In this document: one piece after another, positions 1 to 64,000 of the stretch
Numbering within the stretch: position 1 is the first letter of the stretch
How the letters are laid out: the number at the start of each line of letters is the position of its first letter
Assembly: GCF_000143685.1 (NCBI RefSeq)
Contig: NC_014328.1
Location: 868,001-932,000, forward strand
DNA from: Clostridium ljungdahlii DSM 13528
GTDB lineage: Bacteria > Bacillota > Clostridia > Clostridiales > Clostridiaceae
Length of the DNA: 64,000 bases
Reading direction: 5' to 3'
The notes under the pieces: model-generated
Databases searched by the model: none
The model's input: only the letters and a program-made list of their open reading frames with translations
Told to the model about the DNA's origin: nothing
Position numbers and translations under genes: made by a program

Positions 1-135
1 AATATGTGGAAAGGTGTAGGACTTGGATTAAGTATTGTACGACTTGTAATACAAAAACATGGTGGTGAAGTAAAAGTATTTTCAGAAGAAAGCAGTACTG
101 TTTTTATATGTGCTATACCTATGATTAAAAATTAA
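1..135 (+). CDS. Sensor histidine kinase, C-terminal end (5' truncated by window)
   Basis: The window opens inside a reading frame that ends with a stop at 133-135. The 44 visible residues include GVGLGLSIV followed by QKHGG, the G2 (glycine-rich ATP-lid) box and following helix of a HATPase_c domain. This is the extreme C-terminus of a two-component sensor kinase. The sensor domain, the H-box and any response regulator lie upstream and cannot be judged. A lipoprotein gene starts 26 bases downstream in the same direction, so the two may be co-transcribed. Confidence 0.8.
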   Translation, partial: NMWKGVGLGLSIVRLVIQKHGGEVKVFSEESSTVFICAIPMIKN

Positions 136-161
136 ACAGATATTGAAGGGAGAAATTTATT

Positions 162-1268
162 ATGAAAAGGAAAATTATAGCAATACTGACTATGGGGATA
201 TTAACAGCAGGTATATTTAGTGGATGTGATGGACTAAAAAAGGATACTATAATACCAGGAGATGTTATAAGTAAGGCTATGACTGCCTATGAAAAGCCTA
301 AATCCTATTACGGAGAGGCAAAGATGGAGAACTATGAAAATGGTAAGGCAGTTATGAATGGTACTATAAAGGAATGGACAGATAATTCAAACAATAAAAT
401 AAGAAGGCGTGTAGAAGTTGACAACGAATCAGGTAAAGTGATATCTACAAGTGATGGAGGCAAAATGCTCATATACATGGAAAAAGAAAAAAAAGCAATG
501 ACTATGAAAGCAGATGGCGATTTAACTGAAAACAGTGTTGATTATAAATCTCAACTTATGAAGGAACTTAACGCAATATCAAAAACTCATACTTTGATTT
601 ATAAAGGTGAGGAAACTGTAAATGGATTTAAAACTTACCACATATTTGCTAAACCAAAACAGGAAAAGAGTTTAATAGGAGAAGTGAATTTTTGGATAGA
701 TAAGGACAATTGGTTCTTAGTAAAAAATACGTCGGAAAATGCTAATACCAAATCAAGTATGGAGTATACAAAGCTTGATTTTTCACCTAAGTTTGATAAT
801 AGCTTATTTACCCAAAAGCTACCTTCTGATGTTAAGATAGAACAGATTGATGAAAAAGTTAATCAAAATAAAATTGATATGAAGCAAGCAGAAAAAATAG
901 CAGGAAAACCTATATTAACTTTAAATGAAAAGTCCGGATATAAATTGAAAAGTATTACCTACTTGGATGCGAAGGCAGTTAAGCACAAAGAGATAAATCA
1001 GACCTATGAAAAAAATGGAGCAGAAGCCTTAGTTCTTACAACTATCATTTTTGATGATAACAAAATACCCTCTAGTAAAGACGATTTAAAACTTGATGGG
1101 GAAAAAGATATTACTATAAGAGGTAAAAAGGGAACTTCTATGGAGGATAATGTAAAAAGCATATCATGGAGTGAAGATGGCTTTAATTATGATATGCTCA
1201 TACAAGACCCTTCTATGAACATGGAGCAGGCAAAGAAAATAGTAGAGAGCTTGGAGCATTCCAAATAA
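162..1268 (+). CDS. LolA-like outer-membrane-lipoprotein-sorting-type lipoprotein
   Basis: This 368-residue protein starts with a basic, hydrophobic signal ending in a lipobox (IFSGC, Cys22), so it is expected to be lipid-anchored outside the membrane. Residues about 35-230 have the alternating strand pattern (phrases such as EVNFWIDKDNWFLVK) of LolA/LppX-like beta-half-barrel proteins, a fold that in clostridia includes the germination lipoprotein GerS. The last 120 residues resemble a DUF4367-type module. It follows a sensor kinase closely and may be an accessory envelope-sensing factor, but that is inference. The ligand is unknown. RBS gaaggga precedes the ATG. Confidence 0.6.
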   Translation: MKRKIIAILTMGILTAGIFSGCDGLKKDTIIPGDVISKAMTAYEKPKSYYGEAKMENYENGKAVMNGTIKEWTDNSNNKIRRRVEVDNESGKVISTSDGGKMLIYMEKEKKAMTMKADGDLTENSVDYKSQLMKELNAISKTHTLIYKGEETVNGFKTYHIFAKPKQEKSLIGEVNFWIDKDNWFLVKNTSENANTKSSMEYTKLDFSPKFDNSLFTQKLPSDVKIEQIDEKVNQNKIDMKQAEKIAGKPILTLNEKSGYKLKSITYLDAKAVKHKEINQTYEKNGAEALVLTTIIFDDNKIPSSKDDLKLDGEKDITIRGKKGTSMEDNVKSISWSEDGFNYDMLIQDPSMNMEQAKKIVESLEHSK

Positions 1269-1277
1269 AAAGCAAAC

Positions 1278-1316
1278 AGAGACAAGGGATAAATTATATC
1301 ACTTGTCTCTATTTTG
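1278..1316. terminator. Stem-loop terminator between convergent genes
   Basis: AGAGACAAG (1278-1286) pairs perfectly with CTTGTCTCT (1302-1310), followed by a T-rich tract. It lies just past the lipoprotein stop and before the convergent TSUP gene, so it probably serves the plus strand and possibly both. Confidence 0.7.
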
Positions 1317-1332
1317 ATTACTTATAAAAAAT

Positions 1333-2097
1333 TTAAATTATAAGTAATGTGGCGGCTGTAATAGGAACTAAAAGCATTGCAACTTTTAATATTGGTATAG
1401 GTACTCGTTTTGTAAATTTAGCACCTATATAGGAACCTGTTATTGTACCTACAACTACTTCAATAAGAAGATGTATATCTAAATATCCTAAGTGATAATA
1501 TCCTGCTCCTCCAGCTAAAGCAATTGGTATAATTACCATCATAGTAGTCCCTACAGATTGACGTACTGACATACCTAGAATAAACATCAATCCGATTTGA
1601 ATAAAACAAGCAGATCCTATGCCAAATAAACCTGAAATGGTACCTGTAACAAGTCCTATTCCACAGGCACGTATCCAAAAACTCATGCCATTAGGTAAAG
1701 AATTTTTATCCTGAGAAGAATGTCTTTTTTCTATAATAAACATACGAATCCATAAAATTAAGGCTGATAAATATAACATCCCTGAAGTCATCCATTTTAG
1801 TTCACTGGCAGGTATAATTGCAGAGAAATTAGAGCTAGTCCAAGATCCAATAGCTCCGAAAATTCCTACGGCAAGTCCCACTTTTAGTACAGCATCGCCT
1901 TCTCTATAGTGACTAAAAGCTCCAGATATGGATGAAAAGATCATTGCAGCTAAAGCAGTTCCAAGGGATACATGAATGGTAAAACCAAAAATTACAGTCA
2001 AAATGGATATTATAAATCCAGATCCACCTGCCCCTACAAATCCAAGTGCAATTCCAACTATGAACATTACAAGTATTATCTGTACTGCCAACATCAT
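1333..2097 (-). CDS. TSUP-family (TauE/SafE) membrane permease
   Basis: The protein is about 254 residues with seven to eight hydrophobic segments and glycine-rich repeats (GFVGAGGSGF near the N-terminus, GLFGIGSACF near the middle). The duplicated G-x-G-G/S motif is typical of the TauE/SafE/YfcA permease family, which is linked to export of sulfite, sulfonates or other small organic anions. Substrate cannot be read from sequence. Start is uncertain: a TTG at 2109 is also in frame, but the GAAGGA sequence lies just before tandem ATGs at 2097 and 2094. A second, only distantly similar TSUP permease lies at 49721-50482. Confidence 0.75.
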   Translation of the reverse strand: MMLAVQIILVMFIVGIALGFVGAGGSGFIISILTVIFGFTIHVSLGTALAAMIFSSISGAFSHYREGDAVLKVGLAVGIFGAIGSWTSSNFSAIIPASELKWMTSGMLYLSALILWIRMFIIEKRHSSQDKNSLPNGMSFWIRACGIGLVTGTISGLFGIGSACFIQIGLMFILGMSVRQSVGTTMMVIIPIALAGGAGYYHLGYLDIHLLIEVVVGTITGSYIGAKFTKRVPIPILKVAMLLVPITAATLLII

Positions 2098-2143
2098 TCC
2101 TTCTTTCAAAGTAAATATGAAAAAAACTTAACATAATGTTTGC

Positions 2144-2172
2144 ATTATACCATATTTTAGACGTAATATTAA
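2144..2172 (-). promoter_or_regulatory. Probable promoter of the TSUP gene
   Basis: Read on the minus strand there is TTAATA, a 17-base spacer and a perfect TATAAT (2144-2149). The -10 lies about 45 bases before the likely start codon. The -35 is weak, so this rests mainly on the -10. Confidence 0.45.
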
Positions 2173-2269
2173 AGTATGTAATAGAACTAAACGATTATTA
2201 AAAAGATGATAATTGTATTAAGTATAAATTGCTAATAGCTTTAGACCTGGAAATGGAAGGTGTTAATAT

Positions 2270-4858
2270 ATGATTGAGTGGTACAAACGCTCCTGGAGTG
2301 AAATAGTAAAGGAATTAAATAGCAATACATACTATGGACTTGATGAAGATCAAATTACCCCTCTTAGGGAAAAGTATGGGAAAAATCACATTGTTATGCC
2401 GAATAGTAAAGGTTTGTTTCATCTTACTATGGTGCAGTTTAAGGAGATATGGGTTATATCTTTAATTTTATTTGCTGCCATATTTTCCTACTTAGGTATG
2501 TTTATACAGACATTTTTGTCGCTGCTTATAGTATTTTTAAATATTTTTGCTGTAGCACTAGAACAATATAAGGAAGAAAGAAATTTTAAAGAGCTGAGAA
2601 AATTAAATTTTGGAACAGCTAGGGTAATAAGAGATGGAAGAACTATGAGGATACCTTTTGAAGAATTGGTAGTAGGAGATATAGTTATAGTTGAACAGGG
2701 GCAATTAGTACCAGCTGATATGAGAATTATAGAAAGCAATGATTTAAAAATAGATGAATGCTCCGTTACGGGAGAAAGCTTTATATCCGAAAAATATGAA
2801 TCTAAAATAGATGATAATGAACTGACACTTTCAGATATGAAAAATGTATTATTTAAATCATCTTCTGTTGTTTCAGGAGATGGTACAGGGATAGTTATAG
2901 CTGTGGGAATGGATACTCAAGTAGCTAACATGGTAAAACTTTTACTGAAAGAAGAAGCGGACAGGAAATCTTTTGGTTTTAGACTCAATAAGATTTTTAA
3001 TATATTTAGTGAAATTTTAATTTTTGGTCTTTTAATTGCTGGAGGAGTATCCAATTACATATTTCATCACGAAATATATTATAGCTTAAAGAGAGTGGCA
3101 AATGTATATTTACTCTCCTTGCCTCAGACGTTTTCAGTAATAATTTTACTTATGGGAATTATTTTATTTAAAAACCTAGAAAAAAAGAACATAAATTTTA
3201 AAGATTTATCTAGTGTGGAAAAGCTTTCAGAGATATCTACTGTCTGTACAGATAAAGTTGGGGCTTTTTCTAAAAATAAAATGGATATTGTAAAAGCTTA
3301 TGGAAGTACTGGATTTATTGATATTAGTGAGGAATCTTTAGAGGATGGCATACATGAAAGCTTGTATAGGATGATGCATATAGGTCTTTTATGTAATGAT
3401 GTTAAATCTATAAATGGTAATATAGAAAATTCTAGAGAACATTTAGTAGAGCAGGCTCTTATAAAATTTTGTCAACAAAATGGAATGGATAAAAAAGATT
3501 TAGACAAAAGACATAAGAGAATATTTCAAATTTTATTTGATAGTGAAAGACGTATAATGACAACTGTAAATAGAATGGATGACAAATATAGAGCTCATGT
3601 AAAGGGAGCAGCGGATTCTATTATAGATAGATGTACTCATATGATGAAAAATGGTGTAGAAGTTGAGATAACAGAAGAAGATATAAAGGCTATAAAAGAT
3701 GCGGATATTAGTATGGCTAATGATTGCCTTTATGTTGTAGCATTTGCCTACAGAAATTTTAACTATGAACCGAGTCCTAAAGAAAATATTGAGAGTAATT
3801 TAGTTTTTGTAGGGTTAATTGGTTTTGATAATATGCTCAAGGAAAATGCAGTAAATTCTATAAAGAAGGCCCTTTCACTTTCCATTAAGCCTATTATAAT
3901 TACAGAAGATAATAAACTTACAGCTTTATCTGTAGGAAAAAAGCTAAATTTTGTATCAAGGCTTTCACAAATAATTTCTGGTGTGGAAATAGATAACATG
4001 ACAGAAAAAGAATTTGAACGTATAGGAGGAAAGGTTAGTATTTTTTCTATGATAAATTCTAAGCATAAAGTAAAGATAGTTAAGACTTTAAAAAGCTATG
4101 GATATATAACTGCTATAACTGGGTGGAAGCTAACGGATTTGCCTGCACTTAAAATGTCTAATGTTGGAATAACTAATACTAAAAGCAACATAGTGAAAAA
4201 ATTATGTGATATATTTACAGAAAACATGGATTTCATGAGTATTATAGATACCATAGAAGATTCAAGAAAAATTATGCATATGATAAAAAAAATGATTTTA
4301 TATATTATAAGTTGTAGTACCGGTTTTTTCGCGTTTTTGATGATAAGTTTGTTGTTCGATCTTAATATTTCAAATAATATGATTGTGGAATCACTCTGGT
4401 TCAACAGCGTACTTGTATTTTTATCATCTCTAGCTCTTATGTGTCAGTACAAGGAAGAAGAAGGAGACTATGATACGTATACTATTGATAAAGATATAAT
4501 TAAAGAAAACATGAGCTTTATTGTTTTTGGAGGATTTTTAATGGGAGTTTTAGCATTTGGAGTTTTCTACTTTGCTAGTATACAAAAAAATGAATTTCCG
4601 TTATTTACTTCTATTTCGTTACTAAATACCTGTGCTGTGTTGTTTGTATACAGCTTTTCAAATGAAAAATTTTTTAATAACATATATTCAAATGCGATTG
4701 TAATTATAAATGTTATTGTTCAGTTTATTGGTATATTAGTTTTAGGAAATTTTAAAATTTTATTTGACATAAATTACTGGAAGATTTTTTTAATTGGCAC
4801 TGCCGTTTGGCTTATATTTTGTATGGTCTATAAATTTAGTAAAAATGAATATGTTTAA
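2270..4858 (+). CDS. P-type ATPase-like membrane protein with degenerate catalytic motifs
   Basis: The 862-residue protein has the full P2-type ATPase layout: N-terminal cation-ATPase domain, actuator domain with intact TGES (167-170), phosphorylation and nucleotide domains, and a hydrophobic C-terminal third. The P-loop, normally DKTGTLT, reads DKVGAFS (Asp328 kept). The nucleotide-binding KGA is present (Lys445). The hinge, normally TGDGVNDAPALK, reads TGWKLTDLPALK (617-628), so the first Mg-binding Asp is Trp619 and the Asn is Thr622. The M4 ion-site motif PEGLP is replaced by a LPQTF stretch. The reading frame is clean over 2.6 kb, which argues for selection on a non-canonical role rather than decay. 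It sits directly upstream of comEC. Confidence 0.8.
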   Translation: MIEWYKRSWSEIVKELNSNTYYGLDEDQITPLREKYGKNHIVMPNSKGLFHLTMVQFKEIWVISLILFAAIFSYLGMFIQTFLSLLIVFLNIFAVALEQYKEERNFKELRKLNFGTARVIRDGRTMRIPFEELVVGDIVIVEQGQLVPADMRIIESNDLKIDECSVTGESFISEKYESKIDDNELTLSDMKNVLFKSSSVVSGDGTGIVIAVGMDTQVANMVKLLLKEEADRKSFGFRLNKIFNIFSEILIFGLLIAGGVSNYIFHHEIYYSLKRVANVYLLSLPQTFSVIILLMGIILFKNLEKKNINFKDLSSVEKLSEISTVCTDKVGAFSKNKMDIVKAYGSTGFIDISEESLEDGIHESLYRMMHIGLLCNDVKSINGNIENSREHLVEQALIKFCQQNGMDKKDLDKRHKRIFQILFDSERRIMTTVNRMDDKYRAHVKGAADSIIDRCTHMMKNGVEVEITEEDIKAIKDADISMANDCLYVVAFAYRNFNYEPSPKENIESNLVFVGLIGFDNMLKENAVNSIKKALSLSIKPIIITEDNKLTALSVGKKLNFVSRLSQIISGVEIDNMTEKEFERIGGKVSIFSMINSKHKVKIVKTLKSYGYITAITGWKLTDLPALKMSNVGITNTKSNIVKKLCDIFTENMDFMSIIDTIEDSRKIMHMIKKMILYIISCSTGFFAFLMISLLFDLNISNNMIVESLWFNSVLVFLSSLALMCQYKEEEGDYDTYTIDKDIIKENMSFIVFGGFLMGVLAFGVFYFASIQKNEFPLFTSISLLNTCAVLFVYSFSNEKFFNNIYSNAIVIINVIVQFIGILVLGNFKILFDINYWKIFLIGTAVWLIFCMVYKFSKNEYV

Positions 4859-4891
4859 CCTGTTATTTTTTGGATAATATAAAGTAACAGG
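4859..4891 (+). promoter_or_regulatory. Inverted repeat at the Shine-Dalgarno of the short ORF
   Basis: CCTGTTA (4859-4865) and TAACAGG (4885-4891) form a perfect 7-bp inverted repeat with a 19-base loop. The 3' arm runs into the strong SD AGGAGGTGG of the 16-codon ORF upstream of comEC. In RNA this hairpin would partly hide that SD; a regulatory role is inference. Confidence 0.4.
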
Positions 4892-4902
4892 AGGTGGATT
4901 TT

Positions 4903-4953
4903 TTGACTTTATTATATTATGATTATTACTACAATAGGTTAAGGAAGATATGA
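4903..4953 (+). CDS. 16-residue ORF overlapping the comEC start
   Basis: A TTG codon follows a very strong SD (AGGAGGTGG, 6 bases away) and opens 16 codons, translating MTLLYYDYYYNRLRKI, ending in a TGA that overlaps the comEC ATG as ATGA. The peptide is rich in Tyr (six). The arrangement looks like a leader ORF that couples translation to comEC, whose own SD (AAGGAAG) is weaker. It could also be chance: the peptide is very short and no homologue is known to me. Confidence 0.4.
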   Translation: MTLLYYDYYYNRLRKI

Positions 4954-6728
4954 AAAGACCACTGGTGTTTTATTCTATCTCCTTGGCGTTAGGGTCTTTG
5001 TCCGCTTTAGTATTTTTAGATAATGTTTTTATAGCTGCAGTAATAGCAGCTTCTTTTTTTATAATAATGTTTTATACCTTGAAAATTAAATTTTGTATTC
5101 TAAATGCTATTTTTTTTATTTTTGGAGTGGTAAGTTTCAATATGTATTTTAATATACGGCCTCAAGATCCTTCTCAAATTAGGGTAGTGGAAAAGAAAAA
5201 CTACTATTTTATAGGAGACTATAGAGGAAGAAAAATTATGCTAAAAAATAAATTGGATAAGCTAAAAGAAGGAGAGAGTATAAAGGTATATGGTAATTTT
5301 AAAAGGGAATTAAATGCACAAAAAGGTATAATAGGTACTTACTATATAAAAAAATATGAGACTGGAAAAAAAGATTTTATATACTCCATATATGAATTTA
5401 AAAGAAATATATATGAAAGGTTTAAAGAAGTCATAGGCGAAGAAAGATCAGCTCTTGTTATGGCATTATGCTATGGTGAAACTTCATACATTAGTCAAGA
5501 TGAAATGCAGAAGTTTCAAAAGCTTGGAGTAATTCATGCAGTAAGTGTATCAGGTTTTCATATGGCTATAATATACCAGGTATTGGAGAGTATAGTAGGA
5601 CTTAAAATAGCTGTGATTGTATCAGCACTTTATGTATTTTTTACGGGTATGGCAGCTGCAACTATGAGATCATTTATAATGATATTCTTATTCAAATTAT
5701 CAAAAAAATTTTTTAAAGAATATGATAGCATATCCTCTCTCAGCTTGTCAGCTCTGATTTTAATAGCTGTAAAACCATATTATGTAGTGGATTTAGGATT
5801 TGACCTTTCATTTTTAGCAACTCTTGGAATACTTCTGTACAATGGGAAAATTTATAGAAAACTTTTTATGCTTCCACAAAAATTGGCCTCCAGTATGAGT
5901 TTAACTTTTAGTTCTCAAATATTTACTCTACCCTATATTGCTTTTACAATTCAAAATTTCAGTTGGGGATTTATGATTGGCAATTTATTTTTGCTTCCCC
6001 TTTTTTCAATTATAGTTGTTTTAGGAAATGCTGTGCTTTGTATATGCTTTGTAGAACCTTTATTTAAATTATTGTGTAAAGCTATGGAGGTTATTTTTAC
6101 TGCCATAGATGGTGCCAATATGGTTGTTTTAAAACTATGTCCTGAAATTATATATTTAAAGTATATAGACGGACTTGCCTTTATTGCAGTATTTGTAAGT
6201 TTTTTAATGTATAAAAAAGGATATAGAAAATTAAAATATGTTCCAATAGTATGTTTTATTTTAGTATTTTTAGGAGTTTATGCACCATTTATGAATATAA
6301 CTTTTATAAATAATGACAATGGAAAGGCTGCAATTATAAAACAGGGAATAAATAAAGTTATGATATGCAGCTATGATGACTTTCATTCCAGTTGGATAAC
6401 AAATATAAAAGATGATCAGTATATAGGAAAGGTAATAACCAATCCGGTAAAAAACTTTACCTATATAATAAATAGTAATGCCTATTTAAATATAGATAAT
6501 GATATGAATTCCAAACTTCATGTAAAAAATAAGGAGTTTCAAATTCTATTTGATGATGGAAATAGAAATGATATCGAAGTTTTTAGTAGAAATAATTGCA
6601 TATTCATTCCTAGAATTAAATCCCAAAATAAAAATTCAACTAAAAAGTATGAGAATCCACTAGAAGGTAGTACTTCTTATGTTATAATATTTAATATGAT
6701 TTTTAGAATACCTACAATATGCGATTAA
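4950..6728 (+). CDS. comEC: ComEC/Rec2-family DNA-uptake membrane protein with degenerate tail
   Basis: The 592-residue protein has an N-terminal membrane pair, a soluble segment (about 65-150), then the competence domain with the ComEC hallmark HAVSVSGFHMAIIY near residues 192-205 and further membrane helices to about 450. ComEC forms the inner-membrane channel for single-stranded DNA during transformation. A full-length ComEC ends in a metallo-beta-lactamase domain beginning FxDVGQGD with HxHxDH metal ligands; here the corresponding region starts TFINNDNGKAA, has no such His/Asp motif and is only about 150 residues long. The channel is therefore probably intact and the hydrolase domain non-functional. 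holA follows 17 bases downstream. Confidence 0.85.
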   Translation: MKRPLVFYSISLALGSLSALVFLDNVFIAAVIAASFFIIMFYTLKIKFCILNAIFFIFGVVSFNMYFNIRPQDPSQIRVVEKKNYYFIGDYRGRKIMLKNKLDKLKEGESIKVYGNFKRELNAQKGIIGTYYIKKYETGKKDFIYSIYEFKRNIYERFKEVIGEERSALVMALCYGETSYISQDEMQKFQKLGVIHAVSVSGFHMAIIYQVLESIVGLKIAVIVSALYVFFTGMAAATMRSFIMIFLFKLSKKFFKEYDSISSLSLSALILIAVKPYYVVDLGFDLSFLATLGILLYNGKIYRKLFMLPQKLASSMSLTFSSQIFTLPYIAFTIQNFSWGFMIGNLFLLPLFSIIVVLGNAVLCICFVEPLFKLLCKAMEVIFTAIDGANMVVLKLCPEIIYLKYIDGLAFIAVFVSFLMYKKGYRKLKYVPIVCFILVFLGVYAPFMNITFINNDNGKAAIIKQGINKVMICSYDDFHSSWITNIKDDQYIGKVITNPVKNFTYIINSNAYLNIDNDMNSKLHVKNKEFQILFDDGNRNDIEVFSRNNCIFIPRIKSQNKNSTKKYENPLEGSTSYVIIFNMIFRIPTICD

Positions 6729-6745
6729 AATGGAAGTGAGTAAAA

Positions 6746-7771
6746 TTGATAGACATATTTACCTTTGAAAAAAATTTAGAAAAGGGAGATTTGAGGAATT
6801 GTTACTTGTTTTGTGGTATAGATGAACTACTTATAAAAGAAAATATAAAAGCTTTAATTAAAAAAGTTATAAATCCTAATTTTATGGATTTAAATTATAT
6901 GAAATTTGATGGAAGTTCCCTTGAAAGTTTTGATCCCGTAATAAATGCCTGTGAGACATTGCCTTTTATGAGTGAAAAAAAAGTTGTACTTGTATATAGA
7001 GCTTCTTTTTTTGGTGAAGATAAAAATAAATTATCCACTGAATTTAAGACCATACACAGTTACTTGAAAAACCTACCTAAGTACTGCATTTTAATATTTT
7101 ACTATGTATTTAAAAGTAAAAGGGATAAACCAGGAAGAAAAATATATAGTGTTGACAAGGACATTTGTGTTGTAAAAGCTGATAAAGTAAAGGGAAAACA
7201 GTTGGAAAATAAAGTTCAAGAATTTTTTTATGAGCGTGGAAAAGATATAAAAAAATTAGATTTGAGGATATTCTGCAGCCTTATGAGCGAAAATAATTTG
7301 AGTATAATAGAAAATGAAGTAGAAAAATTGTGTTGTTACACTTATGGAAGAAATATAGAAAGAGAAGACATGAAAAAGATGTTTTTAAGAAGTGGTGATG
7401 AGGATATATTTGATTTGGTAAATGCAATATCTGATAAAAAGATAAAAGATGCACTTTACATGTTAAATGAACTCATGTATAAAGGGTATAAAATAAGCTA
7501 TATTTTATCTATGGTAGAGAGACAGTTCAACCTTCTTTTTAAAATAAAAATGTGCTTGGAAGAGAGAATAACCAAAGAAGAAATTATGAAAGAATTAAAC
7601 ATAAAATCAGAATATGGTTACAGCATTATGGTAAAACAGAGTAAAAAGTTTACAATAAATCAACTAAAAAAAGCAGTGGCATTGTGTTTGAATACAGAAA
7701 AGAGAATAAAGAGTTTATCTATAGATGAGAAAACTGAAATGGAACTTTTGATAATAAATACAACTGCATAA
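6746..7771 (+). CDS. holA: DNA polymerase III delta subunit (clamp loader)
   Basis: At 341 residues this matches HolA in length. N-terminal phrases (YLFCGIDELLIKENIKALI; LPFMSEKKVVLVYRASFF) are typical of the delta subunit, which opens the beta clamp so the clamp loader can place it on DNA. The C-terminal helical collar domain follows (DIFDLVNAISDKK, then LNELMYKGYKISYILSMVERQF). It starts with TTG after the SD GGAAGTGAG. The comEC-holA-(convergent rpsT) order is standard for Firmicutes. The stop codon lies within the bidirectional terminator. Confidence 0.9.
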   Translation: MIDIFTFEKNLEKGDLRNCYLFCGIDELLIKENIKALIKKVINPNFMDLNYMKFDGSSLESFDPVINACETLPFMSEKKVVLVYRASFFGEDKNKLSTEFKTIHSYLKNLPKYCILIFYYVFKSKRDKPGRKIYSVDKDICVVKADKVKGKQLENKVQEFFYERGKDIKKLDLRIFCSLMSENNLSIIENEVEKLCCYTYGRNIEREDMKKMFLRSGDEDIFDLVNAISDKKIKDALYMLNELMYKGYKISYILSMVERQFNLLFKIKMCLEERITKEEIMKELNIKSEYGYSIMVKQSKKFTINQLKKAVALCLNTEKRIKSLSIDEKTEMELLIINTTA

Positions 7772-7807
7772 TAAATAACCGGTTAAAACCGGTTTATTTA
7801 TTATGCA
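7765..7807. terminator. Near-perfect bidirectional terminator shared by holA and rpsT
   Basis: The arms 7765-7784 and 7787-7807 pair over 20 bp with a single bulged base (7794). The inner stem is ACCGGTT/AACCGGT with a two-base gap; the outer part is A/T rich, so each strand presents an A-rich/hairpin/U-rich terminator. Both stop codons (7769-7771 and 7801-7803) sit inside the stem, so the two convergent genes are packed end to end. Confidence 0.85.
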
Positions 7808-8067
7808 GTTAATTTATTTAACTTAAAAGCTAACTTAGATTTATTTCTTGATGCTTTATTTTTGTGGATTATACCTTTTGATTCAGCCATATCCAAAGCT
7901 TTTACAGCTGCTGTAAAATTAACTTTAGCTTCTTCTACGTTTTTAGTTTCAACAGAAGCTAAGAATTTTTTTATAGTAGTCTTTAATGAAGACTTTATAA
8001 TTTTATTTCTAAGTGTTTTTGTTTCGATAACTTTTATTCTTTTCTTTGCTGATTTTATATTTGCCAT
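7801..8067 (-). CDS. rpsT: 30S ribosomal protein S20
   Basis: An 88-residue, very basic protein beginning [12 protein letters not shown], the signature of S20, which binds 16S rRNA early in 30S assembly. Length and composition fit the family. SD AGGGGGTGA lies about 7 bases upstream of the ATG. It is transcribed from its own promoter (8149-8177), convergently to holA. The ~75-base leader contains a small hairpin (CCCCAAC / GTTGAGG, one mismatch), a possible site for the autoregulation known for S20 in other bacteria; that link is inference. Confidence 0.95.
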
Positions 8068-8148
8068 GCTTTCACCCCCTTATTAGTTTTATAGACCTCA
8101 ACAGCGTTGGGGAAACTTGCTAGTGGGTCATTCTATTTAACAAATGAT

Positions 8149-8177
8149 ATTATAGCATTAAATTTCAACTACTTCAA
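8149..8177 (-). promoter_or_regulatory. Sigma-A promoter of rpsT
   Basis: Minus-strand TTGAAG (8172-8177), 17-base spacer, perfect TATAAT (8149-8154), about 80 bases upstream of the rpsT start codon. Confidence 0.75.
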
Positions 8178-8327
8178 GTAAAAAATCTTCATTAATTGTG
8201 CATTGTGAACTGTCAATTGTTAATTGAAGTTATGTGTTGGTATATTGAGTATGAAAACAGCTAATAATAAACTTATGAATTATTTTAATGTCCTATAAAA
8301 ATAAAAGTTGAATTAGGAGCGGATAAT

Positions 8328-9302
8328 ATGTTTAGTGTGAGAACTGATCTAGCAGTAGAGGCAAGAGAAGTATGTAGAAAAGAAAGAGGAGAAGAAGTTC
8401 CAGGGGTAGAGACAGAGGAAAAAATTGAAGATGACATCAAAATAACATATGTTAACATAGTAGATGACGTAGGAGAAAAAGTTATGGGAAAGCCAAAGGG
8501 ATCTTATATAACTATAGATATGCCTAAGTTTACCCACTACGATGGTGAAATCAGAGATAAGGTAAGTAAAGTAGTTGGAAAAGTATTATCAGGAGTAATA
8601 AAAATAGAAGATAGCGCCACGGTATTAGTTGTAGGATTAGGAAATTGGAATATAACGCCAGATTCACTAGGGCCTAAGGTTATTTCTAAATTAATGGTAA
8701 CAAGGCATTTAAAGCAGCTTGTGCCTGATAAAATAGATGAAGGTATAAGGCCAGTATGTGTCATATCTCCTGGAGTACTAGGAATTACGGGAATTGAAAC
8801 AGGAGAAATTATAAGGGGAGTTTGTGAAAAGGTAAAACCAGATTTAATAGTATGTATAGATGCACTGGCATCCAGAAAGATGGATAGGGTAAATTCAACA
8901 ATACAAATAGGTAATACAGGGATATCCCCAGGTTCCGGGATAGGGAACAGAAGAATGGAATTGAGCCAGAAGACATTAGGAGTGCCTGTAATAGCTATAG
9001 GAGTTCCTACGGTAGTAGATGCGGCTACTATGGCCAATGATACCATTGACTTGCTTTTGGATGATCTTATAAATAAAAGTAAAGGTGGAAGTGAATTTTA
9101 CAAAATGCTGAAATCTGTGGATAAAGATGAAAAACAAGGGGTTATACAAGAAATAATGGAACCTTATGGGGAAAATATTATAGTGACTCCTAAAGATGTG
9201 GATTTAGTAATGGATTCAATTTCGAAAATAATTGCTGGTGGTATAAATATAGCACTCCAGCCTGCTCTTGATTTAGAGGACATAAATACTTATTTAAATT
9301 AA
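8328..9302 (+). CDS. gpr: Germination protease GPR
   Basis: The 324-residue protein begins MFSVRTDLAVEAREV, matching the N-terminus of the spore protease GPR, whose zymogen is activated by removing this short propeptide in the forespore. GPR degrades small acid-soluble spore proteins during germination. Other family landmarks are GLGNWNITPDSLGPKV and VCIDALASRKMDRVNSTIQIG. The SD is GGAGCGG. It is followed by spoIIP, a conserved arrangement in spore formers. Forespore (sigma-G type) control is expected from the family but the promoter was not identified. Confidence 0.95.
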   Translation: MFSVRTDLAVEAREVCRKERGEEVPGVETEEKIEDDIKITYVNIVDDVGEKVMGKPKGSYITIDMPKFTHYDGEIRDKVSKVVGKVLSGVIKIEDSATVLVVGLGNWNITPDSLGPKVISKLMVTRHLKQLVPDKIDEGIRPVCVISPGVLGITGIETGEIIRGVCEKVKPDLIVCIDALASRKMDRVNSTIQIGNTGISPGSGIGNRRMELSQKTLGVPVIAIGVPTVVDAATMANDTIDLLLDDLINKSKGGSEFYKMLKSVDKDEKQGVIQEIMEPYGENIIVTPKDVDLVMDSISKIIAGGINIALQPALDLEDINTYLN

Positions 9303-9405
9303 TTTGCACTTGTGATAATTTTAATTTCCTTTTCATATAAATTAACAGTATTAAATTTACATGAGAGGGGGGAATTGCTTTAAGAAATTTTAAAGCAGTC
9401 AAATA

Positions 9406-10479
9406 TTGAATTACAGAAGATTTAATTTTAAAGGTGATCCTAAATTAGAAATGTGTATCTTAATGTTAACGGTAATACTAGTTATCATTTTGCCCTGCAT
9501 AGCAAAGGCCAATTCGTACAGCAGCAATGTAAAGAGAAATATGTTTTATGTTGAAGTCTTAAACTATGCCATGCCAACAGTAAAGACTACTTCTTTTTCT
9601 GAAGATGATATGGCAGAAAATTGTTTTTCTATAGGAAACACTATTTTGAAGACTGTAGGGTTAGACATAAATAATCCTAAATCTCTTTTAGGAAGAGAGG
9701 TGGCTTTTTTAGGACTAGGCTATTCAAAAAATCAAGATATAAGTTTTAATGAGTTTAAGTTAGATGACAAACAGATTAAAAAAAATGGAAGTACATCTAA
9801 ATCAAATACTCAAAATGATTTGAATTTGGAAAATAAGGATGTAACTGTGTATAACCCAAAACTTAAAAAAACTTTAGATGTGAGTAAACCTGAGGTGCTA
9901 ATATATCATACCCATACTACGGAAAGCTATAAACCAGGAGATGCAAATAGCTTTGATACTACCCAAAATGTGTGTGCAGTAGGAGATGTAATAGTAAATG
10001 AACTTCAAAATAACTATGGGATATCTGCAATAAATGATAAAACAGTGCATGATGCAGAAGCTTATACTCAAAGTTATTCCAGATCTGCTGTAACACTTGA
10101 CAAGTATTTAAAAAAGTATGGTGATTTTAAACTTATAATAGATTTACACAGAGATTCTGTAGATGATAAAAAATCAGTTACAGCCAGGATGAATGGAGAA
10201 AATATATCTAAATTTATGTTGGTTATGGCCAGAAAAAATCCTCACTTTGATAAAAACATGGCTATGGCAAATTCTATAATAGATACTTCAAATAAGCTAT
10301 TTCCAGGACTTTGCAAGGGAGTTTGTTACTATAATTATGGAACAAGGTACTTTAATCAGGATAAGAGCAACAATGCAATACTAATGGAAATTGGAGCAGA
10401 TATAAACACTTCGGATGAATCCAAAGCCACAGGTAAGTATGTTGCTAGGATAATAGCAGAGGTACTTAATAATAAGTGA
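9406..10479 (+). CDS. spoIIP: Stage II sporulation protein P (peptidoglycan hydrolase)
   Basis: A 357-residue protein with one N-terminal membrane segment (about 15-31) and an extracytoplasmic SpoIIP domain. HTHTTESYKPG (about 167-177), DLHRDSV and LMEIGAD are the metal-ligand and active-site regions of the family, which cleaves septal peptidoglycan together with SpoIID and SpoIIM during engulfment. The start is unusual: the in-frame TTG at 9406 has no SD close by, while a run GAGGGGGG lies 34-43 bases upstream, before a short reading frame that ends TGA overlapping the TTG. Either translation is coupled to that short frame or the sequence has a frameshift near the start. Confidence 0.9.
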   Translation: MNYRRFNFKGDPKLEMCILMLTVILVIILPCIAKANSYSSNVKRNMFYVEVLNYAMPTVKTTSFSEDDMAENCFSIGNTILKTVGLDINNPKSLLGREVAFLGLGYSKNQDISFNEFKLDDKQIKKNGSTSKSNTQNDLNLENKDVTVYNPKLKKTLDVSKPEVLIYHTHTTESYKPGDANSFDTTQNVCAVGDVIVNELQNNYGISAINDKTVHDAEAYTQSYSRSAVTLDKYLKKYGDFKLIIDLHRDSVDDKKSVTARMNGENISKFMLVMARKNPHFDKNMAMANSIIDTSNKLFPGLCKGVCYYNYGTRYFNQDKSNNAILMEIGADINTSDESKATGKYVARIIAEVLNNK

Positions 10480-10577
10480 TAAATTTAAAAACTTTTGTAT
10501 AAAATTAGTAGAAATGTTCATCCTTATAATAGAAACTTTATGCTTTTAAATCTAGTTTCTATGTGGGGTGATTTTTT

Positions 10578-10901
10578 TTGAGTAAAAAAGGTATTAGGGC
10601 TGTGATAATATTTTGCATTATGATAGTACTTTTTGGATTTGTAACTATAACAGCAGGACTTCCTAAATATATAAAAGATAAATCTAATTTTAAAATAAAT
10701 TATACTGTTTCTCCCTTTGATTTTACAGTTGATGTAGGGGAGTATTCATTATGTTTAAATAATAAAATAGTTTATAATTTTGAAAACGGATCTAAACAAG
10801 TTATAAATATAGTGGGAGAAAAAGTACATTCAAGTACTTCTTATATTATAAATAAGACTTCGGAGACATTTAAAAATCTAGAAAGTAAACTCCCTAAATA
10901 A
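10578..10901 (+). CDS. Small single-pass membrane protein of unknown function
   Basis: A 107-residue protein starting with TTG after the SD GGGGTG. Residues about 8-28 form one strongly hydrophobic helix; the remainder is likely exported, with several short beta-prone stretches (FDFTVDVGEYSLCLN). No motif is recognised. It lies between spoIIP and lepA and has a possible -10 (TATAAT) about 50 bases upstream, so it may be a separate sporulation- or envelope-related unit; that is inference from position only. Confidence 0.6.
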   Translation: MSKKGIRAVIIFCIMIVLFGFVTITAGLPKYIKDKSNFKINYTVSPFDFTVDVGEYSLCLNNKIVYNFENGSKQVINIVGEKVHSSTSYIINKTSETFKNLESKLPK

Positions 10902-11022
10902 TGTACTTTTCACTGCATATTTGTTATGATATAATTTACTGTAGTTATTCGTACAGAAAAGCTAGAGATTAATCAAATAATGAAAATCTTTTAACTTTTC
11001 ATAGGTATTGGAGGAAAAGAGT

Positions 11023-12831
11023 ATGCAGAGCGAAAGACAAAAACATATAAGAAATTTTTCTATAGTTGCTCATATAGACCATGGTAAATCTACACTTGCA
11101 GATAGATTAATTGAAAAGACAGGAACTCTTACTGAGAGGGAAATGGACTCCCAGGTACTTGATAATATGGAGTTGGAAAAAGAAAGAGGAATAACTATAA
11201 AGTCTCAGGCTGTTAGACTTATATATAAAAGACCTTCAGGAGAAGAATATATACTAAATCTTATAGATACGCCAGGACATGTGGATTTTAACTATGAGGT
11301 TTCAAGAAGCTTGGCAGCCTGTGAAGGTGCTATTTTAGTTGTGGATGCAACTCAGGGCATACAAGCACAAACCCTTGCAAATTGTTATTTGGCACTGGAT
11401 CATGATTTAGAGATTGTTCCTGTAATAAATAAAATAGATTTGCCAAGTGCAAGGCCTGAAGAGGTAAAAAATGAGATAGAAGATGTTATAGGAATAGAAG
11501 CATCTGATGCACCAACAGTTTCTGCAAAAACTGGATTAAATATAGAACAGGTTTTAGAGGCAATAGTAAGCAAAATGCCAGCTCCTGAGGGAGATGAAAA
11601 TGCACCTTTAAAAGCTCTTATATTTGATTCAAATTACGATAGCTATAGAGGAGTAGTTTGTCATATAAGAGTAATGGAAGGTGTAATAAAGCCTGGGATG
11701 AAGATAAAACTTATGGTTACAGGAAAAGTGTATGAGGTTACGGAAACAGGAATTTTTGTTCCTAATTTTATGCCAAGAGACGAACTTAAAGCAGGAGATG
11801 TAGGATACTTTACCGCATCCATTAAAAATGTAAGAGATGCACGTGTAGGGGATACTGTAACCGAAGCTTCTAGAGAAGCCAAAGAACCCTTGAAGGGATA
11901 CAGACCTGTCGTTTCAATGGTATACAGTGGTATATATCCTGTAGATGGAGCAAAGTATGGTGAACTTAAAGATGCACTGGAAAAACTTCAGGTAAATGAT
12001 GCAGCTTTGTGCTTTGAACCAGAAACTTCTATAGCATTGGGGTTTGGATTCAGATGTGGATTTTTAGGACTTTTGCATATGGATGTTATACAGGAGAGGG
12101 TAGAAAGAGAATTTAACCTTGACATAATAACTACAGCCCCTTCTGTTATATATAAGATTGGAAAAACAGATGGTACTGTAATAGAACTTACAAATCCAAC
12201 AAATATGCCGGAAGTTTCAGAAATAAAGTACATGGAGGAACCTATAGTAAAGGCATCAATAATAACGCCTTCTGAATATGTAGGAGCAGTCATGGAACTT
12301 TCTCAAAATCGAAGGGGAACCTTTAAAGATATGCAGTATATAGAAACTACAAGAGTTTCTTTAAATTATGAAATTCCACTAAATGAAATAATATATGACT
12401 TCTTTGATGTATTAAAATCTAGAACAAGAGGTTATGCTTCACTTGACTATGAGTTAAAAGGATATAAGGCTGCTGAATTAGTAAAGCTTGACATACTTTT
12501 AAATGGAGAAGTGGTAGATGCACTGTCCATGATAGTTCCAGAAGAGAGAGCTTATGAAAGAGGAAGAGGTATAGCAGAAAGATTAAAGGAAATAATTCCA
12601 AGGCAGCTTTTTGAAATACCAATACAGGCAGCGATAGGTGGAAAAATTATAGCAAGGGAAACAGTTAAGGCTATGAGAAAAGATGTACTTGCAAAATGTT
12701 ATGGAGGAGATATATCAAGAAAGAAAAAACTCCTTGAAAAACAAAAAGAAGGAAAGAAGAGAATGAGGCAGGTTGGCTCCGTAGAAATCCCTCAGGAAGC
12801 ATTCATGGCCATACTTAAAACTGAGGATTAG
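11023..12831 (+). CDS. lepA: Elongation factor 4 (LepA), ribosome back-translocase GTPase
   Basis: A 602-residue translational GTPase with G1 AHIDHGKST, switch region [11 protein letters not shown]3 DTPGH, G4 NKID and the LepA-specific C-terminus ([25 protein letters not shown]). EF4 acts on stalled or misassembled ribosomes. An in-frame TTG exists at 11008, but the SD GGAGG at 11010-11014 lies inside it and is spaced correctly for the ATG at 11023, which is chosen here. hemW follows 48 bases downstream; the lepA-hemW pair is usual in Firmicutes upstream of hrcA. Confidence 0.95.
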
Positions 12832-12879
12832 TATATAACAGGAAATTTGTTAAGAGAGTAGGAGTTTGGAAGTGGTTTT

Positions 12880-14028
12880 ATGCAAGGTAAAAATATAGAT
12901 GTTAAAAAGGCTGTGGCTCTATATATACACATACCCTTCTGTAAAAAAAAGTGCCTTTATTGTGATTTCCCATCTTATAGTGGAAAAGAAAAACTTATGG
13001 TAAGTTATACAAAAGCACTAGCTAGAGATATAGAATCTGTAGGAGATAGAAAAATAAGAACTATATTTATAGGTGGGGGGACTCCCACCTATTTATCATT
13101 AGAATCCTGGAATAACATATATGAGGTATTAAAGAAAATAAATACAGAAGATAATTTAGAATTTACAGTAGAAGGAAATCCGGGTACATTTACAGAAGAC
13201 AAATTCAAAGTTTTAAGGAAGATGGGAGTAAATAGACTCAGTATAGGTCTTCAGGCTTGGCAGAATTCTATACTTAAATGTATAGGTAGAATTCATACTT
13301 TAGAAGATTTTTTAAAGACATATGATATGGCAAGAAAATTTGGATTTTCAAATATAAACATAGATCTTATGTTTGGACTTCCAGGTCAGACAATAAAAGA
13401 TTGGAAAGAATCACTGCAAAATGTAGTTAAGTTGAATCCAGAACATATATCTTGTTATAGTCTTATAGTGGAAAAAGGTACTCCATTTTACAATGCACAT
13501 CAGTCAAAAAGCTTGAATTTGCCTGGAGAAGAAGAAGAAAGACAGATGTATTATTTCACACTTGATTTTTTGTCTAAAATGGGATATGAACAATATGAAA
13601 TATCCAATTTTTCAAAAAAAGATAGAAAATGCAAGCATAATTTAATTTATTGGGATATGGAGGAGTATATAGGTTGTGGGGCAGGTGCCCATTCTTATGT
13701 AGATGGGTACAGGTATAGAAATACCAAAAATATAGAAGAATATATTTTACAGGGAAATTTGAACCAGTTTTTAAGATTAGATAAACATAAAAATTCTATC
13801 TGTGACAGTATGGAGGAATTTGTGTTTATGGGTCTTAGAAAAATAGATGGAATTTCTACAGAAGATTTCTATAGAAGATTTAACAAGGATATTTATTCTG
13901 TATATGGGGATGTAATTGAAAAGTACATAAAGATGGGTATTTTAATAAAAGAGGGACATAAGCTGTACTTAAGCAAAAGAGGAATAGAAGTATCTAACAG
14001 TGTAATGTGTGATTTTATATTGACATAA
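12880..14028 (+). CDS. hemW: Radical SAM heme chaperone HemW
   Basis: A 382-residue radical SAM protein with the cluster motif C21-x3-C25-x2-C28 (PFCKKKCLYCDF). Position 30 is Phe, where true oxygen-independent coproporphyrinogen oxidase HemN has a fourth Cys, so this is the heme-trafficking HemW type. GGGTPTYL and the SIGLQ segment are SAM-binding landmarks. It is often mis-called HemN. It lies between lepA and the hrcA operon, the common clostridial order, and ends about 105 bases before the hrcA promoter. Confidence 0.9.
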   Translation: MQGKNIDVKKAVALYIHIPFCKKKCLYCDFPSYSGKEKLMVSYTKALARDIESVGDRKIRTIFIGGGTPTYLSLESWNNIYEVLKKINTEDNLEFTVEGNPGTFTEDKFKVLRKMGVNRLSIGLQAWQNSILKCIGRIHTLEDFLKTYDMARKFGFSNINIDLMFGLPGQTIKDWKESLQNVVKLNPEHISCYSLIVEKGTPFYNAHQSKSLNLPGEEEERQMYYFTLDFLSKMGYEQYEISNFSKKDRKCKHNLIYWDMEEYIGCGAGAHSYVDGYRYRNTKNIEEYILQGNLNQFLRLDKHKNSICDSMEEFVFMGLRKIDGISTEDFYRRFNKDIYSVYGDVIEKYIKMGILIKEGHKLYLSKRGIEVSNSVMCDFILT

Positions 14029-14133
14029 TTTTAAGTGAGTTAGATATCTTAAGTAAATGTGAGAAACCTTAATTAATTCTATTTTAAATTATAAAAAACA
14101 TATTATTTACCTTAATAATATAGTTATATAGTA

Positions 14134-14162
14134 TTGACAAAAAAAATTATGAGTGATATTTT
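14134..14162 (+). promoter_or_regulatory. Sigma-A promoter of the hrcA heat-shock operon
   Basis: TTGACA (14134-14139), 17-base spacer, TATTTT (14157-14162), immediately before the CIRCE operator. Confidence 0.75.
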
Positions 14163-14175
14163 TTAATCATAGCAA

Positions 14176-14202
14176 TTAGCACTCAACAACAATGAGTGCT
14201 AA
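14176..14202 (+). promoter_or_regulatory. CIRCE operator (HrcA binding site)
   Basis: TTAGCACTC (14176-14184), nine bases, GAGTGCTAA (14194-14202): an exact match to the CIRCE consensus. It lies at the expected transcription start of hrcA-grpE-dnaK-dnaJ, so HrcA would repress its own operon when folded with GroE help. Confidence 0.97.
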
Positions 14203-14217
14203 TAAAGAGGTGATATT

Positions 14218-15258
14218 ATGGAAATGGATGAAAGAAAAATAAAAATACTTCAGGCAATAGTAAATGATTATATAAACACTGCGGAGCCTGTTGGATCCAG
14301 AACCATAGCTAAAAAATACAATTTAGGTGTAAGTTCAGCTACTATAAGAAATGAAATGGCGGATCTGGAGGAAATGGGTTATTTAGAACAACTTCACAGT
14401 TCTTCAGGAAGGATACCTTCCAATAATGGATACAGGTTGTATGTTGACAAATTGATGCATATACCAAATTTGAGCCAAGAAGAAATGTATATAATAAAAT
14501 CACAGATTATAGATGCAGCTTTATTTGAGGTTGATAAAATATTAAAGCAGGCTGTTTGTCTTTTATCGGAGCTTACCAAACTTACTTCTATAGTTAGAGC
14601 ACCTTCAGTTAAAAGAGGTTATATAAAGCATATACAGTTAATAAACATTGAATCAAGCACCAATATATTATTAGTACTTATAATTGATAGTGGTATTATA
14701 AAGAACAATTTGATAAAGGTAGGAAAAACTATTTCAGATGATATTCTTGTTAAATTAAGTAATATGCTAAACGTCAGATTAAAGAATTTAAGTGCTGAAC
14801 AAATAAATTTAGAAGTTATAAATAATTTAAAAAATGATTTCCAAGGATATGAAGATATATTCAATAATATAATTTCTGCATTGTATGATAGCTTAAATAG
14901 TGTAGATAATTCAAATATATATACTCAAGGGGCTACAAATATTTTTAATTATCCGGAATATAAGGATATAGAAAAGGCAAGAGAATTTTTATCTATGATG
15001 GATAATAAAGATAAAGTTAGCAGCTTACTGAACAGTAATTCAAATATTTCAGTAAAAATTGGTAAAGAAAATTATACAGAAGGTGCAGAAGATTGCAGCG
15101 TTGTATCTGCTGTTTATAGTTTGAATGAAAGACCTATAGGTGAAATTGGAGTCATAGGACCTACAAGGATACCTTATTCTAAAGTCATATCAATACTTGC
15201 AAATGTAGTAAAGGAAATGAATTATATTTTAAGTAATGCCTATTCTGATGAAAAATAG
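14218..15258 (+). CDS. hrcA: Heat-inducible transcription repressor HrcA
   Basis: A 346-residue protein with an N-terminal winged helix (SRTIAKKYNLGVSSATIRNEMADLEEMGYL, LHSSSGRIPSNNGYRLYVD) that binds CIRCE, followed by the GAF-like HrcA domain ending IGEIGVIGPTRIPYSKVIS. It is the first gene of the class I heat-shock operon and is autoregulated through the CIRCE element 16 bases upstream. SD GAGGTG lies 6 bases from the ATG. Confidence 0.95.
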   Translation: MEMDERKIKILQAIVNDYINTAEPVGSRTIAKKYNLGVSSATIRNEMADLEEMGYLEQLHSSSGRIPSNNGYRLYVDKLMHIPNLSQEEMYIIKSQIIDAALFEVDKILKQAVCLLSELTKLTSIVRAPSVKRGYIKHIQLINIESSTNILLVLIIDSGIIKNNLIKVGKTISDDILVKLSNMLNVRLKNLSAEQINLEVINNLKNDFQGYEDIFNNIISALYDSLNSVDNSNIYTQGATNIFNYPEYKDIEKAREFLSMMDNKDKVSSLLNSNSNISVKIGKENYTEGAEDCSVVSAVYSLNERPIGEIGVIGPTRIPYSKVISILANVVKEMNYILSNAYSDEK

Positions 15259-15308
15259 AATGAATTTTGTAAAATAGGTATAAATGTTAGATTGGAGGAA
15301 GTATCTAA

Positions 15309-15968
15309 ATGTTAAAGGATAAAGGTGATAATGAAAAAGACCTTAATGAAGAATGTGAAAATGATTCAGAAAATGAAAAAAAAGATAAAGATAATGAAAG
15401 TGTAAATGAAAGCACAGAGGATAATTCAGAAGAAGAAGTAGAAGAAACAGAAGATAAAGAAGATAAAGAAGATAAAGAAGATAAAGAGATAAGTTTGCTA
15501 GGAGAATTAAAAAAAGAAAATTCAAAATTAAAAGATGAAAATAAAAAGGCCATAAATGAATTGGATTCTATTAAAGATAGACTTGCAAGGGTTATGGCAG
15601 AGTATGATAACTTTAGAAAAAGAACTGTTAAAGAGAAGGACAATATTTATTCCGATGCTTGTAAGGATATATTAAAAGAAGTTTTACCAGTGTTAGATAA
15701 CCTGGAAAGGGCAGTAAATGTAGAAGGAAATGCAGAAGATTTGAAAAAAGGTATAGAGATGACAATGAAACAATTTAATAATGCCCTTTCAAAATTAAAT
15801 GTAGAGGAAATTCCTTGCGAAGGAGAATTTGATCCAAATCTACATAATGCAGTTATGCATATAGAAGATGATAAATATGATAAAAATTCTATAGTAGAAG
15901 TGTTGCAAAAAGGATACAAAAGAGAAGACAAAATAATCAGATACAGCATGGTTAAAGTAGCAAATTAA
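15309..15968 (+). CDS. grpE: Nucleotide exchange factor GrpE
   Basis: A 219-residue protein whose C-terminal half carries GrpE landmarks (AEYDNFRKRTVKEKDNIY; LPVLDNLERAV; YKREDKIIRYSMV). GrpE releases ADP from DnaK. The first 70 residues are exceptionally acidic and low in complexity, including a tandem run of Asp-Lys-Glu units encoded by a 9-bp repeat around 15450-15487, followed by a coiled-coil. Second gene of the CIRCE operon, 50 bases after hrcA. Confidence 0.95.
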   Translation: MLKDKGDNEKDLNEECENDSENEKKDKDNESVNESTEDNSEEEVEETEDKEDKEDKEDKEISLLGELKKENSKLKDENKKAINELDSIKDRLARVMAEYDNFRKRTVKEKDNIYSDACKDILKEVLPVLDNLERAVNVEGNAEDLKKGIEMTMKQFNNALSKLNVEEIPCEGEFDPNLHNAVMHIEDDKYDKNSIVEVLQKGYKREDKIIRYSMVKVAN

Positions 15969-16046
15969 GTTTAAAACATACAAATTAAATTTGTTTGAAT
16001 TAAATATATGTAAGATAATTTTAACGCAGTTAAATTTAGGAGGTAA

Positions 16047-17930
<1,884 letters not shown>

Positions 17931-18017
17931 TATTTCCTCTTCACGATTATATAATAAGTGTGTATAATGGTAATAGTTAAGGGATGAGTTTTTATACTCT
18001 TCCCTTAATTTAAGTAG

Positions 18018-18179
18018 AGAACCCAAATCTCCGATTTGGCGTGAATCACTTACTCATTTGACCGAAGGGAAAAGGAGTTACAAAAATTAGAACCCAAATC
18101 TTCGATTTGGTGTTAATCACTTACTCATTCGACCGAAGGGAGAAGGAGTTACAGAAATTAGAACTTAAATTTTAGTTTA
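18018..18179 (+). repeat. 71-bp structured tandem repeat between dnaK and dnaJ
   Basis: Two full units (18018-18088 and 18089-18159) and the start of a third (from 18160) repeat at 71-bp period. Each full unit carries a 7-bp hairpin CCAAATC-(3 nt)-GATTTGG, then a second inverted repeat (ACTC...GAGT) enclosing TTYGACCGAAGGG. Differences between units fall in loops or keep pairing (C-G to U-G in the second hairpin). The array lies in the 281-base gap that separates dnaK from dnaJ, so it is inside the expected chaperone transcript. Function unknown; mRNA processing, stability or attenuation are possible. Confidence 0.8.
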
Positions 18180-18211
18180 ATGAAAATATTTTAGGTGGTG
18201 AAAAGTAAAAA

Positions 18212-19360
18212 ATGGCACAGAAGGACTATTATGAAGTACTTGGACTTGAAAAAGGTGCAAGTGATGGAGATATAAAAAAAGCATTTAGAAAATTAGCATT
18301 GAAATACCACCCAGATAGGAACCCCAATGATAAAAAAGCTGAAGAAAAATTTAAGGAAATAAATGAAGCCTATCAAGTACTCTCAGATCCTCAGAAAAAG
18401 GCACAATATGATCAGTTTGGAACAACTGACTTCAATGGCGGCGGTGATGCAGGCTTTGGAGGCTTTGGAGGTTTTGATTTTTCAGACATGGGAGGCTTTG
18501 GAGATATATTCGATTCTTTCTTTGGTGGTGGAGGCGGATTTGGCTCTAGCAGCAGAAGAAGAAATGCACCACAAAAAGGAGCAGATCTTGAATATACTCT
18601 AAATTTAACTTTTGAAGAAGCTGTTTTTGGAGTGGAAAAGGAAATAAATATAGCTAGAAATGAAAAATGTGAGGCTTGTGGTGGAACAGGAGCTAAAAAA
18701 GGAACACATCCCCATACTTGTGATAAATGCGGTGGAACAGGACAGATGAGAACTCAGAGGAATACGCCTCTTGGAAGCTTTGTAAGTATGAGCACTTGTG
18801 ATAAATGTGGTGGAAGAGGAACTATAATAAAAGATCCTTGTCCAGAATGCAGAGGAAAAGGTGCAGTAAGAAAACATAGAAAGATAAAAGTGAAGGTTCC
18901 AGCAGGAGTAGATAATGGAAATATAATTCCATTAAGGGGACAAGGAGAAAGTGGCAAGAACGGTGGACAGTCAGGAGATCTTTATGTAAATATAAGGGTT
19001 TCACCTCATTCTAAGTTTAAGAGAAAGGGATTTGATATATATACAGATACACATATAAGCTTTGGTAAAGCTTCCCTTGGAACTAGTTTAAAAGTTGCAA
19101 CTATAGATGGGGATGTAAAGTATGATGTACCATCAGGAACTCAATCAGGAACTGTGTTTAGACTTAAAGGCAAGGGTGTCCCTAGGGTTAATGGTCATGG
19201 TAGAGGTGACCAATATGTAAATGTAATTGTTGATGTACCTAAGGATTTAAATGAAAAGCAGAGAGAAGCCATTATAATGCTTATGGAGGCAAGTGGAGAA
19301 GTACCTGCAGGAGAAAGTGGAAAAAAATCTATCTTTGATAAACTTAAACATCACCACTAA
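18212..19360 (+). CDS. dnaJ: Chaperone DnaJ (Hsp40)
   Basis: A 382-residue type I DnaJ: J domain with the HPD motif (YHPDRNP), Gly/Phe-rich linker (about 70-115), four zinc-binding CxxCxGxG repeats ([32 protein letters not shown]), then the substrate-binding C-terminal domains, ending in Lys-His-His-His. It stimulates DnaK ATPase and delivers substrates. SD AGGTGGTGA. Last canonical gene of the CIRCE operon, separated from dnaK by structured repeats. Confidence 0.97.
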
Positions 19361-19395
19361 TATAAATAAAATCACTAAGTACATGGAATTATAGA

Positions 19396-19650
19396 GTTTC
19401 TAAGCAAAAAATAAACTTATACTTCGGATATTTTTTACAACCTTCAGCTCGTTAAATATTTTGATAAGGCTAAGAAAAAATTTTTGAAAAATATTTAGAA
19501 TTTTTGAAAACTCGTGCCTCAAACAATTCAAAAATTCTAAGTTTTTCAAAAATTTTTCCCTAAGCCTTATATACAAAATATTTAAAAGAGCTTCATTATT
19601 GTAAAAATATGCCTGCGTATAAGTTGATTTTTAGGGTAGAAAACCTATAG
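19396..19650 (+). repeat. Long-hairpin dispersed repeat, copy 1 (dnaJ-prmA gap)
   Basis: About 255 bases that fold back over almost their whole length. The outer arms (from TTCTAAGCAAAAAATAAAC and its complement near 19615-19648) pair through CTTATAC/GTATAAG, the middle through ATAAGGCTAAG/CTAAGCCTTAT, and the apical stem through TAGAATTTTTGAA/TTCAAAAATTCTA (about 19494-19540), leaving an 18-base loop around CTCGTGCCTCAAACAA. A second copy at 60079-60330 is alike, with paired changes in the arms and the same loop. The rest of the gap to prmA (19651-19880) holds further inverted repeats and ends with GTATAAGTCAACTTT, also present after copy 2. It could be a structured RNA in the prmA leader or a palindromic miniature mobile element. 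Confidence 0.8.
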
Positions 19651-19915
19651 ATCGTAAAGTCTAAAGTTAAGTCTATAATTACTCAAAATTGTTAATTATA
19701 AATCTTAGCTGGATTTATAACTTTAGCATTTAAATCGAACTGGCAGTTTGGATAAGTTTAATTGTAGAGTTAATTATTTATATATAGAATTTCCAATTGA
19801 AGTTTAAATTTATTAAAGTTCTTTATGTGATGAAATTTGTCATTACATAATTTGGTATAAGTCAACTTTCAATCTAGAAAATCTATAGCATAAAATTTTG
19901 TATAGGAGGAAACCT

Positions 19916-20857
19916 ATGGACAAAGAATGGATAGAAGTCTCAATTACTACTAGCAGCGAGGCAGTAGAGGCAGTTTCAGGAATACTTTACAATACTGAAG
20001 TTAAAGGTGTATCTATAGAAGATTCTCAGGATGTAGAATTTAAGAAAAAGCATCCAGAAGATTGGGATTATTTTGATGAGAGCTTGCTTAAAATAAAAGA
20101 TGGAACGGCAGTAGTAAAAGGATATTATAAGCAGGATAAGAACTTAAATGGATATTTGAAATACATAAAAGATAGTATAAATAACTTAGAAAGTTTTGGT
20201 ATAGATAAAGGAAAAGGTTTAATTACGGTATCTAAAGTAAATGAAGAAGACTGGGAGAATAAGTGGAAAGAATATTATAAGCCTTATAAAGTTGGAAAAC
20301 ATATAGTAGTAAAACCAATATGGGAGAATTATGAAGCAGAAAAAGATGATATAATAGTAGAACTTGATCCAGGTATGGCTTTTGGTACTGGTACTCATGA
20401 AACTACAAAAATGTGCATAAAGGCATTAGAAAAATATATTAAACCTGAATATACTGTATTTGACATAGGAACTGGTTCAGGTATACTAGCAATAACTTCT
20501 TCAAAACTTGGAGCAAAAGAAGTTACAGGAGTGGATTTGGATCCTGTAGCTGTAAAATCTGCGTCAACAAATGTTGGATATAATCATATTAAAAATGTGA
20601 ATATACTTCACGGAGATCTTATGGATGTAGTTAAAGGCAAGGCGAATATTGTAGTTGCCAATATAATTGCAGATGTTATAATTTTTTTAGCTGATGGAGT
20701 TAAGGATTTTATGCTTCCAGGAGGAGTTTTTATATGCTCCGGTATAATATTAGAAAGAAAAGAAGAAGTAGTTGATAAATTAAATAAAACAGGATTTAAA
20801 ATAGAAGAAATAAATGAAGATGGAGAATGGGTGTGCATAGTAGCATCAGTGAAATAG
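19916..20857 (+). CDS. prmA: Ribosomal protein L11 methyltransferase
   Basis: A 313-residue class I SAM methyltransferase; [12 protein letters not shown] is the SAM-binding motif I and [13 protein letters not shown] the PrmA signature just before it; ANIIADVI is motif IV. PrmA trimethylates ribosomal protein L11. An in-frame TTG lies at 19898, but the SD ATAGGAGGAAA falls inside it and fits the ATG at 19916. The prmA-rsmE-mtaB order after dnaJ is standard in clostridia. The leader contains the long-hairpin element. Confidence 0.93.
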
Positions 20858-20867
20858 GTGGTATGTT

Positions 20868-21623
20868 ATGAATAAATTTTTTGTGCCTCAGGAAGACATA
20901 AATTTTAATACAGCCTATATTAGGGGCGAAGATGTAAAACATATACGAAAAGTACTTAGACTTAAATGTGGAGACAAGATAAACATAAATAACTGTAATG
21001 GAAAAGAATTTTTAGGTGCTATAGAGAAAATAGATAAAGATGAAGTTGTGGTAAACATTATAGAAGAACTTACGCTATATAATGAAAGCAAGATTAAAAT
21101 TTATCTTTTTCAAGGGTTACCTAAGTCTGGTAAAATGGATTTGATAGTACAGAAGGCTGTTGAACTTGGAGTTTATGAAATTACACCTGTTGTTACAAGT
21201 AGGGTTGTTGTAAAAAATGATTCAGGAGAATTTAAAAAGGTAGATAGATGGAATAAAATTGCTAAGGAAGCTTGTAAGCAGTGTAAGAGAAGCATAATTC
21301 CTAAGGTTAATGTTCCAATTAGTTTCAAAGAACTTTTGAGTGAAGGGGAATATATGGATGTTATAGTAGTTCCCTATGAAAATGAAAGTAATACAGGTAT
21401 AAAAAAAATAGTAAATTCTATAAAAGATAAAAGTAATCTAGAGAAAATAGCTATTGTGATAGGACCTGAAGGTGGATTTGAAGAACAAGAAATAGATGAA
21501 CTTAAAAATATAAACTCTCATATAGCTACATTAGGCCCAAGAATACTTAGAACTGAAACGGCAGGTTTTGTATGCATATCGCTTATCATGTATGAATTAG
21601 GAGATTTAGGAGGTCTTTACTAG
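20868..21623 (+). CDS. rsmE: 16S rRNA (uracil(1498)-N3)-methyltransferase
   Basis: A 251-residue SPOUT-class enzyme. The N-terminal PUA-like part (HIRKVLRLKCGDKI) precedes the knotted SAM domain with LFQGLPKSGKMDLIVQKAVELGV, IGPEGGFEEQE and LGPRILRTETA, all RsmE landmarks. It methylates U1498 of 16S rRNA. It starts 10 bases after prmA and is followed with no gap by mtaB. Confidence 0.95.
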   Translation: MNKFFVPQEDINFNTAYIRGEDVKHIRKVLRLKCGDKININNCNGKEFLGAIEKIDKDEVVVNIIEELTLYNESKIKIYLFQGLPKSGKMDLIVQKAVELGVYEITPVVTSRVVVKNDSGEFKKVDRWNKIAKEACKQCKRSIIPKVNVPISFKELLSEGEYMDVIVVPYENESNTGIKKIVNSIKDKSNLEKIAIVIGPEGGFEEQEIDELKNINSHIATLGPRILRTETAGFVCISLIMYELGDLGGLY

Positions 21624-23015
21624 GTGAATTCAATTAATGAAAAAAAATTTGATTTAACCCTTGATAACAAAGAATTCTTTAATGCTTATGGAAGAAATAA
21701 AAAGGTAGGTATGTCTACTTTAGGATGTAGGGTAAATCAGTATGAAACTGAAGCTATGGCTGAAAAATTTATACAAGAGGGATATGATATTGTAGACTTT
21801 GAAGATTATGCAGATGTGTATGTGGTGAATACTTGTACTGTAACCAATATGGGAGATAAAAAATCTAGACAGATGATACATAGGGCTAGGAAAAAAAATA
21901 GTAATGCTGTAATTGCTGTAGTAGGGTGTTATTCCCAAATTGCATCAGACAAGGTATCAGAAATAGAAGGGGTAGATGTAGTCCTAGGAACTAGAAATAA
22001 AGGAGACGTAGTATATTGGGTAAGTAGGGTCTCTTATGAAGGGAAAAAAATAGTCAAAGTAAATGAAGTATTGAAAAATAAAACATTTGAAGACTTGAAG
22101 ATAGACGAATACCAAAAGAGAACGAGAGCTTTTTTAAAAATTCAAGATGGATGTAATAGATTTTGTTCTTATTGTGCAATACCTTTTGCTAGGGGCGCTG
22201 TGTGCAGTAAATCTCCAGACAAAATAATTGAGGAAGTAGAGAAATTATCTCGTAATAATTTTAAAGAGATTATACTTTCAGGTATACATATTGCATCTTA
22301 TGGTACAGATATAGACGGAGACTGGAATCTTTTGAGAATATTACAGGAAATAGATAAAGTAAAAGGCATCGATAGAGTTAGAATTGGATCTATAGACCCT
22401 CAATTTTTTACAGAAGGTGTTATAGAGAAAATGTCAAAGTTAGAAAAGTTATGTCCTCATTTTCATCTTTCACTTCAAAGTGGATGCGATGAAACCTTAA
22501 AGAGAATGAACAGGAGATATACCACTTCAGAATATGAAAAAATAGTATATGAGATAAGAAATGCCATAGAAAATGCATCTATAACTACAGATATCATAGT
22601 TGGGTTCCCTGGAGAAACAGAAGAAGAATTTAATAAAACTTATGATTTTTTAAATAGAATAGCTCTTTCCAAGATGCATGTATTTAAATACAGCAGGAGA
22701 AGTGGGACTAAAGCTGCAGATATGCCCGGACAGGTAGATGGTAAAACTAAGGATGAAAGAAGCAGCAAAGTATTGGAGTTAGATAAAAAATTAGAAAAGA
22801 AGTTTATGAATAAATTTTTAGGATATAATATGGATGTACTCTATGAACAAGAAATTGACAATGATGGAACATATTTCGAAGGCTATACTCCAAATTATAT
22901 AAAGGTAATAACAAAGTGCGAAAAAGCTTTAAATTTGGAAGGAAAAATCTTGTGTACGCAACTTGAAGGTACAAAAGATGGATATATAGAAGGAAAGTTG
23001 AAAAAATTTATTTGA
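21624..23015 (+). CDS. mtaB: tRNA t6A37 methylthiotransferase MtaB
   Basis: A 463-residue radical-SAM methylthiotransferase: N-terminal UPF0004 domain (STLGCRVNQYETEAM with further Cys at VNTCTVTN and VGCYSQ for the auxiliary 4Fe-4S cluster), radical-SAM motif CNRFCSYC, and a C-terminal TRAM domain. It converts t6A37 to ms2t6A in tRNAs reading ANN codons. It starts with GTG directly after the rsmE stop; the SD AGGAGGT lies within the end of rsmE. Confidence 0.93.
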   Translation: MNSINEKKFDLTLDNKEFFNAYGRNKKVGMSTLGCRVNQYETEAMAEKFIQEGYDIVDFEDYADVYVVNTCTVTNMGDKKSRQMIHRARKKNSNAVIAVVGCYSQIASDKVSEIEGVDVVLGTRNKGDVVYWVSRVSYEGKKIVKVNEVLKNKTFEDLKIDEYQKRTRAFLKIQDGCNRFCSYCAIPFARGAVCSKSPDKIIEEVEKLSRNNFKEIILSGIHIASYGTDIDGDWNLLRILQEIDKVKGIDRVRIGSIDPQFFTEGVIEKMSKLEKLCPHFHLSLQSGCDETLKRMNRRYTTSEYEKIVYEIRNAIENASITTDIIVGFPGETEEEFNKTYDFLNRIALSKMHVFKYSRRSGTKAADMPGQVDGKTKDERSSKVLELDKKLEKKFMNKFLGYNMDVLYEQEIDNDGTYFEGYTPNYIKVITKCEKALNLEGKILCTQLEGTKDGYIEGKLKKFI

Positions 23016-23074
23016 CTTTAGCAGGATTTTATTATTAATTATTGAATATTATACTGTTAAGGGAGGTGAAATTT

Positions 23075-23419
23075 ATGGAAGAATGTATTTTTTGCAAAAT
23101 AATAAAGGGTGAAATTCCATCTGAGAAAATATATGAAGATGATATGGTACTAAGTTTTAAAGATATAGAACCAGCTGCACCGGTGCATGTACTTATAATA
23201 CCTAAAAAACATATAGGCAGTATAAATGATCTTACCGAAGATGATTCTAAAATAATTGCTCATATATATTTAGTTGCAAAACAGATTGCAGCTAAACTTG
23301 GTATAGATGAAAAAGGATATAGAATTGTAACTAACTGTGGAGAAGAGGCAGGACAGACAGTACATCATGTTCATTTTCATTTACTAGGTGGTAGATCGTT
23401 TGCATGGCCTCCGGGCTAA
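23075..23419 (+). CDS. HIT-family nucleotide-binding hydrolase
   Basis: A 114-residue protein beginning CIFCKIIKGEIPSEKIYEDD and ending with the histidine-triad motif HHVHFHLLGG. HIT proteins hydrolyse nucleoside phosphoramidates or dinucleotides. Cys4 and Cys7 with a downstream His suggest the zinc-site subgroup (HinT/HIT). The ATG at 23075 follows the SD GGGAGGTGA at the right distance; the upstream in-frame TTG at 23042 lacks one. Downstream is the separate rpsU promoter. Confidence 0.92.
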   Translation: MEECIFCKIIKGEIPSEKIYEDDMVLSFKDIEPAAPVHVLIIPKKHIGSINDLTEDDSKIIAHIYLVAKQIAAKLGIDEKGYRIVTNCGEEAGQTVHHVHFHLLGGRSFAWPPG

Positions 23420-23451
23420 AATTATAGAACAATTTAAGAGTTATGAAATTG

Positions 23452-23481
23452 TTGACAGTATCGAAAGGTTTATTGTATAAT
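23452..23481 (+). promoter_or_regulatory. Sigma-A promoter of rpsU-yqeY
   Basis: TTGACA (23452-23457), 18-base spacer, TATAAT (23476-23481): both hexamers are consensus. It lies about 80 bases before the rpsU start. Confidence 0.85.
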
Positions 23482-23559
23482 GGCTATGTGCTATTTGACC
23501 CATGTTAACTGTATTTGATTTTTTAAATTGAATTGAGCTAGCGGAGGGAGGGAGATAAT

Positions 23560-23736
23560 ATGTCAGAAATAAAAGTTGGAGAAAATGAAACTATAGAAAG
23601 TGCATTGAGAAGATTTAAGAGAAAATGTGCTAGAGCTGGTGTTCTTTCAGAAGTTAGAAAAAGAGAACACTATGAAAAGCCAAGTGTAAAGAGAAAGAAA
23701 AAATCAGAAGCTGCAAGAAAGAGAAAATTTAAATAG
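23560..23736 (+). CDS. rpsU: 30S ribosomal protein S21
   Basis: A 58-residue, strongly basic protein ([20 protein letters not shown], ending [13 protein letters not shown]), the usual S21 sequence and length. The SD GGAGGGAGGGAG is strong. It is expressed from the consensus promoter just upstream and is followed after 29 bases by yqeY, the common Firmicute pairing. Confidence 0.95.
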
Positions 23737-23765
23737 AATTCTTTGAAAGAGGGTATTAACTGGTA

Positions 23766-24209
23766 ATGTCTCTTAAAGAAAGATTGCAAGAAGACTGGAA
23801 GAATGCTTTAAAATCTGGAGACAAATTTAAAGCAAACACTATAAGTATGGCTAAAGCGGCTGTCTTGTTGGTAGAAAAAACTGATGGAAAAAAACTTGAC
23901 GATGAGAAAATTATAGATATAATAGCAAAAGAAGTCAAAGAGAGGCGTGAATCTATACTTGAATTTGAAAAAGGGAAAAGGCAGGATCTAGTTGAAAAAG
24001 CAAAATCTGAAATAGATATCTTGTTGGAATACCTTCCTCAGCAGTTAAGTAAAGAGGAAATTTCCGAAATTATTCGGAATGCAGTTAATGAAGTGGGTGC
24101 AGAAAGTATTAAAGATATGAAAAAGGTTATGGCAATTGTTATGCCTAAAACTAGAGGCAGAGCAGATGGCAAACTTGTAAGTCAAATAGTAAAAGAACAT
24201 TTAAATTAA
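23766..24209 (+). CDS. yqeY: GatB/YqeY domain protein
   Basis: A 147-residue helical protein beginning MSLKERLQEDWKNALKSGDK and ending AMPKTRGRADGKLVSQIVKEHL-like, the stand-alone YqeY family related to the tRNA-binding tail of the GatB amidotransferase subunit. The biological role is not established. It is co-transcribed with rpsU and ends at a strong terminator. Confidence 0.9.
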   Translation: MSLKERLQEDWKNALKSGDKFKANTISMAKAAVLLVEKTDGKKLDDEKIIDIIAKEVKERRESILEFEKGKRQDLVEKAKSEIDILLEYLPQQLSKEEISEIIRNAVNEVGAESIKDMKKVMAIVMPKTRGRADGKLVSQIVKEHLN

Positions 24210-24216
24210 ATGAGTA

Positions 24217-24247
24217 AAAGGTTGAGATTGTATCTCAACCTTTTTTT
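24217..24247 (+). terminator. Rho-independent terminator after yqeY
   Basis: AAAGGTTGAGAT (24217-24228) and ATCTCAACCTTT (24232-24243) pair perfectly with a 3-base loop and the 3' arm runs into seven or more T. Confidence 0.95.
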
Positions 24248-24289
24248 ACTTCCGGTACGCTTTAAAGATTGTAATTACAGATGCCTAAT

Positions 24290-24341
24290 CAATAAAGCTT
24301 ACTTAGTGGGAGTGTTACAGTAGGTAGCCATCAGATAAATT
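24290..24341 (+). repeat. Decayed copy of a hairpin-type element end
   Basis: The gap 24248-24440 holds AGTGGGAGTGTTACAG then GTAGGTAGCCATCAGATAAAT. The latter matches GCAGGTAGTCATCGGATAAAT at 38953-38972, where it follows a perfect 21-bp hairpin. Here the left arm is lost. The shared tail resembles the right end of IS200/IS605-type elements, but no transposase is nearby. Nothing else is evident in the gap. Confidence 0.45.
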
Positions 24342-24440
24342 TAGGAACTTTATGTAATTTATTATATACATATCTCATAAATTATTAGGAGTAAGCTAAT
24401 ATATTTAAGTGAATATATATAAATTCTTAGAGGTGATACT

Positions 24441-24725
24441 ATGGGAGACAAGATATACAATGCAAAACGGAATATTGCAGATAAACTGGAATTGCCCGGA
24501 GATATAATTTTAAATATGCCCCAAATCAAAATTACAGGGGATAATGAAATAATAATTGAAAATCATAGAGGTATTATAGCGTTTGATGAAAGTCAAATAA
24601 AAGTTAATTCAGGTATAGGATTGATATCCATATATGGAAGTAGATTTGAAGTGCTTTTTATGGGAGGAAGCACTATAACTATAGGAGGAAGATTTACATC
24701 TATAGTCTATGAAGGAAACAAGTAA
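24441..24725 (+). CDS. yqfC: Sporulation protein YqfC (YabP/YqfC family)
   Basis: A 94-residue protein beginning MGDKIYNAKRNIADKLELPGDIILNMPQIKITG and containing EIIIENHRGIIAFDESQIKVNSGIGLISIYG, the YabP/YqfC family pattern. It is a mother-cell-expressed sporulation protein working with YqfD; the molecular role is unknown. The gene overlaps yqfD by 17 bases. Confidence 0.93.
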   Translation: MGDKIYNAKRNIADKLELPGDIILNMPQIKITGDNEIIIENHRGIIAFDESQIKVNSGIGLISIYGSRFEVLFMGGSTITIGGRFTSIVYEGNK

Positions 24726-25863
24726 ATTTAGTTTTAAAAACTATAGAAGCGGAATAATTTTATTGGAAATACAATCCCTTATACCTGAAAAATTTATTAA
24801 CGTTATGTGGAAAAATAATATCTACATAAAAAATATTAAAAAGAAAAGTATTACAACTATGACTATGGAGATAAATTTAAGAGATTATGATAAGATAGAG
24901 GATATAGCAAGAAGAACTGGAACTAGAATAAAGATAATAAATAGAAGAGGTCCTATATTTTTTATAATTAAGCTTAAGAGAAAAATAACTTTAGTATTCG
25001 GAATAATTTTATTTATAGGAACAATATATTATTTATCTACTTTTATATGGAGTGTAAAAATAAATTCTGAAGAAGGATTGCCGCCTTATATAATAAGACA
25101 GCAGCTTAAATCTTATGGCATAAAGCCAGGTATTAACAAAGATAAAATAAATGTATATAAAATAGAAAAAGATTTAGTAAAGGATAATGACAATATAATG
25201 TGGGCAAAGGTGAGAATACAGGGTTCTGAATTAAATGTAAGTGTAGTTCAGAGAAAATCACCTCCTAATATAGTGGAAGAAAACACTCCTTGTAATTTAA
25301 TAGCCAAAAGAGATGGAAAAGTTGTAAGAGCATATACCACTAAAGGAACTGTTGTTGTAAAAGTGGGGGATGATGTAAAAAAGGGACAGCTACTTGTAAA
25401 AGGTGAACAAGGATTGGAAGGATCAACTTATAGTGTTCATGCTGCAGGATATATTATATGCACGACTACCTATGAGGCATCTGAAACTGTAAAAGTAAAT
25501 AATATAAAAAATGAGAGGACAGGTAAGAAAATAGAAAACTATTATATTAATTTCAGGGGAAAGAAACAGTATCTGAAAAAAGATAATAATAAATTTAATA
25601 AATATGATAAAATAGAGGAAAGTAAATTCATCTTTGGAAAAGAGACTTATTTTGAAGTTAAACAAGTTACAGTAAAAGGAAATCTTCAAAAAATAGTACA
25701 AGACACTGGGCAAAAACTTTACAATAATATATCTTGCAATTTGGATAAATCTATAAAAATTGTAAATAAGGTAATTACTTATGAGGGTCAAGATCCTTGT
25801 AAGGTTAAAGTACAAGTTACAGCAGAAGAAAACATAGCCATTCCAGATACAATTACAAATTAA
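24709..25863 (+). CDS. yqfD: Sporulation protein YqfD
   Basis: A 384-residue protein with one membrane helix (about residues 94-112) separating a small N-terminal domain from a large exported part with POTRA-like beginning (INSEEGLPPYIIRQQLKSYGIKPG). The middle region VGDDVKKGQLLVKG is typical of the YqfD family, homologous to SpoIVFA-like membrane assembly factors. It is co-translated with yqfC. The chosen ATG lies inside yqfC and lacks a strong SD, consistent with translational coupling. Confidence 0.9.
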   Translation: MKETSKFSFKNYRSGIILLEIQSLIPEKFINVMWKNNIYIKNIKKKSITTMTMEINLRDYDKIEDIARRTGTRIKIINRRGPIFFIIKLKRKITLVFGIILFIGTIYYLSTFIWSVKINSEEGLPPYIIRQQLKSYGIKPGINKDKINVYKIEKDLVKDNDNIMWAKVRIQGSELNVSVVQRKSPPNIVEENTPCNLIAKRDGKVVRAYTTKGTVVVKVGDDVKKGQLLVKGEQGLEGSTYSVHAAGYIICTTTYEASETVKVNNIKNERTGKKIENYYINFRGKKQYLKKDNNKFNKYDKIEESKFIFGKETYFEVKQVTVKGNLQKIVQDTGQKLYNNISCNLDKSIKIVNKVITYEGQDPCKVKVQVTAEENIAIPDTITN

Positions 25864-25930
25864 GGGCAAAATATAACTAAAGATTATATAAAGAGATACG
25901 TATAAAATGAAGAATAAAGGGTGAGCTTAA

Positions 25931-28036
25931 TTGAAAAAACTATCATTAAAAAAGGTTTTTTTACAAGAAAAAGTTAATAAAATAATTGTTTTTATGATAA
26001 GTTTTATATTTATTTATTCGCTACTTGTAACTGGACTAACGACAAAAAAATATAACTTGAAGGAAGGAGATATTGCCAAAGTCGATATAAAAGCACCAAG
26101 GGAAGTTAAGGATGAATTATCCACAGAAACGCGCATTCGACAGGCAGAGGATTCTGTACCAATTCAATACAATAAAAAACCTGAAGTGAAAACGGGAGTT
26201 ATCAGTAAGTTAAATAGTTTTTTTTCTAAAATAGATCAGGTAAATAGTTCACAATTGGAAGAAAAGGATAAAATACAAAAATTAAAAAGTGAAGATAATA
26301 TAGGATTAGCAGATGATGATTATCAGGATATAATAAAGTTGAATAAAGATGAATTAAAACAACTTCAGGATTTTTTGCAAAAATCTCTCTCAGATATGTA
26401 TGATAGCAATAATATAAGCGATAACACACAAAGGGATAATAGAGAAGATATAAAAAGGGCCCAGGAAATTATATTGCTGAAAGTGAGTACTTCTAATAGT
26501 TTGTCAAAAAATTTAAAGGACATAGCTACTAAAATAGGATATTCTCAAATTTCTCCAAATTTCTTTTATGATAAAGATAAGACAGAAGAACTCAGAAGAG
26601 AAGTTGTAAAAAAAGTTTCACCAGTTATAATAAAAAAGGATCAAATTATAGTAAAAGAAGGCGAACCTGTAACAAAATACCAAATAGAAGTGTTAAGAGA
26701 CTTAGGACTTCTAAATAATAGTTCACATTTTCAATGGCATATTTATATTTCATTAGGTATACTGATTCTTTTAGTATTGGTATTGGAATGGACATATTTT
26801 TCTATATATTGTCCTAAGATATATAATGACTTAAAAATGCTTATAATGGTTAATATATTGAGCTTATTAGCTATATTTATGGCTAGGACCATTGGCATAA
26901 TTTCTACTTTCTTAATACCACTTACATTTGTACCTATGATAGTATCACTTCTTGTTGGAAAAAAAGTTTCACTAGTAATAAGTACTATTAATTGTGTTTT
27001 AATAAGTGTGGCTGTACAATTTAGCCTGGATATAACAGTGCTAGCTGTGGTAAATGCTGTAGTAGGATCTATTATCCTTAAAAAGATGCAGCAGAGAATG
27101 GATATATTATTTTCATGTTTATATATGACAGTTATAAATGTTATACTTACTTTTTCAATGGGGTTTTTAATCAGTGATAATATGGCAGATGTAGTTGAAA
27201 AGGCAGTATATATTGGAATTTCAACTATAATTTCTGGAATTTTAGTTATAGGTTTTTTGCCTCTTTTTGAAGGAGTATTTAATATAGTTACAACTATAAA
27301 ACTTTTAGAATTATCTAATCCTAATAATCCACTTCTAAAGAGATTGCTTATGGAGGCACCGGGAAGTTATCATCATAGTCTATTAGTTGGAAATTTAGCA
27401 GAAGTAGCAGCAGAAGAAGTAGGTGGGAATCCACTTTTGGCTAGGGTAGCGGCTTATTATCATGATATAGGTAAAATAAGAAGACCTTATTTTTTCAAAG
27501 AAAACCAGCTGGGAAAAGATAATCCTCATAGCAAGCTAACTCCTAGCTTAAGTGCTTTAATAATAATATCCCATGTTAAAGATGGAATTGAAATGGCTAG
27601 GGAGTATAAGCTTCCTAAAATAATAATAGATGCTATACAGCAGCATCATGGCACATCTCTCGTAAAATATTTTTATGTTACTATGAAAAATTCAAGTGAA
27701 AAACCAGAGGATGTGAAAGAGGATGATTTTAGATACCCAGGGCCAATACCTGAGACAAAGGAATCGGGTATAATAATGTTAGCAGATGGTGTAGAAGCTG
27801 CTGTAAGATCAATAAATGACCCAACTGAGGATAAAATTGAGAAAATGGTAAATAACATAATTAAAGACAGATTAGATGAAGGTCAGCTTAATAATTGTGA
27901 GCTTACTTTAAAAGATATAGGTAAAATAAAAATTGCATTTATAAAAGCTTTACAGGGAATATATCACCATAGAATAGAATATCCGGAGGATAAATTCTCT
28001 AAAAAATCTATTAATCAATTAAAAAGTCCTACTTAA
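25931..28036 (+). CDS. pgpH: 7TM-HD cyclic-di-AMP phosphodiesterase (PgpH/YqfF)
   Basis: A 701-residue protein: N-terminal membrane helix, a long extracytoplasmic 7TMR-HD sensor domain (about 45-270), seven membrane helices (about 275-460), then a cytoplasmic HD domain with GSYHHSLLVGNLAE, YYHDIGKI (His511-Asp512) and QQHHGTS. PgpH enzymes hydrolyse c-di-AMP, the second messenger of turgor and envelope control. It starts with TTG after GGGTGAG. The yqfD-pgpH-ybeY-dgkA-era order is strongly conserved. Confidence 0.95.
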   Translation: MKKLSLKKVFLQEKVNKIIVFMISFIFIYSLLVTGLTTKKYNLKEGDIAKVDIKAPREVKDELSTETRIRQAEDSVPIQYNKKPEVKTGVISKLNSFFSKIDQVNSSQLEEKDKIQKLKSEDNIGLADDDYQDIIKLNKDELKQLQDFLQKSLSDMYDSNNISDNTQRDNREDIKRAQEIILLKVSTSNSLSKNLKDIATKIGYSQISPNFFYDKDKTEELRREVVKKVSPVIIKKDQIIVKEGEPVTKYQIEVLRDLGLLNNSSHFQWHIYISLGILILLVLVLEWTYFSIYCPKIYNDLKMLIMVNILSLLAIFMARTIGIISTFLIPLTFVPMIVSLLVGKKVSLVISTINCVLISVAVQFSLDITVLAVVNAVVGSIILKKMQQRMDILFSCLYMTVINVILTFSMGFLISDNMADVVEKAVYIGISTIISGILVIGFLPLFEGVFNIVTTIKLLELSNPNNPLLKRLLMEAPGSYHHSLLVGNLAEVAAEEVGGNPLLARVAAYYHDIGKIRRPYFFKENQLGKDNPHSKLTPSLSALIIISHVKDGIEMAREYKLPKIIIDAIQQHHGTSLVKYFYVTMKNSSEKPEDVKEDDFRYPGPIPETKESGIIMLADGVEAAVRSINDPTEDKIEKMVNNIIKDRLDEGQLNNCELTLKDIGKIKIAFIKALQGIYHHRIEYPEDKFSKKSINQLKSPT

Positions 28037-28072
28037 AGTAGAACTTTTATATACTAAATTGGAGGAACGTAA

Positions 28073-28567
28073 ATGATTTTTATAGATAATAGACAAAATA
28101 AACTAGAAGTAACACAGGAGTTAGAAGAAAATATAAAAGGTGTAATACAATGTGCTCTAAAAGAAGAGAATGTAAATATTCCATGTGAAATAAGTGTTAT
28201 TTTTATAGATAATGAAGAGATAAAAAATATAAATAGGGAGAATAGAAACATAGATAAGGTAACTGATGTATTATCTTTTCCAATGTTAGAGTATCCAGAA
28301 GGCAGCGTATTTAAACAGGTATATGTAAATCATGAATTTGAAGAAAGCGATATGGATGATGGAAATTTAGTATTAGGTGATATAGCACTTTCTCTTGAAA
28401 GAGCAGAGGAACAGGCTCAGGAATTTGGGCATTCATTTTTAAGGGAAGCTTGTTATTTAACAGTACATTCAGTACTTCACCTTTTAGGATATGATCATAT
28501 GGAAGAAAGTGATAAAAAAATCATGAGGCAGAGGGAAGAGGAAATTTTAAGCGGATTCAAACTATAA
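28073..28567 (+). CDS. ybeY: Endoribonuclease YbeY
   Basis: A 164-residue protein with the zinc signature [11 protein letters not shown] (H-x3-H-x5-H). The upstream strand block TDVLSFPM is also diagnostic. YbeY acts in 16S rRNA 3' maturation and ribosome quality control. SD TTGGAGGA. 36 bases after pgpH and 41 bases before dgkA. Confidence 0.95.
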
Positions 28568-28608
28568 TAATGTATATAAGTTAAAATTACATAAAATGGG
28601 GAATAGAG

Positions 28609-29307
28609 ATGAAGGTTAAAAAGCTATTGGATAGTTTTAACTATGCTATTGAAGGTATAATATATTCTGTAAGAACTCAGAGAAATATGAAAATACATAT
28701 GATAGCAGCTCTTTTAGTATTAGTTATATGCTTTATTTATGATTTAAGTAAAATGGAGATATTAGCCGTAATAATAACGATAAGTATTGTTATTATTGCG
28801 GAACTTTTTAATACTGCTGTAGAATCTGCTATAGATGCTACTATAAACTACTATCATCCACTTGCTAAAATTGCTAAAAATGTGGCTGCTGGTGGAGTGC
28901 TAGTTGCTGCTGTAAATGCTGTTGTGGTAGGATATATAATATTTTGGGATAAACTAAAGTATATTAATTTTATAGTCATGAGGAAGGTAAAAAGTACAAA
29001 TCCTTATGTAATATTTATAATACTTGCAATTGTATTTATAACTACAATAATTATAAAGGCGATTTTTGGTGAAGGAACTCCATTAAAAGGAGGAATGCCA
29101 AGTGGTCATAGTGCCATAGCTTTTTCTATAGCTACTACTATAGCATTGATATCAGAACAATTAGCAGTGGTAATATTGAGTTACCTTTTGGCATTTATAG
29201 TGGCGCAAAGCAGGGTGGATTCAGATACTCATTCAGTTATAGAAGTAGTTTGTGGAGGAGCATTTGGTGTTTTAATAACTGTATTTCTTTTTAGAGTATT
29301 TGGATAA
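28609..29307 (+). CDS. dgkA: DgkA-type lipid kinase fused to a PAP2 phosphatase domain
   Basis: Residues 1-125 are a DgkA-type undecaprenol/diacylglycerol kinase (ELFNTAVESAIDA, metal and active-site helix; three membrane helices). Residues about 130-232 add a PAP2-type phosphatase domain with MPSGHSAIAFS and SRVDSDTHSVIEV, the second and third PAP2 motifs. A kinase and a phosphatase that can act on the same undecaprenyl lipid are thus joined; the fusion occurs in several clostridia. Next downstream are the remains of cdd, then era. Confidence 0.9.
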   Translation: MKVKKLLDSFNYAIEGIIYSVRTQRNMKIHMIAALLVLVICFIYDLSKMEILAVIITISIVIIAELFNTAVESAIDATINYYHPLAKIAKNVAAGGVLVAAVNAVVVGYIIFWDKLKYINFIVMRKVKSTNPYVIFIILAIVFITTIIIKAIFGEGTPLKGGMPSGHSAIAFSIATTIALISEQLAVVILSYLLAFIVAQSRVDSDTHSVIEVVCGGAFGVLITVFLFRVFG

Positions 29308-29352
29308 AAGGAGAATTTAAATATTATATTTATATGTTTTTTAGGGGAATAA

Positions 29353-29495
29353 TATGAATTATGTAGACAAGTAATTTTAGAATTTTCATCAGAAATATGG
29401 AAAGTATACTATTTAAGATATATGAAAATTTGTATGATAAAAATATGGAAAAAACTTTAGTAGAAACTTTTACAAAAAAGATTTAGAAAATAAGG
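29353..29495 (+). pseudogene. cdd: Remnant of cytidine deaminase (cdd)
   Basis: The 197-base gap between dgkA and era has no intact ORF, but one frame from 29353 reads YELCRQVILEFSSEIWKV, matching the zinc-site region PCxxCRQVLxEF of cytidine deaminase, and another frame near the end reads ETFTKK then DLENK, like the family's C-terminus. dgkA-cdd-era is the usual Firmicute order, so position supports the call. The N-terminal two thirds are deleted and the rest is frameshifted. Confidence 0.7.
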
Positions 29496-29504
29496 AGAAA
29501 ATTT

Positions 29505-30386
29505 ATGTTTAAATCAGGATTTATTACAATAATAGGAAGACCTAATGTGGGAAAATCAACACTTTTGAATAATATAATGGGGGAAAAGTTGTCTATTGTA
29601 TCTTGTAGGCCGCAGACTACTAGAAACAGTATACAGACTATTCTAACAGAGGATGATTTTCAGTTGGTTTTTGTAGACACACCAGGTATACATAAACCCA
29701 AACATAAACTGGGGGACTATATGGTTAAAGCTGCTGAGGATTCCATCAAAGATGTAGATTTGGTGCTTTTTTTAACTACTCCTGAATTAGAGCCAGGCAA
29801 AGGGGATTTGTATATTTTAGAAGAACTTAAAAAATGTAATGTACCTGTGTTTTTAGTTTTAAATAAAATAGATGAAAATCCAGAACAGAGAGTAGCAGAA
29901 ACTTTAAAAAATTATTCAGCTATATTTAATTTTGTGGAGGTAATACCTATATCTGCATTAAAGAAAAAGAATGTGGAAGAATTAATAGATCTTATGGTAA
30001 AGTATATGCCTGAAGGACCTAAATATTATCCGGATGATATGATTACGGATAAACAGGAGAAATTTATAGTGTCTGAGATAATTAGGGAAAAGGCACTCAG
30101 GCTTCTTTCCAAAGAAGTCCCACATGGAATAGCAGTAGAAATAGACTCAATGAAAAAAGACTCAAAGGGAATTTACAATATAGAAGCTACATTACTCTGT
30201 GAAAAAGATTCCCATAAGGGTATAATTATAGGTAAAAATGGTGCCATGTTGAAGAAAATTTCAACTTATGCAAGGAAAGATATTGAAAAATTTTTAGATA
30301 CTAGGGTCTATTTAAAGGTATGGGTTAAAGTTAAGAAAGAATGGAGAGATAGTGATAGATTGTTAAAAGAATTAGGATATAAATAG
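29505..30386 (+). CDS. era: GTPase Era
   Basis: A 293-residue GTPase: G1 GRPNVGKST (10-18), [10 protein letters not shown] switch region, G3 [17 protein letters not shown]4 NKID, and a C-terminal KH domain ([12 protein letters not shown]). Era binds the 3' end of 16S rRNA in 30S assembly. SD AAGGAGAAAA. recO follows 47 bases later, the conserved order. Confidence 0.97.
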
Positions 30387-30433
30387 TATGGGAATTTATT
30401 TTAAAATAAGGACATAATATAATTAGAACTGTA

Positions 30434-31207
30434 GTGGGGGATGATTTTCTGAACATATTCAAAACTAGAGCTGTCATAATTAAAACTCAAGATATAAAAG
30501 AGTCAGATAAATTGGTATGGCTTTTTACTGAAAAATTAGGCAAGATAGCAACTATAGCTAGAGGATCAAAAAGTAGTAAAAACTCTCTATTTTCTACTAC
30601 ACTTCAGTTTTGTTATGGAGATTATGTAGTGTATAAAGGTAAGAACTTGTATGTAATAAATGAAAGTAGTTTAATAGATTCATTTCAGGATTTATTAAAT
30701 GATTTAAATGATTTAACTTATGCTTCTTATTTTTGTGAACTTACCGATATAGCAATGAATGACGGTGAAACTAGCAGTGAATTATTTAGATATCTGGTTA
30801 CTTGTTTTTATCTTATAAGAAGTCATGGAGTTGATGTAGAAACTTTAGCCAGAGCATTTGAACTAAAAATTTTACAGATTACAGGATATGGTCTTAATTT
30901 TGATCATTGTGCTCTATGTAGAAAAAAAATTACCTCTTTTGATTATTTAAATCTTCAGTATTTAGGTGGAGTTTGCAGTGAATGTGAAAAAGTAAATGGT
31001 ATACCTATAAAATATGCTACGTCAAGTGCGCTCAAATATTTGTCTAAAATTCCTTTAGAAAATGTATATAAGGTTATATTATCAGAAGATGTAAAAAAAG
31101 AACTATATAAAATTTTAACATTAATTATTTCTCAAAACTATTTTAGAAAACCTAAAAGTTTAGATGTTTTAAATTGCCTTCAAAGTTTTGAAAAAAATAA
31201 AAATTGA
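30434..31207 (+). CDS. recO: DNA repair protein RecO
   Basis: About 252-257 residues: N-terminal OB fold ([29 protein letters not shown]) and a zinc-finger with CALCRKK...GVCSEC. RecO loads RecA on SSB-coated DNA in the RecFOR pathway. The GTG at 30434 is given as start because it is a standard codon, but GTGGGGGATGA right after it looks like the SD for a CTG at 30449, which would give the typical N-terminus MNIFKTRAV; initiation there is likely. Confidence 0.93.
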
Positions 31208-31222
31208 AAAGGAGAGAAAATT

Positions 31223-31828
31223 ATGAGTGAAATAACATTAGAAAAAATTGATATTATAAGAGAGAGAACTGGGGTAACTTACGCCGAAGCAAAGGAAGCT
31301 TTAGAAAATTGTGAAGGAAATGTGGTTGATGCACTTATATATATAGAAGAAACTGAAAAATCAACTAAGGATAGTATGTATACTACAAAAGACGAATTTC
31401 TTGATTGGTTAAAGGACTTGGTTAGAAAGGGAAATGTAACTAGGATAAAAATAAGAAGAGAGGATAGAACAGTACTTGATATTCCAGTAAATGCAGGTAT
31501 TGCAGCTACATTAACAGCACTTGTATGGCCTCCACTTATAGCTATAGGCATATTGACTGCTGTGTTTACAAAACTGAGCATAGAGATAATAAAAGATGAT
31601 GGAAGTGTAGAAGTAGTAGATAAAATAATAAAAAGTGGAGTAAAGAGCACTGTAGATGATGTAAAAGATAAAGTTTTTAATGCAGCATCTTCTGTAAAAG
31701 ATAAATTTACTAATAAAAACGAAGATGAAGATAAAAACACATACAAGTATACTGTAAAATTTGATGACATTGATGAGGATGAAAAAGGATATGGAGAAAA
31801 TGAGGAAAAAAGTAGTGATAAGCAATAA
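31223..31828 (+). CDS. DUF4342 protein with N-terminal UBA-like domain
   Basis: A 201-residue protein. Residues 1-42 (KIDIIRERTGVTYAEAKEALENCEGNVVDALIYIEE) form a UBA/TS-N-like three-helix domain like that of EF-Ts. The middle (80-145) is the DUF4342 segment with a hydrophobic stretch; the tail is highly charged. Function unknown. SD AAGGAGAG; 15 bases after recO, so in the same operon. Confidence 0.85.
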   Translation: MSEITLEKIDIIRERTGVTYAEAKEALENCEGNVVDALIYIEETEKSTKDSMYTTKDEFLDWLKDLVRKGNVTRIKIRREDRTVLDIPVNAGIAATLTALVWPPLIAIGILTAVFTKLSIEIIKDDGSVEVVDKIIKSGVKSTVDDVKDKVFNAASSVKDKFTNKNEDEDKNTYKYTVKFDDIDEDEKGYGENEEKSSDKQ

Positions 31829-31947
31829 ATTTTATTATTAAGTTGTATTAAAAAGATATTTTGGGTTCAACTCATATACAATTTAAAATATATTGACAAT
31901 TTTGAATAAAACAAAGAAGAGTATATTATTAATTTGTATATATGTGG

Positions 31948-31980
31948 TATAATAGCTTTAAGAATACAGTTATGAACTGT
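31948..31980 (+). promoter_or_regulatory. Extended -10 promoter and palindrome upstream of ccpN
   Basis: TGGTATAAT (TATAAT at 31948-31953) is an extended -10. Twelve bases downstream, ACAGTTATGAACTGT (31966-31980) is a 6-bp perfect inverted repeat around ATG. The position at the likely transcription start fits an autoregulatory operator for the CcpN-type repressor encoded next. Confidence 0.55.
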
Positions 31981-32036
31981 AAATTCCTCTTAGTAAATAT
32001 TTTTACAATTAACTTAATTTACTATGAAGAGAGAGG

Positions 32037-32681
32037 GTGGACATCATAAAATTATCACCAAGGCAAGAAAAAATAATAGAATTAGTAAAAGAACATGCAC
32101 CAATAACAAGTGAACAGCTTGCGTCTAAATTGAATGTTACAAGGGCAGCTTTAAGACCTGATTTAGCCATACTTACAATGACAGGCATATTAGAGGCAAA
32201 ACCAAAGGTTGGATATATATATTCTCAAAAACCTTCTTACAGTTTATTATATGATTATATAATGGAAATAAAAGTAAAAGATATAATGTCAAAACCAGTA
32301 ATGGTAGATGAAAATACTACTGTGTATGATGCGATACTATACTTGTTCCTAAATGATGTAGGGACTTTATTTATAGAAAACAATGGTGTTTTGATAGGAG
32401 CTGTTTCTAGAAAAGATTTTATAAAAATAGCTATGGGCAGTACAGATATGCATAAAATACCTGTAGGTGTAATAATGACAAGAATGCCTAATATAGTATG
32501 TGTGCAGAAGGATGATCCTGCATATTTAGCAGCTCAAAAAATAATGGAGCATGAAGTAGATAGTCTTCCAGTAGTAGAAAAGTCTTATGATAAATCCAAA
32601 AACGAGACGTTTAAAATTATAGGAAAAGTATCTAAAACCAACATAACAAGACTTTTTGTAAAGATAGGAGAAAGTAAATAA
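32037..32681 (+). CDS. ccpN: CcpN-type transcriptional repressor (HTH + two CBS domains)
   Basis: A 214-residue protein: winged helix (SPRQEKIIELVKEHAPITSEQLASKLNVTRAALRPDLAILTMTGILEAKPKVGYIY) then a CBS pair (about 80-205) that would bind an adenine nucleotide. CcpN represses gluconeogenic genes in Bacillus. Here it directly precedes pyruvate phosphate dikinase, which interconverts pyruvate and PEP, a likely target. The GTG start abuts a GAGAGAGGG tract; the exact start is uncertain by a few codons. Confidence 0.88.
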   Translation: MDIIKLSPRQEKIIELVKEHAPITSEQLASKLNVTRAALRPDLAILTMTGILEAKPKVGYIYSQKPSYSLLYDYIMEIKVKDIMSKPVMVDENTTVYDAILYLFLNDVGTLFIENNGVLIGAVSRKDFIKIAMGSTDMHKIPVGVIMTRMPNIVCVQKDDPAYLAAQKIMEHEVDSLPVVEKSYDKSKNETFKIIGKVSKTNITRLFVKIGESK

Positions 32682-32748
32682 ACCGATTATTCAGGTAAAT
32701 CCTGTTAATATACAAAAATGTTAAAAACTTTATAAGGGAGATGTTTGT

Positions 32749-35388
32749 ATGAATGGTAAGAAGTACGTTTATCTTTTCAATGAAGGAAATGCTGGCATGA
32801 GAAATTTACTTGGAGGCAAGGGAGCTAATCTTGCAGAAATGACCAATCTTGGCATACCCGTTCCCGGTGGATTTACTATATCCACAGAGGCATGTACCAA
32901 ATATTATGAAGATGGTAAATCTATATCGCAGCAAGTTATAGATCAAATTTATGATGCACTTAAAAATGTGGAAGAGACAACAGGAAAAAAATTTGGAAGC
33001 ATAGAAAATCCATTGTTAGTTTCAGTAAGATCAGGAGCCAGAGTTTCTATGCCAGGAATGATGGATACTATATTAAATTTAGGATTAAATGATGATACTG
33101 TAATAGGACTTAAAAAGTTGACAGGAAATGAAAGATTTGCGTATGATTCTTATAGAAGATTTATTCAAATGTTTTCAGATGTAGTTATGGGAATTGAAAA
33201 GAGAGAATTTGAAGATGTATTGGATGATGTAAAAAATGCTAAAGGGGTAAAATACGATACAGATTTAGATGAGTCCGATTTAAAGAATATAATCCAGAGA
33301 TTTAAGGACATTTATAAAAAAGAAGTAAAGGAAGACTTTCCTCAAGATCCTAAAGAACAATTAATTCAGTCAGTTACTGCAGTATTCAGATCTTGGGAAA
33401 ATCCTAGAGCAATAATTTATAGAAGGTTAAACGACATATCAGGTGATTGGGGAACTGCAGTAAATGTTCAATCAATGGTATTTGGAAATATGGGAGAAAC
33501 TTCAGGAACTGGAGTTGCATTTACTAGAAATCCATCTACAGGAGAAAAGTCCATATTTGGTGAATATCTCATAAATGCTCAAGGAGAGGATGTAGTTGCA
33601 GGAATAAGAACACCTCAACCTATAACAAAGCTAAAAGAAGACCTTCCAGAATGTTATTCTCAATTTATGAGTATAGCAAATAAGCTTGAAAATCATTATA
33701 AAGATATGCAGGATATGGAGTTCACTATAGAACAGGGAAAATTGTATTTCCTTCAGACAAGAAACGGTAAGAGAACAGCTCAAGCTGCACTTAGAATAGC
33801 AGTAAATATGGTAGATGAAGGTCTCATCACTAAAGAAGAGGCCATACTTAAAGTTGAGCCTAAACAGCTCGATACACTATTGCATCCAAACTTTGACAGT
33901 GATGAATTGAAACGGGCAGTTGTAATAGCAAATGGACTTCCTGCATCACCAGGAGCAGCTTGTGGTAAGATATATTTTACAGCAGATGATGCTAAGAAAC
34001 ATCATGATCAAGGTGAAAAGGTAATACTTGTAAGGCTAGAGACTTCTCCAGAAGATATAGAAGGAATGGCAGCTTCTGAAGGAATACTTACAGTTAGAGG
34101 AGGCATGACATCTCATGCAGCTGTTGTAGCAAGAGGTATGGGAACATGCTGTGTAGCTGGATGTGGTGATCTTATCGTAAGTGAAAAGGAAAAGCTTTTC
34201 AAAAGATTAGATAAGGTTTACAAAGAAGGAGATTACATATCTTTAGATGGAAGTACTGGAAATGTATATGGAGAGCCTATAAAGACTGTAGCACCAGAAA
34301 TATCAGGAGATTTTGGAATCTTCATGGGATGGGCTGACAATATAAGAAAATTGGGAGTTAGAACAAATGCAGATACACCAAGAGATGCAAACCAGGCTAT
34401 TAGCTTTGGTGCCGAAGGAATAGGACTTTGTAGAACAGAGCATATGTTCTTTGATGAAGATAGAATACCAGAAATGAGGGAAATGATAGTTTCAAAAACG
34501 GAAGAGCAGAGGAGAAAAGCTTTAGATAAATTACTACCAAGACAAAAGAAAGATTTTATTGGAATATATGAGGCAATGGAAGGAAAACCTGTCACAATTA
34601 GATTTTTGGATCCACCACTTCATGAATTCTTACCTACTGAAACTGAGGATATAGAGTCTTTAGCCAAGGAAATGGGAGTAAGTTTTCAAGAACTAAAAGA
34701 TACTATAGATTCTCTACATGAATTTAATCCTATGATGGGGCATAGAGGATGCAGGCTTACTGTTTCATATCCAGAAATAGCTGAAATGCAAACAAGGGCT
34801 ATTATAGAAGCAGCTATAGATGTTAAAAAGAGAAAAGGGTATGATATAGTTCCAGAAATTATGATACCTCTTGTAGGAGAAATAAAAGAATTAAAATATG
34901 TTAAAGACGTAGTTGTGAGGGTAGCAGATGAAATAATACAAAAAGAGGGAATCAATTTAAAATATGAAGTAGGAACTATGATAGAAATTCCAAGAGCAGC
35001 TATTACAGCTGATGAAATAGCTAAAGAAGCTGAGTTCTTCTCATTTGGAACTAATGATTTAACTCAAATGACTTTTGGATTTTCAAGAGATGATGCAGGT
35101 AAATTTTTGAATGATTATTATGATAAAAAAGTATATGAGTTTGATCCATTCCAAAGGTTAGATCAAGTTGGAGTAGGAAAACTTGTAGAGACTGCTGTAA
35201 AATTAGGTAAAAAGACTAGACCTGACATTCATCTTGGAATATGTGGAGAACATGGAGGAGATCCATCTTCTGTAGAGTTTTTCCACAATGTAGGACTTGA
35301 CTATGTATCTTGTTCACCATTTAGGGTACCTGTGGCAAGACTTGCTGCAGCTCAGGCTCAGATAAAGAATCCAAGACCAATCAAATAA
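32749..35388 (+). CDS. ppdK: Pyruvate, phosphate dikinase
   Basis: The 879-residue length matches PPDK. The N-terminal ATP-grasp domain (GGKGANLAEMTNLGIPVPGGFTIST) is followed by the swivelling phosphohistidine domain with GGMTSHAAVVARGMG and the C-terminal PEP/pyruvate barrel with the catalytic Cys in GICGEHGGDP. It interconverts ATP + Pi + pyruvate and AMP + PPi + PEP, used for gluconeogenesis or PPi-dependent glycolysis. It sits 68 bases after ccpN. No PPDK regulatory protein gene is seen in the window. Confidence 0.97.
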   Translation: MNGKKYVYLFNEGNAGMRNLLGGKGANLAEMTNLGIPVPGGFTISTEACTKYYEDGKSISQQVIDQIYDALKNVEETTGKKFGSIENPLLVSVRSGARVSMPGMMDTILNLGLNDDTVIGLKKLTGNERFAYDSYRRFIQMFSDVVMGIEKREFEDVLDDVKNAKGVKYDTDLDESDLKNIIQRFKDIYKKEVKEDFPQDPKEQLIQSVTAVFRSWENPRAIIYRRLNDISGDWGTAVNVQSMVFGNMGETSGTGVAFTRNPSTGEKSIFGEYLINAQGEDVVAGIRTPQPITKLKEDLPECYSQFMSIANKLENHYKDMQDMEFTIEQGKLYFLQTRNGKRTAQAALRIAVNMVDEGLITKEEAILKVEPKQLDTLLHPNFDSDELKRAVVIANGLPASPGAACGKIYFTADDAKKHHDQGEKVILVRLETSPEDIEGMAASEGILTVRGGMTSHAAVVARGMGTCCVAGCGDLIVSEKEKLFKRLDKVYKEGDYISLDGSTGNVYGEPIKTVAPEISGDFGIFMGWADNIRKLGVRTNADTPRDANQAISFGAEGIGLCRTEHMFFDEDRIPEMREMIVSKTEEQRRKALDKLLPRQKKDFIGIYEAMEGKPVTIRFLDPPLHEFLPTETEDIESLAKEMGVSFQELKDTIDSLHEFNPMMGHRGCRLTVSYPEIAEMQTRAIIEAAIDVKKRKGYDIVPEIMIPLVGEIKELKYVKDVVVRVADEIIQKEGINLKYEVGTMIEIPRAAITADEIAKEAEFFSFGTNDLTQMTFGFSRDDAGKFLNDYYDKKVYEFDPFQRLDQVGVGKLVETAVKLGKKTRPDIHLGICGEHGGDPSSVEFFHNVGLDYVSCSPFRVPVARLAAAQAQIKNPRPIK

Positions 35389-35472
35389 ATAAAATTAATA
35401 ATATGATTTTAATTTGAAAGCTTGATTGATATAGTGGGCGGTTGAATAAGGATCGTGATGCTATGAAAAGGA

Positions 35473-35530
35473 TAGAGTATTGTGACTTAATTTCATTAAT
35501 GATTTTAAGTAAAATACTCTATTTTTTATT
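35473..35530 (+). terminator. Terminator after ppdK
   Basis: TAGAGTATT (35473-35481) pairs with AATACTCTA (35513-35521); inner bases ACTTAA/TTAAGT extend the stem. A TTTTTTATTTTTTT tract follows and overlaps the end of the convergent TetR gene. Confidence 0.85.
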
Positions 35531-36089
35531 TTTTTGAAAGTGATGAAATAAAGTCATCTATCATAGATTCAAAGCTCTCATCTAAAGTTACTTTATTATT
35601 ATGAAAATATCCAAAGGAATATAACGAGACAAAACCATGCAAAAGACTTCTTAAAGTTCGGCTCTTATGAACCAAACGGACTTCATCCTTAATGTAAAAC
35701 TCTAAAATTTGACGAATGATACGATTAGTCCCTTTTGCCAAATTAAATAGCTCTGGGTTCTCCGTACTTGGAATACTCATAAAAAGTCTATAAGCGGTCG
35801 TATTTTCAAAAGCAAACTCTTTATAAATCTTGGCATATTCTTTTATGGCCTCATCACCACTCTTACCAATTAAGTTCTGCATTAATTTTTGATTCAATTC
35901 ATTTAAAAGATATATTGTCATTTCTATTTTAAGGCTATCCATATTATTAAAATGATTATACAAAGAAGGATATTTTATATTCAATTTTTCAGCGATTTTT
36001 TGGAAGGTAAGTTGATTAAGACCAATTTCATCCGCCAAAGAAAAAGAAACCTGAATAATTTTTTCTTTAGTTAAATTTCTTTTTTGCAT
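35526..36089 (-). CDS. TetR/AcrR-family regulator
   Basis: A 187-residue protein with a typical TetR N-terminal HTH (LTFQKIAEKLNIKYPSLYNHFNNMDSLK, about 22-50) and a C-terminal WHG-type ligand domain (LHGFVSLYSFGYFHNN). It is divergent from an MFS drug-efflux gene, with a perfect inverted repeat in the shared 309-base region, so it most likely represses the pump and itself until a ligand binds. Confidence 0.9.
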   Translation of the reverse strand: MQKRNLTKEKIIQVSFSLADEIGLNQLTFQKIAEKLNIKYPSLYNHFNNMDSLKIEMTIYLLNELNQKLMQNLIGKSGDEAIKEYAKIYKEFAFENTTAYRLFMSIPSTENPELFNLAKGTNRIIRQILEFYIKDEVRLVHKSRTLRSLLHGFVSLYSFGYFHNNKVTLDESFESMIDDFISSLSKK

Positions 36090-36190
36090 TCACTTCTCAC
36101 TCCTATAATCTTATGTTATAACAGTAGTTTAACATTACAAAATATATTTATCAAGTTATATTTAATAGTTAATAAACTATACTTAATAAT

Positions 36191-36217
36191 TTACAAACTA
36201 TAAAATATAGTTTGTAA
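36191..36217. promoter_or_regulatory. Probable TetR operator
   Basis: TTACAAACTAT (36191-36201), five bases, ATAGTTTGTAA (36207-36217): an 11-bp perfect inverted repeat in the divergent region between the TetR and MFS genes. A degenerate relative (AGTTAATAAACTATACTT) lies just upstream. The rest of 36090-36398 is AT-rich promoter DNA with no other gene. Confidence 0.75.
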
Positions 36218-36398
36218 TCAAGTTGAAGATAGCAATAATGCAACTAGCAAGAATAAATAATATATACTTTACTATTGCCTTGCTATTTATTAATATTTTA
36301 TTACGTATTTATATGTATTGATAGCACTGTCTATGGGGTTGGTTATTATTTAGAAATCTTATTATTAATTAAGTTATATAAAAGAAAGGAGTACATTT

Positions 36399-37589
36399 AT
36401 GGAAATATGGAGAAAAAACTTAATAGTATGTTGGTTTGGAATATTTGTGGCTGCTATAGGAATGAGTCAGATTGCCCCAGTATTACCACTCTATATACAA
36501 CATCTTGGAGTTCAAGACACAGCAACAATTACAAAAATTTCAGGAATTGCCTTTGGTATCACATTTATAATTTCAGCTATTTTTTCGCCAATTTGGGGAA
36601 GTGCAGCTGATAAATATGGGCGAAAGCCAATGATACTTAGAGCAAGCCTTGGTATGGGAATAACAATAGGATGCATGGGGTTTGCACCAAACGTGTATAT
36701 ACTCATAAGTTTAAGGTTACTTCAAGGTGTAATTACTGGCTATAGTACAGCTTGTACTGCATTGATTGCAACTCAGACAGATAAAGAACATGCAGGATAT
36801 GCATTAGGTACACTTTCAACAGCTAGTATTGCAGGGGCTTTGCTTGGTCCAACTATTGGTGGTTTTATAGATGAGATATTAGGTTTACAAAGTGTATTTT
36901 TCATAACAGGAGCTTTACTTTTAATTTCCTTTATCACAACGCTTCTATTTGTAAAAGAATCATTTATTAGAGAAGATAAAAAAGTGCTTACTATTAAAGA
37001 GGTATGGAGTACTGTTCCACAAAAAAGCTTAACTGTTACGATGTTTGTAACCTTCTTTATATTAGCTGTAGCATTATATTCTGTAGAGCCAATTGTAACA
37101 GTGTACGTTAAGCAACTATCCAATAATAGTTCACATATTGCACTTTTAGCTGGACTTACATTTTCAGCTTCAGGTTTTGCCAATATAATTGCTGCTCCAA
37201 GACTTGGAAAGCTTTCAGATAAGATAGGAGCCCATAAAGTAATGTTAACATGCCTTATATGTGCAGTGATCATTTTTATACCACAAGCTTTTGTACAAAA
37301 TACTTGGCAGCTAATGGGACTTCGATTTTTATTAGGACTAGCATCTGCAGGACTTAACCCATCTGTCAATATTATATTAAAAAAGATAACACCTTCTTCT
37401 CTTACTGGCAGAGTATTTGGTTTCAACATGTCGGCAGGATATTTAGGAGTATTTGGAGGTTCGGTCTTAGGGGGGCAGATTGCAGGAATTTTAGGAATGC
37501 AGTATGTATTTTTTATAACAAGTGCATTGTTATTTATAAACGCAATTTGGGTCTACTTTAGAGTTTATAAAAAACTCAGTTTAAATTAG
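36399..37589 (+). CDS. MFS multidrug efflux transporter
   Basis: A 396-residue protein with 12 hydrophobic segments. Motif A between helices 2 and 3 reads GSAADKYGRKPMI, and LLQGVITGYSTACTALIATQT carries motif B/C features of drug:H+ antiporters of the TetA/Bmr/MdtG group. It is paired with the divergent TetR regulator and preceded by SD AAAGGAG. Substrate unknown. Confidence 0.9.
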   Translation: MEIWRKNLIVCWFGIFVAAIGMSQIAPVLPLYIQHLGVQDTATITKISGIAFGITFIISAIFSPIWGSAADKYGRKPMILRASLGMGITIGCMGFAPNVYILISLRLLQGVITGYSTACTALIATQTDKEHAGYALGTLSTASIAGALLGPTIGGFIDEILGLQSVFFITGALLLISFITTLLFVKESFIREDKKVLTIKEVWSTVPQKSLTVTMFVTFFILAVALYSVEPIVTVYVKQLSNNSSHIALLAGLTFSASGFANIIAAPRLGKLSDKIGAHKVMLTCLICAVIIFIPQAFVQNTWQLMGLRFLLGLASAGLNPSVNIILKKITPSSLTGRVFGFNMSAGYLGVFGGSVLGGQIAGILGMQYVFFITSALLFINAIWVYFRVYKKLSLN

Positions 37590-37679
37590 TAATATTATTA
37601 GATTGTTGGATGACTAATTTTTATGAAAAGTATTAAATAATTAATTCTATAAAAATAAAATTAAAAAGGAGATATGAAC

Positions 37680-38276
37680 ATGGAAAACCTGAAATTAAAT
37701 GAAAATGAATTTATTAATGTAGGAAAAAGTGCTCTTGTACTTATAGACTTACAAAATGGAATTACAGCTAGAGAAGTTTCTCCTTCGCCTTATACAAGTG
37801 AAGAAGTTATTCAAAATGCAAGCAAGCTAGTCAATGCGTTTAGTGAGAAAGGAGCTTTTATAGTTCTTGTAAGAGTTTCTACTATAGATGGTAAAGATAT
37901 GGTTAGACCAAAAACAGATTTAAAAGTTACTGGAATGAAATATCCAGAAGGATGGGATAACCTAGTACCTGAAATAGCAGATACCAAGGATGCCCATATT
38001 GTTACAAAGAGACAATGGGGGGCTTTTTATGGAACTGATCTAGATTTACAATTAAGACGTAGAGGAATTGATACTATTATATTAGGTGGAATTTCTACTA
38101 ACATTGGTGTAGACACTACAGCAAGAGAAGCATATCAACACGGTTATAATCAAATTTTTGCAGAAGATGCAATGACAGCAGTAACAAAGGAAGAACATGA
38201 GTATGTTTGTAGATATATCTTCCCTAGGATTGGTAAAATTAGAACTACAAAAGAAATAGTTTCATTATTAAAATAA
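37680..38276 (+). CDS. Isochorismatase-family hydrolase lacking the catalytic Cys
   Basis: A 198-residue alpha/beta protein: [10 protein letters not shown] supplies the Asp, [14 protein letters not shown] the Lys region. The segment normally TxxCVxxTAxxA reads [13 protein letters not shown], so Gly replaces the nucleophilic Cys of nicotinamidase-type amidohydrolases; the isochorismatases EntB and PhzD also have Gly there. An isochorismatase-like vinyl-ether hydrolase is therefore more likely than an amidase. ATG at 37674 is in frame, but SD AAGGAG fits ATG 37680 better. It lies downstream of the MFS pump, perhaps in its operon. Confidence 0.85.
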
Positions 38277-38323
38277 AATAGAAACCAAAATATTAAAGAT
38301 TATTCAGATATTGTTGTGCCTAA

Positions 38324-38866
38324 AAAGGAAAAGATGTTGATGAAGGTGCTTGTGATATGATAGGACTTGGAAGACCTCTTCTTGCAGATCCTGATTAGGT
38401 AAATAAATTGCATCTGAGTAAAACTGCGTTGATACGATCATGCCTTTATGCCATGAAGGATGTCTAGGGCGTATGGTTGTGAAACAGCTCTTTATCTAAA
38501 AAAATTGGCAAAAAAGTTACTATTGTTGAAGCTATGGATAGTTTACTGGCTTTAAATGGTCCAAGCTATTTTGCTAACATGGGAATGCTTTTAGCTCTTA
38601 TCCCATACAACCATATTGATGTTCTAACTTCATCAAAGGCTGTAAAAACTACGGATAAAGGTGTTCTTGTAAATACAGAGGGCAGTGGTAAGCGGGAGAT
38701 TGAGGCAGATTCAATAGTTCTTGCTGTAGGATATAATTCTAATAAAGAACTTTATAATTCTCTTAAATATGAAATCCCTGATATACGGCTTTTAGGCGAT
38801 GCCAGGAAGGTTTCAAACATAATGTATGCTATTTGGGATGCTTATGAGGTTGTATCAAATTTGTAG
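38324..38866 (+). pseudogene. Decayed 2-enoate reductase / old-yellow-enzyme-like flavoprotein
   Basis: One frame from 38324 reads DEGACDMIGLGRPLLADPD then stops; after a frame change the iron-sulfur motif of the family can be read (YCHEGCLGRM; C-x3-C). A third segment (38534-38866) encodes the C-terminal FAD/NAD domain from VEAMDSLLALNG to IWDAYEVVSNL. The TIM barrel and parts of the nucleotide domain are missing. The parent was an NADH:flavin oxidoreductase of the 2-enoate/2,4-dienoyl reductase type. Confidence 0.8.
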
Positions 38867-38899
38867 TGAATAATTAGCAAATATAGGGGCTATAAATCG

Positions 38900-38970
38900 T
38901 TATCCAGGGACGTACCTGCTTTAACTTCCACTTGGAGAAGTGGAAGTTAAAGCAGGTAGTCATCGGATAA
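38900..38970. repeat. Perfect 21-bp hairpin element
   Basis: TACCTGCTTTAACTTCCACTT (38913-38933) pairs exactly with 38938-38958 around a GGAG loop, and TTATCC (38900-38905) pairs with GGATAA (38965-38970) outside. There is no T-run, so it is not a simple terminator. Its 3' flank matches the element at 24320-24341. It lies in gene debris (38867-39058) and resembles a palindrome-associated IS200/IS605-type remnant. Confidence 0.75.
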
Positions 38971-39058
38971 ATGGAAAGCAAGCTTATATTTCTAAGTATA
39001 AGGTAACTTTTAATTACAAGCACTATATATTTTTTATATAATAAGTTGATTAAAATTA

Positions 39059-39301
39059 TTAATGCTCCAAACATTTTAACAAATCATAGTGTACAGAAAT
39101 ATCATTCCTATATTCATCAATAAAAATGCGATATAGTATTCTGTCATTAATCAGAGTTTGTACAAATATGCCGTTTGAATAAATATCATACTGTTCGTCT
39201 TCAAATTCAAACATCTCCTTATTAGCTTTTGTAGCTTCAATCATAGTCCTGTCAAAGATTTTAATTTTTTGAAAAAACATTTCTTCACAACTAATTACCA
39301 T
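39059..39301 (-). CDS. Small protein of unknown function
   Basis: 80 residues with no recognised motif. It is acidic in the middle (EMFEFEDEQYDIYSNG) and ends LLKCLEH. A good SD (AAGGAGAG, 8 bases from the ATG on the minus strand) supports real translation. Neighbours on both sides are gene fragments, so it may be an accessory gene or a surviving piece of one. Confidence 0.5.
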   Translation of the reverse strand: MVISCEEMFFQKIKIFDRTMIEATKANKEMFEFEDEQYDIYSNGIFVQTLINDRILYRIFIDEYRNDISVHYDLLKCLEH

Positions 39302-39591
39302 AATATACTCTCCTTACAGATATATTTTCACTTATTCCTGGAATACTAGGACTTAGACAACAAATTCCACGTACAATCAAATAAATAATAGATCTTGCAT
39401 TCATTAATATAAAAATGTATATTAATTATAATTTCTGCACTTCACATACCTAATTATAGTATAATTCTAAAGCTTATTGTCGAAAGTTTACATTTCTTAA
39501 ACATACTTAACGTATAATTAACATAACTAAAAAATTGTAATAAGGAGTGTTATGTGATAGTTAATTAGGCTGTTGCAAATGTTTTAGCATA

Positions 39592-39705
39592 ATAGATGAA
39601 GTAAAGGAAACTGTACAGCTTGGCAAGGATATGATTATTCATGGAGAGTTAAGTCCTTTAAAGATAGATAAAGCTATAAAAGCAATATCATTTTTTTATG
39701 TTTAA
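39592..39705 (+). pseudogene. Fragment of Ppx/GppA exopolyphosphatase
   Basis: The frame reads IDEVKETVQLGKDMIIHGEL then SPLKIDKAIKAISFFYV and stops; this matches the N-terminal region of Ppx/GppA phosphatases, where I-D-E-x-K-E-x-V-x-L-G is typical. Only about 38 codons remain. The surrounding gap 39302-39789 has no intact ORF; an unusual short stretch near 39350-39385 vaguely resembles the end of ppdK. Confidence 0.55.
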
Positions 39706-39771
39706 GTTTTTAGTAAGAAGTTAATTATTAAAGCTAGTTGATTTTTATTTTAAATGTTCTTGATAAGCTGA

Positions 39772-39809
39772 ATATAAAAATTCATACTATTAAATAATAA
39801 TAGTATGAA
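39772..39809 (-). terminator. Terminator of the CotS-like gene
   Basis: On the minus strand TTCATACTATT and AATAGTATGAA (39799-39809 and 39781-39791) form a perfect 11-bp stem followed by TTTTTA. The gene's stop codon lies inside the hairpin. Confidence 0.75.
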
Positions 39810-40827
39810 ACTTTTTTTCTACGTATTTTCCTAAACTTATAATAAATTTAAGCTGATTAATATTATTAGAACATTTTTTTAGTAAGTAGTAAAAAGAATT
39901 ATGATTACATTTTGATATGTTTTTATAATAATCTCTAGATATTTTCCAAAATTTTTGAGGAAAAGCTAAATAAGATATTATATATTTATAATCATCTAAT
40001 GTTAACGAAAAAGTTTTTTCGTATAAATTTAAACATTCTAATGTTATATCTAGCTGCCAGTTAGTAGAATTTCGCTTTAGAAATCTTCTTAAGAAATAGG
40101 AGATATCATGGGCACAATAGTCTATGCTGCATTTATCAAAATCTATTATCCAAATTTTATTGTTATCATCAAATATTATATTTTTATTTACGTAATCTAG
40201 ATGGCATAGGCAGGTGTTTAAATTATCATAGTTTATAGAAGAAGATATTCTAGAGGACATTTGTGCCAATATAAGGTTGATTTCAAAATATTGTAGAAAC
40301 AATTGTGAGAATTTATCTTTATATTTAACTGCTAAATTTGAGCAGTTTAACAGTTGCTTAAAATGTTTTTCAAAGGATATATATGTTTTTTCAAAATTAA
40401 TCCTTTCAATACTACCTTTAATGGGAGTGAAGTTTTTGCTTACTTTATGCATTTTAGCTAAATTAGAGATGGACACTAAAAGATGACTTTTAATGTTATA
40501 ATTGCATTTAGTACCCGTTATCCAGGGAGTAAGCATAAAAAGCATTTCATTATATTTTACATATCGACCTCCATAAATTGTAGGTAATATTCTAGGAACT
40601 CTAACGTTATTTCTAAAAAGCCATTCCATGGCAGAATATACAAAAAGTAAATTTGCTTCATCAAAATATACTTTCTTTAAACAGTAATTTTTATTTAGAT
40701 GACTTATTTTATATACTGCCCTCTGCTTATCTGTGTTTTTAAATTTGATTCTATCTATAGATGCATCATCCATATTGTAATAGGGAAGTACATATTTTTT
40801 TATAGTTCTTTCAGATAACAAATCCAT
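39790..40827 (-). CDS. CotS-family spore coat kinase-like protein
   Basis: A 345-residue protein of the aminoglycoside-phosphotransferase fold: Lys in YCLKKVYFDEANLLF, gate region LTPWITGTKC, catalytic-loop-like LCHLDYVNKNIIF (HxDxxxxN) and metal-site IIDFDKCSIDYCAHDISYFLRR. It matches the CotS/YsxE/YutH group of clostridial and Bacillus coat proteins, some of which phosphorylate other coat proteins. Brenner-type and DFD residues are present, so it may be active. The ATG at 40827 has SD GAGGAG 7 bases away; the upstream TTG at 40842 would place the SD inside the gene. Confidence 0.85.
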   Translation of the reverse strand: MDLLSERTIKKYVLPYYNMDDASIDRIKFKNTDKQRAVYKISHLNKNYCLKKVYFDEANLLFVYSAMEWLFRNNVRVPRILPTIYGGRYVKYNEMLFMLTPWITGTKCNYNIKSHLLVSISNLAKMHKVSKNFTPIKGSIERINFEKTYISFEKHFKQLLNCSNLAVKYKDKFSQLFLQYFEINLILAQMSSRISSSINYDNLNTCLCHLDYVNKNIIFDDNNKIWIIDFDKCSIDYCAHDISYFLRRFLKRNSTNWQLDITLECLNLYEKTFSLTLDDYKYIISYLAFPQKFWKISRDYYKNISKCNHNSFYYLLKKCSNNINQLKFIISLGKYVEKKFHTIII

Positions 40828-41229
40828 ATAAAAACTCCTCAAAAGTTGTTCCTCTATAATAATATTAAGGTGTCTTTTATAATATACATTATTCTTAAAA
40901 AAAGAAGTTTCAGAAAATAAAATGTAACAAATTTCTCATATAGAGAAGAATAATTTTTACTAGTATGTGGGTAAAATAGGAATAAATATATAGCATTTAC
41001 AGTAAAGTTACAGAATTATATTATATATTATATATTTATAAGTAAAATTATGCAGTTTTAAAATTAAAAATTTTTTTTATTGAAGGATATTTAATTTTTG
41101 TAAAGAATATATATAGTATATTCCTTATTTGAGAAAAAAGATATTTATTTTTAAAGAAGGAATATAGTAATTTATGTCGAATATATTTATTCTTGAACAT
41201 AATAATTTAAGATAGGTGGGGATTCGTTA
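40828..41229. other. AT-rich divergent intergenic region
   Basis: About 400 bases between the CotS-like gene and dnaG. No ORF with an SD is seen. It is extremely A/T rich, with a palindrome GAATATA-5-TATATTC around 41106-41124. It presumably holds the promoters of both genes, which I could not place with confidence. Confidence 0.5.
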
Positions 41230-43002
41230 GTGATATCGGAAGATGTCATTCAGAAAATAAAGGATGCAAGTGATATAGTAGATATCATATCTGAAAGTGT
41301 AAAGTTAAAAAGGGCAGGTAGAAATTATTTAGGATTATGTCCTTTTCATCAAGAAAAGACCCCATCTTTTAGTGTATCTGTTGATAAGCAAATATATAAA
41401 TGCTTTGGTTGTGGTGAGGCAGGAAATGTAATAACGTTTGTTATGAAACTGAAAAAGTTAACTTTTCCCGAAGCATTGAAGATTTTAGCTGATCGAGCAA
41501 ATATAGATCTGGATGAAAATGGTAATAGAAACGGCAATAGAAAGAATACTTATGAAAAACTTTATAAACTAAACATAGAAGCTGCCAGATATTTTTATAA
41601 TTGTTTAAATAAAAATAAAATAGCTAAATCCTACATGTTAAATAGAGGAATAACAGAAAAAACCATGAACAAATTTGGTATTGGATATTCTGTTGACAGT
41701 TGGAATGATATGCTGATTTTCTTAAAGAAAAAAGGATTTACTGAACTGGATATGCTATCAGATGGACTTATAATTAAAAGTAAAAAGGGAAATTACTATG
41801 ACAGATTTAGAAACAGAATAATTTTTCCCGTATTTGATTTTAGAGGAAAAGTAATAGGATTTGGAGGAAGAGTATTAGATGATTCTAAACCAAAGTATTT
41901 AAATTCTCCAGAAACTCATCTATTTAAAAAGGGTATTAATCTCTATGGATTAAATTTTGCCATAAAAAATAATACTTCTAGAATGTTTATAATTGTGGAA
42001 GGATACATGGATTGTATATCTCTTCATCAATATGGTATAACCAATGCAGTGGCTTCTCTAGGTACAGCTCTTACTATAAATCAGGCAAAACTTATGGCTA
42101 GGTATGTTGATAAAGTTATAATATCTTATGATGCAGATGCAGCAGGTCAAATAGCTACAGTTAGAGGTTTAGATATACTAAAAAGTGTAGGATTAGAAGT
42201 AAGGGTTTTAGTAGTACCCCAAGGAAAAGATCCTGATGAATTTATTAGGAATAATGGAAAAGATGCTTTTTTAGAACTTGTAGATAAAGCTCTACCACTT
42301 ATAGAGTATAGAATTCAAAATATAAAAAGTAACATGAATTTCAACGATTCTGAAGATACTATAAAATATGTAGAAAAAGCACTAAAAATATTGTCTCAAT
42401 TAGATCCTATAGAAAGAGAAATATATGTAAAAAGTATATCTGAAGAAACTGGAATAAGGGATCAAGTACTATATGATATGTTGAATGATAATATTCAAAA
42501 AAATGTAAAAAAAAATGAAAAGGTGAATATAGATGCTGGTTTTGGACAAAAATTATATTTAGAGCCAGCATATTTAAAGGCTGAGAGGGCTCTTTTAAAA
42601 CTTATTTCAGAAAATGAAGAAGCGTTTAAGTATGCGCTAGATAAAATAGAAGTTGATAATATTATATTAGAAAGTCATAAAAAAATATATAGGTATATAG
42701 TGGAAAATATGAAATATGATATAGAAAAAAGAAAAAAGTTTGTAGAGTTAAATTGTCATGACGTAGATACCTCTAAAGAATGGGTTAACATTATGGAAAC
42801 TAAAATTAAATATGACAGCATCAATTACAAAGATATGATAGATAATTATATAGATAAAATAGAAAGACATAGATTGGAAAAGTCCAAGAAGCACATTATA
42901 AATAGAATAAAAGAATGTGAAGCTCAGGGAAATTTGAATGAATCTCTAAAACTGGCACAAGAATTAATTAAAATACAAAAAAGGATTGGTGAAATGCAGT
43001 AA
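41230..43002 (+). CDS. dnaG: DNA primase
   Basis: A 590-residue primase: CHC2 zinc finger (Cys37, His40, Cys58, Cys61 in [14 protein letters not shown]...[10 protein letters not shown]), the DnaG core, and the TOPRIM site [16 protein letters not shown] with YDADAAGQ. The C-terminal DnaB-binding region follows. It makes RNA primers for replication. GTG start after AGGTGGGGA. The stop overlaps the first ATG of the rpoD frame, the classic dnaG-rpoD macromolecular synthesis operon. Confidence 0.95.
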
Positions 43003-43022
43003 TGGCAAAAGGAGGCAATAAA

Positions 43023-44087
43023 ATGAAAAGTAAGAGTGCAAAGCTACAGTTAGTTAAAAAAATCATAGAAAAAGGTAAAAAAAATGGCACCTTAACTTAT
43101 AAAGAAATAATGGACGAATTAGAAGAAGTGGACTTAAGTCCTGAGCAAATAGAAAAAATATATGAAGCTCTTGAATCCATGGGAATAGAAGTAACTGGTG
43201 ATGAACATGAAACAGAATCAAATGAGAAAAACTTAGATTTATCGGTTCCTGATGGAATTGCAATAGATGATCCTGTAAGAATGTATTTAAAAGAAATAGG
43301 AAAAGTACCGCTGCTTTTACCAGAAGAAGAAATATCTCTTGCAAAAAGAATAGAAGAGGGAGACCAAATTGCCAAGAAAAAGTTAGCAGAAGCTAATTTA
43401 AGATTAGTGGTTAGCATAGCTAAAAGATATGTGGGTAGAGGAATGCTTTTCTTAGATTTAATTCAAGAAGGTAACCTTGGACTTATAAAAGCAGTAGAAA
43501 AGTTTGATTACAGAAAGGGATATAAATTTAGTACCTATGCTACATGGTGGATAAGGCAGGCAATTACAAGGGCAATAGCAGATCAGGCAAGAACAATAAG
43601 AATACCTGTTCACATGGTAGAAACCATAAATAAACTTGTAAGAGTTTCAAGACAGTTACTTCAAGAACTTGGAAGAGAACCTCATCCAGAAGAAGTAGCA
43701 CAAATAATGGAGATGCCTGTAGATAAAGTAAGGGAGATTATGAAAATAGCACAGGAGCCTGTATCTCTTGAAACCCCTATTGGAGAAGAGGAAGACAGTC
43801 ACCTTGGAGATTTTATACCAGATGATGAGGCACCAGCACCTGCAGAGGCAGCAGCTTTTACTATGCTTAAGGAGCAACTTATAAATGTATTAGATACTTT
43901 AACTCCAAGGGAAGAAAAAGTTTTAAGACTTAGGTTTGGTCTAGATGACGGAAGAGCTAGAACTCTAGAAGAAGTTGGAAAAGAGTTTAATGTAACTAGA
44001 GAGAGAATAAGGCAGATAGAGGCCAAGGCGCTTAGAAAGCTGAGGCATCCAAGTAGAAGTAAAAAATTAAAAGATTATTTAGATTAA
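43023..44087 (+). CDS. rpoD: Major (housekeeping) sigma factor
   Basis: A 354-residue sigma-70 protein: region 1.1-like acidic N-terminus, region 1.2 ([16 protein letters not shown]), region 2 ([30 protein letters not shown] and [17 protein letters not shown], -10 recognition), region 3 and region 4 ([23 protein letters not shown], -35 recognition). An ATG at 43002 is in frame, but the SD AAAGGAGG lies between it and the ATG at 43023, which is chosen. Co-transcribed with dnaG and ended by a terminator. Confidence 0.97.
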
Positions 44088-44112
44088 GGCACCCTTTCCA
44101 AGGTGCTTTTAC
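44088..44112 (+). terminator. Terminator after rpoD
   Basis: GCACC (44089-44093) with extension pairs with GGTGC (44102-44106), loop CTTTCCAA, followed by TTTTA, directly after the stop codon. Confidence 0.75.
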
Positions 44113-44198
44113 TTGTCTGGAAAACTAATTTGTAAACTTTCAAATAGGAGCAGAATATAACTTTATGATATAATGTTTAGTAAAGAAGGTGAGCAAAT

Positions 44199-45089
44199 AT
44201 GAAAACTACTTATAAATCTGCAAAGGGATTAGGAGTATGGACTATAGTAGGTATAACAGTTATATATAATGTATTTATGATAGTTCTTATAAATTTTATA
44301 AATTCCTACGAAATATTTAATCTTTTTAAACTAGCGTTTATAGCCGTAAATGCTTATCAAATTTATTATATAATAATTTGTGGAACTCTAAAATACTCTA
44401 TGGACGAAGAAAATTTATATATAACCAGTATGTTTAAGTTTAAGAATGAAAAAATTCCTTTTAAAGATATAAGAATGTATCAAAAATCTAAAGGGTACAT
44501 TAAAGGGGTAAAGCTATCAGGATATGGAAAAAGTAAATTTGCCATAGGAAGGTCGTTTATTCATAAAGTAGGTAGAACATATATGTTTGTTACTTCAACT
44601 AAAAATGTTATATACTTAAAGACAGATGATATAACTTATGGAATATCACCGGAAAACTTTCAAGAATTTGAATTAAAAATACAAGAAAGACATATAGAAA
44701 ATTTACAGTGGCAAAATAAATTAAATAAGGGTGTTGAACTAAGAAAAGAACCCAAATTTCTTGTACCATTTATAATTGCAGCAATTATAGTCCTAATGCT
44801 TACGTTAAACCCTATAATCATGTATCTTTATGGAAACTTGCCAGATAGAATGCCTTTAAGTTTTAATCCAAATTTTATAGCTGTAGAATTTGGAACAGGG
44901 AAGCAGTTTGCATTTAAACAAATGACATATGGGCTTTTGAATATGGGACTGCTGTTTTGCATGTACTATGCTGCATATATTTTTTCTAAATATGATAAAA
45001 AAGTTTTTTATAAGTTTATATATACTGCATTGGTAGTGGCAGCATTTTTTTTAATTATGCAGATAAGAATACTTTGCACATTTAAATAA
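44199..45089 (+). CDS. Membrane protein with a bacterial PH-like domain
   Basis: A 296-residue protein with two N-terminal membrane helices (about 10-32 and 40-60), a soluble region (65-165) with the strand pattern of bacterial PH domains (DEENLYITSMFKFKNEKIPFKDI), and three further membrane helices. Function unknown; such proteins may act in envelope stress or membrane organisation. Own promoter likely (GATATAATG at about 44168). Good SD (GAAGGTGAG). Confidence 0.65.
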   Translation: MKTTYKSAKGLGVWTIVGITVIYNVFMIVLINFINSYEIFNLFKLAFIAVNAYQIYYIIICGTLKYSMDEENLYITSMFKFKNEKIPFKDIRMYQKSKGYIKGVKLSGYGKSKFAIGRSFIHKVGRTYMFVTSTKNVIYLKTDDITYGISPENFQEFELKIQERHIENLQWQNKLNKGVELRKEPKFLVPFIIAAIIVLMLTLNPIIMYLYGNLPDRMPLSFNPNFIAVEFGTGKQFAFKQMTYGLLNMGLLFCMYYAAYIFSKYDKKVFYKFIYTALVVAAFFLIMQIRILCTFK

Positions 45090-45113
45090 TATTATTTTGG
45101 AATGGAGAATTAT

Positions 45114-45803
45114 ATGGAAATTAGTTTAAGGCTTAAAATTGTATCAAGTATGGTAGACAATTGTGAATGTGTAGCAGATATAGGTACAGATCACGGATAT
45201 GTCCCTATTTATTTAGTAGAAAGTAAGGTGTGTAAAAGGGCTATAGCTTCAGATATAAATAAAGGACCTGTAGAAAAAGCCAGATTTAATATAAAACTTC
45301 ATGGATTGGAAAATAAAATAGACGTAAGACTCGGTAGTGGACTTGCCTCTATAAAGCCTGGAGAAGCTCAGTATGTGATAATTGCAGGTATGGGAGGCAA
45401 TCTTATAAGAGACATAATTATTGATGGTATGGAAATATTTAAAAAGGCAGATGCTTTAATACTTCAACCTATGAGAAATTCTGAAGTTCTTAGAGAATAT
45501 ATATACAAAAGTGGTTTTAAAATAATAGATGAAGAATTATGTATTGACGAAAACAGATTTTATGAGATAATAAAAATAAGATATGATAATGAAAGACAAG
45601 AAGTAGATAGTATATTCTATGAAGTGGGAAAGGCTTTGATAGACAAAAAGCATAAGCTTCTTTTAAAATTTGTAAGAAGTAAGATTGAATCTTATAATAA
45701 AATAATTTTAAATATAAAAGACAATACGGAGCTAGCCAGAAGTAGAAAAGAAGATTTATGTAATAAAATAAAGAAGCTGCAGGAGTTGATAGAATGTATT
45801 TAA
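45114..45803 (+). CDS. trmK: tRNA (adenine(22)-N1)-methyltransferase TrmK
   Basis: A 229-residue SAM methyltransferase. ISLRLKIVSSMVDNCECVADIGTDHGYVPIYL carries motif I (DIGTDHGY, TrmK signature) and IIAGMGGNLIRDII the catalytic motif; a C-terminal coiled coil follows. It makes m1A22 in tRNA. ATG 45102 is in frame but the SD GGAG falls after it, favouring 45114. The 3' end overlaps the Nif3-like gene by 10 bases, the usual pairing downstream of rpoD. Confidence 0.92.
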   Translation: MEISLRLKIVSSMVDNCECVADIGTDHGYVPIYLVESKVCKRAIASDINKGPVEKARFNIKLHGLENKIDVRLGSGLASIKPGEAQYVIIAGMGGNLIRDIIIDGMEIFKKADALILQPMRNSEVLREYIYKSGFKIIDEELCIDENRFYEIIKIRYDNERQEVDSIFYEVGKALIDKKHKLLLKFVRSKIESYNKIILNIKDNTELARSRKEDLCNKIKKLQELIECI

Positions 45804-46609
45804 GAGTACAGGATATACATGATATATTGGAAAAAAGAGCACCTTCCATACTTAAAGAAAGCTATGATAATGTAGGACTTATGGTAGGAGATATGAAATG
45901 TGAAGTAGGATCTATACTTGTGGCTTTAGATTGTACACTAGAAGTAATAGAAGAAGCTTTAAGGAATAATTGTAATCTTATATTTACCCATCACCCACTA
46001 CTTTTTAAAAGACCATATACCATAACTACTGATACTCTAATAGGAAAAAAAATAATAGAGTTAATAAGAAATAATATAAATGTATATTCCAGTCATACTA
46101 ATCTTGATTCTGTAAAAGGGGGAATAAATGATATTATTATGGAAAAGCTTGGACTTACCAATCATGATGTTATTGAACCTTCTAGAATTAAGAATTATGG
46201 TGAAAATGATTGTGGCATAGGAAGAATTGCAAGTCTTACCGAACCTATGACTTTAGCTAGGTTTTGTAATGAGGTAAAGAAATGTTTGAATATCTCTTCA
46301 GTTAGATATTCAGGAAATGAACTTAAAATTATAAATAAAGTGGCCCTTATAAACGGAAGTGGCCAGGATTATTTTGATGCAGCTAAAGCATTAGGTGCAG
46401 ATTGTGTTATTACAGGTGATACTACTTATCATTATGTAAGTGATTTTCAAGAACAAGGTATAGCTGTAATTGATGCAGGACATTTCGGAACAGAATGGCC
46501 TGCTATGGAAATTATAGCTAATTTTTTAAGACATGAAATAAAAGTAAGAGGATTTGAGAATACTGTAATTTTATCAAAAGTAAATAAAAGTCCGTATAAA
46601 TATAAGTAG
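45794..46609 (+). CDS. Nif3-like dinuclear metal centre protein
   Basis: A 271-residue protein of the YqfO/Nif3/GTP-cyclohydrolase-I-type-2 family: IFTHHPLLFKRPY (metal His), SSHTNLDSVKGGINDII, and C-terminal DAGHFGTEWPAME (metal His/Glu). The family forms toroidal hexamers with a di-metal site; in vivo function is unclear. It is translationally coupled to trmK and ends in a strong terminator. Confidence 0.92.
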   Translation: MYLRVQDIHDILEKRAPSILKESYDNVGLMVGDMKCEVGSILVALDCTLEVIEEALRNNCNLIFTHHPLLFKRPYTITTDTLIGKKIIELIRNNINVYSSHTNLDSVKGGINDIIMEKLGLTNHDVIEPSRIKNYGENDCGIGRIASLTEPMTLARFCNEVKKCLNISSVRYSGNELKIINKVALINGSGQDYFDAAKALGADCVITGDTTYHYVSDFQEQGIAVIDAGHFGTEWPAMEIIANFLRHEIKVRGFENTVILSKVNKSPYKYK

Positions 46610-46641
46610 AAATGAAAATTGAATTCATTTCTACTTTTTTT
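46605..46641 (+). terminator. Rho-independent terminator after the Nif3-like gene
   Basis: AGTAGAAATGAA (46605-46616) pairs exactly with TTCATTTCTACT (46624-46635); the following bases are TTTTTT. The stop codon overlaps the 5' arm. Confidence 0.92.
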
Positions 46642-46730
46642 AAAATAAATATGGAAAGTATTTCACAGTATGGTGTTATTTACTCTAGAATTATATTTAA
46701 AAAATTTATTTAAATTAATGGGAGGAAGAT

Positions 46731-47444
46731 ATGATAAATTTACTTATTGAAATTCAGAAAAATATGGGGATTATAAAGAAAAATAAGAAAGATATAAAAG
46801 AAGATTCAAATGTTAGCTTATTGAAAGAGATGAAAAAAGAATTTGAGGCAGAAAAGCTAAATTACAAAAATATAGATAATAAATTTAAAAAGATAGAAGA
46901 GGATATGAAAGAACTAGAAGAAAAAATAAGTAAGCTAAAAGGGGATATAAAGATAGATGAGAATAAGTTATATGGAGACATGAAGTATGATTTAAAGTTT
47001 ATGGAAACGCTGGAGAAGTCTATTAAATTGAAAGAAAATGATATAAAGAAATTGGAAGAAGATAGCTTAAATCTTATGTATGAAGAAGAGAATACATCAA
47101 AAGAAAGGTCTAAAAGTAGAAAAAAGTTGATGGATTTAAAAGAAAAGTTTTATAATTGTAAGGAAAGTAGCAGTGAGAACAGAGTTAGAGCTAAAGAAAA
47201 TATAGTTAAAGCAGAAGGTAATATTAAGAAATTTGAACAACGTATTCCTAAAGAACTTTTGGATGAGTTTAATGAACTATGTTCTGTTAAAGGAACAGGA
47301 GCTGCCGTAATTTCAAAAGGAGTTTGTTCTGGGTGTAAAATGAAGGTATCTGCTGTTACTGTAGATGATATTAAAAAGAATAAGCATATAGTTTATTGTG
47401 ATAATTGCGGTAGAATAGTACATTATAACCATTCAATTGAATAA
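46731..47444 (+). CDS. Coiled-coil protein with C-terminal zinc ribbon
   Basis: A 237-residue protein: residues 1-185 are a long charged coiled coil, followed by a C4 zinc ribbon (CSGCKMKVSAVTVDDIK...YCDNCGRIVHY). This is the C4-type zinc ribbon (zf-RING_7) family found beside Nif3-like genes and rnpB in many Firmicutes and actinobacteria; role unknown. SD GGGAGGAAG. Confidence 0.88.
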   Translation: MINLLIEIQKNMGIIKKNKKDIKEDSNVSLLKEMKKEFEAEKLNYKNIDNKFKKIEEDMKELEEKISKLKGDIKIDENKLYGDMKYDLKFMETLEKSIKLKENDIKKLEEDSLNLMYEEENTSKERSKSRKKLMDLKEKFYNCKESSSENRVRAKENIVKAEGNIKKFEQRIPKELLDEFNELCSVKGTGAAVISKGVCSGCKMKVSAVTVDDIKKNKHIVYCDNCGRIVHYNHSIE

Positions 47445-47470
47445 CTTACATTAAAAAATTAAAATTTTTG

Positions 47471-47499
47471 TTGTAATATTTTATTAGTTATGATATTAT
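47471..47499 (+). promoter_or_regulatory. Promoter of RNase P RNA
   Basis: TTGTAA (47471-47476), 17-base spacer, TATTAT (47494-47499), eight bases before the 5' end of rnpB. Confidence 0.7.
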
Positions 47500-47506
47500 G
47501 TAATTC

Positions 47507-47850
47507 GTAAGTAAGTCAGACAATCGCTGCTGTAGAAATACAGGAGAGGAAAGTCCGGGCTTCATAGGGCAGGGTGCTGGGTAACACCCAGTCAGGGTGA
47601 CCTGAAGGAAAGTGCAACAGAAATATACCGCCGAAATTTATTTCGGTAAGGTTGGAAAGGCGAGGTAAGAGCTCACCAGCGCATTGGTGACTTTGCGGCT
47701 ATGTAAACCCCATCTGAAGCAAGATCGAATAGGAAAGCATATAAAAGCGGCCCGCTTTGCTTTCGGGTAGTATCGCTTGAGCCCACTGGTAACAATGGGC
47801 CTAGATAGATGATTGTCTAATACAGAACTCGGCTTATAGATTTGCTTACC
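47507..47850 (+). ncRNA. rnpB: RNase P RNA (bacterial type A)
   Basis: The transcript contains GAGGAAAGTCCGGGC, AGGGCAGGGTGCTGGGTAAC, GGAAAGTGCAACAGAAA and CCCCATCTGAAGCAAGA, all conserved RNase P RNA core segments. The 5' GTAAGTAAGTC (47507-47517) pairs fully with the 3' GATTTGCTTAC (47839-47849) as helix P1. The order of the core segments fits type A. It processes the 5' ends of tRNAs with protein RnpA. Own promoter and terminator are visible. Confidence 0.95.
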
Positions 47851-47860
47851 CACTAGAAAA

Positions 47861-47888
47861 CACTAGGTTTTGGCCTGGTGCTTTTTTA
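47861..47888 (+). terminator. Terminator of rnpB
   Basis: CACTAGG (47861-47867) pairs with CCTGGTG (47874-47880) with one G-U, followed by CTTTTTTA. Confidence 0.85.
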
Positions 47889-48017
47889 CTTACATGGAGA
47901 TATGTATTTGTGGTAGTGGAAATGTCTTTAGGATTATTATGAATGATTAATTTAGAAAACAAGAAAAGGGATATATATACAATATACCCCTTAACATACA
48001 ACTTTTATTACTAAGCA

Positions 48018-49505
48018 TTATAGATTCTTTGTTAAACCGGTTCTCTCATTAAAGGCCTCAATGTATTTATCAAGTTCTGGTCCCATTTGGTGAAGCTTAC
48101 CCCAGTAATTATCATAATCATACCATTGTGCGTTTAATTCTTCTAAATCATATTGTTGTTGTTCAATCCATGTATAGTATTTAAGATTATGAATACGCTT
48201 TTTACTTTGATATGTTAATTCTTCCATACTATCAGTTCTAACACCTAAAACATTTCTATTATGATCTATAGCACCGTCAACAACTTCATAATCTCTTCCT
48301 CTTTGGGCAGTCATTTCTTGTAATCTTGATTGATACATTTCTGCTGAATCAGTAAGCACTGTTATTACCATATCATTTTCATTTAATTCGTAATATTTTG
48401 CGAATTTGATACATGAAAGTATATTTGCTGCACCTGATATACCAACCCATGAAAGTTTTTTAATTACATCTTCTTTAACTCCTGCAGACCTTAGATATTC
48501 TTGTCCAGCAGGTTCATTAAATAGACGGAACATAGCTAAACTATCATTATCATCTATTGCAATAACCATGTCTGTATTTCTTATATTATGAATCCATGGG
48601 ACATGTTTGTCACCAATACCTTCAATTCTATGTTCGCCAAAACCATTGTTAAGCAGGGTTGGACATTGTAATGCCTCACCAACTGCAAATTTAGCATTTG
48701 GATATTGATCCTTTAAATAGTCTGCACTTCCTAAAGTTCCAGCTGATCCTGATGTTAAACATACGCCAGCAAGTTTTCCTTTCTCACCAGCTTCAGCTTT
48801 AATAACTGATTCCATAGCACTGCCAGTAACTTCATAATGCCATAAATGATTACCGAGTTCACCAAACTGATTAAATATAACAACATTATCTCTTGTTCTT
48901 CTTAGTTCCCATGTTTTATCATAGATTTCTTTTACGTTACTTTCAGAACCAGGGGTAGCGATAACTTCTCCAGCTACTTTTTTGAGCCAATCAAAACGTT
49001 CTTTACTCATATTTTCCGGCAAGATAGCAATTGAACTGCAGCCTAATAAAGCTGAGTTATAAGCTCCTCCACGGCAGAAGTTACCTGTTGAAGGCCATAC
49101 TGCCTGATGGTAAGTAGGATCAAATTGACCAGTTACTAGACGTGGAACTAGACAAGCAAAGCTTGCCCCAACTTTATGAGCTCCTGTTGGAAAGAACTTT
49201 CCTGCCATAGCAAAAATTCTAGCTTTAACACCTGAAATTTCAGGAGGAATCTCAATATAGTTTGGTAATTTGTTGTACAAACCACCTTTTGCTACAGGCT
49301 CATTATACCAGGAAATTCTAAATAAATTAATGGGATCTATGTCCCATAATCCTGTTTCTTTTAATCTAGCTTTAATTTTTGCAGGTACCTTGCTGGAGTC
49401 TTTCATTTGTGCTAGTGTTGGAATAATGATGTTTTTCTCTTTAGCACTGGCTGCTGTCTTTTTCAATTGTTCTTCATTGATTGTTAAATCGATCAATTTA
49501 TGCAT
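48018..49505 (-). CDS. PLP-dependent enzyme, tryptophan-synthase-beta fold (fold type II)
   Basis: A 495-residue protein. FFPTGAHKVGASFACL holds the probable Schiff-base Lys, GNFCRGGAYNSALLG the following helix and LTSGSAGTLGSADYL the phosphate-binding Gly/Ser loop, as in cysteine synthase and threonine dehydratase relatives. The sequence is longer than those enzymes and matches a poorly characterised clade of pyridoxal-phosphate-dependent beta-subunit-like proteins. Substrate is unknown. A sulfur-related TSUP permease gene lies upstream in divergent orientation, which might hint at an organosulfur substrate. Excellent SD (AGGAGGTAAAA) and a promoter palindrome are present. Confidence 0.8.
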   Translation of the reverse strand: MHKLIDLTINEEQLKKTAASAKEKNIIIPTLAQMKDSSKVPAKIKARLKETGLWDIDPINLFRISWYNEPVAKGGLYNKLPNYIEIPPEISGVKARIFAMAGKFFPTGAHKVGASFACLVPRLVTGQFDPTYHQAVWPSTGNFCRGGAYNSALLGCSSIAILPENMSKERFDWLKKVAGEVIATPGSESNVKEIYDKTWELRRTRDNVVIFNQFGELGNHLWHYEVTGSAMESVIKAEAGEKGKLAGVCLTSGSAGTLGSADYLKDQYPNAKFAVGEALQCPTLLNNGFGEHRIEGIGDKHVPWIHNIRNTDMVIAIDDNDSLAMFRLFNEPAGQEYLRSAGVKEDVIKKLSWVGISGAANILSCIKFAKYYELNENDMVITVLTDSAEMYQSRLQEMTAQRGRDYEVVDGAIDHNRNVLGVRTDSMEELTYQSKKRIHNLKYYTWIEQQQYDLEELNAQWYDYDNYWGKLHQMGPELDKYIEAFNERTGLTKNL

Positions 49506-49540
49506 CCTTTTTACCTCCTAATTTATACAAATTAAAATTA

Positions 49541-49556
49541 GACTAACTAGTTAGTC
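49541..49556. promoter_or_regulatory. 16-bp perfect palindrome in the PLP-enzyme promoter
   Basis: GACTAACTAGTTAGTC is self-complementary over all 16 bases. Read on the minus strand it begins within TTGACT, a likely -35, so a repressor bound here would block transcription of the PLP enzyme. The motif resembles TetR- or MarR-type operators; no regulator gene is adjacent. Confidence 0.7.
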
Positions 49557-49720
49557 AACATATTCTATTCTTTAGTATATAATATTTTTTAATACATGTC
49601 AAAAATAACCATAGCAATCTAGTATAAATTGAATTTATATGATGAATAAAATATATAAATTTGATTATATATTAAAAAGTTGGTAATATCAATTTGTATA
49701 AATTTATGGGGAGGTTAGAA

Positions 49721-50482
49721 ATGATTACATATATTATAGTATGTCCGCTGGTTTTTATTGCAGGTTTTGTAGATGCAATTGCAGGGGGAGGAGGACTTAT
49801 ATCGCTTCCAGCATATATGATTTCAGGGATTCCGGTTCATTTTGCTATTGGTACAAATAAAATGAGTTCTTGTATGGGGACAATTATAGCTACATGTCGT
49901 TATGCTAAAAATGGATATATAAAGTTGAAACTAGGAATTTGCAGCGCAGTTTGTGCTTTGATCGGGTCACCGCTTGGGGCTCTTATTTCCTTAAAAATAG
50001 AAGACTTTTATTTTAAAATTTTAATGTTGTTCATTTTGCCTATAACAGCATTTTATGTCTTACATAAGCATAATCTTGAAGATAATAAACAGGAAACATC
50101 AATGAATTATAAAACATACATAACATGTATGTTAATTGCATTTTTTTTGGGAATCTATGATGGGTTTTATGGCCCAGGAACAGGAACATTTTTATTGTTA
50201 TTATTGACGAGCATTGCAAATTTGAGTATGAATACTTCTGCAGGAATTACAAAAGCTATAAATTTATCATCAAATGTAGCTAGTTTAGTAACATTCATTA
50301 TAAATGCAAAAGTATTTTTAGTTTTGGGTTTAGTCGCAGGCTTATTTAGTATTGCTGGAAATTACATTGGTTCTGGTTATTTTACAAAAAGCGGATCAAA
50401 AATAGTACGTCCTGTAATTATAATTGTACTTACGATTTTTTTTATTAAAATATTAGTTGAGATATTATCGAAGCAGTTATAA
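49721..50482 (+). CDS. TSUP-family (TauE/SafE) membrane permease
   Basis: A 253-residue protein with eight hydrophobic segments and the paired family motifs GFVDAIAGGGGLISLPAYM (N-terminal half) and GIYDGFYGPGTGTFLLLLL (C-terminal half). It is closer to the YfcA subgroup than the TSUP protein at 1333-2097. It may export sulfite or another small anion. It is divergent from the PLP enzyme; a functional link is inference. SD GGGGAGG precedes ATG 49721; an in-frame TTG at 49694 lacks one. Confidence 0.85.
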   Translation: MITYIIVCPLVFIAGFVDAIAGGGGLISLPAYMISGIPVHFAIGTNKMSSCMGTIIATCRYAKNGYIKLKLGICSAVCALIGSPLGALISLKIEDFYFKILMLFILPITAFYVLHKHNLEDNKQETSMNYKTYITCMLIAFFLGIYDGFYGPGTGTFLLLLLTSIANLSMNTSAGITKAINLSSNVASLVTFIINAKVFLVLGLVAGLFSIAGNYIGSGYFTKSGSKIVRPVIIIVLTIFFIKILVEILSKQL

Positions 50483-50536
50483 TTACAGGAACGTTTATTT
50501 TGTTTTAGGACTATTGGTATAAAGTGGACTTGATTT

Positions 50537-50986
50537 TTACTTGTATATTTTACCATCCGGTCCTAATTCAAATATGCGTCCAGTTTCTTTACTCACTAAT
50601 ATAAGATTTTGAAAATCAGTTCCATCACTATTATCGTGTCCATATAAAACATAACTTGCATTTAATATATCATCAGAGAGAAACCTTTTTAAAGTATCAG
50701 TACCAACAACGTTTTGTGCAGGCTCAAAAGAAGAATTAGGATATTTACTTTCAACGATTTTTAATGCTTGACTATAGTTGACTCCTCCGTGTTCTTGTAT
50801 GTATGATGCACTTTTATGAGTGATATCGTCATCATCTTGCTTCTGCTGTTTTTTTGCATTTACTGCTTCCAACTTATATTTTGATTTTTCCTGCTGATCT
50901 TGAACTGCTTTTGCAAATACATCTTTTAAATTTTTAGCCTCAGAATTATTAGGATCTATTATTAGTACTGCATCTAGGTATTTATT
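50537..50986 (-). pseudogene. N-terminally truncated TPR-type protein
   Basis: The frame is open from 50986 to the stop at 50537 but has no plausible start near its 5' end; a TTG at 50872 lacks an SD. It begins NKYLDAVLIIDPNNSEAKNL, the last helices of a tetratricopeptide repeat, followed by a charged linker (KKQQKQDDDD) and a small C-terminal domain (VVGTDTLKRFLSDD...ILVSKETGRIFELGPDG). The upstream part, probably a signal or membrane segment and further TPRs, is missing. Confidence 0.65.
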
Positions 50987-51086
50987 CTATAAATTATACA
51001 AAATTCCTTTATAAATATAACACAGAAGTGAAAAAAGAAGTGAGTACTAAAAAATTGAAAAAGTATTCCCCTAATTGGCAGCATAG

Positions 51087-51374
51087 TTGTTAGATCCAAC
51101 TGCTTCACATGGGATGAGAGAAAAATCTCTAAAAAGTTTTATGTATCAAGCATATGAATTAGTAATGAAAAGTTCAATAAAGAGTTATTTTAAAAAGAAA
51201 CGCAATTTTATTGACATAGTAGTATTAGATAAAATTGACTTTAATAAAATTCAAGTAGAAACAGAATTTACTTTAGATAATAAAAGCAGAATATATATTA
51301 GGAGTGTGAAAAGATATGGACGAATTAGAAAAAAGAAAAATAGAATTACGAAATCATACAGGAAAGATGGTTAG
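51087..51374 (+). CDS. Doubtful ORF, possible gene fragment
   Basis: 95 codons from a TTG with no clear SD. The peptide has an amphipathic helical start ([24 protein letters not shown]) and a strand-rich middle ([21 protein letters not shown]). It overlaps the start of the DUF1653 gene by 59 bases. It may be the tail of a truncated gene; no family recognised. Confidence 0.25.
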
Positions 51375-51570
51375 ACATTTCAAAAATAAAAGTTACTTAA
51401 TATTAGATTTTGCAACACATACTGAGACAGAAGAAGAATTAGTTATATATAAAGCTCTTTACGGTAACTGCGGTGTATTTGCAAGACCAATAGACATGTT
51501 TGTTAGTGAAGTAGATCATGAAAAGTATCCGGAAATAAGTCAAAAGTGGAGATTTGAATTAATAAAATAG
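51316..51570 (+). CDS. DUF1653 domain protein
   Basis: An 84-residue protein: [51 protein letters not shown] is the DUF1653 pattern (HFK-x-K-x-Y, THTET-x-EE, ALYG, RP-x-x-MF). The domain is small, usually stand-alone, and of unknown function. SD TTAGGAG upstream. Confidence 0.85.
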
Positions 51571-51744
51571 AAAAGTCGTTTTCATTTTTTTGTTTTATTT
51601 AGTTTTGACTTAATATGGTCACTTTAGTATAAATGTTTTTAGAAATTATGATGAAATATAATTTTTATTTTAGTTAAAAGTGAAGAAATTGTTGCAATTT
51701 TATCAAATATGTATTAGTATATAATAAAATTAATAATTCAGATG

Positions 51745-51920
51745 AAGATAGTGGGAGAGTTATGGCTTTTGCCATTCACCGAAGAAGTAAATCTTTCAGG
51801 TACCTATTTAATTATAGAGATGACCGCTATTGGATGAATCCTTGGAGAGACTCTTATTGAGCACCGAAGGAGAAAGTCGCATGGCGAAACTCTCAGGTAA
51901 AAGGACAGGGAAAAGGTAAC
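51745..51920 (+). promoter_or_regulatory. Tandem glycine riboswitch
   Basis: Two aptamers in tandem. The first (about 51749-51805) has GGGAGAGTTATGGC, GCCATTCACCGAAGAAGTAAA and TCTTTCAGGTA; the second (about 51843-51916) has GGAGAGACTC, GAGCACCGAAGGAGAAAGTC, GCGAAACTCTCAGG and AAAAGGACAG. These are the conserved cores of the cooperative glycine riboswitch. No clear terminator follows; GGGAA after the aptamer can pair with TTCCC about 65 bases downstream. It should control the genes below, a truncated glycine symporter and a CycA-like permease. Confidence 0.92.
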
Positions 51921-52056
51921 ACATCTTACAAAAGTAATATATAATTAATTACTTCATTTAGATCTTATCTATTCCCATTTGTATCTCCAACCACAAAATA
52001 TTTATATAGGAAAAGGCATTTCTAGTACATGCTTTTGACTAAGATGGAGGGATAAA

Positions 52057-52254
52057 ATGGATCAATTAACAAAACTATTTACTAAAACCAATTCTATAGT
52101 ATGGAAGGGTTTACTTTTAGTCCTGCTAAATGGAACTAGAACCTATCTTACTGTACGTCTAGGGTTACTTAAATTATTCAAATTGTCTATTTTTGAGAAA
52201 AATGAATATGAAGATAATGAAAAAGGTGATGCTATTAGCTTTGCAGTATTATGA
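52057..52254 (+). pseudogene. Truncated AGCS-family sodium:alanine/glycine symporter
   Basis: 65 codons with a proper SD (ATGGAGGG). The peptide reads NSIVWKGLLLVLLNGT then YLTVRLGLL, the first membrane helix of AGCS symporters (normally NSIVWGPPLLVLLVGTGIYLTIRLG), and continues to EDNEKGDAISFAVL, the segment just before the first ALMTALAATVGTGN motif, where it stops. The remaining ~400 residues are absent. It is the gene type most often found directly below glycine riboswitches. Confidence 0.75.
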
Positions 52255-52428
52255 AGAATTAAAAGTTGCTTCAATTTATAGTTATATTTTTTAACAGCAC
52301 TCATACTAATAGTGTATTTGTACATCATTCATATGGAAAATTATATCTTAATATCAAGATAATAACTCTAGAAATACGAATGCAGCAACATAGGTAAAAA
52401 AAGTAACGTTTAGAAAGGCGGAATATAT

Positions 52429-53811
52429 ATGTCAGAAAATCAAAATTTATCGAGAGGACTAAAAAATCGTCATGTCCAATTACTTGCAATTGGAGGTGCA
52501 ATTGGTACTGGATTATTTCTTGGTTCAGGCAGGTCCATTCACTTGGCTGGTCCATCTATTCTATTTGCATATGCTATAACAGGAATTATTTTATTTTTTG
52601 TAATGCGTGCCCTTGGCGAATTATTGCTTTCTAATTTAAACTACCATTCTTTTGTAGAGTTTGTGTACGATTATCTAGGAGAAGGAGCAGCATTTATTAC
52701 TGGATGGACATACTGGTTCTGTTGGATTTCACTTGCTATGGCCGATGTAGCTGCCACTGGACTTTATGTACAGTACTGGATTCCCAATGTACCTCGATGG
52801 GTACCAAGCCTTATAGTTCTTGTAATTTTACTAATTATGAACCTTACTGCGGTAAAATTATTTGGTGAAATGGAATTCTGGTTTGCATTAATTAAAGTTG
52901 TTGCAATTTTGGCACTTATTATAGTTGGTACATTTATGATTATTAAAGGATTTTCTACAAATGCTGGTGCATCTAGCTTTTCAAACCTTTGGAGACATGG
53001 AGGTTGGCTACCAAATGGGGCAAATGGCTTTATACTTTCATTTCAAATGGTTGTATTTGCTTTCACTGGAATCGAATTAGTTGGTTTAACAGCTGGTGAA
53101 ACTGAAAATCCAGAGCATGTTATTCCAAGGGCTATTAATAACATTCCAATTAGAATTATTATTTTCTATGTAGGAGCACTTGCTGTTATTATGGGAATAT
53201 ATCCATGGAACTCAATCAATCCAGCTAAAAGTCCATTTGTACAGGTATTTGCTTCAGTTGGAATTGCAGCAGCAGCAAGCATTGTAAACTTTGTTGTGCT
53301 AACATCAGCAGCATCTGCTTGTAATAGCGGTATTTTCAGTACAAGCCGTATGGTTTACTCTCTTGCCAAAGAAAATAATGCACCTGGGTCAATGAAAAAG
53401 TTAACTTCTAATCATATACCTTGCAATGCTGCAATATTTTCTGCAGCCGTTATCTTAATTGCAGTTATTTTAAACTATATCATGCCAGGTGAAGTATTTG
53501 TACTAATTACAAGTATATCAACATTTTGCTATATATACATCTGGGCAATTATAGTTATCTGTCACATGAAATACCGTAAAACTAAACCTGAACTTGCTGC
53601 CAATAACAAATTTAAAATGCCACTTTATCCAATCATGAACTATATAATTCTAGCATTCTTTGCTTTTGTTATAGTTACATTAGCACTTAATAATGAAACT
53701 CGTGTAGCCTTATTTGTAACACCTGTATGGTTTATAATGCTTGGGGTGATTTACAAGGTATTTAAATCAAAAAAGAAAACTGAAGAAGATGGCAAAAGAA
53801 ATTTAGCATAG
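52429..53811 (+). CDS. cycA: Glycine / D-alanine / D-serine type amino acid permease (CycA-like)
   Basis: A 460-residue APC-superfamily permease with 12 membrane segments. The sequence LLAIGGAIGTGLFLGSG, FFVMRALGELLLSNL, GWTYWFCWISLAMADVAATG, LFGEMEFWFALIKVVAI, PRAINNIPIRIIIFYV and FVVLTSAASACNSGIFSTSRM follow E. coli CycA closely as I recall it. CycA imports glycine, D-serine and D-alanine, which agrees with the glycine riboswitch about 500 bases upstream. SD AAAGGCGG. It ends before a large hairpin. Confidence 0.88.
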   Translation: MSENQNLSRGLKNRHVQLLAIGGAIGTGLFLGSGRSIHLAGPSILFAYAITGIILFFVMRALGELLLSNLNYHSFVEFVYDYLGEGAAFITGWTYWFCWISLAMADVAATGLYVQYWIPNVPRWVPSLIVLVILLIMNLTAVKLFGEMEFWFALIKVVAILALIIVGTFMIIKGFSTNAGASSFSNLWRHGGWLPNGANGFILSFQMVVFAFTGIELVGLTAGETENPEHVIPRAINNIPIRIIIFYVGALAVIMGIYPWNSINPAKSPFVQVFASVGIAAAASIVNFVVLTSAASACNSGIFSTSRMVYSLAKENNAPGSMKKLTSNHIPCNAAIFSAAVILIAVILNYIMPGEVFVLITSISTFCYIYIWAIIVICHMKYRKTKPELAANNKFKMPLYPIMNYIILAFFAFVIVTLALNNETRVALFVTPVWFIMLGVIYKVFKSKKKTEEDGKRNLA

Positions 53812-53857
53812 GCTAATACTTATTGAATATTACCCTTTATATGAAAATTACTTAACC

Positions 53858-53900
53858 ACTAAAGTCAAGACCGCCCATGGGGCGGGTGTCTTGCTTTAGT
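53858..53900. terminator. Large GC-rich hairpin after cycA
   Basis: ACTAAAG, CAAGA and CCGCCC on the left pair with GGGCGG, TCTTG and CTTTAGT on the right, with small bulges and a 3-base loop. It is strikingly GC rich for this genome. There is no T-run, so it may be a poor terminator, or the end of an IS200/IS605-like element. Confidence 0.5.
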
Positions 53901-53903
53901 TCA

Positions 53904-54068
53904 TCATCTATAGATATCATATTTTTTATTTGAATGGAAATTAGTAGGTTTAAAGTGATAACGCATAATATCTTGTAATTCTAATGAAAAAGCAGTTCGC
54001 TCAGGTTGAATGGTTTCTTCCACAATTTTTGCAGTTAGAAAAAGTGACTCAAAAATTGTGGTAATAAG
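53904..54068 (-). pseudogene. Unidentified protein fragment
   Basis: One minus-strand frame is open for about 55 codons, reading ITTIFESLFLTAKIVEETIQ then PERTAFSLELQDIMRYHFKPTNF, ending TGA at 53904-53906. No start codon with SD is seen and it follows a beta-lactamase-family pseudogene. Codon use looks coding, but I do not recognise the family. Confidence 0.35.
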
Positions 54069-54388
54069 TTTAGTCTAGTACGGCTAGTATAATACATTCC
54101 TTAATAAGTCTCAATCTATCACGAGGAGTTAACTTAAGTCCCCATCCTCCTGTGGAGTTACCATTTGGATCTTTGACCCATCTTCTCATGTTTTCCCCGA
54201 ATAAATCCTCAAAACCAAATGATTTCATAAGCAATATATCCGTTTCTCACAACAACAATACCAGTTATATTGCTGTACTCGGATTTTACCATAGGCTCAA
54301 GTTTTGAAAGTTTTTCAGAGTCCATTCTCAAGGTTTTAGAATCTGCGGCTTGCCATTTTGTAGTTGGCCAGTAGTTTCTTTCTATCAT
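54068..54388 (-). pseudogene. Remnant of beta-lactamase-family serine hydrolase
   Basis: A good SD (GAGGAGGTAC) and ATG at 54388 begin IERNYWPTTKWQAADSKTLRM then SKLEPMVKSEYSNITGIVVVRNGYIAYE, the N-terminus of class-C beta-lactamase-like serine hydrolases. After an internal deletion the sequence resumes in another frame as FGENMRRWVKDPNGNSTGGWGLKLTPRD, an inner segment of the same family. The SxxK region is lost, so it is non-functional. Confidence 0.75.
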
Positions 54389-54432
54389 AAGTACCTCCTC
54401 GTATAAATAAGATGTTTTTGTTTTGCTTGATA

Positions 54433-54762
54433 CTACTTTTTCTTCACAGGAAAATATACTTCAGTAACAAGATCTTTAGGAATGGTGACTTGGTGGGGGT
54501 CAGTTACATATACTTCATATGGTGGGTTTGTAAGTTTATATCCTTCATTTTCTACCCATTCCCTCAACTTAGCATATACAGATGTTAATTCTGAATATGA
54601 GCCCCTTAAAACAGACTTCGCACAAAGGACTCCAGGCAAGTATCTTGTTCCCTTTACAATCTCCTTTATCGGAATGGCAAGTTCTGTATCATTGCCAGAA
54701 GGATTGTATTCAGCGCTGTGATAAATAGTTATTGGCTTACCAAGAAAGTCAATTACAAAAAT
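54433..54762 (-). pseudogene. GyrI-like effector-binding domain fragment
   Basis: The frame runs from about 54762 to the stop at 54433 without a credible start; reading ITIYHSAEYNPSGNDTELAI then the conserved tail LREWVENEGYKLTNPPYEVYVTDPHQV and LVTEVYFPVKKK. This is the C-terminal half of a GyrI-like/AraC-type effector-binding domain, commonly fused behind a MerR or AraC DNA-binding domain, which is missing. A 68-codon sub-ORF begins at 54639 but has no SD. Confidence 0.6.
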
Positions 54763-54880
54763 ATATATAAAGAAAGCAAAGCTACATATATTAAAGCATT
54801 TAAGGTAAAACTAAAAATATTATAAAAATGAAATTATTTTTTCTCATAGCTAAAGTTACATAATACGAGGAGGATTTATA

Positions 54881-55240
54881 ATGAAAAAAGTAATAGGAAT
54901 TATAAGTATTGTACTATTTGTACTCGTAGCACTTCAATCCTGTGCTGCAGGAGTAGGAAATGCATTAAGTAATAACAAAGAAGCTAGTGGATCTGCTGGA
55001 TTATTTTTATCTGTATGTATGCTTATTGCTGGAATAATAGCAATAATATCAAAATATAGTAAAGGTATGACTATAACAGCTATAGTATTTTATTTGTTAG
55101 CTTTTGTTGTAGGGATTGCTAATGTTGGGCATTTTTCAGATTTGCAAATTTGGTCAATCATTAACTTGATATTTGCTGGACTATTGATATTTCATTTGCT
55201 TAAAAATAAGCAATTATATAATAGCAGTGGGAAAAAGTAG
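54881..55240 (+). CDS. Small membrane protein of unknown function
   Basis: 119 residues with four hydrophobic segments (about 4-22, 42-58, 64-82 and 92-106). A Cys at 21 (LQSC) resembles a weak lipobox. Excellent SD (GAGGAGGATT). The soluble part is minimal and no motif is recognised; similar small four-helix proteins with unknown roles are common in Firmicutes. Confidence 0.6.
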   Translation: MKKVIGIISIVLFVLVALQSCAAGVGNALSNNKEASGSAGLFLSVCMLIAGIIAIISKYSKGMTITAIVFYLLAFVVGIANVGHFSDLQIWSIINLIFAGLLIFHLLKNKQLYNSSGKK

Positions 55241-55400
55241 AATCATATATTGTAATTATTTTTAATTATGTTGGCAAAATTGAAATTGTCACTGAAACAC
55301 CTCTAAATGTTTTAAATACATATGTTTAATTATTGTGACAGATTCTAATAGTAGAAAGTAGAAATTTGCTATGTTATAATGACATAGAGGTGAATGTAAT

Positions 55401-56120
55401 ATGGATGATGAGGTGAAAGTCCCAAACCATATATATCAAATGTCTACAATAAATGCACTTGTTTCGGGGCTGTATGATGGCTGTGTTTCATTATCTAAAC
55501 TTCTTAAAAAAGGAAACTTTGGTATAGGTACTTTTAAAGGTCTAGATGGTGAACTAACTCTTTTAAATGGAACTTTTTATAGGACTAAACCTGATGGCAG
55601 CGTATACGTATGTTCCAAAAACGTATCCGTTCCTTTTGCTGTAGTCACTGAACTGGAAAATTATAATACTTATAATATTCAAAATCGTACTTCTTATGAA
55701 GATATAAGAAAAGAATTGGACAGCTTTATAGAAAGCAAAAATATATTTTATGCTTTCTATATGGAAGGTAAATTTAATTATGTAAAAACACGTACTGTTG
55801 TAAAACAGAATATGCCTTATAAGCCTATGGCTGAAGTTGTTAAAGATCAGCCTATGTTTGAATATAACGGTGTTGATGGATATGTGGTTGGATTTAGGTG
55901 TCCTGATTATGTTGAAGGCCTTAATGTCCCTGGATATCATTTTCATTTCATAAATAAAGATAAGAAATTTGGTGGACATATAAGTGAATTTTCCATTGAA
56001 AATGCGAAGGTTTATGTACAGAACTGTTCTTGCTTTAGGATGGAACTTCCTAAAAATGAAAGTTTTTATAATATGGAAGTACAAGATAGAAACGATGAGA
56101 TAACAAGTGTTGAAAAATAA
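55401..56120 (+). CDS. budA: Acetolactate decarboxylase
   Basis: A 239-residue protein: ISALVSGLYDG-like start (INALVSGLYDGCVSL), GIGTFKGLDGELTLLNGTFYRTKPDG, and metal ligands in GYHFHFINKDKKFGGH (His180, His182, His193). It decarboxylates alpha-acetolactate to acetoin, a step of the 2,3-butanediol pathway. Also named alsD. No acetolactate synthase is adjacent. A TATAAT (about 55374-55379) lies 22 bases upstream; SD GAGGTGA. Confidence 0.93.
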   Translation: MDDEVKVPNHIYQMSTINALVSGLYDGCVSLSKLLKKGNFGIGTFKGLDGELTLLNGTFYRTKPDGSVYVCSKNVSVPFAVVTELENYNTYNIQNRTSYEDIRKELDSFIESKNIFYAFYMEGKFNYVKTRTVVKQNMPYKPMAEVVKDQPMFEYNGVDGYVVGFRCPDYVEGLNVPGYHFHFINKDKKFGGHISEFSIENAKVYVQNCSCFRMELPKNESFYNMEVQDRNDEITSVEK

Positions 56121-56138
56121 AGTATTGATAGAAAAAAA

Positions 56139-56175
56139 CACTAGACAGTGCTAATAACAATGTCTAGTGCTTTTT
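56139..56175. terminator. Bidirectional terminator between budA and the ABC-F gene
   Basis: CACTAGACA (56139-56147) pairs exactly with TGTCTAGTG (56161-56169). T-runs follow on both strands (CTTTTTA on plus, TTTTTTT on minus). The ABC-F stop codon lies within the stem. Confidence 0.92.
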
Positions 56176-58071
56176 ATCTTGCTCAATTTTTTCATTGAGT
56201 TCATTTAAGTAAGTCCACCTGTCCATCTTTTCGTCTAGCTCTTTTTCCAGTGAATTCTTTTCGGATAAGAGATCTTCAAGAAGTGCATAATCAGATGAAG
56301 CAGCTTCCATTTCTATTTTCTTTTCAGATATAGATTTTTCTAGATGTTCAATTACCTCATCTATTTTGTCAAACTCCATTTGTTCTGCATAGGTAAATTT
56401 TAGAGGCTTTTCTTTTTGCAACTTATAGTTGTTTTTAGCTGTATTTTTCTTAGAGCTTATTTTTTCCTCTGATATTTTTGCAGTTTTGTGAAAATAGGAA
56501 TAGTTTCCTGTATATTGAGTGATTTTACCGTTTCCTTCAAAAGAAAATATTTTATCAACTGTTTTGTCAAGGAAGTACCTGTCATGAGATACAGCTATAA
56601 CAGCTCCTTCAAAATCGTTAATATAATCTTCTAGGATTGTAAGTGTTTCTATATCCAGATCATTTGTTGGTTCGTCCAGCAAAAGTACATTAGGGTAATT
56701 CATCAATATTTTTAGAAGATATAATCTTCTTCGTTCTCCTCCTGAAAGTTTTCCAAGGGGAGTCCATTGAACTGAAGGTTCAAATAAAAAATTTTCAAGT
56801 ACAGCAGAAGCACTTATTTTTTCACCCGATGAAGTTGACGCATATTCTGATGTCCCACGTATGTATTCAATTACCCTTTCGTTCATATCCATATCAGAAA
56901 TTCCCTGAGAATAGTATCCTATCTTTACTGTTTCACCTATATCTATAGTGCCGCTGTCCGGCAGAATTTTTTGAACTAAAATATTCATAAGAGTGGATTT
57001 ACCACTTCCATTAGGTCCAATAATACCTATTCTGTCATTATTTAGTATGTTATAAGTGAAATTTTTAATTAATGTCTTTTCACCAAAACTTTTGCTTATG
57101 TTATCCAGGTTTATGACTTTTTTACCGATTCTTGTACTTTGAAGACTAATATTAAGTTTTGATTTGTTGGAAGATGTACCTTCTGTAGTTAATTGTTCAA
57201 ATCTTTCTATTCGGGCTTTTTGTTTTGTACTTCTTGCTTTTGCACCCCTTCTTATCCAAGAAAGTTCTTTCCTTATAAGATTTTGCCTTTTTCTTTCATT
57301 GGCATTTTCAGTTTCAAGTCTTTCAGCCTTTTCTTCAAGAAAATTACTATAGTTTCCCATATAACTATAGAGTTTTCCCCTATCAAGTTCAAACATTCTA
57401 TTAGTTATTTTGTCCAAAAAAAATCTGTCATGGGTTACCATAAGCAGGGCACCACTTCGTTTTATTAAGAACTCTTCTAACCACTCTATGGTTTCATCGT
57501 CAAGGTGGTTTGTAGGCTCATCAAGTATTAAAATATTTGAAGTGGTTATAAGAGCAGATGCAAGGGCTACTCTTTTTTTCTGACCTCCAGAGAGCACAGA
57601 TATTTTTTCATTAAAATCATTTATTCCAAGTTTGGTTAAAATAGTTTTAGCCTGACTTTCAATTTCCCACACATTTTGTGCATCCATTTTGGAGTTCAAG
57701 GTTCCAATTTTAGCTTGAAGACTCTTGTCTTCTGGATTTTTTTCAATAAGCTTAAGAGTTTTTTCATATTCTCGTAAAAGGCTCATAACAGGAGAAGTAC
57801 CCCTAAAAATCTGTTCAAGTACTGTTAGATTGCTATTTGTAAAATCAGAATTTTGTGGAAGGTATCCTATAGTGGCTTCTTTTGACTTAGTAATTTTACC
57901 TCCATCTGATGTTTCACATCCTGCAATTACCTTTAAAAGTGTGGATTTTCCTGTACCATTTACACCTATAACACCTATTTTATCTCCTTCATTTATACCT
58001 AGACATATATTTTTAAATAATATTTTTTCACTGTAACTTTTACTTATATTTTCTGCAGTTAATAAGTTCAT
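56164..58071 (-). CDS. ABC-F family ATPase (Uup-like)
   Basis: About 635 residues with two ABC domains and no membrane segments. First domain: GVNGTGKST, LSGGQKKRVALA, ILILDEPTNHLDDETIEWLE. Second: GPNGSGKST, LSGGERRRLYLL, VLLLDEPTNDLDIETL. The inter-domain linker is charged, and a C-terminal coiled coil (540-635) matches Uup. ABC-F proteins act on the ribosome (translation rescue, or drug resistance in some). An ATG at 58083 is also in frame; 58071 is better spaced from AAAGGA. Confidence 0.92.
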   Translation of the reverse strand: MNLLTAENISKSYSEKILFKNICLGINEGDKIGVIGVNGTGKSTLLKVIAGCETSDGGKITKSKEATIGYLPQNSDFTNSNLTVLEQIFRGTSPVMSLLREYEKTLKLIEKNPEDKSLQAKIGTLNSKMDAQNVWEIESQAKTILTKLGINDFNEKISVLSGGQKKRVALASALITTSNILILDEPTNHLDDETIEWLEEFLIKRSGALLMVTHDRFFLDKITNRMFELDRGKLYSYMGNYSNFLEEKAERLETENANERKRQNLIRKELSWIRRGAKARSTKQKARIERFEQLTTEGTSSNKSKLNISLQSTRIGKKVINLDNISKSFGEKTLIKNFTYNILNNDRIGIIGPNGSGKSTLMNILVQKILPDSGTIDIGETVKIGYYSQGISDMDMNERVIEYIRGTSEYASTSSGEKISASAVLENFLFEPSVQWTPLGKLSGGERRRLYLLKILMNYPNVLLLDEPTNDLDIETLTILEDYINDFEGAVIAVSHDRYFLDKTVDKIFSFEGNGKITQYTGNYSYFHKTAKISEEKISSKKNTAKNNYKLQKEKPLKFTYAEQMEFDKIDEVIEHLEKSISEKKIEMEAASSDYALLEDLLSEKNSLEKELDEKMDRWTYLNELNEKIEQDKKH

Positions 58072-58130
58072 TTTTTCACACATCCTTTATTTTATCATAT
58101 CATGTATTGGAGCTAGACCCAAATATAAAA

Positions 58131-58171
58131 AATTCCAATAGATTTAATTTATATAAATTTATTGGAATTTT
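58131..58171 (-). terminator. Terminator after the SGNH hydrolase gene
   Basis: On the minus strand AATTCCAATA and TATTGGAATT (58131-58140 / 58160-58169) pair perfectly, with an A/T inner stem, followed by TTTTTTA. Confidence 0.8.
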
Positions 58172-58174
58172 TTA

Positions 58175-58948
58175 TTACAAATAAGATTTTATAGCGTCTC
58201 TCCATACTTTATAGCCTTTTCCGTTTACGTGCAGTCCACCTATAGTGTATTCTTTATAAAGTTTATTTTGGTTTGGCAGAGTAAAGAGGGGATACAGATT
58301 TATATATTGTATATTTGAGTTTTTACAAAGATTATTTAAGGATGCATTCAAATTTATTATTTGATTATCTTTTGTTTTGGTTTTATATATATCTTTATTT
58401 ATAGGAAGAACACTTTCTACATATATCGAAGTGCTTGGAGAATCAGTTTTTATATTTTGAATTATTCTGGAATAATTTTTAATAATCTCTTCTATAGATA
58501 ATCCTTTGTCGATGTCATTTATTCCAAGCATAATAAAAATTTTTCGAGGTTTTAATTTTGTGATTTCACTTAATCTGTTTAAAGCCCCAGAAGTAGTATC
58601 AGAACTAATGCCGCGGTTTAATATATCAGGATTATCTAGAAGTTCATTCCATTGTCCAATGTCTGTAAGACTGTCTCCTAAAAATACTATTTTACCTTGT
58701 TCCCTGTATGAATTTACATAAGTCGTAACCTTTTCAATGTAATACTCAGAATAAATTTTAGGATCCAAATTTATATTTTTCAGTATATCTGTATCTTCAG
58801 AAATAACAGTATTACTTGAAAAACTTGTGGTTTGAGGTGGTGGAGAATTTAAGGATGATTTTAAACAATTATTTGAATACAATATAATTGAAAATATTGT
58901 TATGGTACTTATTATTAGTAGCAGCTTTTGTAAATTTTTAGTTTGCAT
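58175..58948 (-). CDS. Secreted SGNH/GDSL hydrolase
   Basis: A 257-residue protein with an N-terminal signal or anchor (LLLIISTITIFSIILY), then IVFLGDSLTDIGQW (block I Ser), IMLGINDIDKG (block III GxND) and GGLHVNGKGY (block V His). The blocks are complete, so it should be an active exported esterase, possibly an acetylesterase of cell-wall or sugar polymers. Second ATG (58948) fits the SD AAGGAG better than the first at 58954. Terminated before the ABC-F gene. Confidence 0.9.
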   Translation of the reverse strand: MQTKNLQKLLLIISTITIFSIILYSNNCLKSSLNSPPPQTTSFSSNTVISEDTDILKNINLDPKIYSEYYIEKVTTYVNSYREQGKIVFLGDSLTDIGQWNELLDNPDILNRGISSDTTSGALNRLSEITKLKPRKIFIMLGINDIDKGLSIEEIIKNYSRIIQNIKTDSPSTSIYVESVLPINKDIYKTKTKDNQIINLNASLNNLCKNSNIQYINLYPLFTLPNQNKLYKEYTIGGLHVNGKGYKVWRDAIKSYL

Positions 58949-59088
58949 AGACATTCTCCTTAAATTTTAAAATATATATATCTATCTTTACTTATTATGA
59001 TAAAAAGTATGTAGGATAAATCCTAGGTAAAGGTAAAATTAAGTTAAAAGTTAATACAATATTAAGAAACTAAACAATTATTTAATAT

Positions 59089-59110
59089 ATGTGACATATT
59101 GTTGTCACAT
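59089..59110. promoter_or_regulatory. CRP/FNR-like inverted repeat
   Basis: ATGTGACA (59089-59096), six bases, TGTCACAT (59103-59110): an 8-bp perfect inverted repeat close to the TGTGA-N6-TCACA class of CRP/FNR sites. It lies in the 358-base region between the divergent SGNH gene and lgt, and upstream of a small orphan transcription unit. Confidence 0.55.
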
Positions 59111-59217
59111 CAATTATATAAAATAATAAATGTATTTAGGTAAAGTTTAATAATAGTAAAATAATAGTCCCCTCTATTATTCAAATAGGCACTGATAACT
59201 GGCAGTGCTTATTTTTT
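59111..59217 (+). ncRNA. Candidate small RNA ending in a terminator
   Basis: A good terminator (GCACTG 59189-59194, loop, CAGTGC 59203-59208, then TTATTTTTTA) stands with no ORF before it and about 90 bases upstream of lgt. A TATAAA-like -10 lies at about 59116 just below the CRP/FNR-like palindrome. The unit could encode an RNA of some 80-90 nt, or be a leader attenuator of lgt. Confidence 0.35.
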
Positions 59218-59308
59218 ATGAGTAAATTGTATTTAATTAAAAACATTGGTACAATTGGATATAAGATTATAATAACAAAATTATATTTTAGAAAGGTTGT
59301 AATGTTTT

Positions 59309-60079
59309 ATGAATCCAGTAGCATTTTCAATTAGTGGCTTTCAAATAAGATGGTATGGTATAATGATAGCTTCAGGAGTTATGGCAGCACTTTTTTTAGC
59401 TAAATTAAATTGTAAAAACAAAAACTACAATTTTGATAATATAGTAGATACTTTTTTAATATCTTTTCCCTTTGCTATAATAGGAGCTAGAGCCTACTAT
59501 GTTATTTTTCAATTTCAAGATTATAAGGATAATATAATAGATGTGTTCAATATAAGGCAGGGAGGCCTTGCTATTCACGGAGGACTTATATTTGGGCTTA
59601 CAGCTGCGTATATATATACCAGACATAAAAAAATAGATTTTATAAAATTAGCTGATTGTGTAGCACCTTCTATAATACTTGCTCAGGCAATAGGAAGGTG
59701 GGGAAACTTTTTTAACGGAGAGGCTCATGGTGGATCTGTAAGTTATCAATTTATAAGTAAATTTCCGTTGTTTATACAAAAGGGAATGTTTATAGATGGA
59801 ACTTATTATCACCCTACATTTTTGTATGAATCTCTGTGGAATTTAACTGTGTGTATAATTCTTGTATATATTTTGAGAAGAAAACATAATAGAGGTTCTG
59901 TAATAGCAGCATACATAGGATTGTATTCATTAGGGAGGTTTTTTATAGAAGGACTTAGAACTGACAGTTTAATGCTTGGAAGTATAAGAGTAGCACAGTT
60001 AGTTAGTCTTGCAGGAGTTGTATTTAGCATAGCATTTTTCATATATTTAAAGCGCAAGAAAAATATAAACTCATTATAG
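59309..60079 (+). CDS. lgt: Prolipoprotein diacylglyceryl transferase
   Basis: A 256-residue seven-helix protein: [24 protein letters not shown] (GARAYYVIF), [13 protein letters not shown] and the Lgt signature [15 protein letters not shown], plus [11 protein letters not shown]. It attaches diacylglycerol to the lipobox Cys of prelipoproteins in the membrane. The stop TAG overlaps the first bases of a dispersed repeat. Confidence 0.95.
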
Positions 60080-60330
60080 ATATTCTAAACAAAAAATAAG
60101 ATTATACTCCGAATATTCTTTACACCATTCAGCTCGTTAAATATTTTGATAAGTCTAAGTAAAAAATTTAAAAAATATAAGAACTTTTGAAAACTCGTAC
60201 CTCAGACAATTCAAAAGTTCTAAATTTTTATATAAATTTTTCACTAAGACTTATGTACAAAATATTTAAATGTGCTTCATTATTGTAAAAAATATATCTG
60301 CGTATAATCTTATTTTTAAGTTAGAAAGCA
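60079..60330 (+). repeat. Long-hairpin dispersed repeat, copy 2
   Basis: Aligns over its length with copy 1 (19396-19650). Stems: ATTATAC/GTATAAT (copy 1 CTTATAC/GTATAAG), ATAAGTCTAAG/CTAAGACTTAT (copy 1 ATAAGGC.../...GCCTTAT) and the apical GAACTTTTGAA/TTCAAAAGTTC (copy 1 GAATTTTTGAA/TTCAAAAATTC), so changes in one arm are matched in the other. The loop CTCGTACCTCAGACAA differs from copy 1 by two transitions. The distal GTATAAGTCAACTTT follows at 60411-60425 as in copy 1. Confidence 0.8.
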
Positions 60331-60647
60331 TTTATAATATAGTTAACAAATGTTTCAAGCCTAAAATATGATTTATATAGAGTTTTCAATTTTGTCATCA
60401 TATTTCTCAAGTATAAGTCAACTTTTATTCATAAATTCTATTTTAGATGTTAAATATTTACTGTATTATAAAGATGTAGTCTAACTAAAAAATAAGATTA
60501 TGTGTAGGTACATTTTTAACTTCCTTTTACTTGCATTATATGGTTTACTTTATAATTTATCCAATATATAACTTTTATGTAAAGTTTCATATGTTTTGTA
60601 CGATGAAAGTAATATTATGCTTTTTTATTATTGGGAGGTTTTTTATT

Positions 60648-61106
60648 ATGTTAGATGTCTGTAATACTGAGAATTACTTGAATTATGATATAAATAATAA
60701 AGCTAATTATGATAAACTTAAATCTGTTCGATCAAATACAGAGCAGAACATATCTTTAAAAGTAAATAATTCTAGTAAATCTTCTGATTCAATTGAAATA
60801 ACTCAAAAAGATCAAAAAATTATTAATGCAAAAAAAGTAAAAGATGCATTTTTTGAAACTTGTTCTGATTTTGGTAGCGTTGATAGTAAAGGTTCTAATA
60901 TGAGTAGTTTTTATTGTATGGTTCTTGATATGATGAAGAGACAAGGGATTGACATATCTTCTTTTTCATTAGGAAGTTCTTCTTTTGTTGATGAAGTAAA
61001 AGAGTTTGAGAAGAAAGTAAATATGGAAAAACCAGGTGTATTCCCATCTAATTTTTCAGATTTTTGTGATGCATATAAACAAAAACTTATACAGTGCGGA
61101 TTATAA
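60648..61106 (+). CDS. Orphan protein of unknown function
   Basis: 152 residues, chosen to start at ATG 60648 after SD TTGGGAGG; a longer frame to 60531 lacks an SD. The first 60 residues are polar and rich in Asn, Ser and Lys; the rest is helical and acidic (KKVKDAFFETCSDFGSVD, YCMVLDMMKRQGID, FVDEVKEFEKKV). No motif recognised. It lies within the inverted-repeat-bounded segment between lgt and htrA. Confidence 0.55.
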   Translation: MLDVCNTENYLNYDINNKANYDKLKSVRSNTEQNISLKVNNSSKSSDSIEITQKDQKIINAKKVKDAFFETCSDFGSVDSKGSNMSSFYCMVLDMMKRQGIDISSFSLGSSSFVDEVKEFEKKVNMEKPGVFPSNFSDFCDAYKQKLIQCGL

Positions 61107-61323
61107 ATTAATTGGTTTTCATTGTAGAAAAAGACTATCAGACATAAAAAAGAGCACAATTAACAGGTACAGCCGACATACAAGTAAAAACTGGCCACAT
61201 GATGGAATTAATATCCAACATGTGGCTATGTATTGTTTTATAGTTATTATTTTATATATTCTTTTTATAACACCAATAAATGGGTAAATACCATCAGCTA
61301 TGTAATATGCTGAAAATCAACAG

Positions 61324-61368
61324 GGAATGGGTATAGATTTGGTTTTTACACAAATCTATACCCATTCC
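61324..61368. repeat. 18-bp perfect hairpin
   Basis: GGAATGGGTATAGATTTG (61324-61341) and its exact complement (61351-61368) flank a 9-base loop. There is no T-run after it on either strand (the plus strand has AAAAAAA), so it is more likely an element end or a protein-binding site than a terminator. It lies eight bases inside the right inverted end. Confidence 0.7.
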
Positions 61369-61429
61369 AAAAAAACATTCGGAGCATAATCTTATTTTTG
61401 TTTAGAATATCTATTTTTATTTACAGGTT

Positions 61430-62668
61430 TTATTGTGTCAATGTTAAATTCAGAGTCTTTTTACTTCCATTTCTGTTTACGACAACTTCCACTGTGTCTC
61501 CAGATTTGTGAGTAGCTTTTATATCATTTATTTCACTTATAGACTTTACAGATTTACCGTCAAATTTTTGAATAACATCTCCAACCTTAAGTCCACATCT
61601 TTCTGCGGCACTAAATTCTTGAACTTCTGCTACATATACACCTTCAGGTACATTATATGCTTGAGAAAGCTGTGAATTTATATCTCTACCTGCAATACCT
61701 AGCTTTAAAATAGGTTTCAAAAGACCGCTTAGTTTAGGTTTTACAGTGTCTATTGGTATTGCAAATCCAATTCCTTCTACTCCACTTCCACCTATTTTAG
61801 CAGAATTTATACCTATTACTTGACCTGCAGAATTTACAAGTGCACCGCCGCTGTTTCCTGGGTTTATGGCAGCATCTGTTTGAAGATAGGTTTGAGTGTT
61901 ATCGCCAACTTTAATATCCCTACTTGTTGCACTTATAACACCAGTAGTTACAGTACCTAATAATTCTTTACCAAGAGGATTTCCTATAGCTACTACAGAA
62001 TCACCTACCTGAAGATTTTTAGAATCACCTAATTCTGCTACAGCTGGCATCTTTTCATTGGTAGTTACTTTAATTATGGCTAGATCTAGGCCTGCATCAT
62101 AATTTACTACTTTTGCAGTTGCTTCCTTTTTATTGTTAAATATTACACTTACTTTTTCAGCGGATTCTATAACATGATAATTTGTAAGTATATATCCATC
62201 TTCATTTATTATTATACCTGACCCCATGCCATCATCTTGGTTGTCGCTACTGTTGCCGTTTGATTGACTTTCATCAGATTGACTGTTACCAGAAAAACCA
62301 AATATATCGGATGACTGTGAAGCAGTTTTTATAGATACTCCAACTACAGCAGGACCTACTTTCTTTGCTATTTCAGATACGGTAAGGCCGCCTTTTGCAG
62401 TTGATACAGGGGAAGCATCTATAGTAGAAGATTTTTCATTTCCTGTATTTTGTAAAGCTAGATTTTGATATAATGGGGTGCTCTTAAACATACCTAATGT
62501 TGGTATGAAATATAAGGCACCTGCAATTGAAATACTTCCACCTATTATACTGCATATTAATCCTACAGCTATATAAGACATAAATTTTTTACTTCTTTTA
62601 AGTTTATCTTTGAATTTAGTTTTTAAACTTATTTTTGAAGTATCATATTCATTGTTGAAATTACCCAT
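61430..62668 (-). CDS. htrA: HtrA-type membrane-anchored serine protease
   Basis: A 412-residue protein: cytoplasmic N-terminus, one membrane helix (about 32-54), a low-complexity Ser/Asn/Gln/Asp region inside the protease domain (about 120-145), trypsin-like domain with YILTNYHVIESA (His), AGLDLAIIKV (Asp) and AAINPGNSGGALVNS (Ser), then one PDZ domain (RCGLKVGDVIQKFDG). It degrades misfolded exported proteins. SD AGGAGGTAC. Adjacent, divergent, to a MarR/MATE pair. Confidence 0.95.
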   Translation of the reverse strand: MGNFNNEYDTSKISLKTKFKDKLKRSKKFMSYIAVGLICSIIGGSISIAGALYFIPTLGMFKSTPLYQNLALQNTGNEKSSTIDASPVSTAKGGLTVSEIAKKVGPAVVGVSIKTASQSSDIFGFSGNSQSDESQSNGNSSDNQDDGMGSGIIINEDGYILTNYHVIESAEKVSVIFNNKKEATAKVVNYDAGLDLAIIKVTTNEKMPAVAELGDSKNLQVGDSVVAIGNPLGKELLGTVTTGVISATSRDIKVGDNTQTYLQTDAAINPGNSGGALVNSAGQVIGINSAKIGGSGVEGIGFAIPIDTVKPKLSGLLKPILKLGIAGRDINSQLSQAYNVPEGVYVAEVQEFSAAERCGLKVGDVIQKFDGKSVKSISEINDIKATHKSGDTVEVVVNRNGSKKTLNLTLTQ

Positions 62669-62790
62669 GTAAGTACCTCCTAAAAAATTTTATTATTTAT
62701 TTCATGTATATATAATAGAGTTGCTTTGTTACAGTTGTATGACAGAAGTGTTAATGAGTTGTGACAATTTTGCTTTAAATTTTACTAAAT

Positions 62791-62821
62791 AGTATTGACA
62801 ATACTTATTTATTATTATAAC
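62791..62821 (+). promoter_or_regulatory. marR promoter with overlapping palindrome
   Basis: AGTATTGACAATACT (62791-62805) is a perfect 7-bp inverted repeat around a central A and contains the -35 TTGACA (62795-62800). TATAAC (62816-62821) is the likely -10 (15-base spacer). The overlap suggests direct autorepression by the MarR protein encoded next. Confidence 0.65.
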
Positions 62822-62854
62822 ATAGGTTGTGCAATTAATTAGGAGGCTAACTAA

Positions 62855-63295
62855 ATGGAAAGCAAAGCAAAATGTGAACCCTGTGATAAATTTATAACAT
62901 ATTGGCTTAGGGTAATTTATAGAAATATGACAAATTTACATAATAGTAAACTTGCTAAATATGGTTTGACTACATCACAAGTAGGAGTACTTGTACACTT
63001 ATGGATAGAAGATGGGTTAACTCAGAAGGAAATAGCCGAAGAACTTCAATTAAGACCAGCTTCCATTACAGGGCTTGTAAATACTTTAGTATCAAAGGGA
63101 TGGATAGATAGAAGAGAGGACACTAAAGATGCCAGAATAAATAGAATTTATCTTACAGAAGAAGGAAAAAACATAAGGCTTAAATGTATGTCAGCAAACG
63201 ATGAAATAGAGGCAACCTTAAGCAGTGGGTTTTCAAAAGAAGAAAAGCAGCTTATGCTTTGTTGGCTGAAAAAATTGAATAAGAATTTATTGTAG
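62855..63295 (+). CDS. MarR-family transcriptional regulator
   Basis: A 146-residue protein with the winged helix LTQKEIAEELQLRPASITGLVNTLVSKGWIDRREDTKDARINRIYLTEEG, the MarR signature. N-terminal Cys residues (KCEPCDKF) might sense oxidants or metals; that is speculation. It lies 50 bases upstream of a MATE efflux gene, which it probably represses. SD TTAGGAGG. Confidence 0.92.
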   Translation: MESKAKCEPCDKFITYWLRVIYRNMTNLHNSKLAKYGLTTSQVGVLVHLWIEDGLTQKEIAEELQLRPASITGLVNTLVSKGWIDRREDTKDARINRIYLTEEGKNIRLKCMSANDEIEATLSSGFSKEEKQLMLCWLKKLNKNLL

Positions 63296-63345
63296 AACAG
63301 CCTAAAATATTTAGGCTATTAACTATTTCTATAGGAGGAATTAAT

Positions 63346-64000
63346 TTGGAAAGATCAGTAAAATTAAGAGATGAAAAAGTTGGTAAATTACTATTGGAAT
63401 TTTCTATACCAGCTATAATTGGCATGCTAGTTAACTCACTTTATATTGTAATAGACAGGATATTTATAGGAAGAGTTGTTGGAGCTATGGCTATATCAGG
63501 TGTAAGTTTGACTTTCCCTATATCTATACTTATAATGGCTTTTGGTATGCTTGTAGGAATAGGTGCTGCAGCAAGAATATCCATAAGGCTGGGAGAAAAC
63601 AATAAAGATGAAGCAGAGCACATATTAGGAAATGCATTTGTACTTTTGATTATAGTTTCTATAGTAATTACAATTTTGGGACTTATTTTTGTGGACCCTA
63701 TGTTGAGGGGGTTTGGAGCTAGTGATAACACTATAGGTTATGCTAGGCAGTTTATAACTATTTTAATTTCTGTTTCTACATTTCAGACTGTAGGTTTTGG
63801 ATTAAATAATGTAATACGTTCGGAAGGCGATCCTAAGACAGCAATGAATACAATGCTTATAGGAGGTATATGTAATATAATATTGGACTTCCTATTTATA
63901 TATATACTTCATTTTGGAATAAAAGGAGCGGCTATAGCTACTTCAATTTCTCAGGGCATAAACATGATATGGGTACTTTATTATTTCTTAAAGGGAAATA
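63346..64000 (+). CDS. MATE-family efflux transporter (3' end beyond window)
   Basis: The frame is open from TTG 63346 (SD ATAGGAGGA) to the window end, about 218 residues. KVGKLLLEFSIPAIIGMLVNSLYIVIDRIFIGRVVG is the first MATE helix region, and GFGLNNVIRSEGDPKTAMNTMLIGGICNIILDFLFIYILHFGIKGAA the conserved segment around helices 5-6. The type exports cationic drugs with Na+ or H+. It is operonic with the MarR regulator. Confidence 0.92.
   Translation, partial: MERSVKLRDEKVGKLLLEFSIPAIIGMLVNSLYIVIDRIFIGRVVGAMAISGVSLTFPISILIMAFGMLVGIGAAARISIRLGENNKDEAEHILGNAFVLLIIVSIVITILGLIFVDPMLRGFGASDNTIGYARQFITILISVSTFQTVGFGLNNVIRSEGDPKTAMNTMLIGGICNIILDFLFIYILHFGIKGAAIATSISQGINMIWVLYYFLKGN

Follow-up and report, generated by a model that had tools for sequence, protein, structure and literature searches.

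In the 64,000-nucleotide window analysed here (the whole stretch of DNA studied, positions 868001-932000 of the single-contig, 4,630,065-base genome of Clostridium ljungdahlii DSM 13528, G000), two long hairpins lie behind dnaJ and lgt, and their stems differ by changes that are matched on both arms. The question raised by this locus is whether such paired changes around a preserved loop mark a structured RNA or a palindromic mobile element that has to extrude as a hairpin, the two readings between which the original prediction had left the choice. Our data favor the latter and weaken the former, and suggest that the hairpins are members of a large, apparently undescribed clostridial family of mobile palindromic DNA elements.

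Anatomy and stem covariation

The features of the two loci are as follows.

18212..19360, + strand: dnaJ, co-oriented with copy 1, its stop codon ending 29 nt upstream
19390..19650, + strand: copy 1, a type-A palindromic element, with ends TATAGAGTTTCTAA / TTAGAAA..CCTATAG modulo changes
19470..19474, + strand: outer CTAAG motif in the 5' arm of copy 1, opposite 19560-19564, with an A-A mismatch
19510..19525, + strand: conserved apex loop of copy 1, ACTCGTGCCTCAAACA
19537..19541, + strand: inner CTAAG motif in the 3' arm of copy 1, its 5'-arm partner altered to TTTAG here
19560..19564, + strand: outer CTAAG motif in the 3' arm of copy 1
19646..19787, no strand assigned: third repeat unit of about 140 nt with TATAG-like ends, between the A and B elements
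19788..19890, - strand: truncated inverted type-B element (arms only, apex lost), boundaries by eye
59309..60079, + strand: lgt, co-oriented with copy 2
60075..60330, + strand: copy 2, a type-A palindromic element
60193..60208, + strand: conserved apex loop of copy 2, ACTCGTACCTCAGACA
60366..60430, no strand assigned: type-B-like arm remnant carrying the motif GTATAAGTCAACTTT, boundaries by eye

Copy 1 is located between dnaJ and prmA, upstream of prmA, and copy 2 begins within the lgt stop codon, as its terminal TATAG includes that TAG. The hairpin architecture claimed for both segments was borne out, with copy 2 matching copy 1 at 85% over 253 nt (E 2e-74) and copy 1 matching its own reverse complement over 260 nt (E 2.8e-32); the shared loop and all three matched stem changes claimed between the copies are likewise present in the sequence. 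The further motif noted downstream, GTATAAGTCAACTTT, is indeed found in both (19855-19869 and 60411-60425) and, judging from intact copies, represents the outer arm of a type-B sister element that is truncated and lies outside the hairpin. A close relative of the third repeat unit occurs at G000 767600+1673..1800 and is missing from the orthologous locus of C. ragsdalei (L169). At the curated gathering score, Rfam 15 has no family at the element; within the window it recognizes only a bacterial RNase P RNA (47508-47852) and a glycine riboswitch (51832-51918), both ordinary, and at relaxed E-values the loci and copy 1 yielded only sub-threshold matches, those at the hairpin being of microRNA type.

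The element is non-coding and palindromic, measures approximately 180-290 nt and occurs in two types, A and B, that have loop and plan in common and differ in their stems. By eye, both types form a long imperfect stem in which CTAAG-like motifs oppose each other with an A-A mismatch, and the apex reads AACTC-(middle)-TCARACA, with a middle that differs between genera and often pairs with itself; the loop and the stem mismatches are kept between genera. As a separate observation, another short palindromic element, possibly an IS200/IS605-type remnant, is inserted within family hairpins at G000 641602, L147, L185 and L192, lying near the apex at the first three.

In two alignments, A1 and A2 (30 and 37 copies), two-sided changes occur in 17 of 29 and 11 of 42 pairs, numbers that none of 500 shuffles reached. 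Paired cells amount to 94.5% in A1 and 97.2% in A2 (again 0/500 shuffles) and fall to 50-61% when the partner is slid by one column; as the structures were derived from these very alignments, they are favored on this measure. For further pair types in A1, 5 of 500 shuffles reached the observed number. The covariation is thus real.

A family of elements at gene 3' ends

Searching G000 with copy 1 returned at least 40 primary matches of 81-100% identity, in addition to weaker and palindromic ones, and the loop pattern with up to 2 mismatches matched 75 times vs. once for the reversed control pattern. A covariance model built from 30 copies, applied to clostridial genomes as the original prediction had proposed, found copies at no fewer than 103 places in G000, at least 120 in C. 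ragsdalei P11 (G004) and at least 123 in C. ljungdahlii ERI-2 (G005), and had no matches in 10 other genomes of the genus. With stricter filters, 18 of 206 genomes in the bacterial family matched, representing 7 of 46 genera, and three of them had a single match each; in a class-wide sample only 2 of 391 genomes matched, both from the same bacterial family. Within genus g48, the model matched at 57, 134 and 104 places in G191, G192 and G193, with G190 not being among the 18 matching genomes, and at 11 places in G205 of another genus. The richest species therefore carry some 100 or more copies per genome, most of them behind a gene in one orientation, and these copy-rich species include gas-fermenting clostridia. 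A literature search, with most subscription papers outside its scope, found no description of the family.

Carriage by phages or plasmids was considered and rejected, as copy 1 had no blastn match in either collection. Viral contigs gave 15 matches to the loop pattern. Among the matches listed from named genomes, those in unrelated phyla were taken as chance, and the match in a Clostridia MAG (L141) has no such hairpin. The idea of an element-encoded protein was also dropped, given that, at four loci, the translations of ORFs lying next to elements or between them resemble host genes by eye.

That the element moves is suggested by its near-identical copies behind unrelated genes and by its patchy distribution, both in keeping with the mobile reading. 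In genome G019, four copies that are 97-99.6% identical over the hairpin lie behind genes without mutual blastp relation, homology starting 7-35 nt past the stop codons, and in three of the four the homology extends further, into a longer ORF-poor stretch. In G193, the left flanks are unrelated among copies that share a nearly identical core. Also in G019, two unrelated genes are followed by an island of ORF-poor repeats that spans at least 1.65 kb and contains several hairpins (L109 1365-3013 and L125 1365-3007, 97% identical); parts of it recur at many more places.

The position of the copies relative to genes is strikingly one-sided. We scored a copy when the stop of a co-oriented ORF of 80 codons or more fell within 35 nt of the expected left edge. 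This was the case for 181 of 263 copies; the mirror position gave 11 of 263, and random points in the same loci gave 396 of 7860 (5%). The left-edge figure is somewhat favored by the design of the test, since the expected distances were fixed per group after earlier lists had been seen and an offset of 5 or 25 nt was applied to the window on the right, but the contrast between left and right is large nonetheless (left only 172, right only 2). The test was passed by 57 of 71 copies in C. ljungdahlii, 23 of 31 in C. ragsdalei, 22 of 31 in ERI-2, 17 of 32 in C. thailandense with C. magnum, 10 of 15 in g8, 4 of 8 in other g4 and 48 of 75 in g48, where the stop-to-loop distance is exactly 72 in 12 of the 48, set by the element's own TAA. 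It was failed by 82 of the 263, and in G000 15 of 75 copies are without such a gene. In G000, 37 copies have a gene as well as a recognizable terminal motif; the motif includes the stop in 6 of these and follows it in 31. When the upstream genes of the copies were compared, four pairs involving G000 appeared orthologous, two of them with C. thailandense (identities of 79% and 68%) and two with G019 (88% and 56%), in addition to weaker family-level matches; by a rough estimate, four shared upstream gene families compare with fewer than one expected. Such recurrence at shared gene ends across distant species is equally compatible with site preference, with old age and with a function.

Comparison with element-free gene ends shows that the element occupies a position where relatives often have an intrinsic terminator. 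The dnaJ-prmA gap folds to -25 kcal/mol or lower, by way of a clear hairpin, in 6 of 10 element-free members of the genus (G003, G006, G008, G009, G010 and G011), and has no such hairpin in the other four. A ThiF-like gene ends in a terminator-type hairpin in G190 and has the element at that place in G193. In ERI-2, the gene corresponding to the one that ends at G000 1648424 is followed by two terminator-type hairpins with about 2 kb of other DNA between them. In a small comparison that covered part of ERI-2 and the window, 0 of 24 element genes had a conventional terminator on either side of the element vs. 75 of 443 other gene ends (p 0.02; 27 of 443 in a stretch further on), and a simple terminator scan found none in either window gap, behind dnaJ or behind lgt. 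Two single loci may be recorded here: the ThiF-like gene of G192 (L424) carries a different, perfect hairpin with 26-nt arms directly behind its stop codon, and the ERI-2 stretch with its two terminator-type hairpins, described above, lies at G005 C1 34685-36856, where G000 has a type-A element.

Inversion, mismatches and probable arm copying

We made 47 comparisons of the same gene end between genomes with flanks 92-99% identical, one site being able to count against two relatives; the type was exchanged between A and B in 24, the outcome was of another kind in 5, and the type was kept with a core identity of at least 0.85 in 18. An initial interpretation, in which A and B hairpins substitute for one another at a given site, gave way to inversion for paired loci. 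The analysis covered 15 convergent gene pairs with an element on both genes in G000 and 18 in relatives, allowing 9 comparisons at 6 distinct G000 loci. In 6 of the 9, representing 5 of the 6 loci, the entire two-element segment is inverted between species while its flanks stay the same, as expected of an invertible DNA segment, with identities of 0.62-0.92 in the reversed vs. 0.46-0.66 in the forward direction; the remaining three are not inverted. Four junction sets were inspected; in two of them, L048/L115 and L060/L202, same-gene flanks are kept through TATAGAGTTTCTA or TTCTA and the type changes beyond, and the other two are less exact or without a clear joint. At the clearest joint, the matching terminal repeat is only about 12 bp. 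Neither this inversion nor the placement at stop codons had been foreseen by the original prediction.

A structured RNA read from the gene strand should favor G-U over A-C in its stem. Among 286 copies, isolated gene-strand stem mismatches were G-T in 171 cases and A-C in 257 (p 4e-5), which weakens the structured-RNA reading; the retention of pairing through G-U on the transcribed strand that would typify a functional 3' UTR RNA is not seen. By group, the G-T/A-C counts were 44/39 in C. ljungdahlii, 20/24 in C. ragsdalei, 21/21 in ERI-2, 14/43 in C. thailandense with C. magnum, 59/115 in g48, 9/11 in g8 and 4/4 in other g4, with none in g52, so the A-C excess is confined to two groups and the others are even; an earlier count in C. 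ljungdahlii alone (68 G-T, 57 A-C) had given no strand preference. Of the two strands, the gene strand is the lower-folding one in just 45 of 286 copies. The fate of resident copies points the same way. In 16 orthologous same-type comparisons, we counted 54 single changes (17 G-T, 20 A-C and 17 other) and 3 double changes (2 still paired) vs. 0.6 expected, with 95.8% identity in the element and 95.1% in the flanks. As resident copies thus change mostly without compensation and at the rate of their flanks, they are not visibly kept as RNA, and the slight excess of double changes fits arm copying or weak selection. Sense-strand RNA is accordingly disfavored by both mismatch type and decay.

How covariation could arise otherwise is suggested by the element ends, where the outermost bases are mirrored in the far arm with a mean outward match of 3.10 nt vs. 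0.74 in the null (62 copies; null sd 0.16, maximum of 2000 shuffles 1.30), including the last codons of the host gene in several cases. From this mirroring we infer that one arm has been copied from the other. Since arm copying can itself create covariation, the covariation is weakened as proof of RNA function; arm copying would at the same time be expected to wipe out the mismatches and the loop that are conserved, and something must therefore keep both.

Explanations and known systems

We consider it probable that these hairpins form a family of mobile palindromic DNA elements that sit at gene 3' ends in one orientation, at terminator positions, and are moved and inverted by a recombinase. 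The element may be tolerated as it brings stop codons and a long hairpin able to end transcription, a putative terminator role suggested by its position. A recombinase recognizing the extruded DNA hairpin, perhaps reading the strand complementary to the gene, would move the element and invert two-copy segments, with recombination proposed to occur at the element ends, and arm complementarity may be renewed in part by copying one arm from the other, as the mirrored host-gene bases suggest. We surmise, as a tentative possibility only, that a clostridial system recognizing the hairpin by its apex and mismatched stem inserts at terminator hairpins behind stops and flips two-element segments, thereby continually exchanging gene 3' ends genome-wide.

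These explanations have to be weighed against three others. The elements could be plain MITEs spread by an insertion-sequence transposase, their placement reflecting loss elsewhere and the inversions generic recombination between inverted repeats. Short, non-coding, A+T-rich, with terminal inverted repeats, no ORF and many copies, they have the general traits of MITEs, and pneumococcal repeats are similarly enriched between convergent genes in the passages of PMC3049150 drawn on here. Loss elsewhere, however, leaves the single orientation unexplained, the apex is conserved over several genera, and the terminal repeat matching at the clearest inversion joint is very short. The original prediction had held that whole-copy duplicates with target-site duplications and no covariation would indicate a plain MITE; in 62 g48 copies, the direct target-site duplication was 1.05 nt vs. 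a null of 0.79 (sd 0.16), not clearly above chance, and covariation is present. We regard the plain MITE as unlikely.

A cis-acting structured RNA of mRNA 3' ends, serving stability, processing or protein binding for many genes, would account for the strong covariation, the loop and mismatches conserved across genera, the co-orientation with the gene and the presence of the element at some of the same 3' ends in distant species. We nevertheless deem it quite improbable in view of the mismatch balance, the uncompensated decay of resident copies and the capacity of arm copying to yield covariation without RNA selection, to which is added the complete absence of the element from closely related species of the genus. 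Finally, an imperfect hairpin lying directly behind the stop, with the gene strand only seldom the lower-folding one, recalls the integron attC site, which is used as a folded bottom strand (PMC3053210, in the part drawn on here), or a REP sequence moved by its associated Y1 transposase. The enzyme searches behind these comparisons covered Y1 transposases and integron integrases. The integron integrase (TIGR02249) was over cut-off in 0 of 26 genomes, the copies are dispersed over the chromosome beside ordinary genes rather than arrayed as gene-plus-attC cassettes, and Y1_Tnp (PF01797) had no match in copy-rich G000, G019, G015 and G192, with up to 18 in copy-free genomes; generic tyrosine recombinases gave sub-threshold matches in all 26 genomes. 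For the classic families, this reading is contradicted, and we give it very little credence overall.

Returning to mobile palindromic DNA as the preferred reading, what is new here is the one-orientation placement at stop codons, the inverted two-element segments, the evidence from mismatches and decay, and the copies behind unrelated genes. Should the element terminate transcription, the job of the terminator at those genes would have passed to a mobile element; should the segments invert within a culture, the ends of convergent genes would constitute a new kind of variable region. More generally, a long palindrome can show strong stem covariation without being a functional RNA, and mismatch type together with the fate of resident copies can tell the two cases apart.

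Among known systems, BOX, RUP and SPRITE of Streptococcus pneumoniae are, in the sections of PMC3049150 used here, comparable high-copy, ORF-poor and foldable repeats enriched between convergent genes, SPRITE being terminator-like; going by that description, the clostridial element is set apart by its location at the stop codon in one orientation, an apex conserved over several genera and the inversion of two-element segments. The bcr1-bcr18 repeats of the Bacillus cereus group resemble it as interspersed intergenic repeats, some MITE-like, often in transcribed UTRs and some proposed as RNAs; they belong to another host group, and the portion of PMC3446304 consulted mentions neither stop-codon placement nor inversion. 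The integron attC site is likewise an imperfect DNA hairpin behind a gene, with unpaired bases on one side and a preference for the complementary strand (as far as described in the same part of PMC3053210), unlike which the clostridial element comes without an integrase over cut-off or arrays and has a much longer stem and a conserved apex. REP/RAYT systems share high-copy palindromes outside genes, but the clostridial hairpin is much longer and the Y1 (HUH) transposase is missing from several copy-rich genomes. In the cwpV switch of C. difficile, a DNA segment flips between short inverted repeats; the segments described here, inverted between species, resemble it but lie between convergent 3' ends, are made up of two palindromic elements and occur at several loci.
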